From positions 248,001 to 312,000 of the forward strand of contig NZ_QPJC01000004.1 of the NCBI RefSeq assembly GCF_003337235.1: a stretch of DNA of 64,000 nt, in the 5' to 3' direction. A model generated the notes under the pieces. The model did not search any database. It had not been told where the DNA came from and saw only the letters and a list, made by a program, of their open reading frames with translations. This DNA comes from Halopolyspora algeriensis (GTDB lineage: Bacteria; Actinomycetota; Actinomycetes; Mycobacteriales; Pseudonocardiaceae). Shown here piece after piece: positions 1-64,000 of this stretch (position 1 is the first letter of the stretch; the number at the start of each line of letters is the position of its first letter). The position numbers were made by a program, and so were the translations under genes.

Positions 1-2
1 GG

Positions 3-377
3 TTCCACACCGGCGACCTGGCCTACGCCGACTCCGACGGGTACCTGTTCATCGTCGACCGCAAGAAGGATCTGATCATCCGCGGCGGCTACAACGTGTA
101 TCCGCGCGAAGTCGAGGAGTTGCTCTACGAGCATCCCGCCGTCGCCGAGGCCGCCGTGATCGGAAAGCCGGACGACAAGCTCGGCGAGGAGATCGTGGCG
201 ATGGTGGTACTCGAATCCGGTGCGGAGGTGGCACCGGAGGACGTCGTCGCCTATTGCCGGGAACGCATGGCGGCCTACAAATACCCGCGCGAGGTGCACG
301 TCCTCGACGAGTTGCCCAAGGGTTCGACCGGCAAGATCCTCAAGAAGGAACTACGCGACACAGGCAGTACCGGGTGA
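3..377 (+). CDS. Acyl-CoA synthetase (AMP-forming), C-terminal part
   Basis: The 5' end lies outside the window; the reading frame is open from base 3. It encodes the C-terminal domain of an ANL-superfamily enzyme, which activates a carboxylic acid with ATP and transfers it to CoA. The hinge motif DRKKDLIIRGGYNVYPREVE and the late lysine motif GSTGKILKKELR, whose Lys is the adenylation catalyst, are both present. The acid specificity sits in the missing N-terminal domain, so the substrate cannot be named. The next gene is convergent, 23 bases away. The family call is firm; the exact product is not. Confidence 0.93.
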   Translation, partial: FHTGDLAYADSDGYLFIVDRKKDLIIRGGYNVYPREVEELLYEHPAVAEAAVIGKPDDKLGEEIVAMVVLESGAEVAPEDVVAYCRERMAAYKYPREVHVLDELPKGSTGKILKKELRDTGSTG

Positions 378-400
378 CGCGGCGAGCGCGAGGACGTCGA

Positions 401-799
401 TCAGGCGTCCTCGCGCTCCGGGTTTTCCAGCTGGAAGAAATTGCTCTGCTGGCCATCCTTCTTCGTCTCCTGATACAGGAAGTTCAGCTTGCGCTCGTCG
501 AACGCGGCGAACCAGTCCTCCCAGCTCACCTCCTGCAGGCCCTCCCCGCCGTAGCCGGGGAAATCGAACCGGAGCACTCCCGGGTGGTCGTCGTGCTCGC
601 TGCCGGGCACCGTGGCCGGCTGTGCGTTGCGCTCCTCGGCCCACTGGCGGATCACGTCGTGGTTGGTCGTCACCAGGCTGCGCCCGTCGCGCTCGGGACG
701 CTGATCGGGCGAGGTGATCTCCTGGGCGTAGTTCAACGACCTCGACGATTCGGGCCCGGTGCGCATTCCGCCTCCGGTGTCGTTGCGGTCGGCCGCCAT
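401..799 (-). CDS. Conserved actinobacterial small protein
   Basis: A 132-residue soluble protein with no signal or membrane segment. From about residue 40 it has the pattern TTNHDVIRQWAEERNAQPAT, then a block rich in Gly and aromatics (RFDFPGYGG, VSWEDWFAAFDER) and a tail reading SNFFQLENP. From memory this matches a small family that public annotation often mislabels '1,4-alpha-glucan branching enzyme'; nothing here resembles a glycosidase. It belongs to a run of three small minus-strand genes with a ChaB-like protein, which suggests a stress or general-response set. The ATG was chosen because homologous sequence begins soon after it; the frame stays open upstream. Confidence 0.75.
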   Translation of the reverse strand: MAADRNDTGGGMRTGPESSRSLNYAQEITSPDQRPERDGRSLVTTNHDVIRQWAEERNAQPATVPGSEHDDHPGVLRFDFPGYGGEGLQEVSWEDWFAAFDERKLNFLYQETKKDGQQSNFFQLENPEREDA

Positions 800-971
800 G
801 AGGACCTCCTCGTCCAGTCGGGCGTTCCGCTTCTCCTCCAGGGTTCCCGCCGGTGGCCGGACCAATCCCGACCGCGCCCGGTGATTGTGTCCGCCCGGGG
901 TGCGATTCCGGCTTGCGGGATCGGCCTCCGGATGACCGAGGCGCGTGACCGCCGTGCACCCCGTCGGCGCG

Positions 972-1163
972 TCACTGCTCGTCTTCGATGATGTCCTGCT
1001 CGGTGGCCGGCGGCGGGGACTGCCCGGGGTCGTCCGGCTCGGCGGATCGCCCCTCGCCGGTTCGCTCCTCCGTCGTCTTACCCTCGGCCTCCTCCTGCTC
1101 GCGGGGGCTGCCTTCAGCCGGTTCTTCGGGATGCACGCTGTGCGTTCCGGACTCCTCGGACAT
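972..1163 (-). CDS. Small acidic hydrophilic protein
   Basis: A 63-residue protein of very biased composition: about a third Glu or Asp, with many Pro, Ser and Gly, and almost no hydrophobic residues, so it is probably disordered. It ends in an acidic tail, EQDIIEDEQ. No family is recognised. It lies between the conserved small gene at 401-799 and the ChaB-like gene, all on the minus strand. Biased composition is also typical of chance frames in GC-rich DNA, so this gene is only moderately supported. Confidence 0.5.
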   Translation of the reverse strand: MSEESGTHSVHPEEPAEGSPREQEEAEGKTTEERTGEGRSAEPDDPGQSPPPATEQDIIEDEQ

Positions 1164-1198
1164 GGCACCTCACTCCCCTCGCAGGCGCCGACCGCCGC

Positions 1199-1615
1199 TC
1201 ATCGTTGCCTGGCCTGGCGGGTTTGCTGACCGCTCTTCTTCTGCAGCGCCTCGACCAGTTGCTCCTTGCTCATCGAGGACCGCCCCGGCACGTCCAGCTC
1301 CTGAGCCCGCTCGTAGAGGTGCTGTTTGCTGGCCTGGGCATCCACGCCGCCGCTGGTCGGTTTCTCGCGCTTGCCCGCTCCCCGGCGTGCTTGCTCGTCC
1401 GAGGGCCCGCGCTCGGGCTTGGGCTTCCAGCGATCGCCCACCTTCTCGAAGCTGTGCTTCAACGCCGCGAAGGCGGTCCGGTGGGCTCGCTGGCCCTCCC
1501 CGTATTCCTGGACGGCACTGTCGTGGGTTTTGATCCACGTTTCCTGGGCTTCCTTCGGGGACCGTTGCAAGGTCGACGGTAATTCGTCACGGGCAGGCAC
1601 AGCACTCACCTCCAT
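1199..1615 (-). CDS. ChaB-like protein with C-terminal SAP/Rho-N-like domain
   Basis: A 138-residue protein in two parts. Residues about 10-60 fit the ChaB fold: LPSTLQRSPKEAQETWIKTH followed by HRTAFAALKHSFEKVGDRW. ChaB was named from the E. coli chaA locus, and its biochemical role is unclear. Residues about 95-130 (LYERAQELDVPGRSSMSKEQ) look like a SAP/Rho-N DNA- or RNA-binding helix pair. A basic linker (KPKPERGP, KREKP) joins them. This fusion is common in actinobacteria and may be a nucleic-acid-associated stress protein (inference). The ATG precedes the ChaB homology directly; the frame is open far upstream. Confidence 0.85.
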   Translation of the reverse strand: MEVSAVPARDELPSTLQRSPKEAQETWIKTHDSAVQEYGEGQRAHRTAFAALKHSFEKVGDRWKPKPERGPSDEQARRGAGKREKPTSGGVDAQASKQHLYERAQELDVPGRSSMSKEQLVEALQKKSGQQTRQARQR

Positions 1616-1635
1616 TTCTGCTGCTTGCACAGGGT

Positions 1636-1738
1636 TTGCCCACCTCCCCCCGGCAGTAAACAGCCCGGCCGGTGACCGGGCGAAGCGCCCTGCCTGCATG
1701 AGATCGCAGGTGTGGGCTCGAATCCCGCGGGTAGGCAA
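1636..1738 (+). other. tRNA-like fold or tRNA relic
   Basis: The stretch can be drawn as a long tRNA. An end helix pairs TTGCCCAC (1636-1643) with GTAGGCAA (1731-1738) with one mismatch. A 6-bp stem at about 1663-1681 has a 7-base loop. A second hairpin (CCTGC/GCAGG) lies at about 1693-1710, and a T-arm, GTGGG-CTCGAAT-CCCGC, at 1712-1728. That T-arm matches the tRNA-Pro T-arm at 32 kb at 15 of 17 bases. Two bases separate the T-stem from the end helix and the loop lacks U33, so it is not a normal tRNA. It may be a pseudogene or coincidence. Confidence 0.2.
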
Positions 1739-1743
1739 TTCGT

Positions 1744-3381
1744 GTGTGCAGTGACAGGCAAGAGCACCGGAATCGTGCGAGCACAGCGGAAGCCAGGAGC
1801 ACCGCCCGCAGGCTGGAGGGGGTCGAGCTCCGCGGCGAGCAGGAGGAAGCGCTTCGCTCCCTGCTCGAGCGCGACACGCTGGTGATGCTCGCCCCGGCCG
1901 CGGGCAAGACGCTGGTCTACGAGGTGGCCGGGGAGCTCCTGCCCGGCCCCACCCTGGTCGTTTCCCCGACCCTGTCCCTGCAGCGCGACCAGGTGGCGAC
2001 ACTGCGGCAGGCCGGCCTGAGCGCCACCGCGGTCAACTCCACCACCTCCGATGGTTCCCGCAACCGGGCCTTCCGGCAGCTGCGCGACGGGACGCTGCAG
2101 TTCCTGCTGGTCGCCCCCGAACAACTGGCCAAGGATGCGGTACTGGCCGAACTGCGCCCGGCCGGGATCTCGCTGATCGTGGTCGACGAGGCGCACTGCG
2201 TCAGCGAGTGGGGGCACGATTTCCGCCCCGACTACCTCGCGCTGCGCGGCGCCGCCGAAGAGCTCGGCAGCCCTCGCATGCTGGCGCTGACGGCCACGGC
2301 CTCGGGGCCGGTGCGCCAGGAGATCATCGACGGGCTCGGCATGCGGGAACCGCTCGTGGTCGCACGAGGAGTCGATCTGCCGAGCCTGCACCTGTCGGTG
2401 CGGGTCCTGCACGACGAGGCCAGGAAGTGGGAGCTGCTCACGCGGGAGGTCGTCTCCTCGCGCGGCAGCGGCATCGTCTACGTCACCACCCGCAAGCACG
2501 CCGAGGAGTTCGCGCGGTCCCTGGCCGGTGAGGGAGTCGAGGCCGCCGCGTACCACGGTTCGATGCGGCGGGCCGAGCGCGACGCGGTGCAGGACGCGTT
2601 CACCCGCGACGAGGTACGGGTCGTCGTGGCGACGAGCGCGTTCGGGATGGGCATCGACAAGCCCGATGTCCGGTTCGTGCTGCATGCTGACGCGCCGCCC
2701 TCGGTCGACTCCTACTATCAGCAGGTCAGCCGTGCAGGGCGGGATCGCGAGCCGGCGCGGGGAGTGTTCTTCTACCGCGCCGAGGACCTGTCCCTGCCCG
2801 TACTGTTCGCCTCGGGGGGCCGGATCGACCCCGATCAGCTGGCCGAGGTGCTGCGCCTGCTGCGTTCAGAGGGTGCATCGTCGCGTTCCGAGCTGGCGCG
2901 GCGGATCGGGGTGTCCTCGCGCAAGCTTGCGCGCGCGCTCGATGCGCTGGTCCGGGTGGGTGCGGTGACCGAACTCGCCCGCAACCGGCTGGCCGCGTCC
3001 GGGGATCGCAGAAGCGCCGAGGAACTCGCCGAGGCTGCCGAGGAGTCGATCCAGCGGTGGCAGGCCCTGCAACGCAGCCGGGTGGACATGGTGCGCCGCT
3101 ACGCCGAGACGGGAGGCTGCCGGCGCAGGACACTGCTGGAGCTGCTGGGCGACATGCGGGACGAGGCCTGCGGGCGCTGCGACAACTGCGATCGCGGCCA
3201 TCCCGGGCAGCGGCCCGCGCACGAGTTGCATCCCGGTGACCGGGTGCGGCATCCGGAGTGGGGCGACGGCGTGGTGCAGACCGCGGAAGGGGACAGCGTC
3301 GTGGTCCTGTTCGAGCACGACGTGTACCGCACGCTGTCCATTCCGGTGGTTCGCGAACACGGTCTGCTCACCGGGCGGTGA
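1744..3381 (+). CDS. RecQ-family DNA helicase with Tudor-like C-terminus
   Basis: A 545-residue superfamily 2 helicase that would unwind DNA 3' to 5' in repair or replication restart. Motif I is near residue 50, the DEAH box at 148-151, the RecQ signature EWGHDFRPDY at about 155-164, and motifs V-VI include GMGIDKPDVR and QQVSRAGRDREP. The zinc domain is CRRRTL followed by CGRCDNC. The last 50 residues (HPGDRVRHPEWGDGVV) resemble the Tudor-like tail of PcrA/UvrD. Motif I reads LAPAAGKT, one residue shorter than the usual APTGSGKT, which could weaken ATP binding. The start is a GTG; a later start near residue 25 is possible. Confidence 0.9.
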   Translation: MCSDRQEHRNRASTAEARSTARRLEGVELRGEQEEALRSLLERDTLVMLAPAAGKTLVYEVAGELLPGPTLVVSPTLSLQRDQVATLRQAGLSATAVNSTTSDGSRNRAFRQLRDGTLQFLLVAPEQLAKDAVLAELRPAGISLIVVDEAHCVSEWGHDFRPDYLALRGAAEELGSPRMLALTATASGPVRQEIIDGLGMREPLVVARGVDLPSLHLSVRVLHDEARKWELLTREVVSSRGSGIVYVTTRKHAEEFARSLAGEGVEAAAYHGSMRRAERDAVQDAFTRDEVRVVVATSAFGMGIDKPDVRFVLHADAPPSVDSYYQQVSRAGRDREPARGVFFYRAEDLSLPVLFASGGRIDPDQLAEVLRLLRSEGASSRSELARRIGVSSRKLARALDALVRVGAVTELARNRLAASGDRRSAEELAEAAEESIQRWQALQRSRVDMVRRYAETGGCRRRTLLELLGDMRDEACGRCDNCDRGHPGQRPAHELHPGDRVRHPEWGDGVVQTAEGDSVVVLFEHDVYRTLSIPVVREHGLLTGR

Positions 3382-3496
3382 TTCCGGAGGCCGGGGCACG
3401 ACCGGGACGCGGCGGTCGGCGCACCGAGCGTTTCCCGTTTCCGGTCACATCCCGGGTGGCACGGTGGAACCCACCCGGTATGGGTAGTCCGATGCC

Positions 3497-3955
3497 ATGA
3501 CGGCCTCGAACGACCTTCCCGTGGTGGGCGACCTCGACCGGCTCGCCGAGATCGTGCGCCACGACGACGGCGGGCGCGATCTCTACGTCCGCTGGTCCCG
3601 CGGACCGAGTGTGGATACGGGGTCGACGAGCCGGGACGCGCTGACCGGGGTGGAGCTACCGGGCTTGTCGGCCAACCCGCTGCGTGTCGAATCGTGGTGG
3701 GGGGACCGTTCGCTGCGGCTGTGGGTGGCCCGACGTCTCTACGACTACGAGCACCTGCGGCGCCGCCAGCAGCAACAACCGAACGTGGAAGCCTGGCTGC
3801 TGCGGGGACACGAGCTGGCTCGCGGCCCCGACAACGAACCGCTGGTGCGATGTGAGGAGGCGCTGGCGTGGGTCGCCGAGGAAGCCATGCGGGAGGCGCA
3901 CCGGCTGGTGGTGGAGCAGCACGGCGGTTGGCGACCACTGAACCGGGAGGGATGA
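3497..3955 (+). CDS. Conserved actinobacterial protein (DUF6098-like)
   Basis: A 152-residue soluble protein. Diagnostic strings are DLYVRWSRGP, LTGVELPGLSANPL, WWGDRSLRLWVARRLYDY and a polar helix ending EEAMREAHRLV. From memory these fit the DUF6098 family, which has no assigned function. No membrane segment or catalytic pattern is visible. It follows the helicase gene in the same direction after 115 bases, so co-transcription is possible but not shown. The ATG is the first in frame. Confidence 0.75.
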   Translation: MTASNDLPVVGDLDRLAEIVRHDDGGRDLYVRWSRGPSVDTGSTSRDALTGVELPGLSANPLRVESWWGDRSLRLWVARRLYDYEHLRRRQQQQPNVEAWLLRGHELARGPDNEPLVRCEEALAWVAEEAMREAHRLVVEQHGGWRPLNREG

Positions 3956-3988
3956 GCCACAGCGCTCTCGCAGTGACAGCATGTGCTC

Positions 3989-4447
3989 ATGCGCCAACAC
4001 GTTGACATCATCACCCTCGGTGTACCGGAGCTCGATGCGGCGCGTCGTTTCTACGTCGACGGCCTGGGCTGGGAACCGTTGCTCGACGCACCGGGCGAAG
4101 TCCTGTTCTTCCAGGTCGGTCATGGACTCGCGCTCGGCCTGTACACCGAGCTGGCTGCCGATGTCGGGGGCGGGAACTTCGGTGCTCCCTCGGCGGCGCC
4201 GGTGACGCTGGCCTGCAACGTGGATACGGAAGGGGAGGTCGTGGAGCTTCTCGATCGTGCCGTGGCGGCAGGCGGCACCGTCGTCAAGCCCGCCCAGCAA
4301 GCCGAATTCGGCGGATTCCACGGCTACCTGGCGGATCCCTTCGGCTTCCACTGGGAAATCGCCTACAACCCGGGCTGGAGTGTCGATGACGACGGGAGGG
4401 TGCGGATCTCGTCGGTCGAGGATCCGGACGAGGACGGAGCTCGCTGA
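3989..4447 (+). CDS. VOC/glyoxalase-family protein
   Basis: A protein of about 152 residues with the two beta-alpha-beta-beta-beta repeats of the vicinal oxygen chelate fold: VDIITLGVPELDAARRFYVD at the start and GFHGYLADPFGFHWEIAYNP near the end. Members include dioxygenases, glyoxalases and antibiotic-binding proteins. The C-terminal D-P-F-G-x-x-W-E string is typical of the uncharacterised branch. His in strand 1 and Glu in the last strand could form a metal site. Start: ATG at 3989, with an in-frame GTG two codons earlier as an alternative. Confidence 0.88.
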   Translation: MRQHVDIITLGVPELDAARRFYVDGLGWEPLLDAPGEVLFFQVGHGLALGLYTELAADVGGGNFGAPSAAPVTLACNVDTEGEVVELLDRAVAAGGTVVKPAQQAEFGGFHGYLADPFGFHWEIAYNPGWSVDDDGRVRISSVEDPDEDGAR

Positions 4448-4704
4448 TCCGGCCGAATCGACTTGTGTGGGCGGGAACGTCGCTACCATGCCGGAGATAG
4501 TTGCCGCCTGCGCCAGGAATTCCTCGGTCTCACTGCTGATCAGACGAGGTGACCTCGGAATCCACTCCAGAGGCCCTCCTCGCATCAGGGCCATCAAATT
4601 CCGTGTCGACCTGTCTCCAACGTTCCGGACAATACAACTGGCCAGTTCTCGACCAATACACAAGGCTATGGCTACCGGCGCTCATGGTCTGTTAACTTCG
4701 CGAA

Positions 4705-5028
4705 GTGGAGGAACAGCGAAACGCTTGGCAGGAGCCCAGCTCTACCTCTCGGCATTGGACGGTCAAGGGCGAGCTGTTTGGTCCACCGCGCCGTAGCAGG
4801 GCAGCACAGGGCATGGTTATCGGCTTCGGGCTGCTGATGGTGATGAGTCTCGCCATCTCGGCGCTCTCGGAAGCCGAGGCGTTCCCTGAGGGAACTATGA
4901 CGTTCAGCGGCCTCATGGCTATGGGCTTCGCCGAACTGCTTGATCCCAAGCTGCACCGGTTTGTGGTCACTATGCGTTTCGTGGGCGCGGGCACAGCGCT
5001 GTTCGGGGCTGCTCTTCGATTGCTCTGA
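4705..5028 (+). CDS. Small putative membrane protein
   Basis: A product of up to 107 residues. After a polar N-terminus there is one clear hydrophobic segment (GMVIGFGLLMVMSLAISAL) and a second weaker one at the C-terminus (FVGAGTALFGAALRLL). No family is recognised. The listed GTG has no good ribosome binding site; an ATG at 4813 would give a 71-residue protein holding both hydrophobic segments. Base composition is a little less GC-rich than the neighbours. Coding status is uncertain. Confidence 0.4.
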   Translation: MEEQRNAWQEPSSTSRHWTVKGELFGPPRRSRAAQGMVIGFGLLMVMSLAISALSEAEAFPEGTMTFSGLMAMGFAELLDPKLHRFVVTMRFVGAGTALFGAALRLL

Positions 5029-5391
5029 AGGAGCCTTGCAGAATGACTCTGCACTGACACAGACCGCCTGCCTGGTCAAGCGGCTCATCATCGACCTCGT
5101 CCACCGGCTCGCAAATCCGATCGTCTGGAGCGTCTGACGCCGACGCCATCAACATCGCGCCCGCATCGGCGACGGCCAACAACATGATCATTACCTACAA
5201 TCGGAGTAATAGGCCATCCACCAACCATGTCCCGGGATGAAACTGCCAAACATCAACCGGGACCAGACAAACGCGCTAAGCAAGTGCGGTGGACATCCAG
5301 CTGTCCGTGCCGCCCCACTACCGGAATTATCGGCTTCGGCCTTCGTATTCGGAAGTCCGGTACTGTCGGACTCGACTGCTACGTTCCGCGT
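5029..5391 (+). other. Stretch without a recognised gene
   Basis: No convincing coding frame. It contains a 44-bp sequence (5294-5337) related to one in the integrative element at 22841-22884, so it may hold debris of a mobile element. The promoter of the DinB gene at 5392 should lie at its right end. Confidence 0.5.
5294..5337. repeat. 44-bp repeat, copy 1
   Basis: 38 of 44 bases match 22841-22884. The shared core is TGCCGCCCCACT, followed by CCGG and TTATCGGC. This copy is in chromosomal DNA 16 kb left of the live element; the other is inside it, next to the 337-bp repeat. Function unknown. Confidence 0.6.
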
Positions 5392-5892
5392 ATGAGCCGA
5401 CGAGTTCCGCCCACAGGCGGCGAGAAGGAGAGCCTGCACGTCAGCCTCGATCGGCATCGTGATGTGGTGCTGTGGAAGCTGGAGGGCCTCGATGACGCCC
5501 AGTTGCGGCGCCCGATGACCGTGTCGGCCACCAATCTGCTGGGATTGGTGAAGCATCTGGCCGCCGTCGAGTACGGCTGGTTCTGCGAAACATTCGGGCG
5601 TGAGGCGGAACCGCTGCCGTTCGACGATGCCGACGAGAACGCCGACCTGCGCGTGACAACGACGGAGACCACGGCCGACATCGTGGCTTTCTACGGCAGA
5701 GCCCGAGCCGCGGCCGACGAGGTGATCGATGAACTCGACCTCGATGATGTCGGCACCGCGTGGTCCGGTGACACCGTGTCCATGCGGTGGGTACTCATCC
5801 ACATGGTCGAAGAGACCGCCAGGCACGTCGGCCATATGGACATCCTGCGCGAACTCATCGACGGCGCCACCGGTGACCACGAGCGGAGCTGA
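5392..5892 (+). CDS. DinB/DUF664-family protein
   Basis: A 166-residue four-helix protein of the DinB/YfiT-like superfamily, often thiol-dependent transferases with a metal site of three histidines. Visible markers are LVKHLAAVEYGWF (first His), RWVLIHMVEETARHVGHMDI (second and third His) and the closing LRELIDGATGDH. The substrate is unknown. A second DinB-family gene at 16660-17172 has the same order of motifs. The ATG at 5392 was chosen because the homology starts just after it; the frame continues upstream through repeat DNA. Confidence 0.9.
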   Translation: MSRRVPPTGGEKESLHVSLDRHRDVVLWKLEGLDDAQLRRPMTVSATNLLGLVKHLAAVEYGWFCETFGREAEPLPFDDADENADLRVTTTETTADIVAFYGRARAAADEVIDELDLDDVGTAWSGDTVSMRWVLIHMVEETARHVGHMDILRELIDGATGDHERS

Positions 5893-5935
5893 GGGGACGC
5901 ACGCGAATGTTCCTCCTCCAGCGGGACACCACCGG

Positions 5936-6679
5936 CTACTCGGTGAAGATCAGGCGCCATCCGACGTCGAGCTGGTCCTCGTCGAGCAGCGCGGCGTTTC
6001 GGCGCTGCCAGGTGCCGTCATTCAGGTCCGAGCGCAACGCGGCGACACCACGGGCCAAGACGTCCGAGTCGAGCAGCTGTAGGCCGGACATCGACCGGCG
6101 GACGCCGGGGTCGAGGTAGGCCTCGGGCCGCCGCCAGTAGGCCGGCAGGAAGCCGTCGACGCAGTCCCGCGGAACGGGAAGTTCACGAATCGAGGTGGCT
6201 GGGCCCAAGGCCGCAGCCACCTCCTGGGGCCGCGGGACATCGCGCCAGACATCGGCCAGCTCCGGGAGGTAGTCGGTGACCAACCAGAACCCACTGTGGA
6301 CGACCGGATCGAAGTGCAGCACCACGACGCGCCTCGCCACCCTCTGCAGTTCGCGCAGTCCCTTCGCCCAGTTCTGCCAGTGATGCAGCGTCACGAGCGC
6401 CATCGCGACGTCGAACTGCCCGTCGGCGATGGGCAGTTCCTCGGCGTGGCCGCACAGGGCGGGTGCCGCCCCCGAAGGCCGCTGAGCGATCATCGTCGCG
6501 GACGGCTCAACGGCCAGAACGTACCGGCCGGCGGGCTCGTAGGATCCCGTGCCTGCCCCGACATTCACGATCGTGCCGGCTTCGCCGAGTACCTCGTCGA
6601 GCGCTGCTTGCCACCGAGGGTCCGGGCGCCTTCCCCGCGTGTAGCCGACACCGATGCGGTCGTAGACAACGTCGTTCAT
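5936..6679 (-). CDS. SAM-dependent class I methyltransferase
   Basis: A 247-residue protein with the Rossmann methyltransferase pattern: motif I IVNVGAGTGSYEP, an acidic residue in LAVEPSATMI, then DGQFDVAMALVTLHHW and HFDPVVHSGFW. It resembles ubiquinone/biotin-type small-molecule methyltransferases, but the substrate cannot be read. Its 3' end faces the DinB gene at a distance of 43 bases. The listed start MNDVVYDRIGVGY fits the family; an in-frame ATG 33 bases upstream would add 11 residues. Confidence 0.88.
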   Translation of the reverse strand: MNDVVYDRIGVGYTRGRRPDPRWQAALDEVLGEAGTIVNVGAGTGSYEPAGRYVLAVEPSATMIAQRPSGAAPALCGHAEELPIADGQFDVAMALVTLHHWQNWAKGLRELQRVARRVVVLHFDPVVHSGFWLVTDYLPELADVWRDVPRPQEVAAALGPATSIRELPVPRDCVDGFLPAYWRRPEAYLDPGVRRSMSGLQLLDSDVLARGVAALRSDLNDGTWQRRNAALLDEDQLDVGWRLIFTE

Positions 6680-6877
6680 TCCCGCACTCTCCCACGCGAC
6701 CATTGAACTCATCGTTGTCGACTTCTGCGGATACGGTCACGCTCGTGGCGGTGTTTGCCCGAGTTTGCGAGTTCGCGCCGAGAAGGACCCGCAGCTCTGT
6801 GCGGCAAGAGGGCGGACGACTGCGCCAGCGGGAAAACTCGTTGGCCCGGATCGGGTGCTTCGTCTACTCTCCGGATC

Positions 6878-7411
6878 GTGCTGATCCGGGAAGCCGCCGA
6901 CCAAGACTGGCCGCACATTTATCCTTTCTTCTGCGATATTGTCGCCGCTGGACAGACCTTCGCCTACCCCGAGAACCCGACGCTCGAAGAAGCTCGGGCA
7001 TTGTGGATGGCACAACCTCCGGGCCGCACCGTGGTCGCCGTTGACGAGAACATCGTCGTGGGCACAGCCACGATGGGTCCGAACCGCCCCGGACGGGGAT
7101 CCCACGTCGCCACCGCCAGCTTCATGGTCGACCCGCACCACCACGGTCATGGCGCAGGCCGGGCATTGGGCAACGAGGTCCTCGACTGGGCCCGCTCGGC
7201 CGGCTACCGCAGCATTCAGTTCAACGCGGTCGTCGAGACCAACAGTGCCGCTGTCCACCTGTGGCAGAAACTGGGTTTCCGGATACTGACCACCGTCCCG
7301 GAGGCTTTCGACCACCCCGAGCACGGGCTCGTCGGACTTCACGTGATGTTCCAACACCTGGCCGAGACCGAAACCACGGGCGGCACGTCCGCGCAGCCAC
7401 CGCTCCACTGA
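6878..7411 (+). CDS. GNAT N-acetyltransferase
   Basis: A protein of about 177 residues with GNAT-fold motifs. It starts LIREAADQDWPHIYPFF. Motif A is ASFMVDPHHHGHGAGRALGN, whose Q/R-x-x-G-x-G/A-like loop (HGHGAG) binds the CoA pyrophosphate. Motif B is NAVVETNSAAVHLWQKLGF. It fits the phosphinothricin/MarR-neighbour style acetyltransferases acting on small molecules, substrate unknown. The start is a GTG where homology begins; upstream in-frame sequence is not family-like. The preceding methyltransferase gene is divergent. Confidence 0.88.
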   Translation: MLIREAADQDWPHIYPFFCDIVAAGQTFAYPENPTLEEARALWMAQPPGRTVVAVDENIVVGTATMGPNRPGRGSHVATASFMVDPHHHGHGAGRALGNEVLDWARSAGYRSIQFNAVVETNSAAVHLWQKLGFRILTTVPEAFDHPEHGLVGLHVMFQHLAETETTGGTSAQPPLH

Positions 7412-7450
7412 CGATCCGCCGGGACATGGCCGGTGGTTCGGCTGCGGCGG

Positions 7451-7987
7451 TCAGATCTCTTTCTCGAACAGCGTCACGCTGAACAGGTCGTCGAAGTCGC
7501 ATCGGCCGCTCTCGTGGAATCCCTGCTTCCTGCAGTAGGACCGCAGCGCACTGTTGGACTCGGCACAGTCGAGCCGGAAGACACCGACACTTCGATCGCG
7601 ACCAACCTCCGCCGCCCGGTCCAGCATGAGTGCGCCCATGCCCAGGCCGGCCATGGCGCGGTCGACCATGAGGCCGTGGACGTACACCGCAGGAGTGCTG
7701 TCCTCACCCCAGAAGTCGGGGTCCGACCACAACATCCGCATGGCCGCCGCCACACCGACCTCGGAGTGCCGCGCGAGGTGCCATTCCTGGCGGCTGACCT
7801 GGGCAGCGATCTCGTCCTGACTCACCTCACCACGCGGCCACTGCCGGACGCCCTTGTCGTGCAGCCAGTCCTCGAGCTGCCGACGCAGCCGGTGCAGCGC
7901 TACCACATCACCGGACATGGCCGGCTCGACACGCTGACCGCCGGGAACAGTCACGACGAGCAGGCTACGCGAGGAGGGTGCGGTCAC
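7451..7987 (-). CDS. GNAT N-acetyltransferase, coupled to the hydroxylase genes
   Basis: A 178-residue GNAT protein. An N-terminal helix pair (HRLRRQLEDWLHDKGVRQWP) precedes motif A (VHGLMVDRAMAGLGMGALML) and motif B (FRLDCAESNSALRSYCRKQG). The GTG start overlaps the stop of the iron-sulfur subunit gene by 4 bases, which implies translational coupling with the molybdenum hydroxylase. A link between the acetyltransferase and the hydroxylase product is possible but not demonstrated. Substrate unknown. Confidence 0.87.
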   Translation of the reverse strand: MTAPSSRSLLVVTVPGGQRVEPAMSGDVVALHRLRRQLEDWLHDKGVRQWPRGEVSQDEIAAQVSRQEWHLARHSEVGVAAAMRMLWSDPDFWGEDSTPAVYVHGLMVDRAMAGLGMGALMLDRAAEVGRDRSVGVFRLDCAESNSALRSYCRKQGFHESGRCDFDDLFSVTLFEKEI

Positions 7988-8460
7988 ATGTGTTCGGCTC
8001 CGGTCCGCACGGCTTCCCGGATGCGGTTGTAGGTGCCGCAGCGGCAGATGTTGCGGATCTCGTCCAGGTCCGCGTCACCGACCTCGTGTCCTTCCGCCCT
8101 GGCCTGGCGGACCTTGGCGACGGCGGCCATGATCTGACCCGGCTGGCAGTAGCCGCACTGCGCGACGTCGTGTTCGAGCCATGCCTCCTGCATCGGGTGC
8201 AGATCCTTGCCCACCGTGCCGGGCAACCCTTCGATCGTGGTGATCTCGTCGTCGGGCTCGATGTCGGCGACCCGCACCGAGCACGGGTTGAACGCCTTGC
8301 CGTTGATGTGGCACGTGCACGCCTTGCACACGTTGATGCCGCAGCCGTACTTCGGGCCGTAAACCTCGAGGATGTCGCGGATCACCCACAACAGCCGGAC
8401 GTCGTCCTCGACGTCCACGGTGACCTGCTTGCCGTTGAGCTTGAAAGTGTGTTCGGGCAC
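7984..8460 (-). CDS. [2Fe-2S] small subunit of xanthine dehydrogenase-family oxidoreductase (IorA-like)
   Basis: A 158-residue electron-transfer subunit. Residues about 1-75 are a plant-ferredoxin-like domain with Cys40, Cys45, Cys48 and Cys60. Residues about 85-150 are the helical domain with the second cluster, in CGYCQPGQ (102, 105) and CRCGTY (139, 141). It relays electrons from the molybdopterin subunit encoded just upstream in transcription order (8626-10965). No FAD subunit gene is nearby, as in isoquinoline 1-oxidoreductase and related two-subunit aldehyde oxidases. The start is a GTG behind the ribosome-binding-like GGAGATC. Confidence 0.95.
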   Translation of the reverse strand: MPEHTFKLNGKQVTVDVEDDVRLLWVIRDILEVYGPKYGCGINVCKACTCHINGKAFNPCSVRVADIEPDDEITTIEGLPGTVGKDLHPMQEAWLEHDVAQCGYCQPGQIMAAVAKVRQARAEGHEVGDADLDEIRNICRCGTYNRIREAVRTGAEHM

Positions 8461-8625
8461 GGGATCTCCTTGGATGGGTGCGTTTCACAAGAACCGGTAT
8501 CTTTTGCTTGTTACCAGCGCGAATCGAGGTGCCGTCCACTGCGGACACACCGGGTAAGCGGTGTTAGCCGCTTGCAGCTACGTAAGCAACCGGTACCGCC
8601 ATGCAAGCCGATCCGCACACTCTTC

Positions 8626-10965
8626 TCAGTAGGTGTGTTGCAGACCGTCGGTGGGCGACGGCGGCAACGGCGGCACGGTCGGCTTCGGGTCGAAGCTCAG
8701 CGTGCCGTGGTTGATGGGGAAGCTGGTCGGCATCGTGCCGGTGGCGCGGGCGTAGGCACACGCGACCGAAGCCATCGCCGACGGCACTCCGAGCTCACCT
8801 GCGCCACCCGGCTCACCCGTCGTCGGGGGCATGACGACGATCTGCACGTCGAACGGTGTGTTCCACTGCCGGGTGTAGAAGTAGTTGTCCCAACTGCCTT
8901 CCAGGAATACGCCGTCGCGCAGGTGCAGACTCGAGGTCAACGCCTGCGCGATGCCGTCCATGAGACCGCCCTGCATCTGCGCTTCCAACCCGCGCGGATT
9001 GACCGCGAAACCCGGGTCCACCGCGACCACCGCCTTGGTCACCCGGGGACCCGTCACCGCGTTGCGGATCTTGCGGTTGACCGTTTCCGGGCGGCAGTCG
9101 ATCTCCACGAGCGTGGCGATCGCACCCTTGTACTCCTTGTGCACGGTGATGCCCTGCGCGGTGTTCGCCGGCATCTCCCGACCCCACTCACCGACCTCGG
9201 CGACCTTGTCCAGCACCGCGAGCACCCGCTCGTCGTCGGCGAACTCCTTGCGGAACCGGTAGGGGTCTTTGCCCATCTTCGCCGCGATCCGATCGACGAT
9301 CAGTTCCTGCGCGGTGCGCACATCGGGGTTGACCAGGTTGCGATTACTGCCGCTGGGGAAGGTGTCGTACTCGTAGATCTCGTTGAGCAGCTGCGTGACG
9401 GCCCCGAACTTGTACGGCACGTTCACGGTCGTCGCAAAGATCGTGTTCGAATAGCCGAGCTCGTTGCCCTGACCCAGCGGAGGGATTTTTCCGGCCATCG
9501 ACGTGATGACCTCACCGAACCCCATGGTGTAGTCGGTGGCGACACTGGTGTGCCGCTGCTCGAACGTCAGCACGTTGTCGTCCAGCAGACTCGCCCTGAT
9601 CCGCGAGGTGCACATCGGATGGGTGCGACCCTGCCTGCACTCGTCGACGCGGTGCCACATCAGCTTGACTCGTTTGCCCATCTTCTGCGACGCCTCGGCG
9701 GCCTCGATCACGGGGTCGCTGAAAAAGCGCCGCCCGAACGCACCGCCTGCCTGCTCCACGTGCACCGTGACCGCGTTGACGGAAAGACCGAGCTGCTTGG
9801 CGAGAAGCTCCTGACACAGGATCGGAGACTGCAGTGGCGCCCACACCTCGGCACTGTCGGAGCGCACGTCGGCCACTGCGGTTTGCGGCTCGAGAGCGGC
9901 GTTGTTGCGGAAGTGGAAGGTGAACTCACCCTCGACCGTCTCGGCCAGCGGGTCCACATCGGGCACCGCCAGCGGAATCTCGGCCTTCCTGATGTCAGCC
10001 AGCACGTCCTCATCGGACATGTCGTCCACGGTGCCCGGCCCCCAGGACACGTCCAGCGCCCGGATGGCGCTGATGCACTGCCCGAACGTCCTGCCCCGCA
10101 CGGCCACACCGGTCGAGATCGCCACCACATCCGTGATGCCCGGCATCTGGCGCACCTCGGCCGCGTTGTTCACCGACCGGACGGTGCCCTTGATGGTCGG
10201 CGGGCGGCACACCATCGTGGGCAACGCACCCTCGACGTCGAGGTCCATGGCGTACTTCTTGCGCCCGGTCACCGCCTCGAGCGCGTCGATCCGGTTGCGC
10301 GGCGTCCCGATGACCGAGAACTCCGACTCCGGCTTCAGGTCGGTCTCGACCTGCTTGGTCTCCCGACCCGCCGCGGCCTGCGCCAGCTCACCGTAGCTCA
10401 GCTTCCTGCCATCGGGCGCCTGGATGAAGCCGAGGTGCGGAGTCAACCGGGTCACGGTCTCGTCGAGCTTCATCGCCGCCGCCTGCAGCAGCTGCCCCTT
10501 CGCGATCGCGGCGGCAACCCGGATCGGTGTGTACATCGAGATGGTGGTGTTGGATCCGCCGGTGAGCTGGTTCCACACCAACTCGGGTCGCGCGTCGGCG
10601 AGAGTCACGTTGATCTTCTCCAGCGGAAGATCCAGCTCCTCGGCGATCAGCATGGCCGCCATGGTGGTGATGCCCTGGCCGGATTCCGCGCGCGGCATGT
10701 CGAACGAGACCGTGCCATCGGGGTGCACGACCACCGCGATCAGGTTGGATGTCGGTGTCGCGGCCAGGGTCAGCAGATCGTTGAGGTCGTAGACCTCGGC
10801 CGGCTCCGGCGGCGACGGGACGGCGGCTTCCGCGGATTCCGCTCCCGCTCCCAGTTGCGCCGCAGCCACCAGGGTCGGGCCGGCAAGCAGATACCCGAGA
10901 AACCGGCGGCGTCCGATGTCCTGACCTGCGGATCCCTCGACGTGAGGTGAACGACGTTGTTCCAT
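8626..10965 (-). CDS. Molybdopterin large subunit of xanthine dehydrogenase-family oxidoreductase (IorB-like), Tat-exported
   Basis: A 779-residue catalytic subunit that would hydroxylate an aromatic heterocycle or oxidise an aldehyde outside the membrane. The N-terminus carries a Tat signal (RRRFLGY at 19-25, then a hydrophobic stretch and AEAA). Molybdopterin-binding strings include VEQAGGAFGRRFF and QGGLMDGIAQAL. The catalytic Glu is expected in GEPGGAGELGVPSAMA. Like IorB it has an extra N-terminal domain (FDMPRAESGQGITTMAAML). The small subunit gene follows after 165 bases. The ATG has a good AGAGGAC site. The maturation factor and acceptor are not encoded nearby. Substrate unknown. Confidence 0.93.
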   Translation of the reverse strand: MEQRRSPHVEGSAGQDIGRRRFLGYLLAGPTLVAAAQLGAGAESAEAAVPSPPEPAEVYDLNDLLTLAATPTSNLIAVVVHPDGTVSFDMPRAESGQGITTMAAMLIAEELDLPLEKINVTLADARPELVWNQLTGGSNTTISMYTPIRVAAAIAKGQLLQAAAMKLDETVTRLTPHLGFIQAPDGRKLSYGELAQAAAGRETKQVETDLKPESEFSVIGTPRNRIDALEAVTGRKKYAMDLDVEGALPTMVCRPPTIKGTVRSVNNAAEVRQMPGITDVVAISTGVAVRGRTFGQCISAIRALDVSWGPGTVDDMSDEDVLADIRKAEIPLAVPDVDPLAETVEGEFTFHFRNNAALEPQTAVADVRSDSAEVWAPLQSPILCQELLAKQLGLSVNAVTVHVEQAGGAFGRRFFSDPVIEAAEASQKMGKRVKLMWHRVDECRQGRTHPMCTSRIRASLLDDNVLTFEQRHTSVATDYTMGFGEVITSMAGKIPPLGQGNELGYSNTIFATTVNVPYKFGAVTQLLNEIYEYDTFPSGSNRNLVNPDVRTAQELIVDRIAAKMGKDPYRFRKEFADDERVLAVLDKVAEVGEWGREMPANTAQGITVHKEYKGAIATLVEIDCRPETVNRKIRNAVTGPRVTKAVVAVDPGFAVNPRGLEAQMQGGLMDGIAQALTSSLHLRDGVFLEGSWDNYFYTRQWNTPFDVQIVVMPPTTGEPGGAGELGVPSAMASVACAYARATGTMPTSFPINHGTLSFDPKPTVPPLPPSPTDGLQHTY

Positions 10966-11095
10966 GGTGAAGTCCTCTCGACGGGCCTGAACGTCGGATG
11001 GTCGTTCGAATGGCGATGAGCGCCCATCACTCCTCGAGATGTCGGTGGTGATGTGCCGCGGGGAGCGTGCGCACATGTGATAAGAAGCGTGGTTG

Positions 11096-11212
11096 TCAGC
11101 CCAGGAGCCGATCGCGCAAGATTCTCCCGAGGCACTTGCCGGTGCCGGCCTCGGGAATCGCGCCGACGAACCGAGCCTCGCCCGGCTTGGTGCTCACGAC
11201 GGCCTCAGTCAC
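11096..11212 (-). pseudogene. Relic of AMP-forming acyl-CoA synthetase, C-terminal tail
   Basis: On the minus strand a 38-codon stretch ends in TGA and reads FVGAIPEAGTGKCLGRILRD near its end. This is the terminal catalytic-lysine segment of an ANL-superfamily ligase (compare GSTGKILKKELR at the left end of the window). No matching N-terminal sequence exists to its right, so only the tail survives. It lies upstream of the molybdenum hydroxylase operon. Confidence 0.55.
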
Positions 11213-11673
11213 CTTCGTCCGAGCAGTTCGGTCCTGCACCCTCCACTGTGGCCGGAACGATTGTCATTGGACCGAAATGGCGCTCGGCATGGTGGAACGA
11301 GCGCGGCAGGGTGGGTGGGCGATCCTGCATCAGTGCGTGCATGTGCGCTCTCCGTCGTCGATCGATGATGCATCCGCCCCAGGCCGCTGGTGTGATGCGA
11401 TGCACACATGTTTAGCAGGGACAGCGGTGTGCGGACACTAGGTCGTGAGCCCACCATTACGCGGAATGCGTTGTGCACCGAGCACAGTGCTCCCGCTTGC
11501 CCGAGAGCCTCGTTGATCCGTGGACAAGGACTTCGACGCAGTCATAGCGAGCGAGCTGAACCTGCTCGACCCGGCGAGCCCCCCGCCCCAGCGCAGCGGC
11601 GACACCGGGCGCCGGTGGGAACACCGTCGTATCCTGCTTGCGGGGAGAGCCTCCTCCGTTCACGGAGATCACA
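11213..11673 (+). other. Stretch without a recognised gene
   Basis: Short open frames on both strands lack family features and codon bias. A TspO promoter is expected near the right end; a GGAG motif at about 11664 precedes the GTG of that gene. Nothing else is supported. Confidence 0.5.
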
Positions 11674-12171
11674 GTGACCAGGACCAGGATCATGTCCAGG
11701 CGCCGCAGCGCCGCGGGAGCCGGCGTCTTCGCCGGTCTCGTCATCGCGGCCGCCGCCGTCGGCTCGGTGGCGGTCGGCTCGGCGGGCCGCACATACTCCG
11801 CCCTGCAACTGCCGGCATGGGCCCCTCCCGCATGGCTGTTCGGCCCCGTCTGGTCGGTGCTGTATACGATGATCGCCGTGTCCGGATGGTTGCTGTGGCG
11901 CAACGCCGGCGGCATCGCCCCCGCCCGACTCGCGCTCGGTTTCTACGCCGGTCAACTCGTGCTCAACGCCGCCTGGACACCGCTGTTCTTCGGCGCGCGC
12001 CGCTACGGCCTGGCCCTGATCGAGATCCTGCTGCTCGTGGTGGTGTTGATCGTCACGGTCGTGCTGTTCGCGCGCCGGCATCGCATCGCAGCCGGGTTGC
12101 TGCTGCCCTACCTGGGGTGGACGATCTTCGCAGCCTGTTTGAACGCCGCGATCTGGATGCTCAACCGCTGA
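11674..12171 (+). CDS. TspO/MBR-family membrane protein
   Basis: A 165-residue integral membrane protein with five predicted helices, the usual size for TspO, which binds porphyrins and related ligands. The hallmark loop is present: LPAWAPPAWLFGPVWSVLYT, followed by the helix IAVSGWLLW. NAAWTPLFFGARRYGLALIE matches helix 3, with the conserved W-x-P-x-F-F. The basic N-terminus (SRRRS) should lie in the cytoplasm. A GGAG site supports the GTG start; an ATG at 11692 is also possible. It stands alone between divergent and convergent neighbours. Confidence 0.92.
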   Translation: MTRTRIMSRRRSAAGAGVFAGLVIAAAAVGSVAVGSAGRTYSALQLPAWAPPAWLFGPVWSVLYTMIAVSGWLLWRNAGGIAPARLALGFYAGQLVLNAAWTPLFFGARRYGLALIEILLLVVVLIVTVVLFARRHRIAAGLLLPYLGWTIFAACLNAAIWMLNR

Positions 12172-12187
12172 AGCCACAGTTCCCCAG

Positions 12188-12212
12188 GAGCCGGCACTGT
12201 CGGCTCGTTTTC
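12188..12212 (+). terminator. Candidate terminator after the TspO gene
   Basis: A 6-bp stem GAGCCG/CGGCTC with a 7-base loop, followed by GTTTTCC, 16 bases after the TspO stop and between convergent genes. Confidence 0.5.
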
Positions 12213-12379
12213 CGCGCTGCCACGGAATCGGGAGGCAACTCGTGGTTGCGCTGTCTGAATGGCTTGCGGCGATGAGCTTCACGCATGCTCAGTCGAAGGT
12301 CAATGCACAGAAAGCCCTCACAGCTCGGTGCCGAGCATATCCGGAAGGACTCCTCCTCACTGAAACGCACCGAACTGGG

Positions 12380-13027
12380 CTATGCCCGGCCGCCGGCGCC
12401 CCAGAAGAACGGTCCCGCCGTGGGGGACACGGTGATGTCCCAACCGAGGTGGGCAAGGCGGGCCTCGAGTTCATGCGTCGAGTGAGGCACCTTGACCGCC
12501 CGATGCGCCGTGCCGTCACGCAACCGCCGGCGAATGGTCGACGACTCCGCACCTTCGACGAGTTCCTCGGATGTGCGGTAGGCATCGTCGGCGAAGAACA
12601 CCCGACCTTCAGGCGCCAGGCAGTCATCGACGAGCGCCCAGAAGTCGGCGAAGCGCTCAAGCGGGACATGCGAGAGCCAGAAGCCGAAGAAGACGACGTC
12701 ATACCGGCGGTCCGGCCGCCACGCGAACAGATCGGCGAGGAGGAACCGAACGCGGTCATCGCCGACCCGCTCCCGGGCGATGCGCAGCATTTCCGGAGCG
12801 GCGTCGACGGCGGTCACCGTCGCCGCGTGATGCAGCAGCCGGCGCGTCCACGTTGCCGGGCCGCACGCGAGCTCGAGTACATCGCCGGTAGGCCGGAAGA
12901 CCTCCAGGGCCTCCTCGATCTCCGAGCTGCCCGGTAGGTCGAGCATGCCTTGGAGATACTCCGGCGCACTGGCGCGGTAGTACGCGATCTGCTCGGCCAA
13001 AAGCGGCCCGAATCCGTCATCGCCCAT
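12380..13027 (-). CDS. SAM-dependent methyltransferase
   Basis: A 215-residue class I methyltransferase. After an N-terminal helical lid (AEQIAYYRASAPEYLQGML) come motif I VLELACGPATWTRRLL, the acidic VTAVDAAPEML, FLLADLFAWRPDRRYDVVFF and the post-motif GRVFFADDAYR. The pattern suits small-molecule C-, N- or O-methylation, substrate unknown. The ATG at 13027 matches family starts; upstream in-frame sequence to 13288 is not homologous. It converges with the TspO gene. Confidence 0.88.
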   Translation of the reverse strand: MGDDGFGPLLAEQIAYYRASAPEYLQGMLDLPGSSEIEEALEVFRPTGDVLELACGPATWTRRLLHHAATVTAVDAAPEMLRIARERVGDDRVRFLLADLFAWRPDRRYDVVFFGFWLSHVPLERFADFWALVDDCLAPEGRVFFADDAYRTSEELVEGAESSTIRRRLRDGTAHRAVKVPHSTHELEARLAHLGWDITVSPTAGPFFWGAGGRA

Positions 13028-13430
13028 CGCGACACAGTAGCCCAGGACAGGATTGGGGAACATCCATATCGGATCGCGCGCTAAGCGTTGATCCTGAGTG
13101 GACGCCGCGCGAGGAATGCACAATCGCTCTCGGTCAGCAGGCTGTAGCCGAGTGCGTTGCTCGACCTGTCGGCACGGCACAGGAAATCGGTCGAATCCTG
13201 ACAGCTGTGCACACCGCAGACCGGAACCCACCGGCGAGGTTTCTGTGCACGAGTCGATCGGTCTCGCCAGAGCTACGCGGTGAGGCATCGATCACCTGGG
13301 ACACTCTGCGAGTGAACGAGTTTCCGGAACAGTGACGCAACACGATCCACGACTGGGCAAGCCCTGTGGAGGCTCAGTACCTGGCCGAGATCCGTCACCG
13401 GCACGCTCGACCACGGACAGGTTCCGAGGT
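13028..13430 (-). other. Stretch without a recognised gene
   Basis: Open minus-strand frames continue from both neighbours but show no family motif. Nothing beyond likely promoter DNA for the methyltransferase gene is supported. Confidence 0.45.
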
Positions 13431-14210
13431 TCAACCCGCGATGCGGTAGTGGTACCGGAACACCTCGCCGAAACCCGCCCCTTCGTACAGCCGGAGTGCC
13501 GGAATGTTGTCGCACTCCACCTGGAGATACAGCCGGTCGGCGTCGTGTGCAGCCGCCCATTCCGCCAGCGCAGCGAGCGCGCTACGGCCGGCGCGCTGTC
13601 CCCTCGCGTGCGGCAGCGTGGCCATGCCGAACACGCCCGCCCAGCCCTCGTCGGCGACCGCGCGGCCCACCGCGACGACATCGCCGCCGAGCATCGCGCC
13701 GACGTAGGCACTCGGCTGCTGGACACGATCGAGCATGTTCCACTCGGTGCGGCGGTCGCCGTCGGCATGCCCGTGCACCGCGTTCCAGACCTCGAACCAC
13801 GCGCGTGTCGGTTCCTCGTCCAGCCGCACCCGCAGCGAGTCCCTCGGCGCCTGTTCCAGCACCTGCGTGGTCGCGGCCACCTGCATCGACATCGGGCTTT
13901 CCCGGCGGTAACCACGTTCGGCCAAGTGCGTGTCGAGGGATTCGGGGCAGGCTCGCGGGCTGATCTGAAACCGCGCGGCCGTGCCGTGCCCGGCGTAGAA
14001 CCTCTCCGCACCGACGACCCTGCGTGCCAGTTCCTCCGGCTCGGCGTCCACGTGTGGCAGCACCGTTCCCGCCCACCAAGCGCAACTGGTGGAATGGCGC
14101 AGCCACCATCCACCCACATGCTCGACGTGCTCCGCCGGAAGCGCCCTGGCCGCTTTCTCCTGCAGTTCCCACACCATTTCCGGACTGCCCGCACCGGACG
14201 ATGCCGACAT
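13431..14210 (-). CDS. GNAT-family N-acetyltransferase, two-domain
   Basis: A protein of about 259 residues. The N-terminal half (AARALPAEHVEHVGGWWLRH) resembles the degenerate GNAT-like domain of tandem acetyltransferases. The C-terminal half has the active fold, with motif A FGMATLPHARGQRAGRSALA, whose R-G-Q-R-A-G loop binds CoA, and motif B YLQVECDNIPALRLYEGAGF. The substrate is unknown. MSASSGAGSP was chosen as the start; an in-frame upstream start would add 10 residues. It lies 78 bases from the broken phosphotransferase on the same strand. Confidence 0.87.
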   Translation of the reverse strand: MSASSGAGSPEMVWELQEKAARALPAEHVEHVGGWWLRHSTSCAWWAGTVLPHVDAEPEELARRVVGAERFYAGHGTAARFQISPRACPESLDTHLAERGYRRESPMSMQVAATTQVLEQAPRDSLRVRLDEEPTRAWFEVWNAVHGHADGDRRTEWNMLDRVQQPSAYVGAMLGGDVVAVGRAVADEGWAGVFGMATLPHARGQRAGRSALAALAEWAAAHDADRLYLQVECDNIPALRLYEGAGFGEVFRYHYRIAG

Positions 14211-14288
14211 GCACGCCTCCACCCGAAGGTCCCGGCCCATCGAGGACCACCATTGTTCAGAAAGCTGCTGTCGCGTCCGACCCCGGAC

Positions 14289-15189
14289 TCAGACTGTCGA
14301 CGTGTCCGCCGTGATCCGTTCCAGGGTGCGGCGGCCCATGCGGCTCATCGCCGGGTTGCTGTCCACGTAGTACCAGACCGCCCCCATCGCCTGCTCGAAC
14401 GCCCACGCCTTGCCGCGTTCCCACTCGAGCTCGTCGCAGTCGAGTTCGTCGCGAAGCATCCGCCGCGGGCCGGCTTCGAGCAGGTGCCAGGCGCCCACGA
14501 GATCCAACGCAGGGTCAGCAGGCCCCAGGCCACCGACGTCGATGACTCCGGCCAGGCGTCCGTCGGTGACGAGCACGTTGCCGGGAATCAGATCACCGTG
14601 GGTCATCGCGTCGCCCGCCGCATCGCGCGGGAGCTCCCGCAAGGCTTCCCACATCCTGCGAAGTCGCGGAACGTCCAAGAGCCGCTCGCTGCGCTGGAAG
14701 CACGTCTCCATCCACGCGTCGTGGGAACGCAGGTCACCTCCCCGACCGTTGCCGCCGAACGTCCGGCCACCCGTGTCGATGGCGCGCACGCCACGAATGA
14801 ACTCGGCCAGGTCGAGCGCGAACGCGACAGACTCGCCGGGGTCTTCGTCGGTGGCCACGGCCCCGGGCAGCCAGGTCTGCACCGACCACGGCAGCGGATA
14901 GTCTCCCCCCGGGGTCGCCCAGCGCGACCGGTTCGGGTGTGGGAAACCGGGTGCGCCCCAGCAGCTCGCGAGATGCTCGCGCCTCGGACTCCATCGATCG
15001 CCGCGTCGCCTCGCCATCCGCAGGTTCGAGCGGAAACCGGGCCACGAGCTCGTCGCCGATGCGAAAGAGCGCGTTGACCGTGCCCTGCGATGCGACAGGC
15101 CCGACAGGCAGGTCGCGCCATTCGGAGAACTGCCGATCCACCAGTTCGCGCACCGTCTCCACCGACACGGTCAGTTGGTTGGCGTGCAT
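14289..15189 (-). pseudogene. Aminoglycoside phosphotransferase-family protein, frameshifted
   Basis: Two minus-strand frames together make one APH/ChoK-like kinase. The first covers residues about 1-93 (ETVRELVDRQFSEWRDLPVG, TVNALFRIGDELVARFPLEP). The second continues from GDYPLPWSVQTWLPG to MTHGDLIPGNVLVTDGRLAG (the catalytic H-G-D-x-x-x-x-N) and VIDVGGLGPADPALDLV (the metal-binding Asp). The break is at about 14904-14914, in a C6-G4 run as read on the plus strand; removing one base there restores the frame. This is either a true loss or a homopolymer sequencing error. If intact it would phosphorylate a small hydroxyl compound, not necessarily an antibiotic. Confidence 0.85.
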
Positions 15190-15331
15190 GTCCACAGCCG
15201 CCGAGCATCGTGCGACCCGGTCTTGGTCCGCAACCTGTTTTCCGGCGCGTCACATACCGGGCGGACGGATCCGAACGGGCACGGGTCATGACGTACGCAA
15301 TCCCGATCACGGCCGGACACGATCCGGTCGG

Positions 15332-15448
15332 ATGAAACAGCACGGCCACAGCTCCATCGGCGTGACCATGAGCATCCACGCCCACGTGCCGGGTGACACC
15401 AAGCGGGAGATGTCCACCCGCATGAACCAGTTCCTGGGCGGCGACTGA
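15332..15448 (+). pseudogene. Integrase 3'-end relic 1
   Basis: The last 38 codons of a tyrosine recombinase, matching the end of the intact integrase at 30893-32056: HSSIGVTMSIHAHV, then DTKREMSTRMNQFLGGD. The catalytic Tyr of the intact copy (NIYAHV) is His here. Everything upstream of the GHSSIG block is lost. The downstream DNA keeps the double GATGTCA-like boxes, a terminator hairpin and a decayed att site in the same order as in the live element. Confidence 0.88.
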
Positions 15449-15469
15449 TGTCAACCGTGGACGTCGAAG

Positions 15470-15502
15470 GGGGCCGCCGGTGAAGCACCGACGGCCCCTT
15501 TT
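15470..15502 (+). terminator. Integrase terminator, relic copy
   Basis: A stem GGGGCCG/CGGCCCC followed by TTTT, the counterpart of the hairpin at 32077-32109 behind the intact integrase. Confidence 0.7.
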
Positions 15503-15504
15503 GT

Positions 15505-15548
15505 CCGGTCGGGACAGCGGGATGTGCACCCACGCCCCCTGCCTCCAG
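15505..15548. repeat. Decayed att site (tRNA-Pro 3'-half relic)
   Basis: Aligns with 32113-32157 from GGTCGGGAC to CTCCAG with several substitutions and about two missing bases. It lies after relic integrase 1 and its terminator, in the position att occupies in the live element. It marks an older insertion at the same tRNA gene. Confidence 0.75.
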
Positions 15549-15707
15549 TAGTGATCGGTTGGCTTTTTCGCAGCTCACGCGGGGCGCTAACCGAGTGGGC
15601 CACGTTGCTCGACCACTGGTTTGTTCGGGCTCGCGTCGGCCAGTGAGATGGTCCAGGCGGCGGAGCGTGCCGCGAATCCCCTGCCCGCACAGAGGAGGTA
15701 CATCACG

Positions 15708-16412
15708 ATGGTCGACCGCGACGCTGTGGTACTCGACGACCCGGTCGGTGAGTCGCTCTGCGGGCACCATGCGCACCTGGCCCGTCGGCTTGGCCGGGCG
15801 GCCACTTACCTGCCGGAAGTCGCTACCTTCTGCGCAGTATCCACCGATCCGGGCCCGGCGGAGTGGGCAGACCTGGCTCGCTTGCTTGGTCGCGGTGAAC
15901 TCGCCGACATGTTCAGCTGCCCGGCGACTCCCCCGGCAGACTGGGAACCGGTCTTCTCCCTCGAAGGTCTCCAAATGATCTGCCCTGTCGACAGCCAACC
16001 CGATCCCACCGCTGTCGAGCGCGACCCGGCTGTGGTCGAGCTGGGTGTCGGCGACGTTCCGGAGATGCTCGGCCTCATTGCGCGGACCAGCCCAGGGCCG
16101 TTCTGGTCCCGCACGCACGAACTTGGCACGTATCTGGGCATCCGCGAGAACGGCACTTTGGTCGCAATGGCGGGCGAGCGGCTCCGTCCACCCGGCTGGG
16201 CTGAGATCAGCGCCGTCTGCACCGTTCCCGAGGCGCGCGGGCGAGGCCACGCCGCCCGTCTGGTGCGTGCACTGATCGCACGTATCAAGTCTCGGAACGA
16301 GCGGCCGTTCCTGCACGTGGCCGAATCCAACACCGACGCCATCGCACTCTACGAACGACTCGGTTTCGTGACCCGCAAACCAGTGACCTTTCGCGGGTTC
16401 CGGACACCGTGA
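15708..16412 (+). CDS. GNAT N-acetyltransferase (FR47-like)
   Basis: A 234-residue protein with an N-terminal domain of about 130 residues and a C-terminal FR47-type GNAT domain. Motif A is ISAVCTVPEARGRGHAARLV (the R-G-R-G-H-A CoA loop) and motif B is HVAESNTDAIALYERLGFVT. A strong AGAGGAGG site at 15691-15698 fixes the ATG. It sits between two integrase 3'-end relics 1.06 kb apart, so it may be cargo left from a collapsed element. Substrate unknown. Confidence 0.9.
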   Translation: MVDRDAVVLDDPVGESLCGHHAHLARRLGRAATYLPEVATFCAVSTDPGPAEWADLARLLGRGELADMFSCPATPPADWEPVFSLEGLQMICPVDSQPDPTAVERDPAVVELGVGDVPEMLGLIARTSPGPFWSRTHELGTYLGIRENGTLVAMAGERLRPPGWAEISAVCTVPEARGRGHAARLVRALIARIKSRNERPFLHVAESNTDAIALYERLGFVTRKPVTFRGFRTP

Positions 16413-16506
16413 TGCCCCTCGGATCCTGGCAGACCACCTGCCCGAGTGGACCTGGTGTTCTGCGAAACCAACCCGAGCCGCAAGGGAGCTGGTTTTCGCA
16501 GAACGT

Positions 16507-16580
16507 CCATGCCCACGTGCCGGATGACACCAAGCGGGAGATGTCCTCCCGCACGAACCAGTTCCTGGGAGGCGACTGAT
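16507..16580 (+). pseudogene. Integrase 3'-end relic 2
   Basis: The last 24 codons of the same integrase: VHAHVPDDTKREMSSRTNQF and the end. As in relic 1 the catalytic Tyr is His and the following Leu is Pro, so the two relics share an ancestor that was already inactive. Homology continues about 30 bases past the stop through the GATGTC boxes and into the first half of the terminator, then breaks. Confidence 0.85.
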
Positions 16581-16659
16581 GTCAACCGTGGATGTCGAAG
16601 GGGGCCGCCGATGAACAGCTGCGTGCCGTGGGACAGTGCCACCGCTGCCTGATTCGGCG

Positions 16660-17172
16660 CTACACGCCGGTGGTGCCGTCGATGCGTTCCCGGAGCAGGT
16701 CGACGTGTCCGTTGTGGCGTGCGTACTCCTCGATCATGTGGACGTAGATCCAGCGGAGGCTGACGTCCTGCTCCATGAAGCGACCAGTATCGGCCAGAGC
16801 ACGGTCGGCGCAGAGCTCGCGGGCGCGGGCGATCTCCGTGTGCCAGGTGGCGAGGGCGTCGTGCAGTGTGGCGCCCGCAGCCAGTTCGAAGCCGCCGTCG
16901 GGGCCACGCGGGTCGGCCTGGGGATCGTAGATGGGCGGAGCATGTTCTCCGGCGAACACTCGGCGGAACCAATTTCGCTCCACCTCCGCCATATGCTGGA
17001 CGAGGCCGGTCACAGTGAAGTCGGACGGTGGCACGGACGCGACGGCAGCCTGCTCGTCGTGCAGGCCCTCGCACTTCATGGCGAGGGTAGTGCGGTGAAA
17101 GTCGAGCCAGCTTTCGAGCGTGGTGCGCTCGTCGACGTTGAGGGGCGGCATAGGGCGTTCGATGGCGCTCAT
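16660..17172 (-). CDS. DinB/DUF664-family protein
   Basis: A 170-residue protein with the four-helix DinB-like fold. The metal-type histidines lie in [19 protein letters not shown] and in [20 protein letters not shown], and it closes [11 protein letters not shown]. It belongs to the same family as 5392-5892 but is clearly diverged. It is intact although surrounded by mobile-element relics and a VOC fragment, and it may be cargo of a lost element. Catalytic role unknown. Confidence 0.9.
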
Positions 17173-17245
17173 TGGTCGATTATCGCCACCAGCAACCCGA
17201 AGCCATCGGCAGCATTACCTCATATCAGGGCACCTCAATCAGTTC

Positions 17246-17430
17246 GCGGCTCGGGTGGGGCTGTTCTTGCGTGTCGACGACTTTCAGGCCTCCTGCGGCC
17301 AGGATGCGCGCAGCTGGGGCCGAGTTTGTCACTGAGCCACGTCAGGAGCCGTACGTACGGTCAGGTTGCCGTCTTCGTTGACGTCGCAGGCAACCGCTGG
17401 GACTTGCTGGGCCTACCGCCGTCTCAGTGA
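17246..17430 (+). pseudogene. VOC/glyoxalase-family fragment with two frameshifts
   Basis: Three frames in sequence spell the C-terminal half of a VOC protein: VGLFLRVDDFQAS, then RMRAAGAEFVTEPRQEPY, then YGQVAVFVDVAGNRWDLLGL and a stop. At least two indels separate them. The N-terminal half is missing. Confidence 0.85.
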
Positions 17431-17712
17431 CCGCACGAATCCGCCGATCCCTCATTGAGACGCAGTGGGACTCGTGATCGTCGTGGGCGTCTACTACTGA
17501 CTCGACGCCCTGGGATACCTGTGCTTACCGGGGTCGGTGGCGGCAACCTGGCCATGTTCCGGTCAGCGGTGTTGGTGGCCGTACTCACCACCGTGTCGGG
17601 TTGCCACCCGTTCGGTGAGTGGACACGATCGAAGTAAGGAACCCGGACGAGGCGCGCCGTACCCGGACCTGCAAAGACGGTGCACACGGGAGTGTGCTCG
17701 TCGGTGCAGAAC
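17431..17712 (+). other. Stretch without a recognised gene
   Basis: Nothing recognisable. It lies between two broken genes and is probably decayed DNA of the accretion zone. Confidence 0.4.
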
Positions 17713-18952
17713 TCAGTGGCCTGGGTGAAGCAGCCGTGCGGCGGTGAATGATCGTCGTAGCAGGATGACGGTCGTTGCTGTCAGACCGCCTGCTGCGGTG
17801 ATGGCCAATGCTGGTCCGATGGCGGAGGCGAGGGCGCCGACGGCTGCGGTTCCGAGTCCCTGGGCCGTCATGAGTCCGCTGCTGAACAGGCCGAAGCCTC
17901 GTCCGCGCAGATGCTCAGGAACGAGTTCGGCGAAAGCCGCCTGTAGCGGCAGCGAGTAGGCGACACATGTTCCTTCGGCGATGAGCAGGGCGATCCCGGT
18001 GGCCAGTCCGGGGCGTGTGGCGAAGGCAAGCAGTGGTGCGCCGGCGAGCAGCGCGAGTGGGAGGGCGAGGCGTGCGCGCATGGCGGGGCGGAACATCCGG
18101 GCGATGGCCACATCTCCGAGAACCATGCCGACCGGCAGCGCCGCGAGGAGGTAGCCGGCGCTGCCTTCCGGAAGTTCGGCGCGTGCGGCATAGGCGACCA
18201 GTGTGGCCTCGGCTCCGGCCAGGGCGGCGATCGGCAGCCACAGCGCCAGCAGCAGGTCGCGTCTGTTTCGGTCGCTGCGCAGCAGGTGGATATTGTTGCG
18301 CCACGTCTCGATGACCGTGGCCCGCAGCGGGAGGTCGGGTGTGCGGACGGCACGCTCTCGCAGACTCAGCCGCCAGATCGCTGCGGCTACCAGGTAACTG
18401 CCGGCGGCGAGCAGCAAGGCGACCTGCGGGGTCAGGAAGGCCAGCAACAGGCCTCCTACCGCGTAGCCGGCGATTTGCATGGTCGAGGAGATCGTCTGGA
18501 CGATCGATCGCCCGAGCACGTAGCGGTCTCCGGTCAGAATCTCCGGCAGCAGGGCTCCGGTCGAGGCCGACCGAAGTGGGGCGAGGGTCCCGGCCATGGC
18601 CACCAGCACCAACACCGCCCAGATGGGAAGCCATACCGCGGCAAGAATCCCGGTGACCGCGGTTTGCAGCAGGTCGTAGGCCACGAGCAGCCGGCGTTGG
18701 TCGTAGCCGATCGGCCAGGGCGGTCAGCGTGCTGCCGCCGATCGCTTGCGGGATGAACCCGGCGCCGAAAGTCACGGCGCTCAGCAGAGCCGAGTTGGTC
18801 GCGTTGAAGACCAGTACGGATAGCGCGAGGGTCCGCAGCGTCTCGGCCAGCAGCATGAGCAGTTGGCCCACCACGATGATCCGGAACTCGGGTTCGGCGA
18901 AGATATCGCCATACGTCGTGCGCCTGGGCTCGATCTGGTCCTGCGCAGCCAT
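17713..18952 (-). pseudogene. MFS transporter, single frameshift
   Basis: The N-terminal part (FRIIVVGQLLMLLAETLRTL, then FGAGFIPQAIGGSTLTALAD) and the rest (LLPEILTGDRYVLGRSIVQT and following helices) lie in two minus-strand frames. They join if one A is removed at about 18687-18690. The sum, about 412 residues with 10-12 helices, is the normal size of a drug-efflux-type MFS protein. GDRYVLGRSIVQT is typical of the actinobacterial MFS_3-like branch. It is either recently inactivated or a sequencing error. A member of the accretion zone. Confidence 0.85.
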
Positions 18953-19104
18953 CGTGCCAGGTTCGACCGTACAGAGGACGACACGCAAAGCTTTTTTGTG
19001 CGACAGCGAAACAAGGCGGCCGAACGTGAGCGACCACCCACTCCCGCCGATTGCGACCACAGGGTCCGCAAGGGGACCCTCATCGGACACGGCGCTCCAG
19101 TCGT

Positions 19105-19298
19105 GCGGACGAATCACGAGCTGGCCCTGCACGACGTCGGCTATGCCTCGGATCTGGCACACACTGGCTTCCACCCGCTCGACGGGGCGAACTTCCTGCA
19201 CGACGGCACCTACCCGGCTCGTGCACCTGGTCGCTCACCACTCTCAGGCCGCCCTCGAAGCGGAGAGGCGCGGGCTCTCCGCCGAACTGGCCGAGTTC
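19105..19298 (+). pseudogene. HD-domain protein relic
   Basis: Matches the middle of the intact HD gene at 24321-24899: LHDVGYASDLAHTGFHPLDG, then after a frameshift LVHLVAHHSQAALEAE. The fragment ends abruptly where the 338-bp repeat begins. It shows that the older element carried the same cargo. Confidence 0.88.
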
Positions 19299-19636
19299 CC
19301 GGCATCGGCCGCCAGGCCGCGCGCATGCTCGGCAGCCGGCCACCCGCGTGAGCGGTGCGCCGCAGGCGGGGTTGACGCCGATGTTCCCGGCTTTGATCCC
19401 GCGACAACAGCGGGATGGAGGCCGTACCAGGGCGAACCCGGCCGGTCGGCCGCGTTGTGCGCAACTCTGTTCCGCCTTCTTCCGACCTCGCGGCGTGCTC
19501 TCGCGCGAGTCAAGCCGCGGCGACCGCCCGGTGCAGAATCGAGCCTGCCGAGGCGACGCGCCAGGTCGCCCGGCACTTGGCCGTATCCAGCCCCGCCTCG
19601 CGGGGCGGCTTGAAGGCGTACAGAAAGTTCTCACAG
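19299..19636. repeat. 338-bp dispersed repeat, copy 1
   Basis: Aligns along its whole length with 22910-23246 at an estimated 85-90% identity by eye. It starts CCGGCATCGGCCGCCAGG and ends AAAGTTCTCACAG. Near the end is the hairpin GCCCCGC-CTC-GCGGGGC. No frame is conserved between copies, so it is not coding. Its left edge coincides with the break in the HD relic, which suggests insertion or recombination there. Confidence 0.85.
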
Positions 19637-19781
19637 ACGACAAGCAGGCCCGTGGCACAACCACCTGCACGTGTCGATGGTCACAATCTGGATTCTTTGG
19701 TTGCTGTGACGGCGAACTTGTCGATCAGGCAGGATGTGCCACGATTTGGATCATGACTCGCGCTAGAGGGAAGCAGAAGGC

Positions 19782-20117
19782 ATGTCAGGCGAGAGACAGT
19801 TCGGCGTCGATACCGACGCACTGCGCAAGGCCATTAAGGAGCTTGAGAAAGCTCGTGACCAAGCAACGAAGCTCGAGCAGGACGCAGGCGGGATCTCCCC
19901 TGGGGAGCTAACAGCCCAGGACGCGCATACCCAGAAGGCGCGGCAAATGTTCCAAGATCGTATGACTGGTGGGGAGGGGTCACTTCGCAGTTCGGCAAGC
20001 CACATTGCTAGGAAACTCCAGGAGAAAATCGATGCGTACAACGCGACGCTGGAAGAGTACGGCCGTGCCGAGGACAACGCGACCGCTGACGCGCAGCACA
20101 TCGAACGACGTTCATGA
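19782..20117 (+). CDS. Small WXG-like helical protein
   Basis: A 111-residue, highly charged, helical protein. The pattern VDTDALRKAIKELEKARDQA then IARKLQEKIDAYNATLEEYG suggests a two-helix hairpin like WXG100/ESX substrates, though no W-x-G is present. It lies 15 bases ahead of a DUF3558 lipoprotein gene, a pairing frequent in Pseudonocardiaceae (recalled, not tested). GC content is lower than in the core genes. It may be a secreted or surface partner of the lipoprotein. Confidence 0.7.
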   Translation: MSGERQFGVDTDALRKAIKELEKARDQATKLEQDAGGISPGELTAQDAHTQKARQMFQDRMTGGEGSLRSSASHIARKLQEKIDAYNATLEEYGRAEDNATADAQHIERRS

Positions 20118-20132
20118 GAAACGGTGGAGAGC

Positions 20133-20723
20133 ATGACGAGCAACCTGCGGCGAATCATGATCATGGGAGTTGGCTTGGCCTCAAGTCTTGTGCTTGCCGG
20201 GTGCGCTGGAAGTTCCAGCATGGAACCGGGCGGTCAACCTCCTACGATGCCGAAGACATCCACCGGTCCGGAAATCATTAACCCGAAGAATGCTGCAGCT
20301 CTCGACGTCTGTGGCCTTCTATCTTCTGAGGCTGCTACGAAGCTCGGTGTCAAGCCTGGCGGCGAAAAGAACTCGAACAGTCTGAACCCGGCAGTCCCGG
20401 ATGGGTGCATGTGGGAGAGTCCGGATGGCGGTGGCAAGAAGATCGGCTTTACAGCGATTGATGGCCGTTCAATCAAGACCTATTACAAGAAATCTCATTC
20501 CTATACTGACTTCGAGAAAATCACGGTAGCTGGACATCCTGCGGTCAGAGCGAACAAGACCGACCCGATGACAGGCGGAAGCTGCGATATTTACTTGGCG
20601 AGCAAGAAAAACCAAGTCGTTTACTCGTACGCTCGGACTCCCAAAGTTGGTGAGGTAAATCCTTGTGACTTGAGCAAGCAAGCACTGGAGCTGTCTGTGT
20701 CGTCGTGGCCCACCGCTAAGTAG
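20133..20723 (+). CDS. DUF3558-family lipoprotein
   Basis: A 196-residue lipoprotein. The signal peptide (MIMGVGLASSLVLAGC) ends in a lipobox, LAGC, so the Cys would be acylated and the protein anchored outside the membrane. The mature part has the DUF3558 pattern: LDVCGLLSSEAATKLG, DGCMWESPDGGG and a C-terminal CDIYLASKKNQVVYSY. Function unknown. It follows the WXG-like gene closely and is probably co-transcribed. The ATG at 20133 follows a GGTGGAG site; a GTG three codons upstream is possible. It sits in the older element, left of the inner att. Confidence 0.85.
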   Translation: MTSNLRRIMIMGVGLASSLVLAGCAGSSSMEPGGQPPTMPKTSTGPEIINPKNAAALDVCGLLSSEAATKLGVKPGGEKNSNSLNPAVPDGCMWESPDGGGKKIGFTAIDGRSIKTYYKKSHSYTDFEKITVAGHPAVRANKTDPMTGGSCDIYLASKKNQVVYSYARTPKVGEVNPCDLSKQALELSVSSWPTAK

Positions 20724-20747
20724 TTCCTCACAGTTCAGTAAGACTAT

Positions 20748-21113
20748 GAGCTGGTCTCACGTCGGCTCGCTGCCGTGGGACGTGATCCGGAGGCACGACT
20801 GTTCACCGGCCCGCGTGGAGGGCGCATCAGTACGGCGGTACTGCGCGATGCCACGTGCTGGGACGAGGTGGTGACCAAGCTCGGGTACGAGCACCTGCGG
20901 CGGCACGATTTGCGCCACACCGGACTGACGTGGATGGCCGATGCCGGTGTTCCGGTGCACGTGCTGCGCAAGGTGGCCGGGCACGGCACCATCACCACGA
21001 CCCAGCGCTACATTCACCCGAACCAGCAATCGATCAACGATGCCGGAGCCGCCCTGTCCGCATTCCTGAAGGGGGATCGGTCCCCACGTGGTCCCCACCT
21101 GAGGGCGGTGTGA
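20748..21113 (+). pseudogene. Tyrosine integrase, C-terminal fragment
   Basis: About 121 codons of a phage-type integrase of a different subfamily from the intact Int. It keeps RRHDLRHTGLTWMADAGVPV, VLRKVAGHGTITTTQRYIHP and an intact Tyr, but lacks the SAM-like domain and first catalytic Arg. It ends 78 bases before the inner att copy and has its own terminator. It must come from another element that used the same tRNA site. An ATG/GTG inside could still make a fragment protein. Confidence 0.88.
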
Positions 21114-21144
21114 GCGTGACTCGCGATCTCGTCCGAAACGAAAC

Positions 21145-21185
21145 AAGCCCGCTGACCTGGTCTTTCACCTCAAGTCAGCGGGCTT
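21145..21185 (+). terminator. Terminator hairpin after the integrase fragment
   Basis: A perfect 12-bp stem, AAGCCCGCTGAC/GTCAGCGGGCTT, about 17-base loop, 31 bases after the fragment's stop and 5 bases before the att repeat. It lacks a long T-tract. Confidence 0.75.
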
Positions 21186-21190
21186 GGCCG

Positions 21191-21236
21191 CTGGTCGGGA
21201 CGGCGGGATTTGAACCCACGACCCCCTGACCCCCAG
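21191..21236. repeat. Inner att copy (left end of the AICE)
   Basis: 46 bases identical to 32112-32157, running from the CCA end of tRNA-Pro to the first base of its anticodon loop. No tRNA 5' half follows, so this is the displaced att copy. Confidence 0.95.
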
Positions 21237-21334
21237 CTGTATGGACGAACGCCGTCACCTGGTGTTCTCGGTTGAGAGCGGATGGCTCGCTGACCGGTTC
21301 TCCCTGGTCGCATTCACCGCTGTTCGGTGCGGTT

Positions 21335-21354
21335 GATGTCAGGTGTGGATGTCA
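21335..21354 (+). promoter_or_regulatory. Paired GATGTCA boxes, left arm
   Basis: Two GATGTCA boxes 13 bases apart in direct orientation, 98 bases inside the left att. The same pair with the same spacing lies 37 bases inside the right att. They are probable integrase arm-binding sites (inference). Confidence 0.6.
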
Positions 21355-21481
21355 GTTAGCGCATCAACAGGCGAACTTGGTTGTGCTATCGCTGTTCGAG
21401 CGACGTACTTGATGGGCCACGACAACAAAAGCAAAGTACACTGAGATACCATGCTGCGAAAAATCATTCAGGGGGCTTGAA

Positions 21482-22816
21482 ATGGCCAGAAATCATCACC
21501 AAGAAGTCTTGGACGGAAATATTGGGTTCTTCTGGCCTATCGATGCAAATGGTCAAAGGCTGGAAGCCGATGATCAGCGCGGTTATATTCACCTGAAAGA
21601 GGATGGACGAATAAGACTGGAAACCTTAGATGAAAACCCAATACTCTCTTTTGCTAGACAGAGGGAGGATCGTGTCGATCGCCCAGATGCACTGTTAGGC
21701 AGCACGGCTAGCTCTTCAGTTCTTGTGCTTAACCTTTTTGGTTCCAGATCTACGGTTAATGTCGGCGGCTATCGAGCCTCTGTACGGAAATATTCTGCTC
21801 GGACTCTGATAAGTCGAGTCGACTTAGAGAATTTGTCCAGCATCTGTGCAACGGGCATCGAGGGAGAATTTTTTGAGGTGGAACGTTGGGCTCAATTTGA
21901 ACCTTCATGGGAAGCACTTAAACGCGATGAAAGCGGGCGTTTGAGAAGGTTTAGCATTGAGCTGGAGCCAATAATAGAACAAGATTCTGAAATCGACTCT
22001 AATCGATCGCTATACCTGTCCTCGAAATGGAAGGTGACTGGTCCATCTAGTAGGCGCACTATCTACTCGCCTGTAGTCGTGGGCTGTCGTTCCAACTTTC
22101 CAGTTCCATTTTCCGATCTCTTGAATCCTGTCCTTGCGGTGCAGAATTTACTCAGTATGGCATACGGTGGATTTGTTTCTGCTGCCGCAGGATCAGCTTT
22201 TTTGGATTGCAGGACCGAGCCCCGCGCTAGCCCATTTTGGACGACTCCGTTGATGCACACTCCTGCGGCGGTTCAGTCACCGCGGTCGATGACTCATGTT
22301 CCTCAATTTTCACTCGATATGCTTGGCGGCGTATCAGGATTGGCGAATTGGGTAAAATTAACTGATGAACATTCGCGGGCGGTAAAACCAATCGTTAACC
22401 AGTACCGATTTGGAGGATACTCGCCTGAATTGAAATTGATGGAAGTTGCCGCGGGGATAGAGTACTGGGTGAACGCAAGTCGTAGGAATTGTCAGTGGGC
22501 TAGGGTTGCTCCTAAGTCGCTCGCCCTGGCTGAGCATGTGGGACATCCGTTCAAGTCATGGATCAGATACGCCGAAAAATGGGCGGACATCTTTTGGCGT
22601 AGATATGGACAATTAAAGCATGAGCCCAACTATGAGCCCGATATTTATGAGATTAGCGTCCTTGCGGATGTGGGAGTTCATTTGTTGACTGCCGAATTGT
22701 TGAATTTTATATCGGACGCGAATAAAGACCCGGCGAGTCGATATTTTGAGTCTCCCCAGATGGTTTCATTGAAAGAGCGGATTCAATCGTTACTTGGCGG
22801 TCCCGGCGACGATTAA
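21482..22816 (+). CDS. ApeA-like protein with C-terminal HEPN-type domain (candidate antiphage)
   Basis: A 444-residue protein with no membrane segment. Residues about 1-290 are mostly beta (IGFFWPID, GYIHLKEDGRIRLETL, SSVLVLNLFG), like the N-terminal domain of ApeA, an abortive-infection protein. Residues about 310-440 are helical and contain R374-Y-G-Q-L-K-H380, an R-x5-H fit to the HEPN RNase motif. If correct, it would cleave RNA on phage infection. The call rests on architecture and memory of the family, not a search. The gene is AT-rich for this genome and has a CAGGGGG ribosome site. It heads the accessory end of the AICE. Confidence 0.55.
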   Translation: MARNHHQEVLDGNIGFFWPIDANGQRLEADDQRGYIHLKEDGRIRLETLDENPILSFARQREDRVDRPDALLGSTASSSVLVLNLFGSRSTVNVGGYRASVRKYSARTLISRVDLENLSSICATGIEGEFFEVERWAQFEPSWEALKRDESGRLRRFSIELEPIIEQDSEIDSNRSLYLSSKWKVTGPSSRRTIYSPVVVGCRSNFPVPFSDLLNPVLAVQNLLSMAYGGFVSAAAGSAFLDCRTEPRASPFWTTPLMHTPAAVQSPRSMTHVPQFSLDMLGGVSGLANWVKLTDEHSRAVKPIVNQYRFGGYSPELKLMEVAAGIEYWVNASRRNCQWARVAPKSLALAEHVGHPFKSWIRYAEKWADIFWRRYGQLKHEPNYEPDIYEISVLADVGVHLLTAELLNFISDANKDPASRYFESPQMVSLKERIQSLLGGPGDD

Positions 22817-22840
22817 TTACACGCAACACGCACTCGCCGC

Positions 22841-22884
22841 CATCCCGCTGTCCTTGCCGCCCCACTGCCGGGGTTATCGGCGTC
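22841..22884. repeat. 44-bp repeat, copy 2
   Basis: 38 of 44 bases match 5294-5337. It lies 25 bases left of the 337-bp repeat, so the full repeat unit may begin here. Confidence 0.6.
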
Positions 22885-22909
22885 AACCCGGCAACCACCG
22901 CTCACGCCA

Positions 22910-23246
22910 CCGGCATCGGCCGCCAGGCCGCGCGCATGCTCGACAGCCGGCCACCGGCGTGAGCGGTGCGCCGCAGGCGGGGTTGATGCCGATGTTCCCG
23001 GCTTTGATCCTGCGGCAACAGCGGGATGGCGGCCCGACCAAGGCGAACGCGGCCGGCCGGCCGCGTTGTGCGCAACTGTGTTCCGCCTTCTTCCGCCCTC
23101 GCAGCGTGCTCTCGCGCGTGCCAAGCCGGGCGCGACCGCCCGGCGCAGAGCCGAGCCTGCGAGGCGGCGCGCCAGGTCGCCCGGCTCTTGGCCGCGTCCG
23201 CCCCGCCTCGCGGGGCGGCTTGAAGACGTACAGAAAGTTCTCACAG
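22910..23246. repeat. 337-bp dispersed repeat, copy 2
   Basis: Full-length counterpart of 19299-19636. Here it separates the two defence-type genes: it begins 94 bases after the first and ends 51 bases before the second. It has much higher GC than either gene. It keeps the terminal GCCCCGC-CTC-GCGGGGC hairpin and the AAAGTTCTCACAG end. It may be a non-coding RNA, a MITE-like element or a recombination cassette border. Confidence 0.85.
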
Positions 23247-23297
23247 TGTTGGCCTTACCCTATCGCTGTTACAGCCCCGTGACCATGCCGGGGCATC

Positions 23298-24293
23298 ATG
23301 AGTTCTATGGATGATGTGAGTCTTGCGCGACCTGAGGGAATTGACGAGCCTGCGTGGACGTCGATTACTAAGCATCGCGATCGCCTCAAGGACGCGCTAT
23401 TGCGCTCGGATCGTCCTCACGTGCTCGGGTGCGCTAAAGATCTTGTGGAGTGTGTTGCTCGCGTTGTTGTCTCGGAACTTGGAGACATCACCAGTGAATC
23501 CGATGACTTCCCTACGGCATTAGGAAAGGCCCACAAAACCCTTAAACGTCAACCTGGAATTGACCTTACCGACGACCCATCCCTTCAGAAATTAGCACAA
23601 GGTGCTAAAAATATTGCGATTGCAGTAAATGAATTTCGAAATTCGCGTGGAACCGGGCATGGTCGTGTTAGAGATCCAATAGTAGAAGACGAAGTATATG
23701 AAGCTTCCCTCATGGGAGCCTTGCTTTGGGTTCGATGGAGTCTCCGTCGCTTAGAATACTTGATTCGCGGAATGCCGAATTCTTTGATACGCGATCTCAG
23801 TGAAGGCGCTAAATTTTACCGAGAGGATCTTGCCGAGCGTTTGGTAGCTGCCAGTCTCGCAAACCTTGAGACGGATACACTTCAGCGGCTAGGGAAGGCC
23901 GTTGGACAACGCGCAAAGACAGGTACATTCAATGTACAAGAGGAGGGAGTCGAGAAGTGCAGCGAGTCTAGCGACCTAATGCAGTGGCCAGTTGGATACC
24001 GAGAAGGACTAGCCAGAAGCATGTTTTTTAGCGAAAATGGCCGAGTTCAGGTAACACAGTGGTCTTCAGAGTATGCAGCTGGAGTAATTTCTGGAATACC
24101 CGACCCTGAATCCATATTAGACGAGATGATAAGTATACTACCAAATGTGGATAGTTCTGACCTTAATAGCATCAACGATGATAGCATCATCTACAAAAGA
24201 CTCATCGACAGTAAGGACTTATTTGAAGAACCTTACCGCTCGAAATGGATAGAGTTTGCAGTTCGATTCAAGCCGTCGAGTCATCCATTTTGA
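23298..24293 (+). CDS. Abi_C-like abortive infection protein
   Basis: A 331-residue soluble protein. The N-terminal half has helices with PHVLGCAKDLVECVARVVVS and the motif FRNSRGTGHGR (113-123), which matches the Abi_C/HEPN-like signature R-N-x-x-G-T-G-H-G. R114-x6-H121 would be the RNase pair. The C-terminal half is polar and unrecognised. Abi_C proteins are linked to phage exclusion, but few have a defined mechanism. Codon use is AT-rich like 21482-22816 and unlike the AICE core. The ATG at 23298 lacks a strong ribosome site; another Met follows at residue 4. Confidence 0.7.
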   Translation: MSSMDDVSLARPEGIDEPAWTSITKHRDRLKDALLRSDRPHVLGCAKDLVECVARVVVSELGDITSESDDFPTALGKAHKTLKRQPGIDLTDDPSLQKLAQGAKNIAIAVNEFRNSRGTGHGRVRDPIVEDEVYEASLMGALLWVRWSLRRLEYLIRGMPNSLIRDLSEGAKFYREDLAERLVAASLANLETDTLQRLGKAVGQRAKTGTFNVQEEGVEKCSESSDLMQWPVGYREGLARSMFFSENGRVQVTQWSSEYAAGVISGIPDPESILDEMISILPNVDSSDLNSINDDSIIYKRLIDSKDLFEEPYRSKWIEFAVRFKPSSHPF

Positions 24294-24320
24294 TTAATGT
24301 CGATATGATCTATTTTTTTT

Positions 24321-24899
24321 ATGGTCCTTTCCGGGTATCCTAGTGTTGTGACGCTATTCGCCTGGGCCTACGGAGTCGCAGAACACAAGCTCGCTAGCGT
24401 GCTACCGCGTCGCTGGGAGCACGTGCAGGGCGTGGCTCGTCAGGCGCGCAGCTTGCAACCTATGGCAGGTAGTGATGCGGACCTGTTGGAGTCGGCGGCG
24501 ATCCTGCATGACGTGGGCTATGCGCCGGACATCGCGCACACTGGCTTTCATCCCCTGGACGGGGCGAACTTCCTTCACCTGATCGACGCACCCGCTCGGC
24601 TCGTGCATCTGGTTGCTCACCACTCCTACGCCGCACTCGAAGCTGACCTACGGGAACTCTCTGCCGAGCTGTCCGAGTTCGAGGATGAGCGAGGCTCGCT
24701 GCGGGATGCGCTGTGGTACTGCGACTTGACGACGACCCCGGACGGTGAAGTCATCGACGCTCGAGACCGGATCGCTGAGATTCAGCAGCGTTACGGCCCG
24801 GATCACCTGGTTACTCGGTTCATCACGCAAGCATCGCCGGAACTGCTCGCGGTGGTCGATCGCACGGAACGCCGGCTTTCGGCTGTCGCGGCTGGCTAG
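24321..24899 (+). CDS. HD-domain phosphohydrolase
   Basis: A 192-residue HD-superfamily protein. The metal residues are His34 (RRWEHVQGVARQ) and His63-Asp64 (AAILHDVGYAPDIAHTGFHP); a later His-His (LVHLVAHHSYAALEA) fits the helix-4 ligands. Such enzymes hydrolyse nucleotides or signalling phosphates; the substrate is unknown. It converges on the NUDIX gene with a 4-base overlap of ends. A truncated relative sits at 19105-19298, so it is a standard cargo of these elements. The start is uncertain: ATG 24321 lacks a ribosome site and GTG 24348 is an alternative. Confidence 0.88.
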   Translation: MVLSGYPSVVTLFAWAYGVAEHKLASVLPRRWEHVQGVARQARSLQPMAGSDADLLESAAILHDVGYAPDIAHTGFHPLDGANFLHLIDAPARLVHLVAHHSYAALEADLRELSAELSEFEDERGSLRDALWYCDLTTTPDGEVIDARDRIAEIQQRYGPDHLVTRFITQASPELLAVVDRTERRLSAVAAG

Positions 24900-25366
24900 C
24901 TCAGGTACGGCCGGGCTCGGTTTTCCAATGCGTGCTGGATGCGTAGGCGCATCGACGAGTCAATGCTCAAAGTCTCGATGTGCTCAGGCTCTACCCAGTG
25001 CACTCGGCGGGATTCCGAGCTCGTTCGCAGTTCTCCGCCGGTCGGCTGGGCGTGGAAGACAATGGAGAACTCCTGGCGGACTTCGCCGTCGTCATAGGCG
25101 ATGACGTGGCGCGGATCGGAGTAGATGCCGACGATGCCGGTCACCTCGACTTCGATGCCGGTCTCCTCGCGGATCTCGCGCATGGCGGCTTCTCGCGTGG
25201 TTTCGCCGATGTCCTGTGCTCCTCCGGGCACTGCCCAGAGCCCGTTATCGGTGCGCTCGATCATCAGGACATCGCCGGACTCGTTCCGCACGATCGCAGC
25301 GACAGCGACGACCAGGCTGTTGGCTCTCGGCGCCCGCGGATCGTCGTAGTAGTCCGTCTTCGGCAT
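24896..25366 (-). CDS. NUDIX hydrolase
   Basis: A 156-residue protein with a complete Nudix box at 49-71 (GAQDIGETTREAAMREIREE followed by TGI), which binds Mg and hydrolyses nucleoside diphosphates linked to another group. LVVAVAAIVRNESGDVLMIE is the standard first strand. A substrate cannot be assigned. NUDIX genes next to regulators are a known feature of AICEs. It is transcribed from the same side as the XRE/PLD-like regulator 9 bases upstream, probably as one unit under the operator at 26143-26184. Confidence 0.93.
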   Translation of the reverse strand: MPKTDYYDDPRAPRANSLVVAVAAIVRNESGDVLMIERTDNGLWAVPGGAQDIGETTREAAMREIREETGIEVEVTGIVGIYSDPRHVIAYDDGEVRQEFSIVFHAQPTGGELRTSSESRRVHWVEPEHIETLSIDSSMRLRIQHALENRARPYLS

Positions 25367-25375
25367 ACCTCCTGC

Positions 25376-26119
25376 TTACCACGGGTGCGGCGTGGCGGTC
25401 TCCCAGACGGCATCGAAGCTGTCCGCATACGTGGTGAACAAGTCCCCGGCTGAGAGCCTGCGCAGGTGCATCGCCGGGGCGTGTGCGGCGAGTTTCCCGA
25501 ACACGTGCGGGTTGACGATCATCTCGTCGTCGAACCGGTAGATCGAGTTGTACAGCACGGTGCCGTGCGTCCGGACCTCGATACCGGGGACATCCTTCAG
25601 CGGCTTGAAGTGAGCCAACGCGTGGTCGACCTTGGCCGAGATCGTGTCACGGCCGATCCCCTCGTCCAAACTGCGCTGGATCACGGCATCGCTGTCCCGG
25701 TCGCCGAAGAGCAACCGTATCCGTGCCCCATTCTCGGCTTTGGCCTTGAGCGTGTTGAGCAGGTTCGGCTTTTCCGTCATGAACATCCCCACATAGACGA
25801 GGATGTCCACATAGGTCGTGGCGCGCTCCAAGAGACGGTCCCATAGATCGTTCGGTACCGCGTTGCGGTGCGGGCACACCTGCACGATCTCCGACTGACT
25901 GACCTCCTCTGCCTTGTCGTCCGACACGGCAGACGGCCAGAGGTAGCGCTCACGTTCCCCCAGCTTGGCGGCGATGGCATGCCGGTACTTCGGATACGGT
26001 GTGCGCTCCTTGGTGATCCACCGCTCAACGGTCTTGGGGTCCACCTTGAGTTCCTCGGCCAGCTCGGCTGGCGTGATCCCTTGGGACTGGATCGCATCGC
26101 GGAGACGTTCATTCGCCAT
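25376..26119 (-). CDS. XRE-type regulator with PLD-like C-terminal domain
   Basis: A 247-residue protein. Residues 1-55 form a helix-turn-helix (ITPAELAEELKVDPKTVERW). From about residue 95 a phospholipase D-like sensor region follows: TYVDILVYVGMFMTEKPNLL, ARIRLLFGDRDSDAVIQ and VLYNSIYRFDDEMIVNPHVF. An H-x-K catalytic motif is not seen, so it is likely a ligand-sensing or degenerate domain. Proteins of this build are common in Streptomyces AICEs. It sits beside an operator of repeated GGACGTC sites and diverges from the SCO3933-like gene, so it probably controls both sides. Confidence 0.85.
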   Translation of the reverse strand: MANERLRDAIQSQGITPAELAEELKVDPKTVERWITKERTPYPKYRHAIAAKLGERERYLWPSAVSDDKAEEVSQSEIVQVCPHRNAVPNDLWDRLLERATTYVDILVYVGMFMTEKPNLLNTLKAKAENGARIRLLFGDRDSDAVIQRSLDEGIGRDTISAKVDHALAHFKPLKDVPGIEVRTHGTVLYNSIYRFDDEMIVNPHVFGKLAAHAPAMHLRRLSAGDLFTTYADSFDAVWETATPHPW

Positions 26120-26142
26120 GGTGCCACCTTCGAAGTACCTCT

Positions 26143-26184
26143 AGGGACGTCTATACCATACCACGGACGTCCCTAGACGTCCCG
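26143..26184. promoter_or_regulatory. Operator region with repeated GGACGTC half-sites
   Basis: Between the divergent regulator and SCO3933-like genes. AGGGACGT and ACGTCCCT form an 8-bp inverted repeat across a 16-base spacer, and GGACGTC/GACGTCC form a second, tighter one that shares the right arm. This is the likely binding site of the XRE-type regulator. Confidence 0.65.
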
Positions 26185-26281
26185 CCTTGTAGTGCTGTCG
26201 TCCTCTGCTCGCCGGGCATCTTGGTCTCACTTCGTCAGATCGGAGTTTCAACCGAGAGATCAAGTCGAGGAGGGCTTTGTT

Positions 26282-26632
26282 ATGCGTCTGATCATCGATA
26301 CGTCGCAGGTGTCGTTCACCGTGGGTCGTGAGGCTACGCCGAAGACCGATCAGAACGGGATTCAGCGGACCGACCGCAACACCAAGGAGCCGTTGTTTGC
26401 TGTGCAGCTGGTTGCCGTGGATGACGGCGGGGCCGAGGTGATCAACGTGACTGTCGCGGGAGCGAACCCGCCCCAGGTCACGAAGGGTCAACCTGTCACC
26501 CCGACTGAGCTTCAGGCGATTCCGTGGGCACAGAACGGGCGCAACGGTGTGGCTTTCCGTGCCACCGCGATCACTCCGAACGCCGCTGCTGCCGGTTCTG
26601 CCAAGTCGGCTTCCTCCGGGCAGTCTTCCTGA
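26282..26632 (+). CDS. SCO3933-family-like AICE regulatory protein
   Basis: A 116-residue protein, MRLIIDTSQVSFTVG followed by strands PLFAVQLVAVDDGGAEVINV and ending in an Ala/Ser-rich tail. The pattern matches the small regulators found ahead of the transfer genes in pSAM2-like elements (SCO3933 family, from memory). It may act as a single-stranded-DNA-like or regulatory protein; its activity is not known. A strong GAGGAGGG site precedes the ATG. It is first of a rightward operon through the transfer and replication genes. Confidence 0.8.
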   Translation: MRLIIDTSQVSFTVGREATPKTDQNGIQRTDRNTKEPLFAVQLVAVDDGGAEVINVTVAGANPPQVTKGQPVTPTELQAIPWAQNGRNGVAFRATAITPNAAAAGSAKSASSGQSS

Positions 26633-26663
26633 CCCGCATCACGGGTAACGACCGGGAGCGACG

Positions 26664-26924
26664 ATGACGCATTCTGATGACGCCACAGCATCCGAATTGT
26701 GGAACCAATGGCAGAAACTGTGTGCCGAAAAGCACTCGTGGAGTGTGTTTCAACTGAACAGGATCAAGCGTGCCAACGAAATCGGCAAGCATGATTACGC
26801 CGCGTTGGCCGAGATTGATCGGGCCCGTCATGTTTTGGACGGATTGGCCTCGTTGACGATGGCCAAATACGAGCTCGCTCGTGCTGGCGTGGATGCCTCG
26901 ACCATCTCGCCACCACGCCTGTAA
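26664..26924 (+). CDS. Small AICE protein of unknown function
   Basis: An 86-residue helical protein: ASELWNQWQKLCAEKHSWSV, then DYAALAEIDRARHVLDGLAS. No known domain. Small proteins of this type recur between the regulator and transfer genes of pseudonocardial AICEs. It has a GGGAGCG ribosome-like site 6 bases before the ATG and lies 31 bases after the previous gene, so it is probably in the same transcript. Confidence 0.7.
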   Translation: MTHSDDATASELWNQWQKLCAEKHSWSVFQLNRIKRANEIGKHDYAALAEIDRARHVLDGLASLTMAKYELARAGVDASTISPPRL

Positions 26925-26936
26925 GTGATCGGAGGA

Positions 26937-26982
26937 AACGGGACCGGCTTTGGTTCTTGGCGGTTCCACATCCGGTCCCGTT
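26937..26982 (+). other. Strong 11-bp inverted repeat in the AICE operon
   Basis: AACGGGACCGG and CCGGTCCCGTT, perfectly paired across a 24-base loop, between the small gene and the transfer gene. It could be an attenuator, an RNA processing site, or a cis-acting transfer or replication site. Confidence 0.6.
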
Positions 26983-27028
26983 CCTGTACTTCGTGTTATT
27001 CGACTCTGCCAAGGAGGGCTGAAGAGTC

Positions 27029-27808
27029 ATGGCCAAGTCTAGCCGTACCCGTCGCCGCTCGGCGACTCCGGACTTCGTGGAGATCCTGCCCCAGCCCAAG
27101 CAGTGGATCGGATTTTCCATCCTCGGGCTACTGGTGCGCTGGCGCGCCGAACTGACCGGCGCCGCCGTGCTGCTTGCCGTGTTCGTCTGGCTGGATGGCT
27201 TCGGCAGCGCGGTGCTGACCGTGGCGGTGCTGGTCGGTGTTCCGGCCGTGCTGCTGGCCGTGCCGCACACGCGGCGGTTCCTGGTGGCTCGCGTGTGGTG
27301 CGTGGCCGATCGGCACCGGCTACGGGCGTGTTTGAAGCGCACCAAGGTGCGCACGATGAACCGGGACGGGACCTATCCATTCATGCTGTGGGCGCGTCCC
27401 ACCACCACCGGGGAACGGATCTGGTTGTGGCTGCCCGCCGGGACGGCGGCCACCGATATCGAAAACTCCCTGGAATACGTGGCTCCGGCCTGCTTCGCCC
27501 GCAGCGCTCGGCTGCACCGGCCCAAGAAGGTCACCACGTTCGTGGCCGTGGACATCATCCGCCGCGATCCCCTTGAGGCGAAGAAACCGGTGTCCTCGCC
27601 GCTGGCCGGCTTCATGGGCACCCGCTCTGCACCGAGTGATTCCGAATCGGTGACTCCGATCAAGGCCGCTTCCTCGGCCTCCGAGTCCCAGGCTTCCGAA
27701 CCGTCTGATTCGGCTTCGACCAGCACAAAAACCACCACCGCGGCCAAGCCAGCTGCGGCCGGTGCGGTGGTCGTCAACGGAGAGGACCTGAGTGACTATG
27801 TGGACTAA
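27029..27808 (+). CDS. Membrane subunit preceding the transfer ATPase (split Tra N-terminus)
   Basis: A 259-residue protein with two close transmembrane segments at about 30-90 (LTGAAVLLAVFVWL, VLTVAVLVGVPAVLLAV), a cytoplasmic domain with GTYPFMLWARPTTTGERIWL, and a Ser/Thr/Ala-rich low-complexity tail of about 60 residues. In single-chain TraB/FtsK proteins these parts precede the motor. Here the reading frame ends and the ATPase starts 17 bases earlier in another frame, so the protein is probably the membrane anchor of a two-part DNA translocase for mycelial transfer. Confidence 0.8.
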   Translation: MAKSSRTRRRSATPDFVEILPQPKQWIGFSILGLLVRWRAELTGAAVLLAVFVWLDGFGSAVLTVAVLVGVPAVLLAVPHTRRFLVARVWCVADRHRLRACLKRTKVRTMNRDGTYPFMLWARPTTTGERIWLWLPAGTAATDIENSLEYVAPACFARSARLHRPKKVTTFVAVDIIRRDPLEAKKPVSSPLAGFMGTRSAPSDSESVTPIKAASSASESQASEPSDSASTSTKTTTAAKPAAAGAVVVNGEDLSDYVD

Positions 27809-28619
27809 AACCCGCTCGGCGGACTCGGTGCCGGTTTCGGGGCTGTCCATCTACGATCCCGTGCACCTCGGCATCGACGAACACGGCCGCCGCGTGGACA
27901 TCGAACTCGTCTACCGCAACATCCTGTTCGGCGGTGAGCCCGGCTCGGGCAAGTCCAGCGGACTGCAAAACATCATCGGGCACGCCTCCATGTGCACCGA
28001 CTGCCAACTGTGGCTGTTCGACGGCAAACAGGTCGAACTCGGCCTGTGGCGCTCCATCGCCGACGTGTTCGTCGGCCCGGACATCACCGAGGCCATCGAC
28101 CGGTTGGAACAGCTCCAAAAGGAAATGGATCGTCGTTACGACGAGCTGGACCAGGTGCGACGCCGCAAGATCACCTCGGTGGATCCGGTCGATGTGATCG
28201 TGGCCGTCATCGATGAGATCGCCCTGTTTTCGGCGACACTGGGCAGCAAGGACCAGCAAGAGCAGTTCGTGCGTCTGCTGCGGGATCTGGTGGCCCGCGG
28301 GCGTGCTGCCGGGGTCATCGTGGTCGCGGCCACGCAGCGGCCCTCGGCCGACATCGTGCCGACCTCGCTGCGCGACATCTTCGCCTACCGGTGTGCCTTC
28401 CGGTGCACCACCGAGGCCAGCTCGGACACCATCCTCGGCCGCGGCTGGGCTCAACAGGGCTACTCGGCCACCGCGATCGCACCGGAGAACCTCGGTGTCG
28501 GCCTGCTGCTGGCCGAAGGTGGCATTCCCCGGCGGATGAAATACGCCTACCTCACCGACGCCCACATTTACGGCCTGGTCGAACACTCCCAACACCTGCG
28601 CACCCAACACGCCGCCTGA
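27792..28619 (+). CDS. FtsK/SpoIIIE-type DNA transfer ATPase (TraB-like)
   Basis: A 275-residue RecA-fold motor: Walker A GGEPGSGKSSGL, Walker B VIVAVIDEIALFS, then VARGRAAGVIVVAATQRPSA and RDIFAYRCAFRCTTEASSDT, typical of FtsK/SpoIIIE motors of AICEs, which move double-stranded DNA between hyphae. No membrane segment and no gamma winged-helix domain are visible; the anchor is in the overlapping upstream gene. The GTG start overlaps that gene by 17 bases, with an ATG two codons later as alternative. A hairpin follows the stop. Confidence 0.92.
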   Translation: MTMWTKTRSADSVPVSGLSIYDPVHLGIDEHGRRVDIELVYRNILFGGEPGSGKSSGLQNIIGHASMCTDCQLWLFDGKQVELGLWRSIADVFVGPDITEAIDRLEQLQKEMDRRYDELDQVRRRKITSVDPVDVIVAVIDEIALFSATLGSKDQQEQFVRLLRDLVARGRAAGVIVVAATQRPSADIVPTSLRDIFAYRCAFRCTTEASSDTILGRGWAQQGYSATAIAPENLGVGLLLAEGGIPRRMKYAYLTDAHIYGLVEHSQHLRTQHAA

Positions 28620-28626
28620 CCACCAC

Positions 28627-28649
28627 GGGGAACCCATTTCGGGTTCCCC
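28627..28649 (+). terminator. Hairpin after the transfer ATPase gene
   Basis: A perfect 9-bp stem GGGGAACCC/GGGTTCCCC with a 5-base loop, 7 bases after the stop and without a T-tract. It may limit read-through into the replication genes. Confidence 0.65.
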
Positions 28650-28692
28650 ACTCCTGTCCCTTCCCTTTCTGCTCGCACGAGGAGTGTGTCCC

Positions 28693-28962
28693 ATGTACGT
28701 CACCTACCCCCTCGCCCTGACCCTCGATGAGATTTGGCTGCTGGTCGAATACGACGACATCGGCGGTCTCGATGCCTTTCGCCTGGGCGTCGACACCACC
28801 GGCCAGTACGCCACCTTCCCGCCCGAGCATTTCCACACCGACGGACTCATGCCCGTGGAACGGCGCACCGGCGAACCCGTGCCCGGCTTTGTCTGGGCCA
28901 GTACCGCCGACCTCGCGGCCAACCCGGCCTTTCCCGGCCATCACGAGACGGGGCGCTCCTGA
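28693..28962 (+). CDS. Small AICE protein of unknown function
   Basis: An 89-residue acidic protein, starting MYVTYPLALTLDEIWLLVEY with a hydrophobic-acidic first helix, and containing PPEHFHTDGLMPVERRTGEP. No known domain. The ATG follows a GAGGAGTG site. Its stop overlaps the start of the next gene (TGATG), so the two are translationally coupled, just ahead of the replication gene. Confidence 0.65.
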   Translation: MYVTYPLALTLDEIWLLVEYDDIGGLDAFRLGVDTTGQYATFPPEHFHTDGLMPVERRTGEPVPGFVWASTADLAANPAFPGHHETGRS

Positions 28963-29141
28963 TGACCGGGCGCTGTGTTGCCTCTGACGCCCAGATCGCG
29001 ATGCAGCACCGCTACCGCTGCCCACCCGGCCAACTTGTCCGTCTCGACGCTCTACCGCCCTGGGACGAACGCACGGACCACTACCGCTTCGTGTGCGACT
29101 CGTGCGGGCTGTATCTGACCGGAACCCAACTCACCGAGTGA
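28962..29141 (+). CDS. Small Cys-containing AICE protein
   Basis: A 59-residue protein overlapping the previous stop by one base. Cys residues in HRYRCPPGQL and in FVCDSCGLYLTG, which ends with a C-x2-C, suggest a single zinc-ribbon-like site. It ends 15 bases before the Rep start, with GAGGAG between. Such short zinc-ribbon-like proteins often precede RepSA genes in AICEs (recalled). Function unknown. Confidence 0.6.
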   Translation: MTGRCVASDAQIAMQHRYRCPPGQLVRLDALPPWDERTDHYRFVCDSCGLYLTGTQLTE

Positions 29142-29156
29142 GGAGATCGAGAACCA

Positions 29157-30683
29157 GTGACCGTCTCGACCGCAACACTCACCCCCGGCGCCCACGCGGC
29201 CCCGGGGGCGGGTGCTGTTGCCGAGCCGGACGACTGGGCCGGCCTGCTCCACCGCGCCGCCCAAGCCGACTACGACCGGTGGCTTTCCCACATCACTCCG
29301 GCCGCCGGATGTCGCTACCCCATCCAACTCGCCGGACGCTCGCGCACCGCCGACGCCTCCACCGGCGAAATCCTGGCCGATCTCGACACCGCCCGGTTTC
29401 CCGACGGGGTGCTCTACACCGCCTGCGGCAACCGGCGCGCCTCGGTGTGTCCCTCCTGCGCCGAAACCTACCGCGGTGACACCTTCCACCTGGTGCGCTC
29501 CGGCCTGCTCGGCGGCAAAGGCGTGCCCGACACCGTGGCCGAGCATCCGACCGTGTTCGTCACCCTGGCCGCTCCCTCGTTCGGCGAGGTGCACACCGCC
29601 CACAAAACCGGCAAGCCCTGCCACCCCCGCCGCGAGCCGCACATCTGCCCGCACGGGATCACGTTCTCCTGCCTGCGCCGCCACGAATCCGGCGACCAGT
29701 GGGCCGGACAGCCGTTCTGCCTGGACTGCTACGACCACTTCAGCCAAGTCGTGTTCAACGCCTACGCCGGGGAACTCTGGCGCCGCACCACCATCAATCT
29801 CCGCCGGGCAGTCGGCAGACTGGGCAAGGACTACGGTGTCAAGCTGCGCGTCTCGTATGCCAAGGTCGCCGAGTTCCAAGCGCGCGGCGTGGTGCACTTC
29901 CACGCCCTGATCCGCCTCGACGGCGTCGATCCGGCCGACCCGGCCGCCATCGTGGCCCCGGATCCGCGGATCCATCCGGCCACGTTCGAGCACACCATCC
30001 GCCAGGCCGCGGCCTCGACCAGCTTTCGCACCCCAGCACACCCGGACCAACCCGACGGGTGGCCCATGGCCTGGGGACACCGCTCCATCGACACCCGCCA
30101 AGTCAAGTTGACCGTGCGCGACACCGACGATTCCGGCGCGCTCACCGACGGCGCGGTGGCCGGATACCTGGCCAAGTACGCCACCAAGGCCACCGAGGAA
30201 ACCGGCCACGTCTCCCGCCGCCTCACCCACGAGACCGTGGGTTACCACGCCGACATGCACACCCACCCCGGCCGGCTCATCGCCGCCTGCTGGTACCTCG
30301 GCCAACTCCCCGACGGGCTGGCTTACCTCGATGACGACGTGAGCGAGCGCATCGCCTTCCAACACCGCTGGGCACGGCTGCACCGGTGGGCGCACCAACT
30401 CGGCTTCGGTGGCCACTTCTCCACCAAGTCGCGGCGCTACTCCACCACCCTCGGTGCACTCCGCGCCGCTCGCCGCTCCTGGAACCGCCCCGACCCCGAA
30501 CAGCCACCCACCGAGCCGACCGAACCCGGCGACGAGCCCGACATCCTCACCCTCGGACAACTCATCTTCGCCGGAATCGGCTGGCACACCAGCGCAGACG
30601 CCCAACTCGCCAACACCGCAGCCGCCCAAGCCCGCGAGCGACGCCAAGCTGCCCGCGAAGAACTCGAAACTTTCCCGCCATAG
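29157..30683 (+). CDS. RepSA-like replication initiator
   Basis: A 508-residue initiator for rolling-circle-type replication of the excised element. The N-terminal zinc-type cluster is YTACGNRRASVCPSCAETYR. Two further Cys/His groups follow (HICPHGITFSCLRRH, FCLDCYDHFSQ). The HUH motif is VVHFHALIRLDG, and AGYLAKYATKATEETG holds the candidate nicking Tyr region (YLAKYATK). Length and order match RepSA of pSAM2. The tail is Pro/Glu-rich. The start is a GTG after GAGGAG. It is directly followed by Xis and Int. Confidence 0.92.
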   Translation: MTVSTATLTPGAHAAPGAGAVAEPDDWAGLLHRAAQADYDRWLSHITPAAGCRYPIQLAGRSRTADASTGEILADLDTARFPDGVLYTACGNRRASVCPSCAETYRGDTFHLVRSGLLGGKGVPDTVAEHPTVFVTLAAPSFGEVHTAHKTGKPCHPRREPHICPHGITFSCLRRHESGDQWAGQPFCLDCYDHFSQVVFNAYAGELWRRTTINLRRAVGRLGKDYGVKLRVSYAKVAEFQARGVVHFHALIRLDGVDPADPAAIVAPDPRIHPATFEHTIRQAAASTSFRTPAHPDQPDGWPMAWGHRSIDTRQVKLTVRDTDDSGALTDGAVAGYLAKYATKATEETGHVSRRLTHETVGYHADMHTHPGRLIAACWYLGQLPDGLAYLDDDVSERIAFQHRWARLHRWAHQLGFGGHFSTKSRRYSTTLGALRAARRSWNRPDPEQPPTEPTEPGDEPDILTLGQLIFAGIGWHTSADAQLANTAAAQARERRQAAREELETFPP

Positions 30684-30704
30684 CACTGAAAGGAGAGATA
30701 ACGA

Positions 30705-30893
30705 ATGACCACAGTGGAGCCCGTTCTGCTGCGCGTCGAGGAAGCTGCCGAAGCCCTGCGCGTTGGTCGAACGCGGATCTATGACCTGATCCGGCTCGGT
30801 CGACTGCGGTCGGTCAAGGTGTCCGGTTCGCGCCGTATCCCTCGTCAGGAGCTCGATGCCTACGTCACCTCGCTGCTCGAGGAGGAGAACTGA
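30705..30893 (+). CDS. xis: Excisionase (MerR-like helix-turn-helix)
   Basis: A 62-residue DNA-binding protein with LRVEEAAEALRVGRTRIYDL and SGSRRIPRQELDAYV, the winged-helix fold of AICE excisionases. It would bend DNA at attL/attR so that Int can excise the element. An AAGGAGAG site lies 21 bases after Rep. Its stop overlaps the Int start by one base (TGATG), so Xis and Int are made together, as in pSAM2. Confidence 0.93.
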   Translation: MTTVEPVLLRVEEAAEALRVGRTRIYDLIRLGRLRSVKVSGSRRIPRQELDAYVTSLLEEEN

Positions 30894-32056
30894 TGCCGCG
30901 TAAGCAGGCCAACGGGATGGGCACCATCGTCCAGCGCAAGGACGGCCGGTACCACGCGGCTGTCTACGTCTACACGCCCACCGGCGAACGGGTCCGCAAG
31001 TACGTCTACGGCAAGACCTGGCAGGAGGTGCACGACAAGCGCATCGAGCTGCTCGACAACAACCGCAAGGGCATCCCCTCGGTGACCTCAAGCATGAAGC
31101 TCACCGACTATCTCGACTACTGGTTACGGGAAGTCGCTCGGCATGAGCTGCGCACGAAGACGTTCTCCGATTACGAGGCTCTGGCATCGCACTACATACG
31201 CCCGCACCTGGGTGCCAAGCGGTTGAACGCGCTCGGCGTCGGTGATGTTCGTACCTTCCTGCGCAAGGTCAGTACCCAACCGGGGCGCAAGGGCAGGAAG
31301 CTGTCCCCTCGTACGGTGCAGTACATTCATGCGGTCCTGCGCAGCGCTCTGCAACATGCGGTACGCGAAGAGCTGATCGGCCGCAACGTCGCCAAGCTGG
31401 TGTCGGCTCCCAGCAGCGAGGAGCACGAAGTCGCGCCGATGGAGCCTCGGCACGCACGGCGGCTGATCGAACACGCCCAACAGCACTGGCTGTGCGCGCT
31501 GTGGTTGGTCTACCTCGCCACCGGGCTTCGCCGGGGCGAAGCTCTGGGGCTGGCCTGGTCGGATGTCAACCTGGCCACCGGGGAGCTGCGAGTCCGGCGG
31601 ACGGTCCAGCGCGTCAAAGGTGACATCGTTTTCGGCGAACCGAAGACAGCACGGTCACGGCGAACCCTGCACCTGCCCGAGATCTGCGTACACGCGCTCA
31701 AGCAGCACCGGGAGACCGTCGCCGAACGGTCGCTGCCCGCCCAGCGCAATCCCCACCCGCACCAACCGGCAGATCTGATCTTCGTGACCCGTACCGATCG
31801 GGTCATCGATCCCCGCAGCGTCAACCGCGCTTTCGGCACCCTGCTCAAGCAGGCAGGGCTCGAGCATGTCCGGGTGCACGATCTCCGACACACCTGCGCG
31901 ACGTTCCTCAAGATGCAGGGCGCCACCGACCGGGAGGTCATGGAACAGCTCGGCCACAGCTCCATCGGCGTGACCATGAACATCTACGCCCACGTGCTCG
32001 ATGACACCAAGCGGGAGATGTCCACCCGCATGAACCAGTTCCTGGGCGGCGACTGA
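30893..32056 (+). CDS. int: Tyrosine integrase of the AICE
   Basis: A 387-residue site-specific recombinase. The N-terminal arm-binding domain is QRKDGRYHAAVYVYTPTGER, the core-binding SAM-like domain covers about 65-165, and the catalytic domain has LATGLRRGEALGLAWSDV (Arg I), RVHDLRHTCATFLKMQGA (His-x-x-Arg), LGHSSIGVTMNIYAHV (His and nucleophilic Tyr). All catalytic residues are present. It reads toward the tRNA-Pro gene, whose 3' half is the crossover target. Three 3'-end relics of integrases lie to the left, two of them of this same type. Confidence 0.96.
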   Translation: MPRKQANGMGTIVQRKDGRYHAAVYVYTPTGERVRKYVYGKTWQEVHDKRIELLDNNRKGIPSVTSSMKLTDYLDYWLREVARHELRTKTFSDYEALASHYIRPHLGAKRLNALGVGDVRTFLRKVSTQPGRKGRKLSPRTVQYIHAVLRSALQHAVREELIGRNVAKLVSAPSSEEHEVAPMEPRHARRLIEHAQQHWLCALWLVYLATGLRRGEALGLAWSDVNLATGELRVRRTVQRVKGDIVFGEPKTARSRRTLHLPEICVHALKQHRETVAERSLPAQRNPHPHQPADLIFVTRTDRVIDPRSVNRAFGTLLKQAGLEHVRVHDLRHTCATFLKMQGATDREVMEQLGHSSIGVTMNIYAHVLDDTKREMSTRMNQFLGGD

Positions 32057-32074
32057 TGTCAACCGTGGATGTCA
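32055..32074 (+). promoter_or_regulatory. Paired GATGTCA boxes, right arm
   Basis: Two GATGTCA boxes 13 bases apart, the first overlapping the Int stop. Between TGATGTCA and GTGGATGTCA only three bases differ from the left-arm copy at 21335-21354. Probable integrase arm sites. Confidence 0.6.
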
Positions 32075-32076
32075 AA

Positions 32077-32109
32077 GGGGCCGCCGGTGGTGTACCGACG
32101 GCCCCTTTT
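32077..32109 (+). terminator. Integrase terminator
   Basis: A stem GGGGCCG-CC-GGT paired with ACC-GA-CGGCCCC, followed by TTTT, 20 bases after the Int stop. Confidence 0.85.
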
Positions 32110-32111
32110 GC

Positions 32112-32157
32112 CTGGTCGGGACGGCGGGATTTGAACCCACGACCCCCTGACCCCCAG
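32112..32157. repeat. Outer att copy (right end of the AICE, within tRNA-Pro)
   Basis: 46 bases identical to 21191-21236. It forms the 3' half of the functional tRNA-Pro gene. Confidence 0.95.
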
Positions 32158-32189
32158 TCAGGTGCGCTACCAAACTGCGCCACGTCCCG
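32113..32189 (-). tRNA. tRNA-Pro (anticodon GGG)
   Basis: A 77-base tRNA with CCA encoded. Acceptor stem CGGGACG/CGTCCCG, D-arm GCGC/GCGC, anticodon stem CCTGA/TCAGG with loop CTGGGGG, T-arm GTGGG-TTCAAAT-CCCGC. All stems pair, so the gene stays functional after element insertion, because the element restores the 3' half. It decodes CCC and probably CCT codons. Confidence 0.97.
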
Positions 32190-32228
32190 GCCACACCTTC
32201 CGTGGTGTGTGCGATCAGCCTACAACAC

Positions 32229-32257
32229 GGGCCCCACCCGCTTTCGAGGTGGGGCCC
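32229..32257 (-). terminator. Strong hairpin downstream of 32372-32716
   Basis: A perfect 10-bp stem GGGCCCCACC/GGTGGGGCCC with a 9-base loop, between the small gene at 32372 and the tRNA gene, both on the minus strand. Confidence 0.75.
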
Positions 32258-32371
32258 ACGAGTTGTGTTGTCACCGATCATGGCGGTCGCCCCGCGGAGA
32301 CGCGGCGCACGAGTCCCCACGGGGCCGCCGACGCACCCCGGCAGGATCCCCTGGCAGGGCTCATCGCACCG

Positions 32372-32716
32372 TCAGGGCCTACCGCGCTTGTTGTGCTGGC
32401 CGGGAGAGGCGACCGTCCCGTGCCGCGGCGGGTGGATCGGCTCCGAGGCACGATTCGGCGTGATCGGGGAGTCGCCGGGTGTTCCCTGCGTCTCCACCGC
32501 ATCGTCGTTCTGACGACCGGGTGAGGGCGTGGCTCCGTTGTTGAGCTCGTCCATCCGGTGACGCAGGATTTCCATCACGTGCGTTCGATCGTTGTGCTCG
32601 GCTTCGTAGTCGATCACCCGCTGCAGTTCTCCTGCGTTCAGCGACCGGATCCGGTGCTGCAGGGATCCGATGGGCAGGTGATCGTAGTCGGGAAGGGGAA
32701 GGTCTTCGGCGGACAT
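32372..32716 (-). CDS. Conserved small actinobacterial protein
   Basis: A 114-residue protein. The first 65 residues are conserved-looking: LPLPDYDHLPIGSLQHRIRS then LQRVIDYEAEHNDRTHVMEI. The rest is a Pro/Gly/Asn-rich tail, probably disordered. From memory this N-terminal block occurs in many actinobacterial proteins of unknown function (DUF8129-like). The ATG is preceded by GAGGACGG. Function unknown. Confidence 0.75.
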   Translation of the reverse strand: MSAEDLPLPDYDHLPIGSLQHRIRSLNAGELQRVIDYEAEHNDRTHVMEILRHRMDELNNGATPSPGRQNDDAVETQGTPGDSPITPNRASEPIHPPRHGTVASPGQHNKRGRP

Positions 32717-32897
32717 ACCGTCCTCCTGACGATGACGGGCGCCCCGCTCTGCGCGTCGGACACCCTCGGAATACCCGTCGGCTCACCGGCGCAATCGGCC
32801 ATACGAGCTGCGAGTGCAGCGCTGTCACCCGAGCTCGTGCGGCAGTGGGCGCCCCCGGCCGGCTCGCCGCAGGCCATGCCCACTGCCACAGCCGCGC

Positions 32898-33314
32898 TCA
32901 GTCGACCGACAGAGCCTTCTCCAGGTCGCCGACCTGGGGATCGGGCAGGGCGCGGGCGACATCGGCCATCGCCACCATGCCGACCAACCGGTCCTGGTCG
33001 ATGACGGGAAGCCGCTTCACCTGGTGCTGCGACATGGTCGCCAGTACTTCATCGACGGAGTCGTCGGCACCGACGGTGACCGCCTCGTTCTGGTTGAGGT
33101 CACCGGCCGGGAAAGTTCCGGCGTCGCGACCCTGCCCCATCACCTTGATCACCAGGTCGCGGTCGGTCACCACACCCTTGATCTTGTTGTCGTCACCGGC
33201 GATCGGCAGGGCACCCACACTGTGCTCGGCCATCAGGCGCGCCGCGTCCGCAGCCGTCTGGTCACTACGCACGCATTCCGCGCCCGGGGTCATGATCTCG
33301 CGTGCTGTCGTCAT
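32898..33314 (-). CDS. CBS-domain pair protein
   Basis: A 138-residue protein made of two CBS motifs: TAREIMTPGAECVRSDQTAA with LMAEHSVGALPIAGDDNKIK, then NQNEAVTVGADDSVDEVLAT with HQVKRLPVIDQDRLVGMVAM. Such pairs bind adenosyl nucleotides (AMP, ATP, SAM). Free-standing forms are abundant in actinobacteria and are often stress-induced, as in the hypoxic response protein family. Ribosome site GAGGAG, good ATG. No partner gene is evident. Confidence 0.93.
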   Translation of the reverse strand: MTTAREIMTPGAECVRSDQTAADAARLMAEHSVGALPIAGDDNKIKGVVTDRDLVIKVMGQGRDAGTFPAGDLNQNEAVTVGADDSVDEVLATMSQHQVKRLPVIDQDRLVGMVAMADVARALPDPQVGDLEKALSVD

Positions 33315-33512
33315 CGCGAGTTTCTCCTCTTCAGCTCAGCGTGTCCCAGTAGACGAAGGCTGGGAGTCGACTCCGCACAAAGGTTCTCTCCATGTGGTGC
33401 CCGACGGCGGCGACGGTGAAACCCGAAGAGGAACTCCTTTTTCCGGCGCGCCGCCCCGGAGCGCTCGCTCGCGAGGAGGTGCGCGCCGACCACGAGGTGC
33501 GCCGAAGGAAGA

Positions 33513-34439
33513 CTAGGCCGCTCGGGGAAGCTCCTCCTGCTCCGAGAACGCCTCCGCGGACCGCGCGGGCGCGTTCCGGTGCCGGATGACGGCATTGCGC
33601 ACCATCCACCCCAGCGTCACGACCCAGGCCAGGGCACCCCCCATGAACAGGCCGGCACGGACCGGCCCGGACAGCCCCACCACCTCCAGCAGGATCCCCA
33701 TGTTGGTGAGGACGATGAGCCCGCCCGCGCCGATGCCGAGAAGCCTGCTCGGCAGGATGCGAACCAGCCACGCCGCCAAAGGGGCGGCGAGCATGCCACC
33801 GACCAGCAATCCCGCGATCACGGTGCCCGACAGTGCACCGCCGCCGAGCGTGGTCAGGAACCCGGCGCTGGCTCCCAGGGAGACCACCAGCTCGCTGGTG
33901 TTCACCGATCCGACGGTGCGGCGCGGGATCATCCGGCCGGTGGTCAGCAGTGTCGAGGTGGTGACCGGTCCCCAGCCACCGCCTCCGGTGGCGTCGACGA
34001 ACCCCGCGACCATCCCCAGCGGCGCCAGCCACCGTCGCCCCGCGGGCGTGAGCGTGCTGCTGCGCACCGGTTGCTGCCGCACGGAGAACCGCAGCAGCAC
34101 ATACATCCCGAGCGCCAGCAGCAGCGCGGCCATCCACGTCTTCCCGGCCGCGATGGCCACCGAGGCCAGTATCGTCGCTCCGGCGAACCCACCGATCGCC
34201 CCCGGAACGGCCAGCCAGCCGACCACCGGCCAGTCGACGTTGTCGAGGCGCCAGTGCGAGATCCCCGACACCACGGCGGTGCCGATCTTGGCGAGATGCA
34301 CCGACGCCGAGGCCATCGCCGGGACGGTACCCACGGCCAGCAGGCCGGTCGTGGCTGTCACACCGAAGCCCATCCCCAGGGAGCCGTCCACCAGCTGCGC
34401 CAGGAAACCGGCCAGGGCGACGAGCACCAAAGCAACCAT
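33513..34439 (-). CDS. TauE/SafE-family sulfite exporter-like membrane protein
   Basis: A 308-residue protein with about eight transmembrane helices in two repeats. The TauE/SafE repeats start LAGFLAQLVDGSLGMGFGVT and GMVAGFVDATGGGGWGPVTT, with their G-x-G-rich turns. Family members export sulfite, taurine-derived sulfonates or other anions. The gene lies 154 bases downstream of an Rrf2-type regulator gene on the same strand, and the gap holds an imperfect inverted repeat, so Rrf2 control in response to sulfur state is likely. The C-terminus is short and polar. Confidence 0.92.
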   Translation of the reverse strand: MVALVLVALAGFLAQLVDGSLGMGFGVTATTGLLAVGTVPAMASASVHLAKIGTAVVSGISHWRLDNVDWPVVGWLAVPGAIGGFAGATILASVAIAAGKTWMAALLLALGMYVLLRFSVRQQPVRSSTLTPAGRRWLAPLGMVAGFVDATGGGGWGPVTTSTLLTTGRMIPRRTVGSVNTSELVVSLGASAGFLTTLGGGALSGTVIAGLLVGGMLAAPLAAWLVRILPSRLLGIGAGGLIVLTNMGILLEVVGLSGPVRAGLFMGGALAWVVTLGWMVRNAVIRHRNAPARSAEAFSEQEELPRAA

Positions 34440-34504
34440 GGAGCTGTCTCCAGACCCTCTCGTCGCGCCGCTCCCTCGAGCCGCACCGACGTAATTGCGA
34501 ACAA

Positions 34505-34525
34505 AGTCTATAGGGACAGTACACT
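34505..34525. promoter_or_regulatory. Candidate Rrf2-family operator
   Basis: AGTCTA and TACACT arms around a 9-base centre, pairing at 5 of 6 positions, 66 bases upstream of the TauE start and downstream of the Rrf2 gene. It is AT-rich against local DNA. Confidence 0.5.
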
Positions 34526-34593
34526 TTGACGCCGCGTCGCAAACAGCCTTCCCGGATTGCGGGACGACACGGAGCGGGTTGTTCAGGAGCGGC

Positions 34594-35052
34594 TCAGCGG
34601 GACTCCCACACTCCGGTCTCGCTGGTGCGTGCGGCGATCTCGGCGGGCAGCTCCCCGGCGACGAGTTGCGCGACGGTCACGTCTTCGAGCACCTCACGCA
34701 GGCTACTGCGTACCGCGATCCAGACTTCCTGCAGAACCGACACCGACGGGTCGTACGAGACCGACTCCGGCCGCAGGCCGTGCACGCTGACCAGGGGGCC
34801 ATCGGTGGCCCGGATCACGTCCGCCATCGAGATCGACTCGGCCGGGCGGGCCAGCACCCATCCCCCGGACTGCCCACGCCTGCTGGCGACCACACCGGCA
34901 CGCCGCAGGTCCGACAACACCGCCTGCAGGAAGTTGCGAGGAATCCGCTGCGCGGCAGCCACATCCTCCGCACTCACCGGATGCCCCGAATCCGCGCGTG
35001 CGATCTCCACGAGCGCGCGTACCGCGTAATCCACCTTGGCCGAAATGCGCAT
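34594..35052 (-). CDS. Rrf2-family transcriptional regulator without cysteines
   Basis: A 152-residue winged-helix regulator: MRISAKVDYAVRALVEIARA, then RIPRNFLQAVLSDLRRAGVV and the wing SRRGQSGGWVLARP. IscR/NsrR relatives bind Fe-S clusters through three Cys, but this protein has no Cys at all, so it resembles the CymR/cysteine-metabolism branch that senses through protein or small-ligand contacts. Adjacent to a TauE exporter, it probably represses it. The start ATG is preceded by a weak site. gltD lies on the same strand upstream, behind a strong hairpin. Confidence 0.92.
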   Translation of the reverse strand: MRISAKVDYAVRALVEIARADSGHPVSAEDVAAAQRIPRNFLQAVLSDLRRAGVVASRRGQSGGWVLARPAESISMADVIRATDGPLVSVHGLRPESVSYDPSVSVLQEVWIAVRSSLREVLEDVTVAQLVAGELPAEIAARTSETGVWESR

Positions 35053-35136
35053 GTGCTCAATTCTTCACCACCGGCTGCACCGGACTCGACAAGAACCCGC
35101 CGAGCCCGTCGCCGATGCGGTCGCAACCACGACGAA

Positions 35137-35168
35137 GCGCCGGACCCGAGCACACTCGGGCCCGGCGC
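35137..35168 (-). terminator. Terminator of the gltBD operon
   Basis: A 14-bp GC-rich stem (GCGCCGG-G-CCCGAG with CTCGGG-T-CCGGCGC) and a 4-base loop, 40 bases after the gltD stop and lacking a T-tract, a style common in actinobacteria. Confidence 0.75.
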
Positions 35169-35207
35169 AGTCCGCCCATTTTCACCCGCCGGTCGATTCG
35201 AAAGGCC

Positions 35208-36651
35208 TCAGCTCAGGGGCCGGTCGGTGGGCTCGATCGGCGACGGCAGCATGTCGCGGCCGGTCAGGTAGTGATCCACTCCGGCAGCCGCCGAACGGCC
35301 CTCGGAAATGGCCCACACGATCAACGACTGGCCCCGGCCCATGTCCCCGGCCGTGAACACTCCGTCCACCGTGGTCATGAAGGAACCGTCGCGCACCACG
35401 TTGCCCCGGCCGTCGAGCTCGACGCCGAGGTCGTCGATCAAGCCCTCGCGTTCGGGGCCGACGAAACCCATCGCCAACAGCGCCAGATCACAGGGAATCT
35501 CCTGCTCGGTGCCCTCGACGGGGACGAACGTGCCGCCCTCCCGGCGGACCTCCACCAGCCGCAGCGCACGCACCTCGCCCTGCTCGTCACCCACGAATTC
35601 CTGGCTGTTGACCGAGAAGAGCCGCTCGCCGCCCTCCTCGTGCGCCGAGGAGACGCGATAGAGCATCGGGTAGGTCGGCCACGGCTGGCTGTCGGGCCGC
35701 TCCGACGGCGGGGTGGGCATGATCTCCAGCTGGGTCACCGAGGCCGCGCCCTGACGGTGCGCGGTCCCCAGGCAGTCCGCCCCGGTGTCACCGCCGCCGA
35801 TGACCACCACGTGCTTGCCCGCGGCGCTGATCGGCGACTCGGTGAGATCCCCTTCCTGTACGCGGTTGGCCGGCGGCAGGTACTCCATGGCCTGGTGCAC
35901 ACCATCCAGGTCGCGGCCGGGGATCGGCAGGTCCCGCGCCCTGGTCGACCCGCCCGCGAGCACCACGGCATCGTGGTCCGATCGCAGCTGCTCGGCCGTG
36001 AGGTCGACCCCGGCGTTGACGCCGGAGCGGAACTTCGTCCCTTCCGAGCGCATCTGCCCCAGCCTCCGGTCGAGGCGATGCTTTTCCATTTTGAACTCGG
36101 GGATGCCGTAGCGCAGCAGCCCGCCGATGCGGTCGGCACGCTCGTAGACCACGACTTCGTGACCCGCCCGGGTCAACTGCTGGGCAGCAGCCAGTCCGGC
36201 CGGTCCCGAACCGACCACGGCGACCCGCTTGCCGGTGAGCATGGCGGGGGGCTGGGGCTGCACCCACCCCTCGTCCCAGGCCCGGTCGATGATCTCGATC
36301 TCGACCTGCTTGATGGTCACCGCATCCGAGTTGATGCCCAGCACGCACGCGGCCTCGCACGGCGCGGGACACAGCGTGCCGGTGAACTCCGGGAAGTTGT
36401 TCGTGGCGTGCAGCCGTTCGATCGCCGACCGCCAGTCCTCCCGCCACACCAGGTCGTTCCATTCCGGGATGAGGTTGCCCAGCGGGCAGCCCTGGTGGCA
36501 GAACGGGATCCCGCAGTCCATGCAGCGGCCGGCCTGCTTCTGCAGGTCCTGATGAGCGAACTCCTGATAGACCTCGCGCCAGTCCTTGATGCGGATGTCC
36601 ACCGGCCGGCGCTGCGGCGTCTGGCGCGGCGTGGTCAGAAAGCCCTTCGGG

Positions 36652-36659
<8 letters not shown>
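35208..36659 (-). CDS. gltD: Glutamate synthase small subunit
   Basis: A 483-residue NAD(P)H-dependent subunit of GOGAT. The N-terminal Fe-S domain is [18 protein letters not shown] and [15 protein letters not shown]. The FAD site is [17 protein letters not shown] and the NADPH site is [16 protein letters not shown]. It closes with [20 protein letters not shown]. It feeds electrons to GltB, which makes two glutamates from glutamine and 2-oxoglutarate. The ATG lies inside the end of gltB (8-base overlap), so the pair is translationally coupled. The frame is open upstream, but homology starts here. Confidence 0.97.
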
Positions 36660-41232
<4,573 letters not shown>

Positions 41233-41594
41233 GTGCCCCTCCCGTCTCAATGAACAGGCTGCACGAGGGTCGAAATCACTCGTCGGAGCCCGCAAGTACC
41301 TTTCCGGTACTGACTAGAAGGATGCGCCGTTGCACACTTGGTCAGTTCGCGGCACTGTACAGACTACAGGAGCCCGAGAACAGACTCGCGTAATATACGC
41401 TACAACCAGACGCCTCTTTCCACATTCCGGACACCGCGATGCCCGGCGGCGACTGCACCGAATGGCCGAACGTGAAATGTTCTGCCGAACGGGCGAACGC
41501 AAAAAAATTTGCCGGAGTGCCCGAACGCGAAAAATCTTACCGGATTTCCGAACGTGCCGGCCTTCACACGGCGGAGAGGCGTTCGGCACGCGCG
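41233..41594 (-). promoter_or_regulatory. gltB upstream region with CGAACG repeats
   Basis: No gene recognised. Five CGAACG words, mostly within CCGAACG(T/C)GAAA-type contexts, occur between about 41465 and 41555, with A-rich tracts after several. This DNA is notably less GC-rich than the neighbourhood. It lies 230-330 bases before gltB and could hold its promoter, a nitrogen-regulator site or an mRNA leader. Confidence 0.4.
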
Positions 41595-41798
41595 TCAGCG
41601 GCTTTCGGCCACCGACTTCAGTGCGTGCACCGTGCGTTCGATGTTGCGCTGGTCGGCCGCATCCCGGTCGGCCTCTCCGGTGATCTCGGCGCTGACCGAG
41701 ACGTATCGGTCCGGACGGCGATTCCAGGTGCGCTCGGCGACCCGGGCCGGCACATCCAGGTCGGTGATCAGCCGGTAGAGCTCACCCGCTCCGGGCAC
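41595..41798 (-). CDS. Small protein overlapping the MBL gene
   Basis: A 67-residue candidate, GELYRLITDLDVPARVAERT then RRPDRYVSVSAEITGEADRD and a final helix NIERTVHALKSVAES. The sequence has plausible strand-helix alternation but no known family. The GTG start overlaps the MBL stop by 17 bases, consistent with coupling. It is the only sensible frame in the interval. Confidence 0.45.
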   Translation of the reverse strand: MPGAGELYRLITDLDVPARVAERTWNRRPDRYVSVSAEITGEADRDAADQRNIERTVHALKSVAESR

Positions 41799-42600
41799 CG
41801 CTGCGGTTCTCCCGCTGCGGGAGCTCGACCTCCTCACCGCGGGAGATCGTGCGGATCCGGCTGCGGGCCGAGTACCGCTCACACTCGCGGCGGAACTCCT
41901 CCGGGGAGGAACGGAAAACGGTGTAATCGTCGAAATGGACGGGCAGCGCCGTACTCGGCCGCATGGCCCGAACCAGCCCGGCTCCCTGGCGGCCGTCCAT
42001 GGTGACCAGCACCCCCAGGATCCTGGTGCCGCCGAGGTGCACGATCATGGCATCGATGTCCGGGAAGCGCTGCGGGATCTCCCACAGCGCGGAGCGAAAC
42101 AGCGTATCTCCGGTGATGTACAGCCGCAGCTCGGTGCTCCCGTCCCGCACGTAGTCCACGATGCTTCCCATCACCGGGGGCAGGAGACGGTGGAACCCTG
42201 CGGGACCGTGCTGTGCGGGTACGGCGGTGACGCGGACGTGCTCACTCCCCCGCTGGAGCGTCTCCGCCTGCCAGGGATGCAGGCCCTGCGCCTCGGAGAA
42301 CCCCCACTTCGACAACCGGCGTGCCGCGTGCGGCGTGGTCAGCACCGGGGTCTCGCGCGCAAGCCCCCGCCGTGCACGGCGATCGAAGTGATCTCCGTGC
42401 ATGTGCGACAGCACCACCGCATCGAGTTCCGGTAACTGCTCGATGCCCCACGCCGGTTCCGTGCAGCGCTTCGCAAACAGGCCGTAACCCAGATAGGCAC
42501 GCTCGCCGCGGTGCAGGAAGTTCGGGTCGGTCAGCAGGGTCACACTGCCGAGCCGCAGGAGAACGGTGGCGGTGCCGATGAAGGTCATGGTGGCGCGCAT
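41782..42600 (-). CDS. Metallo-beta-lactamase-fold hydrolase
   Basis: A 272-residue MBL-superfamily enzyme of the UlaG/YfhI-like branch. The metal motif is AVVLSHMHGDHFDRRARR (H-x-H-x-D-H), with VTAVPAQHGPAG, RLYITGDTLFRSALW and the terminal PVHFDDYTVF giving the remaining ligands. The start MRATMTFIGTATVLLRLGSV is the usual first strand. The substrate may be an ester, lactone or phosphodiester; it is not determinable. The family supports a hydrolase rather than a true beta-lactamase. Confidence 0.92.
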   Translation of the reverse strand: MRATMTFIGTATVLLRLGSVTLLTDPNFLHRGERAYLGYGLFAKRCTEPAWGIEQLPELDAVVLSHMHGDHFDRRARRGLARETPVLTTPHAARRLSKWGFSEAQGLHPWQAETLQRGSEHVRVTAVPAQHGPAGFHRLLPPVMGSIVDYVRDGSTELRLYITGDTLFRSALWEIPQRFPDIDAMIVHLGGTRILGVLVTMDGRQGAGLVRAMRPSTALPVHFDDYTVFRSSPEEFRRECERYSARSRIRTISRGEEVELPQRENRSGARSG

Positions 42601-42875
42601 GGTCGTGACTCCTCGACATCTCGTGGAGCAGTCCGGGCGAACAGAGCGGGACACGCCTGCAGATCCGGGGCGCGGCATCGGCAATGCCGGATCGCTCCGG
42701 TCCTCACCCGAAAACACTTCCCGTACCGCCGGACGGCTACCCGGTGCGAAGCGGTCCGAACCGGCGCGGCCGGGCAGTGTGTATCGCCTGGGAGCTCGTG
42801 GCCGGTTGGCGCGCTCCCTGCTGGGTACTCCTCGGGGGTGGTGACTGCACACGGCAGTGAGGAGACAACCGGGAC

Positions 42876-43214
42876 ATGAACGAGACCAAGGCAAGCGGTG
42901 AGGATTCCTGGCAGCAGCTCAGCCGGGCACTGACCGACGTGGCCGCGGCGTGGCGCAGGGCGGGCACCTCCCAGGCGGAGTCCGGCCCCGAAAGCACCCC
43001 TGCCATCCACCAACTCGAGCGGACCGAGGCGCACGCTCTCGCCCGGTCCGGCTACGAGGCGGTCGAAGCTCTGGCCGGACTTGCCACGGTGCTGTCCGCG
43101 CAGCAGGACGCGGTGCATGCGTGGGAATCGGCCCAGCAAGCTCAACGTGAGGTCTGGCGGCACTGGCGCGTGGCCATGGACGCTCAACTGCCCGACGAGG
43201 ACACCCCGCCCTGA
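42876..43214 (+). CDS. Hypothetical helical protein
   Basis: A 112-residue Ala/Glu/Gln-rich soluble protein, probably all helix: SWQQLSRALTDVAAAWRRAG then AVHAWESAQQAQREVWRHWR. No domain is recognised. The ATG has a GGAGACAAC site and the gene is 81 bases ahead of a membrane protein gene in the same direction. Moderately supported by codon bias. Confidence 0.6.
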   Translation: MNETKASGEDSWQQLSRALTDVAAAWRRAGTSQAESGPESTPAIHQLERTEAHALARSGYEAVEALAGLATVLSAQQDAVHAWESAQQAQREVWRHWRVAMDAQLPDEDTPP

Positions 43215-43294
43215 GGTACGGCCGGACGGCCGCGCCGGAGAGGTCCCGAGGACGACCATGCATGCGATCACTCTTTCGAGCGGATACCCGAAAC

Positions 43295-43894
43295 ATGAAT
43301 GACAGAGGAAATCACCACCGCTCGGCGCGGATGCGCACGCGGGCGATGGCCGTGTTCCGGCGCGGTGCCGTGCACGGTCTTGCGGCCGGAAGTATCGGCG
43401 TCGCCGTGATGACACTGGGCGAGAAATGCGAACAGCGCTGGACGGGCCGGCCGGACTCGCACGTGCCGGGCCGCACCATGGCGCGGTTGCTCGGCTCGCC
43501 CACGCCACCGAAGAAGCTGAACCTGCTGATGCATCTCGGCCAGGGGGCGCTGCTGGGCATGCTCCGGGGCGTGATGGCGGACTCGGGACTGCGCGGACCA
43601 TGGGCCTCGGTGATGTTCGCCGTGGTCCGCCTGACCAATGACCAGACCCTGGAAAACGCCAGCGGTGTCGGCGCCCCGCCGTGGACATGGCCCCGGGACG
43701 AACTGGCGGTCGACCTGGTGCACAAGACCGTCTACGCCCTGACAACGGGGTTCGTGGCCGACCTGCTGGCCGCCCGGATCGGTCCCGGGCCGGGCTTGCA
43801 GCACGCCCGGCTCCGACACGGACGCCACCCCGACATCGGTCCGGTGGAGCCGTTGGCGGAACCGTCCTCCGGACAGGAGAGCGAGCGGCCGTGA
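43295..43894 (+). CDS. Predicted membrane protein
   Basis: A protein of about 199 residues. A hydrophobic helix (AVHGLAAGSIGVAVMTLG) is followed by EKCEQRWTGRPDSHVPGRTM, a second helix region (MHLGQGALLGMLRGVMADSG) and WASVMFAVVRLTNDQTLENA. The pattern recalls actinobacterial YagU/DUF1440-like membrane proteins with conserved G and W residues. Function unknown. Alternative starts are the GTG/ATG at 43262 and the Met at 43330. Confidence 0.7.
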   Translation: MNDRGNHHRSARMRTRAMAVFRRGAVHGLAAGSIGVAVMTLGEKCEQRWTGRPDSHVPGRTMARLLGSPTPPKKLNLLMHLGQGALLGMLRGVMADSGLRGPWASVMFAVVRLTNDQTLENASGVGAPPWTWPRDELAVDLVHKTVYALTTGFVADLLAARIGPGPGLQHARLRHGRHPDIGPVEPLAEPSSGQESERP

Positions 43895-44072
43895 CCCGGT
43901 GAGATCCGCGGCCCGCCCCGGTCCCGGAACACGAGGACCGGAGCGGGCTGCTTCTCCGAGGTCTCTTTCGATCCGCAGGTACGCGGACACACCGAACTGC
44001 ACGAGTTCCCGACCCGCCGCTGACGCCGCACCACCGTCTCCGGGAATTGCCGGCGCGCAGCAGCACCGTACC

Positions 44073-45449
44073 GTGAGGAAGGTGAGCACGGAGCTGAGCC
44101 AAGCGCCGGAGCACCGCTCGGAGCGTCCTCGGTGGCGGCATGTCCGCCCATTGCTCGCCGACCTGGCCGTGGTGCTCGCCGGGGCCTGGTTGGTGTGGCA
44201 GGCCGGAGTCGTCGGACAACGGCTGCTCGACCGGGGCGTCAACCTGTTCCTCGACTTCCCTCCGCTGTTCGCGAGCTGGGCTCCCCACACCGGCCCCGGC
44301 ACGATCCCGGCGATCCTGCTCGCGCTCACCGTCGTCCTGGGCGGCCCGGCCGTGGCCGCACGTCTGCGCTGGGCGCCGCTGCTGGTGGTCACCTACCTGA
44401 CCACGTTGGCGTGGACGGTCGCCATGACCCTCATCGACGGGTGGCGGCACGGCGTTCTGGACAAGCTCGCGGGCAACAAGAACTACCTGGCCGAGATCGA
44501 CCGCGTCGACAGCGTGCCGGTGATGCTGTCGAACTTCACCGACAACATCCTGCTGGGGCCGGGGTCGTGGGCGGTGCACGTCGCCGGTCACCCCCCGGGC
44601 GCGCTGCTGGTCTACGTCTGGATGGACCGCATCGGCCTGGGCGGCGTCGTCGCCGGTGCCGCACTGTGCGTGCTCGTCGGGGCGACGGTCGGTGTCGGCA
44701 TCGGTGCGACTCTGCGCGCACTCGGTGAGGAGCACGTGGCTCGCAAGGTGCTGCCGTTCACGGTCCTGATGCCCGGGGTGGTCTGGGTGGGGGTCTCCAC
44801 CGACGGGCTGTTCGCCGGTGTCCTGGCTTCGGGCGTGGCACTGCTGGCCTGCGGCACGACCCGCCGCGGGATCCTCGGAGATCTCGCGGCGCTGGCCGGT
44901 GGTCTGCTGCTGGGCCTCACGCTGTACCTGTCGTACGGTCTCGTCCTGGCCGGGCTGCTTCCGCTGGCCGTGCTCGCACTGACCCGCAGGCTGCGACCGA
45001 GCCTGGCCGCCGTGCTCGGTGTGCTCACGGTGGCAGGCCTGTTCACCGCTGCCGGTTTCCGGTGGTGGGAGGGCTACGAGCTGCTGACGGTTCGCTACTA
45101 CCAGGGCATCGCGTCCGATCGCCCGTACAGCTACTTCGTCTGGGCCAATCTCGCCTGCCTCGTGCTGGCCACGGGTCCCGCTGTGCTGGCCGGGCTGCGG
45201 CGGCTCGCCGCAGCGCCCCGCAGTCTGGCGATCGGAGCCCGCCTGCTGACCTCGGCAACGGTGCTGGCCGTGGCCATCGCCGACCTGTCCGGGATGAGCA
45301 AGGCCGAGGTGGAGCGAATCTGGCTGCCGTTCTCGCTGTGGCTCGTCCTGCCCTGTGCCCTGCTCCCCCAGCGCCAGGTCAAGTGGTGGCTGGCCGCGCA
45401 GGCCCTGCTGGCTCTGTTGATCAATCACCTGCTGCGCACCCGCTGGTGA
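44073..45449 (+). CDS. Polytopic membrane protein (GT-C-like)
   Basis: A protein of about 458 residues with 10-12 predicted helices. A long loop after helix 3 contains GWRHGVLDKLAGNKNYLAEI and VHVAGHPPGALLVYVWMDRI; the AGHPPG string is typical of integral-membrane mannosyl/arabinosyl-type GT-C enzymes and related proteins. No catalytic acid can be assigned with confidence, so glycosyl transfer to a cell-envelope lipid is only a suggestion. The start is uncertain; a GTG at 44082 is also possible. It stands alone before the convergent pterin dehydratase gene. Confidence 0.75.
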   Translation: MRKVSTELSQAPEHRSERPRWRHVRPLLADLAVVLAGAWLVWQAGVVGQRLLDRGVNLFLDFPPLFASWAPHTGPGTIPAILLALTVVLGGPAVAARLRWAPLLVVTYLTTLAWTVAMTLIDGWRHGVLDKLAGNKNYLAEIDRVDSVPVMLSNFTDNILLGPGSWAVHVAGHPPGALLVYVWMDRIGLGGVVAGAALCVLVGATVGVGIGATLRALGEEHVARKVLPFTVLMPGVVWVGVSTDGLFAGVLASGVALLACGTTRRGILGDLAALAGGLLLGLTLYLSYGLVLAGLLPLAVLALTRRLRPSLAAVLGVLTVAGLFTAAGFRWWEGYELLTVRYYQGIASDRPYSYFVWANLACLVLATGPAVLAGLRRLAAAPRSLAIGARLLTSATVLAVAIADLSGMSKAEVERIWLPFSLWLVLPCALLPQRQVKWWLAAQALLALLINHLLRTRW

Positions 45450-45476
45450 ACCGGGTGCTGCCTGCGCCGACCGGGC

Positions 45477-45782
45477 TCAGGGCGTCGCGCGAAGAGCCTC
45501 GATCCGGTCGGCCAGACCCAGGTCGTTCTCGGTCACTCCACCCGCGGAGTGCGTGGTGATGCGCACCGTGAGGTGGTTGTAGTCGTGCACACTCAGATCA
45601 GGGTGGTGGTTGGCCTCGTTGGCCAGGTGCGCAATCGCGTTGGCGAAGGTCATCGTCGCCAGGAAGCCCTTCAGTCGCCACGTCTTGCGCACCACGCCGT
45701 CGCTGTACTCCCACTCGGGGAGTTCGGTCAACCGGTTGTCGATCGTGTCTCGGTCCAGCAGCTCGGGCACGAGGTCCTCCAT
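45477..45782 (-). CDS. 4a-hydroxytetrahydrobiopterin dehydratase (PCD)
   Basis: A 101-residue protein with the PCD active-site run EANHHPDLSVHDYNHLTVRI and THSAGGVTENDLGLADRI. It regenerates the pterin cofactor after aromatic amino-acid hydroxylation, and in some bacteria is a moonlighting cofactor of transcription or molybdopterin-related steps. The start MEDLVPELLDRD suits the family. No aromatic hydroxylase gene lies nearby. Confidence 0.95.
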   Translation of the reverse strand: MEDLVPELLDRDTIDNRLTELPEWEYSDGVVRKTWRLKGFLATMTFANAIAHLANEANHHPDLSVHDYNHLTVRITTHSAGGVTENDLGLADRIEALRATP

Positions 45783-45834
45783 TCTTCATCGCGGGCGGTT
45801 TCGGAAACGACAGCGGGAACAGTCACCGACCGGA

Positions 45835-46047
45835 TCAGTTCGGCAGTTCCTCGCCGGGACGCTGCGGCACGGCTCGCTCGACCTCCTCGCTGCTGCCGTG
45901 GCCGTCCTCCGGCAGCGATCCCAGCGTCCGCAGGGCCCGCTCGGCAACTCCGCGGTCCTCGGCGTAGGGTCCCGGATCCGACTCCGCGGCAGGAAACTCC
46001 AGGCCCTGCAGGGCCTTCGCGATACGTCGTTCGTCCGAATCGGTCAC
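45835..46047 (-). CDS. DUF2795-like small protein
   Basis: A 70-residue acidic protein: MTDSDERRIAKALQGLEFPA, ALRTLGSLPEDGHGSSEEVE then RAVPQ. The arrangement of an LxG-F-PA start and a helix before E-V-x-x-AVP resembles DUF2795 proteins, whose function is unknown. The GTG start has a clear GAGGAGAAC site, and a longer frame upstream is not homologous. It lies 52 bases upstream of the PCD gene on the same strand and could be co-transcribed. Confidence 0.7.
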   Translation of the reverse strand: MTDSDERRIAKALQGLEFPAAESDPGPYAEDRGVAERALRTLGSLPEDGHGSSEEVERAVPQRPGEELPN

Positions 46048-46261
46048 CGTCGTTCTCCTCGACGTGATCATCGTAGCGCTCGTGCCGCTCCGGTGGTCCG
46101 CCCTCACGGGTGGACACGCCGGGTCCTCCTCGGACTACCCGTGCAGCCGTCACTCACACCCGACGCCCCCGGATGACGCGGCCGGGGGCGTCCACGAGGT
46201 CGATCACCATGTCGTCGAGGTGGTGATGTCGTCACCGCGGCCCGTCGGGTATGCATGGTCT

Positions 46262-47929
46262 GTGGCCGAACTGCTGCTGGGACCATTGCTTCGCCATGTC
46301 GACGACACGTGCGCAACGGTGTGGGTGGAAACCGATGTTGCGTGCACCGTGGAAGTACTCGGACATTCCGCACGCACCTTCCACGTCGCCGGTCATCACT
46401 ACGCGCTCGTCGCCGTGCGCGGCCTGCCTCCCGGCTCGAGCACGGCCTACGAGGTCCACCTCGACGGCACGGCGGTGTGGCCACCCGGCGGACACGATTT
46501 CCCACCCAGCACGATCAGGACGATTCCGCACCGCAATGACACCGCGCTGCGCCTGCTGTTCGGTTCGTGCCACTTCGGCGGGACCGAGGATCCGAAGAAG
46601 TATGCGACTCTCGGCATCGACGCGCTCGCCGCCTACGGGCGGCGTATGGCCGGTCGGGCCGAGAGCACGTGGCCGGACGCGTTGCTGTTGCTCGGCGACC
46701 AGGTCTATGCCGACGAGCTCACTCCCGAAGTACAGCGGCAGGTGAGTGCACGGCGCGCGCTCGGCCGTCCTCGTGGTCCCGGCCGCCCACCGGCCGACGA
46801 GGTCGCCGACTTCGAGGAATACACCTATCTTTATCGGCACTCCTGGAACGAACCGCACTTGCGGTGGATGTTGTCCACAGTGCCCACGATGATGATCTTC
46901 GACGATCACGACGTCCGGGACGACTGGAACATCTCGCGCGCATGGCGCGCGCACATGGCGCGCCTGCCCTGGTGGTCCGAGCGCCTTGCCGGTGCGCTGA
47001 TCTCCTACTGGCTCTACCAGCACATCGGCAATCTCGGCCCCGACGAGCTGGAGCGCGACGAGCTTTACCAGCAGGTGCTGCAGGCGGGGCGGTCCGGTGA
47101 TGCCATGCCGGTACTGCGCGAGTTCGCCGAAACGGCCGAGGCCGAACGCGGCCACGTGAAGGGCATGCGATGGAGTTACCGACGTGACCTCGGGCCCGCC
47201 CGATTGATCGTGATCGACTCCCGGGCCGGCCGCATCCTCGATGCCCACGAGCGCGCCATGCTCTCCGAGCAGGACTTCGAATGGCTCGAGCGTGGCATCG
47301 ACACCCCGCACGAGCATCTGCTGCTGGCCTCCTCGCTGCCGTGGCTACTGCCGCACGCCATCCATCACGCGCAGTCCTGGAACGAGGCCGTGTGCCGCGG
47401 CCGGGGCCGGTGGGCCCGCTTGGGGGAATGGCTGCGCCAACTTGGCGACCTCGAACACTGGGCGGCGTTTCGGGGTTCGTTCGACCGGCTGTCCCGCCTC
47501 GTCGCAGCGGCCGCCGGAACGCGTTCCCGCACGGCCACGCCCGCACCGGATACCCGCACCGCACCGTCCACGGTGTGCATGCTGTCCGGGGATGTCCATC
47601 ACAGCTACCTCGCCGAGGCGCGGTACCGCGGTGCCCACGCGCCCGTGGTGCAGGTGACCTGCTCACCGGTGCACAACGCGGTCTCCCACACCCTCCGTGG
47701 GCCACTCCGGATGGCCTGGTCACCGGTACTGGCAGGATGCTTCCGCCTGCTGGCCCGCCGAGCGGGAGTGGCGCCACTGCCCGTGCGATGGTCGAAGTCG
47801 GCGGGGCCGTACTTCGGCAACATGGTCGGCGTGCTGGATCTGCACGGGTCCGGCGCCGAAGTCCGTTTCGAACGGATCGAGGACGCCGCCGGCCGGTGGA
47901 GCACGCTCGTGTCCCGGCGGTTGAGCTGA
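46262..47929 (+). CDS. PhoD-like alkaline phosphatase family protein
   Basis: A 555-residue cytoplasmic-looking metallophosphatase. A Fn3-like N-terminal domain (LLGPLLRHVDDTCATVWVET) precedes the metal core: RLLFGSCHFGG, DALLLLGDQVYADELTP, MMIFDDHDVRDDWNISR, VKGMRWSYRRDLGPARLIVI and MLSGDVHHSYLAEARYRG. Unlike secreted PhoD there is no Tat signal, so the substrate may be an internal phosphodiester. GTG at 46262 fits the family start; an ATG at 46226 would add 12 residues. Expression may respond to phosphate, but no Pho box was identified. Confidence 0.9.
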   Translation: MAELLLGPLLRHVDDTCATVWVETDVACTVEVLGHSARTFHVAGHHYALVAVRGLPPGSSTAYEVHLDGTAVWPPGGHDFPPSTIRTIPHRNDTALRLLFGSCHFGGTEDPKKYATLGIDALAAYGRRMAGRAESTWPDALLLLGDQVYADELTPEVQRQVSARRALGRPRGPGRPPADEVADFEEYTYLYRHSWNEPHLRWMLSTVPTMMIFDDHDVRDDWNISRAWRAHMARLPWWSERLAGALISYWLYQHIGNLGPDELERDELYQQVLQAGRSGDAMPVLREFAETAEAERGHVKGMRWSYRRDLGPARLIVIDSRAGRILDAHERAMLSEQDFEWLERGIDTPHEHLLLASSLPWLLPHAIHHAQSWNEAVCRGRGRWARLGEWLRQLGDLEHWAAFRGSFDRLSRLVAAAAGTRSRTATPAPDTRTAPSTVCMLSGDVHHSYLAEARYRGAHAPVVQVTCSPVHNAVSHTLRGPLRMAWSPVLAGCFRLLARRAGVAPLPVRWSKSAGPYFGNMVGVLDLHGSGAEVRFERIEDAAGRWSTLVSRRLS

Positions 47930-48067
47930 CGCCACCTCCGCGCCGCGGCGCGTGGTGCCGGCCACTGGGCCTGGCGATCTCGGAGAGGCGCATCCGACGC
48001 CGTCGGTGAGCACCGCACCGAGGTACCACGCCACGACCGCACCGCCGAGAGCACGACACAAGCGCAC

Positions 48068-49669
48068 TCATCGTTCCAATGCTTCTCGCACCCGGCCTTC
48101 GGATTCGGTGGGTCGGCTGCACGAGTGCTCCTCCGACAGGGACGAGGACTCCTCCGAGTGGGAGCCGTTCTCCTTCGCGAGGGTCTTGGAGAAGGCCACG
48201 CAGATGGCGACCAGGATGATCACGAACGGTGTCCCGATGAGCACCGAGGCCTTCTGAAGCGCGCCGAGTCCGCCGGAAACCAGCAGGACCGCCGCGACGC
48301 CGGCCAGCAGGAGTCCCCAGAGGAGCCGGACCCAGGTTGTGGGGTTCGGAGAGCCACCGGTGGACAGTTCGCCCAGCACAACGGTACCGGCGTCCGCGCC
48401 GGCGACGAAGAACACCCACAGCACCACCAGCGTGATGATCGACAGGAGGATGGGCAGCGGATACTCCTGAATGAAGACGAACATCCCCGCAGCCGGGCTT
48501 TGCTCCACGGTCTTGGCGATATCGGAGGCCTGTCCGCCGCGGGCCAGTTGCAGCGCCGCTCCGCCGAACACGGCGATCCAGATCATGCTGACCACGCTGG
48601 GGACGACAACGGTGGCCACGACGAACTCGCGAATGCTGCGTCCGCGGGAGATGCGGGCCATGAACATTCCCACGTACGGGGCCCAGGCGATCCACCAGGA
48701 CCAGTAGAACACGGTCCAGCTCCCCAACCACTCCGTGTTCGGGCTGAACGCGTCCAGCCGGAAACTCATCGGGACGAGGTTGCTCAGGTAGTTGCCGACT
48801 CCTTCGGTGAAGACGTTGAGCTGTGTGATGGTCGGTCCGACGACGAAGTAGAACACGAGCAACAGCGGGGCGATGAGCATGCTGATGTTGGCGAGCCACT
48901 TGATGCCGTGCTCGATCCGCGTCGTCGCCGAGACCATGAACGCCGCCGTGGTGAGTCCGAGGACCACGAGCTGCACCAGTACCACCGTGGGAAGCCCGAA
49001 CGTCTGACCGAGTCCGGCCGTGATCTGCAGTCCGGCCTGCCCCAGGGCCACGGCGATGCCGAACACCACCGCCAGCACCGCCAGGATGTCGATCGTCTTT
49101 CCCACGGGGCCGTCGACGCGGTCGCCGATCAGGGGGCGGAAAATGGTGCTGAGCAGTGCCTTTTCACCCTTGCGGTGGGTGAAGTAGGCCACGGCCAGAC
49201 CGGCGGTGGCGTAGATCGCCCAGGGGTGCAGCGCCCAGTGGAAGAAGGAGTACTGAACAGCCACCCCGGCGGCCTCTTCGGAGCCGGGCCCGGCGAGGCC
49301 GAACGGCACGTTGACGTAGTGCGACAGCGGCTCGGCCAGGCCCCAGAAGATGATGGAAGGCCCCATGCCCGCCTGAAACATCATGGCGAACCAGGACAGA
49401 CGGCCGAAATCGGGTCTGTCGTTTTTCTTTCCGAGCTTGATCCTGCCGTACCTGCTCATCCCCAGGTAGACGACGAAGACCAGGAACAGGTTCGCCGCGA
49501 GCAGGAAGAACCAGCTCAAGTGTGATACGACGTAGTCGAAAAGTCGAGTGGTGACGACACTGAAGTTCGTCGGCGCGACCCCACCCCAGAGGACGATCAG
49601 TGCCGAGACCATGACGGAGACGACGAAGACGGCTCCGATCGTGGTCTGCTTCCTTCTTGATGTTCGCAT
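48068..49669 (-). CDS. BCCT-family betaine/choline-type transporter
   Basis: A 533-residue, 12-helix secondary transporter for compatible solutes or quaternary amines. The BCCT Trp-rich segment is complete (YWSWWIAWAPYVGMFMARIS, then RGRSIREF), as is MFQAGMGPSIIFWGLAEPLS. In the latter the usual GMGIG is GMGPS, which may change ion coupling. The tail is acidic and Ser/Glu-rich (about residues 500-533), like osmosensing tails in BetP but shorter. The start MRTSRRKQTTIGAVF is the likely one; the frame is open upstream. No regulator adjoins it. Confidence 0.92.
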   Translation of the reverse strand: MRTSRRKQTTIGAVFVVSVMVSALIVLWGGVAPTNFSVVTTRLFDYVVSHLSWFFLLAANLFLVFVVYLGMSRYGRIKLGKKNDRPDFGRLSWFAMMFQAGMGPSIIFWGLAEPLSHYVNVPFGLAGPGSEEAAGVAVQYSFFHWALHPWAIYATAGLAVAYFTHRKGEKALLSTIFRPLIGDRVDGPVGKTIDILAVLAVVFGIAVALGQAGLQITAGLGQTFGLPTVVLVQLVVLGLTTAAFMVSATTRIEHGIKWLANISMLIAPLLLVFYFVVGPTITQLNVFTEGVGNYLSNLVPMSFRLDAFSPNTEWLGSWTVFYWSWWIAWAPYVGMFMARISRGRSIREFVVATVVVPSVVSMIWIAVFGGAALQLARGGQASDIAKTVEQSPAAGMFVFIQEYPLPILLSIITLVVLWVFFVAGADAGTVVLGELSTGGSPNPTTWVRLLWGLLLAGVAAVLLVSGGLGALQKASVLIGTPFVIILVAICVAFSKTLAKENGSHSEESSSLSEEHSCSRPTESEGRVREALER

Positions 49670-50429
49670 AGAAACCACTATCTTTTGAGGTTGGAGACGT
49701 GCGGACAAAGCGGACGCTGTCGACGACCCGGGGTCACGATGACCCGATACACGCAGCAAAGCCGTATCCGGCTCACCACGAATTTCATACCGCACTCACC
49801 GTAATCGTATTGTGACAGAGGAAACTCTTGATCCGTTCGAGGCAGCGCCACTCGCAATTTCGACAGATCGTCGACTTCCTCGCGGGGCGACCGGGGTTCC
49901 GATACGTGCAAACTCGGTCACCCGTCGTCCTCCCCTGGGTCACGCTGTGCCAAAAACACCGATACAGTCGACCGGCGTGATCGCCGAACCCGACCCGAGG
50001 GGATCAGAGAGGTTCGACGAGCACGGGAAGGCATCCATCCACGCGGACTCGAGACCGGGGCGACCTCCTCCGTCAAAATGGCAAATCATTGCTGTTGGCA
50101 GAAGTTAACATATCCTGCGTACATCTGTACATACCAGTTCTCGTCACCCTGACCACGATGATCAGGGCGTTTTTCCGGAAGTGTTGAGCGTGGCTCCGTG
50201 CTTTTCGAAAGCGTTCGTGAGAGCGATTTTCGGCGCGCCGGCAGATCGGTTCCGCGGACCGGTCGGCAAACACGGAGACACTGCCGCGACATCGTCCGCG
50301 GCCCGTTCGAACAAAATGAAATTATGCTCAAGAGCACGATTGCATCCCGAAACTCGAATGGTCAACACACCGGCGCGAATCCGCGCAGGTCGATTCCGAA
50401 TCGGCGCAACAGAGGGCGGCCGGTCCGAT
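49670..50429. other. Long stretch without a recognised gene
   Basis: 760 bases between the BCCT start and the LysR stop. Small open frames on either strand have no domain and poor codon bias. The part at about 50080-50350 is more AT-rich, with several near-palindromic AT blocks. The BCCT promoter should lie at the left end. Nothing else is supported. Confidence 0.45.
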
Positions 50430-51335
50430 TCACGTCTCCGGTTCCGGACCGTCGGACTCGGATGCGAATCGGCGCGCCAGGGCGACGAACTCCTCCGCCG
50501 CAGGCGAGAGCGGCCCGGAGCGCCAGAACAGGGCACCGCGACGCAGCACGCGGGGCCGCAGGGGCATCACGACCGCTCCCTGCTGTGCGGCATCCCGGGC
50601 CATCGACCTCGGCAGGAGGGTGGCGCCCGCCCCGGTGAGCACCAGAGGAACGACCATGGCCTGATGCGCCGTCTCGACGGCGATCCGGGGACGCACGTCG
50701 AGCGTGCCCACCACGTCCTCGATGACCTCCCGGGTCGCCGTCGACTCCGGAGTGGTCACGAAGTCCAGGGCAGCCAGCTCGGCGATGCTCAACCGGGCAC
50801 GCTCGGAGGACGACCACTCGGGTGGGAGCACGGCATGGATCTCGCGCCCTCGCAGGACGATGCTCTCCATCTCGCGGACAGGAGCCGGAGAATCGACCAT
50901 GCCGAGCTCGCACTCACCCGCGCGCACCGCACTGGTCACATCCGATCCGAGTTCCGGGTCGGAGACACGGACCGACACCTTCGGATGCGCCCGCAGGAAC
51001 TCCCCGACCAGAGAGGCCAACGGGTCCACCGCCAACGTCGTCTGCGAGACGATGTCCAGTTGGCCTGCGGTGATGTCCAGGACCCGGCGCACCGAGTCGG
51101 TCGCCGTGCTCAGGTCCCGCAGCACCTGACGCGCGGGCTCCCGCAGCGCCTCGCCCGCCGGTGTGAGAGCCACACCGTGCGCCAGCCGGTGGAAGACGCG
51201 CCCACCCAGCTTCTGCTCGAGCGTGGCGATCGCGTGCGAGAGCGACGGCTGTGCCACCCGCAGTGCCTGGGCCGCACCGGTGAAACTCCCGTGCTCGGCG
51301 ATGGCCAGGAAGTACTCCAGCTCCCGGCGTTCCAT
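50430..51335 (-). CDS. LysR-family transcriptional regulator
   Basis: A 301-residue regulator. The N-terminal helix-turn-helix is MERRELEYFLAIAEHGSFTG and LRVAQPSLSHAIATLEQKLG. The effector domain has two lobes (LDIVSQTTLAVDPLASLVGE). It is on the same strand as, and 40 bases after, the formylglycine-generating enzyme gene. It may respond to a sulfated compound and control the sulfatase cluster, but LysR genes are usually divergent from targets, so this is weak inference. Confidence 0.93.
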   Translation of the reverse strand: MERRELEYFLAIAEHGSFTGAAQALRVAQPSLSHAIATLEQKLGGRVFHRLAHGVALTPAGEALREPARQVLRDLSTATDSVRRVLDITAGQLDIVSQTTLAVDPLASLVGEFLRAHPKVSVRVSDPELGSDVTSAVRAGECELGMVDSPAPVREMESIVLRGREIHAVLPPEWSSSERARLSIAELAALDFVTTPESTATREVIEDVVGTLDVRPRIAVETAHQAMVVPLVLTGAGATLLPRSMARDAAQQGAVVMPLRPRVLRRGALFWRSGPLSPAAEEFVALARRFASESDGPEPET

Positions 51336-51375
51336 ATCGCCTGCCCCTCTCCTGGTCGGCCCGTCCGCTCGGATC

Positions 51376-52332
51376 TCATTCGTCGCGGGCGCAGCGGAAT
51401 CCCGTGTTGCCGATCGAGGTATCCGGTGTGATCCCCTGCCGCGCACTGACGCGGTAACGCCGACAGTACGACTCGTGGCACAGGTAGGAACCGCCCCGAG
51501 CAACCCGCCGCAGCTCGTCATCGGATCCGCCCGGATCCGTCCGGTGCTCGAGCGCGGGGGAAGTGCCGTGGAACCGGTCGTGGCACCACTCCCAGACATT
51601 GCCGGTCATGTTGTACAGCCCGTAGGCATTCGCCGGGAACTCCGTTACCGGGCACGTGCCGTACCAACCGTCGGCGCACGAGTTGTGCTGCGGAAACGTT
51701 CCCTGCCACACGTTCATCCGGTGGTCGCCGTCCGGCTCCAGCTCGTCGCCCCAGGGGAAGGCACACCCCTGCAGCCCTGCCCGCGCAGCGTATTCCCACT
51801 CCGCTTCGGTCGGCAGGCGCAGCCCCGCCCACTCGCAGTAGGCCTGAGCGTCGGCCCAGGTGACGTGCACCACTGGATGGTCCTGGCGGTTCCGCACATC
51901 CGACTGTGCCCCTTCCGGGTGCGCCCAGTCGGATCCTTCGACGACCCGCCACCACGGTGCCGCCGCGACGCCCTGCGTGGGCGGGAAGTCGTCGGGCAGC
52001 AGCCCACCGAAGACGAACGACCATCCGAACCGCTCGGCCTCGGTGCGGTAACCGGTCGAGGCCACGAACGCCGCGAAGTCGGCATTGGACACCGCTGTGG
52101 CACTGATCCAGAAGGCATCGACAGCGACCGGGCGAACCGGGCCCTCCCCGTCGTCGGGGTAGGCACGCGAATCCTCGCTGCCCATCAGGAACTCATCCCC
52201 GCCCAGCAACACCATTCCCTCGGTGCTGCCGGGGTTTCCGGAAATCGGGTGTTTCGTGGCGGAGGCTTGCCCGCCCCCTCGTCCGGTCGAGGGGGCGCAG
52301 CAGCCACCACCGCCCGTGGGTATGTCACTCAT
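51376..52332 (-). CDS. Formylglycine-generating enzyme (SUMF1 family)
   Basis: A 318-residue copper-dependent oxidase that converts the sulfatase active-site Cys to formylglycine. SUMF1 features are FLMGSEDSRAYPDDGEGPVR, LPTEAEWEYAARAGLQ, NMTGNVWEWCHDRFHGTSPA and the catalytic Cys285/Cys290 in GGSYLCHESYCRRYR. A short Gly/Cys-rich N-terminus (GGGGCCAPSTG) is typical of actinobacterial forms. Its start lies 8 bases inside the sulfatase gene, so the modifier and its substrate are co-translated. Confidence 0.96.
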   Translation of the reverse strand: MSDIPTGGGGCCAPSTGRGGGQASATKHPISGNPGSTEGMVLLGGDEFLMGSEDSRAYPDDGEGPVRPVAVDAFWISATAVSNADFAAFVASTGYRTEAERFGWSFVFGGLLPDDFPPTQGVAAAPWWRVVEGSDWAHPEGAQSDVRNRQDHPVVHVTWADAQAYCEWAGLRLPTEAEWEYAARAGLQGCAFPWGDELEPDGDHRMNVWQGTFPQHNSCADGWYGTCPVTEFPANAYGLYNMTGNVWEWCHDRFHGTSPALEHRTDPGGSDDELRRVARGGSYLCHESYCRRYRVSARQGITPDTSIGNTGFRCARDE

Positions 52333-54670
52333 GTGCTGTCCGGAATCGCTCGCGTCCCTCGTCGGCCTCCCGGTCGCTGTGCCTCTCGCCGCTCAGGTCG
52401 ATGCGCACCGACTCCAAGCGCCCGGTGAACCGGTTGTCCACCGGCGCGTAGTCCTCGGTGACCGGCGAGGCCCGGTCCACGCCGATGTCGAAGGTCTCGT
52501 CGAAGGCGAAGTAGTACGGAATCGTGCCCTCGACACGGCCTTTGCCGAGGAGGGATCCGTCGACGTGCAGCGAGGCATCTCCGCCCTTGCCGACACCGCC
52601 GCCGTCGTAGTCGAAGTCCAGCCGCACCTCGTGCCGTCCGGCGGGCAGCACATCGCCCCGGACCTTGTAGACCTCCAGACCGAAGTAGTTGTAGGCATAG
52701 CACGGCCGTCCCTCGTGCAGGTACAGCGACCAGCCGCCGAACCGGCCCCCCTGAGCGACCAGGACACCGTCGGCCCCGCCGTCGGGCACCTCGAACACGG
52801 CGGTGATCGAGTGCGAGCGGTTCTTGACGTTGGGGGCGGTCTCCTCGGTCAGACGCTGGGCACCGGCGTGGAAGGTGATCGACCGGCGATCGCCCATGAG
52901 GTCCAGCCGCCCCGCCTCGGTCGGGTTCTCCCGCTCGGTCATCCGATCGTCCAGCGGGAACACCTGGTGCTTGGCGGCTTCGACGAGGAACAGCTGCTGC
53001 AGTTCACGCAGCTTGCCGGGATGCTCGGCGGAGATGTCGCGGGCCTGCGTCCAGTCCGTGTTGGTGTCGTAGAGCTCCCAGCGGTCGTCGTCGAAGTAGT
53101 GGCGCTCACCCTCCTGGACCATCTCCCACGGGGTGCCGTGGCGGGTCACCGCCATCCATCCGTCGAGGTAGATGCCCCGGTTTCCCACCATCTCGAAGTA
53201 CTGCAGGCGGTGCCGGTCGGCGGCGGCCGCCTCGTTGAAGCTGTAGAGCATGCTGGTGCCCTCGACCGGCTGCTGGGTAACCCCGTTGACGGCCGAAGGC
53301 TGTGGCAGCCCGGCTGCTTCCAGCACCGTCGGCAGCACGTCGATCACGTGGTGGAACTGATTGCGGATCCCGCCACGCTCGGCGATACCGGCCGGCCAGT
53401 GCACGATCATCCCGTCCCGCGTTCCCCCGAAGTGGGAGGCGACCTGCTTGGTCCACTGGTACGGCGTGTTCATCGCCAGTGCCCAGCCGACCGGGTAGTG
53501 CGCGTGCGTCGTCGCGTCACCGAGGGACTCGGCGTGCTCGTTGATGAACTCGGCGCTGTCGGTGATACCGCTGGCGATGCGGTGCTCGTTGAGAGTGCCG
53601 CCGAGACCCCCCTCGGCCGACGCGCCGTTGTCCCCGAGGATGTAGACGAACAGCGTGTTGTCCAGCTCTCCGATCTCCTCCAGCGCGTCGACGAACCGCC
53701 CGAGCTGAACATCGGTGTGCTCGGCGAAGCCCGCGTACAGCTCCATCAGCGAGGCCGCCGACCGCTTTTCGGCGTCGGAGAGTTCGTCCCAGTGCGGCAC
53801 ACCCTCGGCCCAGGGCGCCAGTTCCGCGTCCTGCGGGACCACACCGAGATCCTTCTGGCGCTGGAGGGTGATCTCGCGCTGACGGTCCCACCCGTGGTCG
53901 AAGCAGCCCCGGTACTTGTCCCGGTACTCCTCGGGCACGTGGTACGGCGCGTGAGTGGCACCGAACGAGAGGTAGGTGAAAAAGGGGTTGTCCGGTTTGA
54001 GCGAGTGCTGGTTGCGCACCCAGTCGATGGCCTGGTCCACCTGGTCGGCGGACAAGTGGTAGCCCTCCTCGGGCGTACGGGAGGGTTCCACGGGTGTCGT
54101 GCCGTCGAACAGCACCGGATACCAGTGGTTCATCTCGGCGCAGAGAAAACCGTAGAACTTCTCGAAGCCTTCTCCCGTGGGCCACCGGTCGAACGGTCCC
54201 GCGGCACTGACATCGCGTGCGGGGGTCTGGTGCCACTTCCCGAACGCCGCCGTGTTGTACCCGTTGCCCTGAAGTACCTGACCGATCGTGGCGGCGCTGA
54301 GCGGACGGACCCCACTGTAGCCGGGTGAGGCGCTCGCCATCTCGGTGGTCACACCCATCCCGACCGAGTGGTGATTGCGGCCGGTCAGCAATGACTGCCG
54401 GGTCGGCGAGCAGACAGCGGTCACGTGGAACCGGGTGTAACGCAGCCCGCCCTGGGCGAGCCTGTCCGCGGTGGGCATCTCGCACGGCCCGCCGAACGCG
54501 CTGGGCGCGCCGAATCCCATGTCGTCGAGCAGGACCACCACCACGTTCGGGGCACCCTCCGGCGCCCGCAACGGCTGCGGCGGCTCGTAAGCCGGAGCTT
54601 GATCGCGCACGTCCAGCGAGGTGGGGGAAGGCTGGACGGCATCGGGAATCGGTAACTGTTCGCGGTTCAT
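52325..54670 (-). CDS. Type I arylsulfatase
   Basis: A 781-residue sulfatase. The core has VVVLLDDMGFG (metal-binding Asp pair), the C-x-P-x-R motif at Cys87 (CSPTRQSLLTGRN), which is converted to formylglycine, and HAPYHVPEEYRDKYRG. A C-terminal domain of about 250 residues (HQVFPLDDRMTERENP) resembles that of Pseudomonas AtsA-like enzymes, which are cytoplasmic. No signal peptide is seen. It would release sulfate from aryl or alkyl esters. An in-frame start 12 codons upstream is possible. FGE overlaps its end. Confidence 0.95.
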   Translation of the reverse strand: MNREQLPIPDAVQPSPTSLDVRDQAPAYEPPQPLRAPEGAPNVVVVLLDDMGFGAPSAFGGPCEMPTADRLAQGGLRYTRFHVTAVCSPTRQSLLTGRNHHSVGMGVTTEMASASPGYSGVRPLSAATIGQVLQGNGYNTAAFGKWHQTPARDVSAAGPFDRWPTGEGFEKFYGFLCAEMNHWYPVLFDGTTPVEPSRTPEEGYHLSADQVDQAIDWVRNQHSLKPDNPFFTYLSFGATHAPYHVPEEYRDKYRGCFDHGWDRQREITLQRQKDLGVVPQDAELAPWAEGVPHWDELSDAEKRSAASLMELYAGFAEHTDVQLGRFVDALEEIGELDNTLFVYILGDNGASAEGGLGGTLNEHRIASGITDSAEFINEHAESLGDATTHAHYPVGWALAMNTPYQWTKQVASHFGGTRDGMIVHWPAGIAERGGIRNQFHHVIDVLPTVLEAAGLPQPSAVNGVTQQPVEGTSMLYSFNEAAAADRHRLQYFEMVGNRGIYLDGWMAVTRHGTPWEMVQEGERHYFDDDRWELYDTNTDWTQARDISAEHPGKLRELQQLFLVEAAKHQVFPLDDRMTERENPTEAGRLDLMGDRRSITFHAGAQRLTEETAPNVKNRSHSITAVFEVPDGGADGVLVAQGGRFGGWSLYLHEGRPCYAYNYFGLEVYKVRGDVLPAGRHEVRLDFDYDGGGVGKGGDASLHVDGSLLGKGRVEGTIPYYFAFDETFDIGVDRASPVTEDYAPVDNRFTGRLESVRIDLSGERHSDREADEGRERFRTAHE

Positions 54671-55140
54671 GGCGGCCTCGGCCACGCTCGACCTCCTGAC
54701 GGAGAAAGCGGTCTCGCACGTATTTCCGGCACACCCGAATTCATCGGAGCACAGCCGGACGCACTCACCCGAAATCTCGTGATTGCGGAACCATTCTGTT
54801 GGCTCCCGGATGCTAGTGGCGCACATCGGATGTGCAACCCCCGACCGTGCTCTTCGGGCGCTTCCACCTGAGGTGTGGAACACATCGAAATAGCAATCCG
54901 GCCTGTTCATCGGACTGATCGAAAGAATGTAGACCAATTTCCGATACAAGACATAGGCATCTTCTATCCCTCTGGCGGAACCGGGCGAATTCGGTCACCG
55001 GCCACCTTTCTTCGGGGTCCGAACCGGCGGCTGTTCGAGTTCACGCGGCGCGGGCCGCGAACGCCGAGTGACACGACCGTGCGCGCCACCGGCCTCCCCG
55101 TGCGGGACCGGGCGGACGGCGATGCCGATACCGTGACGGC
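54671..55140. other. Divergent promoter region, sulfatase and cutA
   Basis: 470 bases with no recognised gene. The central stretch at about 54880-54965 is AT-rich and contains several TGTAGA/GATACA-like words, a candidate site for LysR-type and housekeeping promoters. A single LysR T-N11-A operator could not be fixed by eye. Confidence 0.4.
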
Positions 55141-55476
55141 ATGGCGGACTACGTTCAGGTCGTGACGACCACGGATTCGGAACAGGCCGCGGCGACGCTG
55201 GCCCGCGGCATCGTCGAGGCGCGCGGCGGAGCGTGCGTGCAGGTGGTGCCCATCCGCAGCTTCTACCGGTGGGACGACGCCGTCCAGGACGACCCGGAGT
55301 GGCAGCTCCAGATCAAGACGACGGCGGCTCGCCTGGACGCCCTGATCGAACACATCAAGGCCAACCACACCTACGACGTCCCGGAAATCATCGCCACTCC
55401 GATCGTCGGCGGCCACGACGGATACCTGTCGTGGATCGACGAGGAAGCGGGAGCAACCGACAAGACGGGGCACTGA
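55141..55476 (+). CDS. cutA: CutA-type divalent-ion tolerance protein
   Basis: A 111-residue protein of the CutA1 family, trimeric and ferredoxin-like in fold. YVQVVTTTDSEQAAATLARG, YRWDDAVQDDPEWQLQIKTT and HTYDVPEIIATPIVGGHDGY carry the conserved K-T and Y-D-x-P-E-I-I-A-x-P. It is linked to copper tolerance in E. coli, but the molecular role is debated. Here the family Cys pair is reduced to one. The next gene runs the same way after 213 bases. Confidence 0.95.
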   Translation: MADYVQVVTTTDSEQAAATLARGIVEARGGACVQVVPIRSFYRWDDAVQDDPEWQLQIKTTAARLDALIEHIKANHTYDVPEIIATPIVGGHDGYLSWIDEEAGATDKTGH

Positions 55477-55689
55477 CCCGGACGGCGGTCGTGGCACCTT
55501 CCCGCGGGAGCCCTCGCCTTCCACTCAGCGGAAACCCGTCGCGGGAAAACAACGAAATGGCGCGATCACCTGTCCGCGGACACCATTCGAGTGCGAGCAT
55601 TCGCGATCAAGCAAGCAACAGCGCTTGCGATCGTGCTCGTGAGCAAGAGTCGGCCCGTGCCCGTCGGCTCTGTGGAAAGGGTGGTGCTC

Positions 55690-57054
55690 GTGCAGGTGTT
55701 ATGGGGAATCGGTGGCATGCTCCTGCTGCTGCTGATCGCGTTCGCGTTCTCGACCAGTCCGCGCTCGGTCAAACCCCGCACGGTGCTCGGCGCGCTGCTC
55801 CTCCAGGTGATCTTCGCGATCCTCGTACTGCAGTGGCCGGTCGGCCAGCGGGTCCTGCAGGCACTCGCCAACGGTGTGGGCAAGGTGATCGACTCGGCCA
55901 ACGAGGGCATCGAGTTCATGGTCGGCCCGATCCTGCCCGAAGAGGGCACCCTGTTCGCTTTCCAGGTGTTGCCGCTCATCGTGTTCGTGGCTTCTCTGAC
56001 CGCCGTGCTGTACCACTGGAACATCCTGCAGTGGGTCGTGCGCATCATCGGTGGTGGTCTGCAGAAAGTGCTGGCCACCACCAGGGCCGAATCCCTCAAC
56101 GCGACGGCGAACATCTTCGTCGGCCAGACCGAGGCTCCCCTGGTCATCCGCCCCTACCTGACCACGATGACGCGCTCGGAGTTCTTCGCGATCATGGCCG
56201 GTGGCCTGTCCACGGTCGCCGGAACGGTCCTGGTCGGCTACTCCCTGCTGGGGGCACGGCTGGACTACCTGATCGCGGCGAGCTTCATGGCCGCCCCTGC
56301 CGGGCTGCTCATGGCGAAGATCATCGTTCCGGAAACCGAGCAGACGTTCAGCGACGAGGCGGTCACGGCCTCGACGACCCCGCGGAGGAGCGAAGACAGC
56401 ACCGCCGAGGGCGTGGGCTCTGCCGACCGTCCGGACACCGGTGACGCGGACGCCGAGCGCTCGTCCGGCGAGGAGGCGCCGACCGAAGACCGGCGTGCGG
56501 ATCAGCCTTCTGCCGAGGAGGACGTAACCTCGGAGAAACCGCGCAATGTCATCGATGCGGCAGCTGTCGGAGCCTCCGACGGCCTCAAACTCGCGCTGAA
56601 CGTCGGCGCCATGCTGTTCGCCTTCATCTCGCTGATCGCGCTGCTCAACCTGATCATCGGCGGGCTCGGGGGCCTGGTCGGGCTGGAGGACATCACCTTC
56701 CAGAAGATTCTCGGCTACATCTTCTCTCCGATCATGGTCGCCATCGGGGTTCCGTGGAACGAGGCCATCGAAGCAGGCAGCTTCCTCGGGCAGAAGCTGG
56801 CGCTCAACGAGTTCGTCGCGTTCGCCGAATTCGGCCCGGTTGCCGACCAGTTCAGCCCCAAGACGGCCACGATCATCACCTTCGCGCTCACCGGATTCGC
56901 CAACTTCAGCTCGCTGGGGATCCTGCTCGGCGGGCTCGGCGGGCTCGTGCCGTCTCGCCGACCGCTCATCGCGAAGTACGCTCTTCGGGCGGTGCTCGCG
57001 GGCACGCTGGCCAACCTCATGAGTGCGACCATCGCCGGCATGCTCATCGGCTGA
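55690..57054 (+). CDS. NupC/CNT nucleoside transporter with long acidic loop
   Basis: A 454-residue concentrative nucleoside importer. Family motifs are [20 protein letters not shown], the late [10 protein letters not shown], and [20 protein letters not shown]. The N-terminal helices and re-entrant hairpins are normal. Residues about 217-287 form an extra Asp/Glu/Ser/Thr-rich loop that ordinary CNT proteins of about 400 residues lack. Several GTG starts exist; the one at 55690 has the best spacing behind GGAAAGG. A strong bidirectional hairpin lies 25 bases after the stop. Confidence 0.92.
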
Positions 57055-57078
57055 GGCGGGAATCCGCAGCCGGCCGGG

Positions 57079-57128
57079 CCGGAGCTTTCCGTGGTCGCGG
57101 TTGTCCCGATGAGCACGGAAAGCTCCGG
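57079..57128. terminator. Bidirectional terminator between convergent genes
   Basis: A perfect 15-bp stem, CCGGAGCTTTCCGTG/CACGGAAAGCTCCGG, around a 20-base loop. It lies between the nucleoside transporter stop and the abutting GH43-like stop. A short A/T run is inside the stem. Confidence 0.85.
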
Positions 57129-59378
57129 CTACCGCGTGTACCGCTCCTGCAGGGACGTGCACTGCTCCGATGTGGCTCCCCGAACGGAGTTGAGCCTCCT
57201 GTCTCCCGCGGGGAGCGGAACATTGCCGGTGCATGCCAGCGCGCCGGCGATCCTGTTGCCCGCCACGACGATCGGTCGTGTCCCCGCATTGCCGTGCACG
57301 GACACCGAGCCGTGCAGTGCCGAACGCACGACCGTGACGCCTCCGGACGAGCCGGTGACCGAGACCCGGCCCGAGACCGTCGTGCCGTCCAGGCGGACGA
57401 TGCCGGTCGCACGGTCGATCCGCACGGGCCCGGACACGGTTCCCCCCGCCAGCCACACCGCCCCGGGGCGGTGTGCCTCGATCGGCCCTGCGATCGCGGA
57501 GCGCACAGCCACCAGCGAGGCTTCCGGGGCCACCCGCACCGGTCCTGTGACGACAGCGTCACGCAGGCACGCCACGCCGGCGGAAACGTGCAGCGGCCCG
57601 GGATGGGACCCCGTGATCGTGGACGTGCATCCGGCCACCGCCACCGTGGCCGCCACGGGTTCGCGACTCACCCGCCTGCCGCCCCCGGTTCTGATGTTGG
57701 CGATGTCGACGTAGGCACCACGGGATCGCCTGCGCTGGTACTGCACGTGCAATGCCGCGACACCGGTCTGGTGGCCGGTCAACGTCGCCCTGTCGCCGCG
57801 CAGCGCCACCGTGACCGGGCCGGAAGGATCCAGTGTGGCCCTGACGCGGTTCACCGGCCGGGACAGGTCCATCGCCGCTCCGGTCGTGCCGGTCACTGTC
57901 CAGCGCAGCGTGCCCGCCCGCTGCCCTCCCAGGTCGATGAGCCGGGCGTCGGTGGTCAGCGAATACGGTGCCACCCCCGGTGGAACGGGCTCGTCGCCGA
58001 TCGTGGGGTCGATCCGCAGGGAGGGGTTTCCCCGCGCATCGGTGTCGCCGGGCAGGAAGCGCACTCGGGCGGTGATCAGGGTTCGGGGCGCGTCGGGCTC
58101 CGTGCGGCCATGATGGACGGAGTAGAGCTGCGAACCGTCCGGTGCCGCCACGACACTGCCCTGACCGATCGCGGACAGGCCTTTGCTGCCGTCCTGCTTC
58201 GGGATCGGGGTACCCGCACTCGGATTCCACGGCCCGAGCGGGCTGTCCGACACGGCGTAGTCGATCCGGTTGCCGCCCCTGCCGTGCGTGCTCGAGTAGA
58301 GCAGGTAATAGACGGGAACACGCCTGCCGTTGTCGGTCCGGTGGTGTACGACCACCGTGGGACCGGCCGGCCGGTGTGGGTCCGGAGAGGCGCCACCCGG
58401 TACGGCATCCCCGCCGCGGGAGGAACTTTCCCGGTGCCCCGCGTTCGCCCGGTGTCCGAGCACCGGGGTGAACCCGTCCCGACGCACCTCGGCGGAGCTC
58501 TCGGGCGCCCGGTTGGCATCGACGTAGCCAGGACGGATCGTGGGCATCGTCCGCCCGGTGGGGTCGTGCCACCATCCCGTGGTCAACTCGACCGCGTACA
58601 CGGCCGAGGGATCGCTGCCCCGATCCGTGCCGTGATCCCGCCCTCGGACACGGTGCGGGCTGCCGGAAAAGTAGAGGTACGTACGGCCGCTGTCGAACAG
58701 GACATGGGGGTCGGCCATCGAGAGGCGGGTGCCCGACGGCACCGTCCGCCGCCCGGCGGAGGTCTCCGTCGGGCGGTTGTGTCCGAGGCGCCCGGTGCGG
58801 TCGGCACCGTTCCGATCCGGAACGTACGGATGGTAATCGAGCGGCTCGTCGGCGACGGGACGGAACGGTCCCCGCGGTGATTCGGCGACCGCGACACCGA
58901 TCCGGCCGAGCGGCTCGGCAGCCGGTTCCCCCCGACCTCCGGCGGTATCGCCTTCCGCCCGCGCGGAGTAGAACAAGTAGTACAGACCGGTCTCGGTGTT
59001 GTGGTAGACCTCCGGCGCCCGGAACCGGTCACGACCCCACCGGTCCCCGTCGTCGACGGCCAGTGCACCGCCCGGAAGTCGCTCCCAGGTCGTCAGGTCC
59101 GGCGAGCGGTGGACGGCGAAGCGGTAGCCGGGATCGGCGCCCGTGGTGGAGTACGCGTAGTAGTAACCGCTGTCCCGGTCGTGGAGGACGTGCGGGTCGG
59201 TTCCGGGCACTGCAGCGGCGTTGCCGTGGGTCGCATTGGTCGACAGCGTGCGAGCACCCGCACCATCACGGGGGGCTCGGTGGCCGCCGCCCCACTCCAT
59301 CGCGAACACCGGCCCCATCGCCAGCACCAGAGGAAGAGCGATCAGCACGCTCAGGATGCGCCCTCGGCACACGCCCAT
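57129..59378 (-). CDS. Secreted GH43-like glycosidase with beta-helix-like C-terminus
   Basis: A 749-residue secreted protein. The signal peptide is MGVCRGRILSVLIALPLVLA. Residues about 50-470 form a five-bladed beta-propeller of GH43/GH62/GH117 type: VPGTDPHVLHDRDSGYYYAY (first blade and likely catalytic Asp), SMADPHVLFDSGRTYLYFSG and RVPVYYLLYSSTHGRGGNRI. Residues about 580-740 carry short repeats ending in valine or alanine (AIAGPIEAHRPGAVWLAGGT) that suggest a right-handed beta-helix or carbohydrate-binding region. It may act on arabinose-containing polymers; substrate unproven. Not in an operon. Confidence 0.7.
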   Translation of the reverse strand: MGVCRGRILSVLIALPLVLAMGPVFAMEWGGGHRAPRDGAGARTLSTNATHGNAAAVPGTDPHVLHDRDSGYYYAYSTTGADPGYRFAVHRSPDLTTWERLPGGALAVDDGDRWGRDRFRAPEVYHNTETGLYYLFYSARAEGDTAGGRGEPAAEPLGRIGVAVAESPRGPFRPVADEPLDYHPYVPDRNGADRTGRLGHNRPTETSAGRRTVPSGTRLSMADPHVLFDSGRTYLYFSGSPHRVRGRDHGTDRGSDPSAVYAVELTTGWWHDPTGRTMPTIRPGYVDANRAPESSAEVRRDGFTPVLGHRANAGHRESSSRGGDAVPGGASPDPHRPAGPTVVVHHRTDNGRRVPVYYLLYSSTHGRGGNRIDYAVSDSPLGPWNPSAGTPIPKQDGSKGLSAIGQGSVVAAPDGSQLYSVHHGRTEPDAPRTLITARVRFLPGDTDARGNPSLRIDPTIGDEPVPPGVAPYSLTTDARLIDLGGQRAGTLRWTVTGTTGAAMDLSRPVNRVRATLDPSGPVTVALRGDRATLTGHQTGVAALHVQYQRRRSRGAYVDIANIRTGGGRRVSREPVAATVAVAGCTSTITGSHPGPLHVSAGVACLRDAVVTGPVRVAPEASLVAVRSAIAGPIEAHRPGAVWLAGGTVSGPVRIDRATGIVRLDGTTVSGRVSVTGSSGGVTVVRSALHGSVSVHGNAGTRPIVVAGNRIAGALACTGNVPLPAGDRRLNSVRGATSEQCTSLQERYTR

Positions 59379-59552
59379 CCCTCCCTGCTGCCACGGGTCC
59401 GGGGCACCGACGATGGCGGGCAGCCGGTGAACAGCGGTACTTCCCGCCGGCGGCGGGCAAGTGGCTCCCAGTGTAGGGCGGATCCGGCTGCGGCACCGGC
59501 GGAACGCACACCACCCGGCCCGGGTCGACGCGTGGTTTGGCAGGCTGCAGGC

Positions 59553-61673
59553 ATGTCCTCACCCGCCACACCGCCAGAGCGATCCTTTCCCCGCCACAGC
59601 GCCCGAACACAGGGATTCACGCTCGGTGCTCCCAGGAACGCCACCGTCGCTCCCGACGGGGGAACCGTGCTGTTCCTCCGCTCCGCCGGTGGGACCGATC
59701 GCAGGAACGCGCTGTGGATGCTGGACACCCGTTCCGGTGCGGAGCAGTGCCTCGCCGACCCGCTCACCCTGCAGGGTGAGGAAACCGTCTCCGCCGAGGA
59801 GCAGGCCCGCCGGGAACGTGCCCGCGAGCGCGCCGCGGGCATCACCGGGTATGCCACCGACCGAGCGGTCCGCACGGCCGCATTCACCCTCTCGGGGCAG
59901 CTCTTCCTGGCCGACCTCACCACCGGGACCGTGCGGGAACTTCCGGCACAGTCCCCTGTGGCCGATCCGAGGCCCGACCCCGGCGGCAGGCACATCGCCT
60001 ACACATCCCGCGGACAGCTCCGGGTGATCGGCGTGGACGGTTCCGGTGATCGAGCACTCGCCGAGCCCGAGCACGAGCGGGTTCAATGGGGCGTCGCCGA
60101 ATTCATCGCGGCCGAGGAGATGGGACGCAGCCGCGGTTACTGGTGGTCACCCGATGGAACGATGCTGCTGGCCGCGCGCGTGGACGAGACACCGGTACAG
60201 CAGTGGTACCTCGCCGACCCCACTCATCCGGCACAACCACCGACCACCATGCCCTATCCGGCTGCCGGAACCGCCAACGCCGAGGTCACGCTGGCTCTGA
60301 TCGGACTCGATGCGCACCGCACCGATGTCTCGTGGGATCGGGAGGCCTTCCCCTACCTGGTGACCGTCCACTGGTCACCGCACGGGGCGCCGTTGCTGGC
60401 CGTACAGACCCGGGACCAGCACACCCAGCTCGTTCTCGCACTCGATCCCGGCAGCGGGCAAACGCGGGAACTGCACCGGGACACCGACCCGCACTGGGTG
60501 GAGATCAGGCCGGGATGGCCCGCGTGGACACCGGACGGGCAGCTCGTCCGGGTCGACGCCCGCGAGGGCGCCTACCGGCTCGTGGTCGGCGACCGGGACC
60601 GGACCGGTGACGACGTGCAGGTCCGCGCCATCCTGGACATCGGTGACGAGGACATCCTGCTGTCGGCCTCGGAACGGGATCCGGCACAGGTTCACGTGTA
60701 TCGAGCAGGGCCGCACGGAATCGAACGCCTCTCCACCGGCGCCGGCGTGCACACCGCCACCCGCTCCGGTGCCACCATGGTGCTGTCCTCGTCCGGCCTC
60801 GAGGAACCGGGCACCCGGATGCGGGTCCTCGAGGGCACCCGACGGATCGCCGAGATCGGCTCCCGAGCCGACACCCCCACCCTCGGGCTCAACGTGGAAC
60901 TGCTGTGGGCAGGGGAACGCGAGTTGCGCAGCGCGTTGCTCCTGCCCAGCGGGTACCGCCCCGAGCACGGCCGGCTGCCCGTGCTGCTCGACCCGTACGG
61001 TGGCCCGCAAGCCCAGCGCGTGCTGGCCCGGCAGTACGGTTACCTCACGTCCCAGTGGTTCGCCGATCAGGGCTTCGCCGTGGTGATCACCGACGGCCGC
61101 GGCATGGCCGGGCGCACGCCGGAATGGGACCGCGCGATCGCGGGTGATCTGGCGGGGCCGCCTCTGGACGATCAGGTCGAGGCGCTGCATGCGATCGCTG
61201 CCGAACGCAGCGAGCTGGACCTCGGGCGGGTGGCCATCCGGGGATGGTCGTTCGGTGGGTATCTGGCCGCCCTGGCCGTGCTGCGGAGGCCGGATGTCTT
61301 CCACGCGGCGATCGCCGGTGCCGCCGTGTGCGATTGGCGGCTCTACGACACCCACTACACCGAGCGCTACCTCGGCGACCCGGCCGACGTACCCGAGGTG
61401 TACGAATCGAACTCGCTGATCGGCACGGCAGCACAGCTGGAGCGCCCGATGCTGATCGTGCACGGCACTGTCGACGACAACGTGGTCCCCGCGCATTCCC
61501 TGCGCCTGTCGGCCGCGCTCACGGCGGCGTCCCGGCCGCACACGCTGCTTCCACTGCCGGGGGTCAGTCACGTACCAACGGAGGAAACCACGGCGGAAAA
61601 CCTGCTGCTGCTTCAGCTCGATTTCCTGCATCGGGCACTCGGTGACGCACACGGGGGCCGCGAACCGGCCTGA
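59553..61673 (+). CDS. S9-family prolyl oligopeptidase (DPP-IV-like)
   Basis: A 706-residue serine peptidase. The propeller domain covers about 1-450. The family Glu pair that binds the peptide N-terminus may be in EFIAAEEMGRSRGYWWSPDG. The alpha/beta-hydrolase domain has LPVLLDPYGGPQAQRVLA, the nucleophile GWSFGGYLAALAVLRRP, the Asp region MLIVHGTVDDNVVPAH and the catalytic His in LPGVSHVPTEETT. It would cleave short peptides, probably after proline. No signal peptide, so it is cytoplasmic. The ATG follows the start of clear homology; upstream in-frame sequence is not family-like. Confidence 0.93.
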   Translation: MSSPATPPERSFPRHSARTQGFTLGAPRNATVAPDGGTVLFLRSAGGTDRRNALWMLDTRSGAEQCLADPLTLQGEETVSAEEQARRERARERAAGITGYATDRAVRTAAFTLSGQLFLADLTTGTVRELPAQSPVADPRPDPGGRHIAYTSRGQLRVIGVDGSGDRALAEPEHERVQWGVAEFIAAEEMGRSRGYWWSPDGTMLLAARVDETPVQQWYLADPTHPAQPPTTMPYPAAGTANAEVTLALIGLDAHRTDVSWDREAFPYLVTVHWSPHGAPLLAVQTRDQHTQLVLALDPGSGQTRELHRDTDPHWVEIRPGWPAWTPDGQLVRVDAREGAYRLVVGDRDRTGDDVQVRAILDIGDEDILLSASERDPAQVHVYRAGPHGIERLSTGAGVHTATRSGATMVLSSSGLEEPGTRMRVLEGTRRIAEIGSRADTPTLGLNVELLWAGERELRSALLLPSGYRPEHGRLPVLLDPYGGPQAQRVLARQYGYLTSQWFADQGFAVVITDGRGMAGRTPEWDRAIAGDLAGPPLDDQVEALHAIAAERSELDLGRVAIRGWSFGGYLAALAVLRRPDVFHAAIAGAAVCDWRLYDTHYTERYLGDPADVPEVYESNSLIGTAAQLERPMLIVHGTVDDNVVPAHSLRLSAALTAASRPHTLLPLPGVSHVPTEETTAENLLLLQLDFLHRALGDAHGGREPA

Positions 61674-61730
61674 CGGCCCTCCCGGTCGGCGGGCCACCCG
61701 CAGGCTCGCCCGATCACCGCAGTGGTCGGG

Positions 61731-62564
61731 TCACAGGATCTCCAACGGAGTGGCTCGCCGGGGCGCCGGGAACTCGGCGTCGAGGCGGGACAGGTCCTGC
61801 GCCGACAGTGAGAGGTCCAGTGCGGCTCGGTTCTGCTCGACGTGCCCGGTGGAGGAGGCCTTCGGAATGGCACACACACCGTCCTGGTGCAGAACCCACG
61901 CGAGGGCCACCTGGGCAGGGGTCGCGCCGTGCTCCTCGGCGATCTCGTGCAGGACCGGGTCGCCGAGCAGCCGGCCCTGCTCGATCGGCGAGTACGCCAT
62001 CACCGGCAGGCCTTGCTCACGGCACCAGGGCAGCAGGTCGAATTCGATTCCGCGCCGGGTCAGGTTGTACAGCACCTGGTCGGTCCGGGCCCGGCGCCCG
62101 GCCTCGGAGGAGAACAGCTCCCGCATGTCATCGGGATCGAAGTTGCTCACGCCGAAATGGCGGATCTTGCCGTCGGCCTGCAGCTCTCCGAAGGCCTCCA
62201 GCGTCTCCTCCAGCGGGGTGCCACCGCGCCAGTGCAGCAGGTAGAGATCCAACCGGTCGGTGCCCAGGCGGCGCAGGCTGCGCTCGCATGCCTCGACGGT
62301 TCCGCGCCTGCTCGCGTTGTGCGGAAGCACCTTGCTGATCAGAAACGCCTCGTCGCGCCTACCGGAAATCGCCTCCCCGATGACTTCCTCCGCACCGCCA
62401 CTGCCGTACATCTCGGCCGTGTCCAGCAGGCAGAGCCCCAGGTCGAGGCCGTGCCGCAGAGCCGCCACCTCCGCCGCACGGTTCGCTCCGCGCTCACCCA
62501 TGCCCCAGGTGCCCTGCCCCAATACGGGCAGGTTCTCACCGCAGGGAAGCCGCAGGTGCCGCAT
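61731..62564 (-). CDS. Aldo/keto reductase
   Basis: A 277-residue NADPH-dependent TIM-barrel oxidoreductase of the prokaryotic AKR5/YajO-like group. Diagnostic runs are [40 protein letters not shown] (catalytic Asp and Tyr), [20 protein letters not shown] (Lys implied in SKVLPHN), [20 protein letters not shown] and [14 protein letters not shown] (cofactor-binding). The catalytic Lys, usually in S-K-V, is present. Substrate unknown. It is convergent with the peptidase gene. Confidence 0.94.
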
Positions 62565-62687
62565 CGTCTCGCACACTCCGTTTCGCACACGGGGCCACCA
62601 GGTCGTGCCGAGCGTGCGCACAGCTTACGAGATCGAGCAGGCCCGGCGGGAGTGCCTCTTGCGCCGGCAACACTGCGCGACGTCGTC

Positions 62688-64000
62688 CTAGCGGCGGGAT
62701 CCCTTCGGGTCCTTGCCCGCACGCACCCGGACCGAGACGCGGACCGGACTGCCCTCGAACCCGAACGTCTCGCGGAACTTGCGTTCCACGAACCGGCGGT
62801 AGCCCGCTTCCAGGAATCCCGTGCTGAACAGCACCAGCGTCGGCGGACGTGGATGCGCCTGGGTGGCGAACAGGATCTTGGGCTGTTTACCACCGCGCAC
62901 GGGTGGTGGTTGCGCGGCGACCAGGTCGGACAGCCAGGCGTTGAGCTGCCCGGTGGGCACTCGCCTGTCCCACGATTCCAGGGCGTCGCGCAACGCGGGC
63001 GCCAGCTTGGTCACCGCACGCCCCGTGGCGGCCGAGACGTTGACACGCTGCGCCCAGCGAGCACGCACCAGCTGCCGGTCGATCTCCTTGTTCAGCTTGC
63101 GCCTGCGCTCGTCGTCGACGAGATCCCACTTGTTGTAGGCGATCACCAGGGCCCGCCCGGCCTCGATCACCATGCCGATGACCCGCAGATCCTGCTCGGT
63201 CAGCGGTTCGGAGGCGTCCACCAGCACGATCGCGACCTCGGCGGCCTCGATCGCGGCCTTGGTGCGCAGCGAGGCGTAGTACTCGGTACCGCCGGCGTAC
63301 TTGACCCGCTTGCGCAACCCGGCGGTATCGACGAAGCGCCACACCTCGCCGTCGAGTTCGACCATCGAGTCGACCGGGTCGACCGTGGTTCCCGCCGCCT
63401 CGTCGACCACGGCGCGTTTCTCTCCGACGAGGCGGTTGAGCAGGCTGGACTTGCCGACGTTGGGTTTGCCGACGAGGGCGACCCTGCGCGGACCGCCCGT
63501 GGTCGAGAACTGATCGCGGGGACTGGTCGGCAGCACTTCCAGGACCCTGTCGAGCAGGTCGCCGGAACCCCGGCCGTGCAAGCCACTCACCGGGTACGGC
63601 TCCCCCAGTCCCAGCGACCACAGTGCCGCCGCCTCTGCCTGGGTCCGCTGGTCGTCGACCTTGTTCGCCGCCATCAGCACCGGGCGATCGGAGCGGCGCA
63701 GCACCCTTGCCACCGCCTCTTCCGTCTCGGTCGCCCCGACCTGGGCGTCCACGACCAGCAGGACCACGTCGGCGGTGGACATCGCCATCTCGGCCTGCGC
63801 CGTCACCGCCGCCTGCAGTCCCTGCGCCCCCGGATCCCAGCCACCGGTGTCCACGACCGTGAAGCGCCGACCGTTCCACAAGGCGTCATAGGCCACCCGG
63901 TCCCGGGTGACCCCCGGAGTGTCCTGGACAACGGCCTCGCGGCGCCCCAGCAGCCGGTTCACCAGTGTCGACTTGCCCACGTTGGGGCGACCGACCACCG
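62688..64000 (-). CDS. der: GTPase Der (EngA), N-terminal end outside the window
   Basis: At least 437 codons; the start is beyond base 64000. It has tandem GTPase domains: G1 [19 protein letters not shown]3 [10 protein letters not shown] and G4 ANKVDD in the first, then [28 protein letters not shown] and YNKWDL in the second. A KH-like C-terminus ([20 protein letters not shown]) follows. Der is needed for 50S ribosome assembly. The tail is basic. The gene order after it (reductase, reverse strand) is not informative. The start should lie shortly past the window, since the first G1 motif is at the edge. Confidence 0.97.

What the first reader, a model, noticed from the sequence alone, without database searches (positions are those of the whole stretch)
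19299..23246. 338-bp non-coding repeat in both the live and the decayed element
19299-19636 and 22910-23246 align end to end, with matching ends (CCGGCATCGGCC ... AAAGTTCTCACAG) and a GCCCCGC-CTC-GCGGGGC hairpin, yet no shared frame. Copy 1 begins exactly where the HD gene relic breaks off. Copy 2 lies between two cargo genes. It could be a MITE-like element, a structured RNA or a cassette-exchange hotspot.
Basis: seen in the sequence. Interest (0 to 1): 0.7.

Follow-up and report, generated by a model that had tools for sequence, protein, structure and literature searches.

The report
Single-strand replication origin of mobile element
The repeated non-coding block is most likely the DNA landmark that lets a rolling-circle mobile element turn its single-stranded copy back into double-stranded DNA, and the same landmark recurs across actinobacterial elements and classical Streptomyces plasmids.

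Summary
The repeat is real: 19299-19636 and 22910-23246 are 92% identical, and a third copy lies elsewhere in the genome. Copy 2 is full length (about 22830-23246). Copy 1 has lost the first ~80 nt, where it is fused to an HD-gene relic.

The block is neither a MITE nor a gene. It is a fixed, oriented part of pSAM2-type integrating elements (AICEs). In 54 of 54 AICE neighbourhoods with both element and RepSA, across several actinobacterial families, it lies on the same strand as RepSA and upstream of it. Its 3' core also occurs in autonomous rolling-circle plasmids (pIJ101, pJV1, pSN22, pTSC2), downstream of rep on rep's strand. In pIJ101 that is where the literature places the single-strand origin (sti/sso).

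The 5' half folds as single-stranded DNA: 24 of 46 pairs show compensatory changes. Hairpin loops are mostly of the DNA-type GNA/GNNA kind. A promoter-like TTGAC-N17-GAYNAT has its -35 in the stem and its -10 mostly in an unpaired bubble.

The clt loci of pJV1 and pIJ101 map elsewhere. Best reading: the element's single-strand origin, related to Streptomyces sso's, with an extra promoter-like hairpin. Function is untested.

The parts
22830..23246 (+). Copy 2: full-length single-strand-origin-like element of the live AICE
   Evidence: Homologous to about 375-380-nt elements of other AICEs with matching 5' and 3' limits; DNA fold z = -7.4.
22836..23033 (+). Domain I: long imperfect hairpin, arms 22836-22892 and 22977-23033, with an inner hairpin
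   Evidence: Inverted repeat I2; MFE fold; covariation in 35 homologues, 24 of 46 pairs with changes on both sides, 0/500 shuffles.
22970..22978 (+). GCC-GCA-GGC mini-hairpin with GNA triloop
   Evidence: GNA triloop closed by C-G in 34 of the 35 aligned sequences (GAA or GCA; L098 is the exception).
22983..23011 (+). Promoter-like TTGATG-N17-GATCCT; -35 in the stem, -10-like part mostly in the internal loop
   Evidence: Alignment columns T, T, G 35/35, A 34/35; -10-like G, A and final T 35/35; reading direction is out of the hairpin base.
23034..23198 (+). Domain II: further GC-rich hairpins, less conserved
   Evidence: MFE fold; alignment A4.
23200..23216 (+). Terminal hairpin GCCCCGC-CTC-GCGGGGC
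   Evidence: in homologues the loop is GNNA in 42 of the 54 in which a hairpin was found.
23217..23246 (+). 3' core GGCTTGAAGACGTACAGAAAGTTCTCACAG, the most conserved part; flanks diverge after it
   Evidence: reversed-pattern control 0 hits; also in pIJ101, pJV1 and pSN22.
19299..19636 (+). Copy 1: decayed copy without the first ~80 nt; -10-like box GATCCC has lost the invariant T; fold z only -2.25
19126..19298 (+). HD-gene relic fused to copy 1 (deletion junction between tandem AICEs)
   Evidence: Repeats D3 and D5 against HD gene 24321-24899.
20775..21113 (+). Integrase relic of the decayed AICE
   Evidence: PF00589, E 6.5e-13.
21191..21236 (+). Left attachment site of the live AICE, identical over 46 nt to the tRNA-Pro end
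   Evidence: Repeat D4.
32113..32189 (-). tRNA-Pro (GGG) used as attachment site (right end of the live AICE)
   Evidence: ARAGORN.
21482..22816 (+). Cargo: gene with ApeA_NTD1 domain, between att and the element
   Evidence: PF18862, E 9.8e-36.
23298..24293 (+). Cargo: gene with Abi_C domain, just after the element
   Evidence: PF14355, E 9.8e-6; weak AbiJ hit.
24321..24899 (+). HD-domain gene of the live AICE
   Evidence: PF01966.
27792..28619 (+). FtsK-like transfer gene
   Evidence: PF01580.
29157..30683 (+). RepSA rolling-circle replication initiator
   Evidence: PF20199, E 6.8e-152.
30893..32056 (+). Tyrosine integrase
   Evidence: PF00589, E 9e-27.

Best explanation
The element is the single-strand (minus, lagging-strand) origin, sso, of rolling-circle-replicating pSAM2-type AICEs. 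Once the AICE has excised, RepSA nicks it and a single strand with the sense of rep is displaced (family knowledge). In that strand the element folds into a long hairpin plus smaller GC-rich hairpins, which host factors recognise to prime the second strand. The most likely primer maker is RNA polymerase, reading a promoter formed by the hairpin itself (-35 in the stem, -10 mostly in a bubble) outward from the hairpin base. SHOWN: the anatomy, covariation, fixed strand and place relative to rep, and the shared 3' core with Streptomyces rolling-circle plasmids at the place given in the literature for the pIJ101 sso. INFERRED: the priming activity, the priming enzyme and the role of the 3' core. 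Copy 2 is the origin of the live AICE. Copy 1 is a truncated remnant left by a deletion between tandem AICEs.
For: (1) Place and strand: 30 of 30 AICE neighbourhoods with RepSA in the home family, 13 of 13 in distant families and 11 of 11 core-bearing AICEs chosen by RepSA alone have element and RepSA on one strand, element upstream. On the excised circle this is downstream of rep. (2) The core motif occurs in the rolling-circle plasmids pIJ101, pJV1, pSN22, pTSC2 and a 14-kb S. zaomyceticus plasmid, always downstream of rep on rep's strand. In pIJ101 the order is rep, sps/spdA2, core, which is where PMC4170104 places the sso and PMC11985553 sti. (3) Single-strand folding: z -7.4; 96.7% of cells paired, 24 pairs with double changes, 0/500 shuffles, slid controls 37-47%. 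(4) GNA loop in 34 of 35 and GNNA loop in 42 of 54, the loop classes PMC4686876 describes as extraordinarily stable DNA mini-hairpins. (5) TTGAC-N17-GAYNAT with A and T of the -10-like box invariant though mostly unpaired. (6) Core and hairpin persist with different Rep families (RepSA; Rep_1-like) and in three RepSA-Int elements without detectable Tra, as expected of a host-factor-dependent sso.
Against: No functional test exists here. The plasmids share only the 3' core (about 60-110 nt), not the 5' hairpin, which is also missing or different in Actinomycetospora and some Pseudonocardia elements. PMC4170104 reports that pSN22 second-strand priming is RNA-polymerase-independent, so the promoter reading may be wrong even if the sso reading is right. 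The -10-like box has G, not T, in its first position, and the consensus fold pairs that G across two weak base pairs. 9 of 20 short-RepSA AICEs showed no core at 3 mismatches. I located the pIJ101 sso by gene order, not by published coordinates.
Confidence: 0.88

Rival explanations
1. It is the cis-acting transfer locus (clt) bound by the FtsK-like Tra protein.
For: It is non-coding, one per AICE, and most AICEs with it also carry Tra on the same strand.
Against: In pJV1 the nine CCGCACA[CG][CG] repeats that define clt (PMC3583192) lie at 11107-11133 and 33-81, while the core is at 6775-6800. In pIJ101 three clt-type G[CA]AAC repeats cluster at 6898-6919, near an 80-aa ORF that fits korB, and the core is at 7267-7292. 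14 of 22 elements have no 8-mer present three times. The core persists without detectable Tra (L138, L141, L151) and with different Tra types.
Confidence: 0.03
2. It is the double-strand origin (dso), with the CTTGA of the core as the RepSA nick site.
For: The core begins hairpin-CTTGA, which resembles pC194-type nick sites (from memory).
Against: The core is shared between RepSA and Rep_1-type replicons, whereas a dso is Rep-specific. pIJ101 has a separate CTTGGGA site near the rep start, record 1337. pIJ86 replicates without sti and without everything between rep and sti (PMC11985553). repSA itself has a conserved inverted repeat at its 5' end that is a better dso candidate.
Confidence: 0.04
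3. It is a structured RNA (regulatory RNA or attachment-associated RNA) transcribed from the AICE.
For: Strong covariation and fold; a GC hairpin near the end could terminate transcription.
Against: No Rfam family matches near threshold. Loops are GNA and GNYA, which are stable in DNA but not the RNA GNRA class. The common denominator is rolling-circle replication rather than any gene.
Confidence: 0.04
4. It is a MITE-like or other mobile repeat that happened to insert twice.
For: Two copies in the window, a third elsewhere.
Against: No terminal inverted repeats; fixed place and strand in AICEs and plasmids; the truncated left end of copy 1 coincides with loss of 80 nt of element, so it is not an element end.
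Confidence: 0.01

Closest known systems
Single-strand origins (sso/sti) of Streptomyces rolling-circle plasmids pIJ101, pJV1, pSN22
   Same: 3' core (hairpin followed by CTTGAnnnnGTAnnGAAAGTTnTnnC), non-coding, downstream of rep on rep's strand.
   Different: The AICE element is about 380-417 nt and adds a conserved 5' promoter-like hairpin domain that was not found in the plasmids; the replicon uses RepSA rather than Rep_1-type initiators and integrates.
ssoA/ssoU/ssoT/ssoW of Firmicutes rolling-circle plasmids and sso1 of ICEBs1 (PMC5703833, PMC4595007)
   Same: Works like: strand-specific, structured, host-factor-dependent second-strand origin separated from rep by gene cassettes; ssoA forms a large structure primed by RNA polymerase; sso1 is the precedent for an sso in an ICE.
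   Different: No sequence relation was tested or seen; host group and rep type differ; GC-rich with GNA/GNNA mini-hairpins.
Frpo, the single-stranded promoter of plasmid F (from memory)
   Same: Works like: promoter made by a hairpin in single-stranded DNA, -35 in duplex, -10 in a mismatched part, transcript leaving the hairpin base.
   Different: Acts in conjugative entry; no sequence relation tested.

Membership tests
sso (single-strand origin of rolling-circle replicons) | Lies on a rolling-circle replicon | tested here: met
   RepSA (PF20199) in 30 of 33 motif-selected home-family neighbourhoods and 13 of 20 distant ones; rolling-circle plasmids.
sso (single-strand origin of rolling-circle replicons) | Fixed orientation relative to rep / leading strand | tested here: met
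   54 of 54 AICE loci and 5 of 5 plasmids on rep's strand.
sso (single-strand origin of rolling-circle replicons) | Extensive secondary structure in one strand | tested here: met
   z -7.4; covariation.
sso (single-strand origin of rolling-circle replicons) | Sequence relation to a functionally mapped sso | tested here: inconclusive
   Core shared with pIJ101, pJV1 and pSN22 at the gene-order position of the pIJ101 sso (PMC4170104); published coordinates could not be checked.
sso (single-strand origin of rolling-circle replicons) | Lowers single-stranded DNA and raises stability, only in one orientation | not testable with these tools
   Needs a plasmid assay.
RNA-polymerase-primed sso (ssoA type) | Single-stranded promoter with -35 and -10 | tested here: inconclusive
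   TTGAC-N17-GAYNAT conserved, -10-like box mostly unpaired; activity not testable here.
clt of Streptomyces plasmids | Plasmid-specific direct repeats at the mapped locus | tested here: not met
   pJV1 and pIJ101 clt-type repeats lie elsewhere; elements lack pJV1-type repeats.
MITE | Terminal inverted repeats | tested here: not met
   Inverted arms are internal; ends are not complementary.
MITE | Target-site duplications and empty sites | not tested
   Not pursued once place and strand proved fixed.
Known structured RNA family | Match to an Rfam model | tested here: not met
   No match near threshold over the element.

The most novel reading that the evidence does not exclude
A whole clade of AICE single-strand origins carries a built-in single-stranded promoter: a hairpin whose stem forms the -35 and whose bubble exposes the -10, pinned by DNA-only GNA mini-hairpins. 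It sits next to a 3' core shared by rolling-circle plasmids and integrating elements across the Actinomycetes, so that one host factor would serve second-strand synthesis for unrelated Rep systems.
Probability: 0.45. Interest if true: 0.68.

Novelty: new variant of a known kind. Interest (0 to 1): 0.55.

Why it matters
AICEs are known to replicate by RepSA rolling circle, but the survey and papers I could read name no single-strand origin for them (PMC3218068 has none). A conserved, sequence-searchable sso core would mark rolling-circle elements, including decayed ones, across actinobacterial genomes; would give a test for how second strands are primed in this phylum (RNA polymerase or primase); and would explain why a constant non-coding block borders the variable, often defence-related cargo of these elements.

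Tried and rejected
Omega-RNA/TnpB remnant and bridge-RNA ideas: dropped once the neighbours proved to be AICE genes. GNAT-gene remnant (the reverse of the 5' arm reads like a GNAT C-terminus): dropped, since frames are not conserved and the arm covaries with its partner. Direct BLAST of a Pseudonocardiaceae element against plasmids and phages found nothing; the link came from Streptomyces AICE copies and a 57-nt composite core query that I assembled by hand. A covariance model of the 3' part was built, but its genome search failed, so patterns were used. MAFFT on the 3' domain gave only 9 consensus pairs, so covariation is claimed for the 5' domain only. Integrase arm-site role: rejected because the att-element distance is 1.6 kb in the window and the core occurs on non-integrating plasmids. 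The idea that only long-RepSA AICEs carry the element: rejected.
Full report
OBSERVATION. The two blocks align end to end with the stated ends and hairpin, at 92% identity, E = 2e-134. They are not identical in extent: copy 2 continues about 80 nt further left. Those 80 nt belong to the element, because they recur in a third copy at G000:C1:304500-304879 and in homologues of other genomes, and because they pair with the middle of the block (arms 22836-22892 and 22977-23033). No reading frame is shared.

SETTING. Copy 2 lies inside an intact pSAM2-type AICE. It runs from an attachment site at 21191-21236, identical over 46 nt to the end of tRNA-Pro at 32113-32189, and holds ApeA_NTD1, Abi_C and HD genes, an FtsK-like Tra, RepSA and an integrase. 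Copy 1 lies in a decayed AICE to its left, which ends in an integrase relic (20775-21113) at the same attachment site. In intact AICEs the order is att, element, cargo, HD, NUDIX, XRE, Tra, RepSA, Int. In the decayed one an HD relic stands to the left of a 5'-truncated copy. A deletion running from an HD gene into the element of the next tandem AICE explains both truncations at once, and so the sharp junction at 19298/19299. This history is inferred.

DISTRIBUTION. Sequence searches found the 3' end in 37 of 297 genomes of the family and, as a motif, in named Pseudonocardiaceae. With up to 3 mismatches the motif occurs in 31 of 348 genomes of the order and 25 of 345 of the class, while the reversed control pattern gives none. 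I then looked at what surrounds each copy. Of 33 home-family neighbourhoods, chosen by the motif only, 30 have RepSA within the fetched stretch, and in all 30 it is on the element's strand and downstream. The same holds for 13 of 13 RepSA-bearing neighbourhoods in distant families. Conversely, of 20 AICEs chosen by a shorter RepSA and not by the motif, 11 carry a diverged core, all on RepSA's strand and upstream; shuffled sequence gave no such hit.

PLASMIDS. Streptomyces AICE copies matched small autonomous plasmids. A 57-nt composite core query then found the classical rolling-circle plasmids pIJ101, pJV1, pSN22 and, partly, pSVH1. The core lies downstream of rep on rep's strand in pIJ101 (7267-7292, minus), pJV1 (6775-6800), pSN22 (371-396), pTSC2 and a 14-kb S. 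zaomyceticus plasmid. PMC4170104 states that spdA2 lies between rep and the single-strand origin of pIJ101; the sps palindromes of spdA2 (8140-8184) do lie between rep and the core. PMC11985553 calls sti the site of second-strand synthesis, downstream of rep. The core thus sits where the sso is described; I could not check nucleotide coordinates of the published sso.

STRUCTURE. As single-stranded DNA copy 2 folds far better than shuffles (z -7.43); decayed copy 1 hardly does (z -2.25). In 35 homologues the 5' domain forms 46 pairs, 96.7% of cells paired, 24 pairs with changes on both sides; no shuffle reaches these values, and slid versions fall to 37-47%. The structure was derived from the same alignment, which favours it somewhat, but the gap is large. 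A GNA triloop closed by C-G is kept in 34 of 35 and the terminal hairpin has a GNNA loop in 42 of 54. PMC4686876 describes GNA and GNNA loops with two or more G-C pairs as extraordinarily stable DNA mini-hairpins. Most of the GNNA loops have a pyrimidine in third place, so they are not the RNA GNRA class.

PROMOTER-LIKE FEATURE. On the 3' arm, reading out of the hairpin, stands TTGAC-N17-GAYNAT (N16 in a few). TTG is invariant and the A is kept in 34 of 35. In the -10-like box G, A and the final T are invariant, yet all but the first base are unpaired in the consensus fold, so pairing does not explain their conservation. The place and direction are those expected of a hairpin promoter that primes the complementary strand. 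The first base is G rather than T, and PMC4170104 reports RNA-polymerase-independent priming for pSN22, so the primer maker stays open.

RIVALS. clt: the nine pJV1 repeats that define clt (PMC3583192) lie at 11107-11133 and 33-81, and three clt-type repeats of pIJ101 at 6898-6919, both apart from the core; three RepSA-Int elements without detectable Tra keep the core. dso: the core crosses Rep families, and pIJ101 has a separate nick-like site near the rep start. RNA: not excluded, but the loop types and the tie to rolling-circle replication argue against it. MITE: no terminal repeats, place and strand fixed.

VERDICT. The block is best explained as the single-strand origin of the AICE, related to Streptomyces plasmid sso's through its 3' core and distinguished by a 5' promoter-like hairpin domain. 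Function is inferred, not shown.

Noticed in passing
window 15505-15550, 21191-21236, 32112-32157; 15332-15472, 16463-16603, 20775-21113, 31940-32080: A tandem array of AICEs at one tRNA-Pro: three att copies and four integrase 3' ends, only one of them part of an intact element.
   Followed up: partly
window 29157-29216 and homologues L044-L070: The first codons of repSA carry a conserved inverted repeat (CCCCACCAC-N7-GTGGTGGGG in homologues), a candidate double-strand origin inside the gene.
   Followed up: no
G000:C1:304500-304879 (L003, L041): An orphan third copy with an internal deletion and no RepSA within the fetched 20 kb, apparently the last trace of a lost AICE.
   Followed up: partly
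window 21482-22816 and 23298-24293: Two defence-like genes (ApeA_NTD1 and Abi_C domains) flank the origin; the ApeA-like gene lies between att and the origin, and L148 has an ApeA-like gene upstream of its copy too.
   Followed up: no
window 19782-20723: A WXG100-like small ORF (by eye; no Pfam hit) and a DUF3558 lipoprotein gene sit as cargo after decayed copy 1.
   Followed up: no
L058/L059 (Amycolatopsis tucumanensis contig, 95,620 bases): Two AICEs face each other about 16 kb apart, each with its own origin copy; one has a broken RepSA.
   Followed up: no
L087 (JOAA01000055.1): A contig titled Rhodococcus rhodnii comes from a 12.4-Mb genome placed in the window's family, so the title is probably wrong.
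   Followed up: no

Follow-up and report, generated by a model that had tools for sequence, protein, structure and literature searches.

Within the window, i.e., the whole stretch of 64,000 nucleotides that was analysed, an AICE of about 11 kb was found to be integrated into a tRNA-Pro(GGG) gene. Both ends are flanked by direct repeats of 46 bp, which are 100% identical. The left repeat, attL (21191-21236), corresponds to the 3′ part of the tRNA-Pro gene, and the right repeat, attR (32112-32157), lies inside the tRNA gene itself (32113-32189, minus strand). The core starts with a gene for an HD phosphohydrolase (mdp-like, PF01966; 24321-24899, plus strand), followed by genes for a Nudix hydrolase (24896-25366, minus strand) and an HTH/DUF5919 (PLD-like) regulator (25376-26119, minus strand, assigned by a domain match). 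Further to the right are the genes for an FtsK-like transfer protein (27792-28619, plus strand, assigned by homology), a RepSA-like rolling-circle initiator (29157-30683, plus strand; NF041486, E 7e-106) and a tyrosine integrase (30893-32056, plus strand; an open reading frame with integrase homology), which ends beside attR. The order of the HD, Nudix, regulator and FtsK genes is kept in relatives. The element was identified as an AICE by its integration into a tRNA gene with direct repeats and by its genes for Rep, an FtsK-type Tra and Int. An HD-Nudix-XRE cluster of AICEs has already been described, and according to excerpts of that source (PMC3218068) the AICEs pSE211, pMEA100 and Sco5349 (mdp-nud-xre) share with the AICE of the window the tRNA integration, the HD-Nudix-regulator cluster, FtsK/Tra, Rep and Int. 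In the same excerpts RepAM/Prim-Pol is given for the transfer-protein clades of pMEA100 and pSE211, whereas the AICE of the window has a RepSA-type initiator.

The initial annotation had placed two AT-rich genes at the accessory end of the element, and this was confirmed. Both open reading frames, gene 1 (21482-22816, plus strand) and gene 2 (23298-24293, plus strand), are present, and attL lies immediately to their left, in an AICE that has RepSA, FtsK/Tra, Xis (excisionase) and Int. Their GC content is 0.48 (GC3 0.43-0.46), compared to 0.63-0.70 for the AICE core genes that were checked.

The region to the left of attL contains several remnants. Two relics of integrase 3′-ends (15332-15549 and 16501-16610) are about 90% identical to the end of the present integrase gene, and another integrase fragment is found at 20775-21113. 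A relic of an older related element (19126-19636, plus strand) consists of an HD-gene fragment (19126-19298) that is fused to a copy of a structured non-coding element (19299-19636). As judged from these sequences, the integrase relics indicate a repeated occupation of the tRNA-Pro site, and the accretion of several AICEs at one site has already been described (PMC9513070). In addition, genes for a WXG100-like small protein (19782-20117) and a DUF3558 lipoprotein (20124-20723) are located between the integrative-element relics, and in another genus (L039) WXG-like genes likewise follow a copy of the structured element. A Guanidine-III riboswitch aptamer was detected at 17624-17686 on the plus strand (43.5 bits, cut-off 36); no obvious transporter gene follows directly downstream on the same strand, and a nearby MFS gene (17713-18684) is encoded on the other strand.

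Two HEPN-type candidate proteins

Gene 1 encodes a protein of 444 amino acids, which is composed of an ApeA_NTD1 domain and a helical C-terminal HEPN-like domain. Residues 14-290 matched ApeA_NTD1 (PF18862) with an E-value of 9.8e-36 and 124 bits (cut-off 25.5). The score for HEPN_Apea was 12.7 bits and thus below the cut-off of 24.4, while two orthologues reached 26.0 and 27.0 bits. A profile-profile comparison of the C-terminal part with canonical ApeA, for which the profiles were very small, revealed no similarity. In an AlphaFold2 model (pLDDT 85, pTM 0.85) the N-terminal part is rich in beta strands and the C-terminal part is helical. A Foldseek search with this model against the PDB and viral models did not yield a significant match, and the VIA rows of the fold search were confined to the N-terminal part, where they matched common beta folds with a best Z of 7.2. 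PADLOC did not match gene 1, and a sequence search of the PDB with the gene-1 profile retrieved nothing. The assignment of the N-terminal domain to ApeA is strong, that of the C-terminus to HEPN_Apea weak.

The search for relatives of gene 1 yielded five sequences with 30-36% identity, which come from mycobacteria, an Actinomadura and a Pseudonocardiales MAG; none was present in the viral contigs, phages and plasmids that were searched. The alignment with canonical ApeA-type proteins revealed that the arginine of the R-N-Y-x-x-H motif is replaced by tyrosine in all six members of the gene-1 subfamily. The conserved motif is Y375-N/G-x-L-K-H380 (YNxLKHxP). The R374-x5-H380 motif on which the HEPN assignment had been based is indeed present, but R374, one residue before the tyrosine, varies among the orthologues (R, N, T, T, S, R), and after shuffling the gene-1 protein would be expected to contain an R-x4-6-H pattern 2.4 times. 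Gene 1 thus has the architecture of ApeA, but lacks the canonical conserved motif. Other HEPN families with an altered motif have been recorded by Anantharaman et al. (PMC3710099). It resembles ApeA (PF18862 and PF18739) in its beta-rich N-terminal domain, its helical, HEPN-like C-terminal domain, its single-gene nature and its defence-island neighbours, but differs from it by an invariant tyrosine instead of the arginine of R-N-x3-H. For ApeA, deoxydinucleotides are reported as activators in the title of a preprint that PMC13405049 cites.

The neighbours of the gene-1 relatives include type I restriction-modification systems, PDC-S21, a Ppl-like ATPase, a Ymh HEPN protein, a GHKL ATPase and a second ApeA-type protein, and this proximity to defence genes supports a defence role. 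At one locus (L056, 1758-11420) a type I restriction-modification system, PDC-S21 (DUF4917), the gene-1 relative and a second ApeA_NTD1/HEPN_Apea protein are encoded within 10 kb. In two mycobacteria (L066, 6276-6935; L054, 6578-7441) a gene with a HEPN-like motif (DWRHGHVAHR in L066), but without a Pfam match, overlaps or directly precedes the gene-1 relative; it may represent a second HEPN partner, so that in general a pairing with another protein is conceivable. The gene-1 protein is probably an ApeA-like sensor-effector, the beta-rich N-terminal domain of which would sense a phage-derived signal. Its C-terminal HEPN domain may work with an altered site (Y375, K379, H380) or may have become regulatory.

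Gene 2 encodes a protein of 331 amino acids with an N-terminal HEPN domain (residues 12-157) and a helical C-terminal domain (residues 160-322). It matched Abi_C (PF14355) with 26-27.8 bits (cut-off 24). Residues 12-155 of the structural model (pLDDT 87.5) aligned to three HEPN structures over 115-127 residues with Z-scores of 12.2, 10.9 and 10.7, while all other rows were at 5.9 or below; helical bundles can reach Z values of about 13 by chance, but the top three rows were all HEPN. R114 and H121 (R-x6-H, within FRNSRGTGHGR) are invariant in all 15 aligned sequences. By its profile and its predicted fold gene 2 is thus an Abi_C HEPN protein, as had been proposed. The assumption of two HEPN-type defence candidates is accordingly well founded for gene 2 in profile, fold and motif, and it holds for gene 1 in the sense of an ApeA-like protein, the site of which is non-canonical.

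The domain order of gene 2 differs from that of other Abi_C proteins. In the close gene-2 subfamily an N-terminal HEPN domain precedes a helical domain of about 170 residues, whereas the HEPN domain is C-terminal in the other Abi_C proteins that were aligned, as described for AbiJ. Gene 2 shares the HEPN fold and the invariant R and H with AbiJ/Abi_C (PF14355; Anantharaman et al., 2013, PMC3710099), the relatives of which are annotated as abortive infection family, but the order of the HEPN domain and the extra domain is reversed. By description, Tha from a S. aureus prophage is also similar, i.e., a single-gene HEPN RNase with an R...H motif on a mobile element, but its HEPN domain is C-terminal and it is triggered by a phage tail protein (PMC11087260). 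The C-terminal domain of gene 2 reached Z values of only 4-6 with helical-repeat folds, and a sequence search of the PDB with the gene-2 profile yielded designed helical proteins and chance matches only. Relatives of gene 2 are found on chromosomes, in M. abscessus prophages and on Streptomyces plasmids, where they bear the name abortive infection family protein. The gene-2 protein is probably a homodimeric HEPN RNase (R114/H121) under the control of its C-terminal helical domain, which upon infection would cut RNA and stop growth.

A structured element at the border of a cargo slot

Between the two genes a GC-rich non-coding block had been noticed, a copy of which exists further to the left. 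The repeat is real, as 22910-23246 recurs at 19299-19636 with 91.7% identity over 339 columns. Its extent had to be revised, however, because the 337-bp repeat represents only the 3′ four fifths of a conserved structured element of about 410 nt (22836-23246, plus strand), which is part of the AICE backbone; in the left copy, a truncated element is joined to the HD-gene relic.

An alignment of 25 copies yielded a consensus fold with 57 pairs, 26 of which are changed on both sides. In total, 95.1% of the cells can pair, compared to 36-44% when the partners were slid. The covariation score was 0.249 versus 0.111 (sd 0.007) in shuffles, and none of 500 shuffles was as high; as the copies are related, the shuffle control alone is not a probability, whereas the slid control keeps the relatedness. 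The fold includes a long hairpin (22841-23029, plus strand), which is built of the helices 22841-22851/23018-23029, 22863-22889/22980-23006 and 22898-22908/22956-22966; here 25 of 47 pairs are changed on both sides and 93-97% of the cells are paired. Two small hairpins (23169-23172/23184-23187 and 23203-23208/23213-23218; together 23169-23218, plus strand) are mostly invariant and covary weakly. They are followed by an unpaired 3′ tail (23219-23243, plus strand), CTTGAAGACGTAMAGAAAGTYCTCAC, which forms the sharp right end of the element. Among the pair cells G-T was found 72 times and A-C 14 times (p 1e-10), and the covariance model favoured the plus strand in every copy that was matched well on both strands, e.g., with 122 versus 52 bits for model R1 on the long hairpin. 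The G-T excess and the strand scores together indicate that the plus strand is the folding strand.

That the repeat is a mere decayed gene or insertion sequence is extremely unlikely: an accidental reverse-strand reading frame does run across it, but the compensatory pair changes and the constant place and orientation argue against this view. A coding function of the element end on the reverse strand (GENFLYVFKP), which was considered because of third-position-like changes, was likewise rejected in the light of the covariation and the constant context.

Of 297 genomes of the family, 38 contain the 3′ end of the element, CGGCTTGAAGACGTAMAGAAAGTYCTCAC, and the reversed pattern, used as a control, occurred 0 times among the genome rows listed. 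A covariance-model search of 247 genomes of the class retrieved only the window's own genome, with 10 of thousands of candidates scored per genome, a depth at which a missing match does not mean absence. An Rfam search of the region yielded no family on the element up to E 1, and its consensus did not match any of 72,556 plasmids. A scan of the consensus gave no support for a promoter pair, and the element contains no repeated 8-10-mers of the kind expected for a transfer site. No description of the structured element was found in a literature search of mostly open-access articles or in the excerpts of PMC3218068. Additional copies are present on contig C1 of the same genome (L037, 5001-5380, and L036, 7483-7618). 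They are 11 kb apart, no AICE genes are close by, and they are probably relics.

The surroundings of the element were compared at 20 loci from 11 genera, which had been picked from element-motif matches and several of which stem from one genus and are not independent. At 19 of these 20 loci the element is followed by a variable slot and then by the AICE core, in the same order and orientation. Downstream of the slot the order is HD, Nudix, HTH/PLD, SCO3933-like, FtsK and Rep, as far as the piece reaches, and the HD gene was recognised in 16 of the 19 loci. The element therefore marks the left and the HD gene the right border of the slot. The initial annotation had offered a regulatory RNA or a cassette border as possible roles of the block. 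The border is strongly supported, since the element marks the left edge of the slot in 19 of 20 related loci, while the suggested tie to the HEPN genes was not upheld, as the block belongs to the AICE backbone.

The slot length ranges from 75 bp to 7 kb, and it is nearly empty at two loci (L122, L124), where the HD match starts 75-82 bp after the motif. Pfam was applied to 20 cargo proteins and PADLOC to 10. The cargo includes type I restriction-modification systems (L128, L135, L137), a UG22 reverse transcriptase (L127), an OLD-type ATPase-TOPRIM protein (L129), NACHT (L133), CHAT (L125), PDC-M36A (L123), HNH (L118) and a transposase (L120). The description of the slot as a defence hotspot is an observation and not a statistic. 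Restriction or abortive-infection genes have already been described as cargo of AICEs (PMC9513070). A protein of 209-217 amino acids (DLSHLESWFS type) was recurrent (L125, 12408-13052; L126, 10952-11602; L129, 10615-11241); its gene is the last slot gene before HD each time, and the L129 protein is weakly Abi_2-like.

Two acquisitions or one module

Gene 2 occupies the conserved cargo slot between the element and the HD gene, while gene 1 is located further left, on the attL side of the element, i.e., there are two insertion points. The distance from the T-arm of the att site to the element motif is 2010 bp in the window, compared to 524-545 bp in the relatives with a recognised tRNA T-arm (L122, L135, L137), and the difference is about the size of gene 1.

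The proposal of a two-gene RNase-based module was not supported. In a search of 299 genomes of the order, relatives of gene 1 were found in three and relatives of gene 2 in nine genomes besides the window's own, but in no other genome were both present. Elsewhere in the genomes searched the two genes are unlinked, and their relatives are located in unrelated defence islands, plasmids or prophages. None of the other loci scanned that contain a gene-1 or gene-2 relative has the structured element, and it is present in AICEs that lack such genes. It is thus very unlikely that the two genes form one defence module, in which a degenerate gene-1 HEPN domain would sense for or regulate the intact gene-2 HEPN protein and the GC-rich block would be a regulatory RNA, although the genes are adjacent on the same strand and both AT-rich, the canonical arginine is missing from gene 1 while the motif of gene 2 is intact, and in two mycobacteria the gene immediately before the gene-1 relative has a HEPN-like motif. 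The absence of co-occurrence, the different insertion points and the folded gap of 480 bp between the genes speak against it.

Alternatively, one or both genes could serve the AICE in a toxin-like maintenance (addiction) or exclusion function instead of acting against phages. Toxin-antitoxin systems with HEPN toxins exist (PMC3710099), and toxin-antitoxin genes are known on AICEs (PMC9513070). However, the list of open reading frames contains no obvious partner antitoxin gene beside either gene, the relatives reside in defence islands, and the slot of related AICEs holds known defence systems, so that this explanation appears improbable. We consider it likely that the accessory end of the tRNA-Pro AICE carries two independently acquired single-gene HEPN-type abortive-infection candidates, and that the repeat between them is the AICE's own element.

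Possible functions of the element

Most likely, the element is a cis site of the AICE life cycle, be it origin-like, transfer-related or an RNA, and regulates neither gene. We favour a role as an origin-like or transfer-related site, since the element is kept without cargo, is independent of the strand of the cargo and invariably has the orientation of Rep.

A single-strand origin or another folded single-stranded DNA site in RepSA rolling-circle replication or transfer is a serious candidate, albeit short of a probable one. The element is non-coding and is retained without cargo, its folded plus strand has the same sense as Rep, it is always oriented like Rep and FtsK wherever these two were found, and RepSA-type initiators are encoded by these AICEs. 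The sso/sti sites of rolling-circle plasmids are similar in being non-coding, heavily folded and in a fixed orientation relative to rep. However, a known sso sequence was not recognised, none of the 72,556 plasmids matched, and G-T pairs in DNA are less stable than G-U pairs in RNA. It is somewhat less likely, yet conceivable, that the element acts as an RNA, i.e., a leader, an insulator or a small RNA, which controls the expression of the slot cargo. The strong covariation, the frequent G-U on the plus strand and the fact that the cargo often begins 40-200 bp downstream on the same strand are in line with this idea. In contrast, the cargo begins with a gene on the opposite strand at three loci (L118, L121, L131), and the element is retained at the nearly empty slots. 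A wider interpretation, that the element represents a new class of structured nucleic acid (folded single-stranded DNA or RNA) in the integrative elements of actinomycetes that serves as a capture or exchange point for defence cassettes, and that the AICE lineage shuttles defence systems, is decidedly unlikely at present.

Irrespective of its role, the element is strongly covarying and apparently undescribed, and whether it takes part in replication, transfer or gene capture is directly accessible to experiments. Gene 1 exposed an ApeA-like subfamily with a tyrosine at the HEPN site where an arginine is expected. Taken together, an odd gene pair has led to a testable general rule, namely that the stretch from the element to the HD gene in this AICE family is a place to seek unknown defence genes, and it is worth searching since type I restriction-modification, a defence reverse transcriptase, OLD and NACHT were found there.
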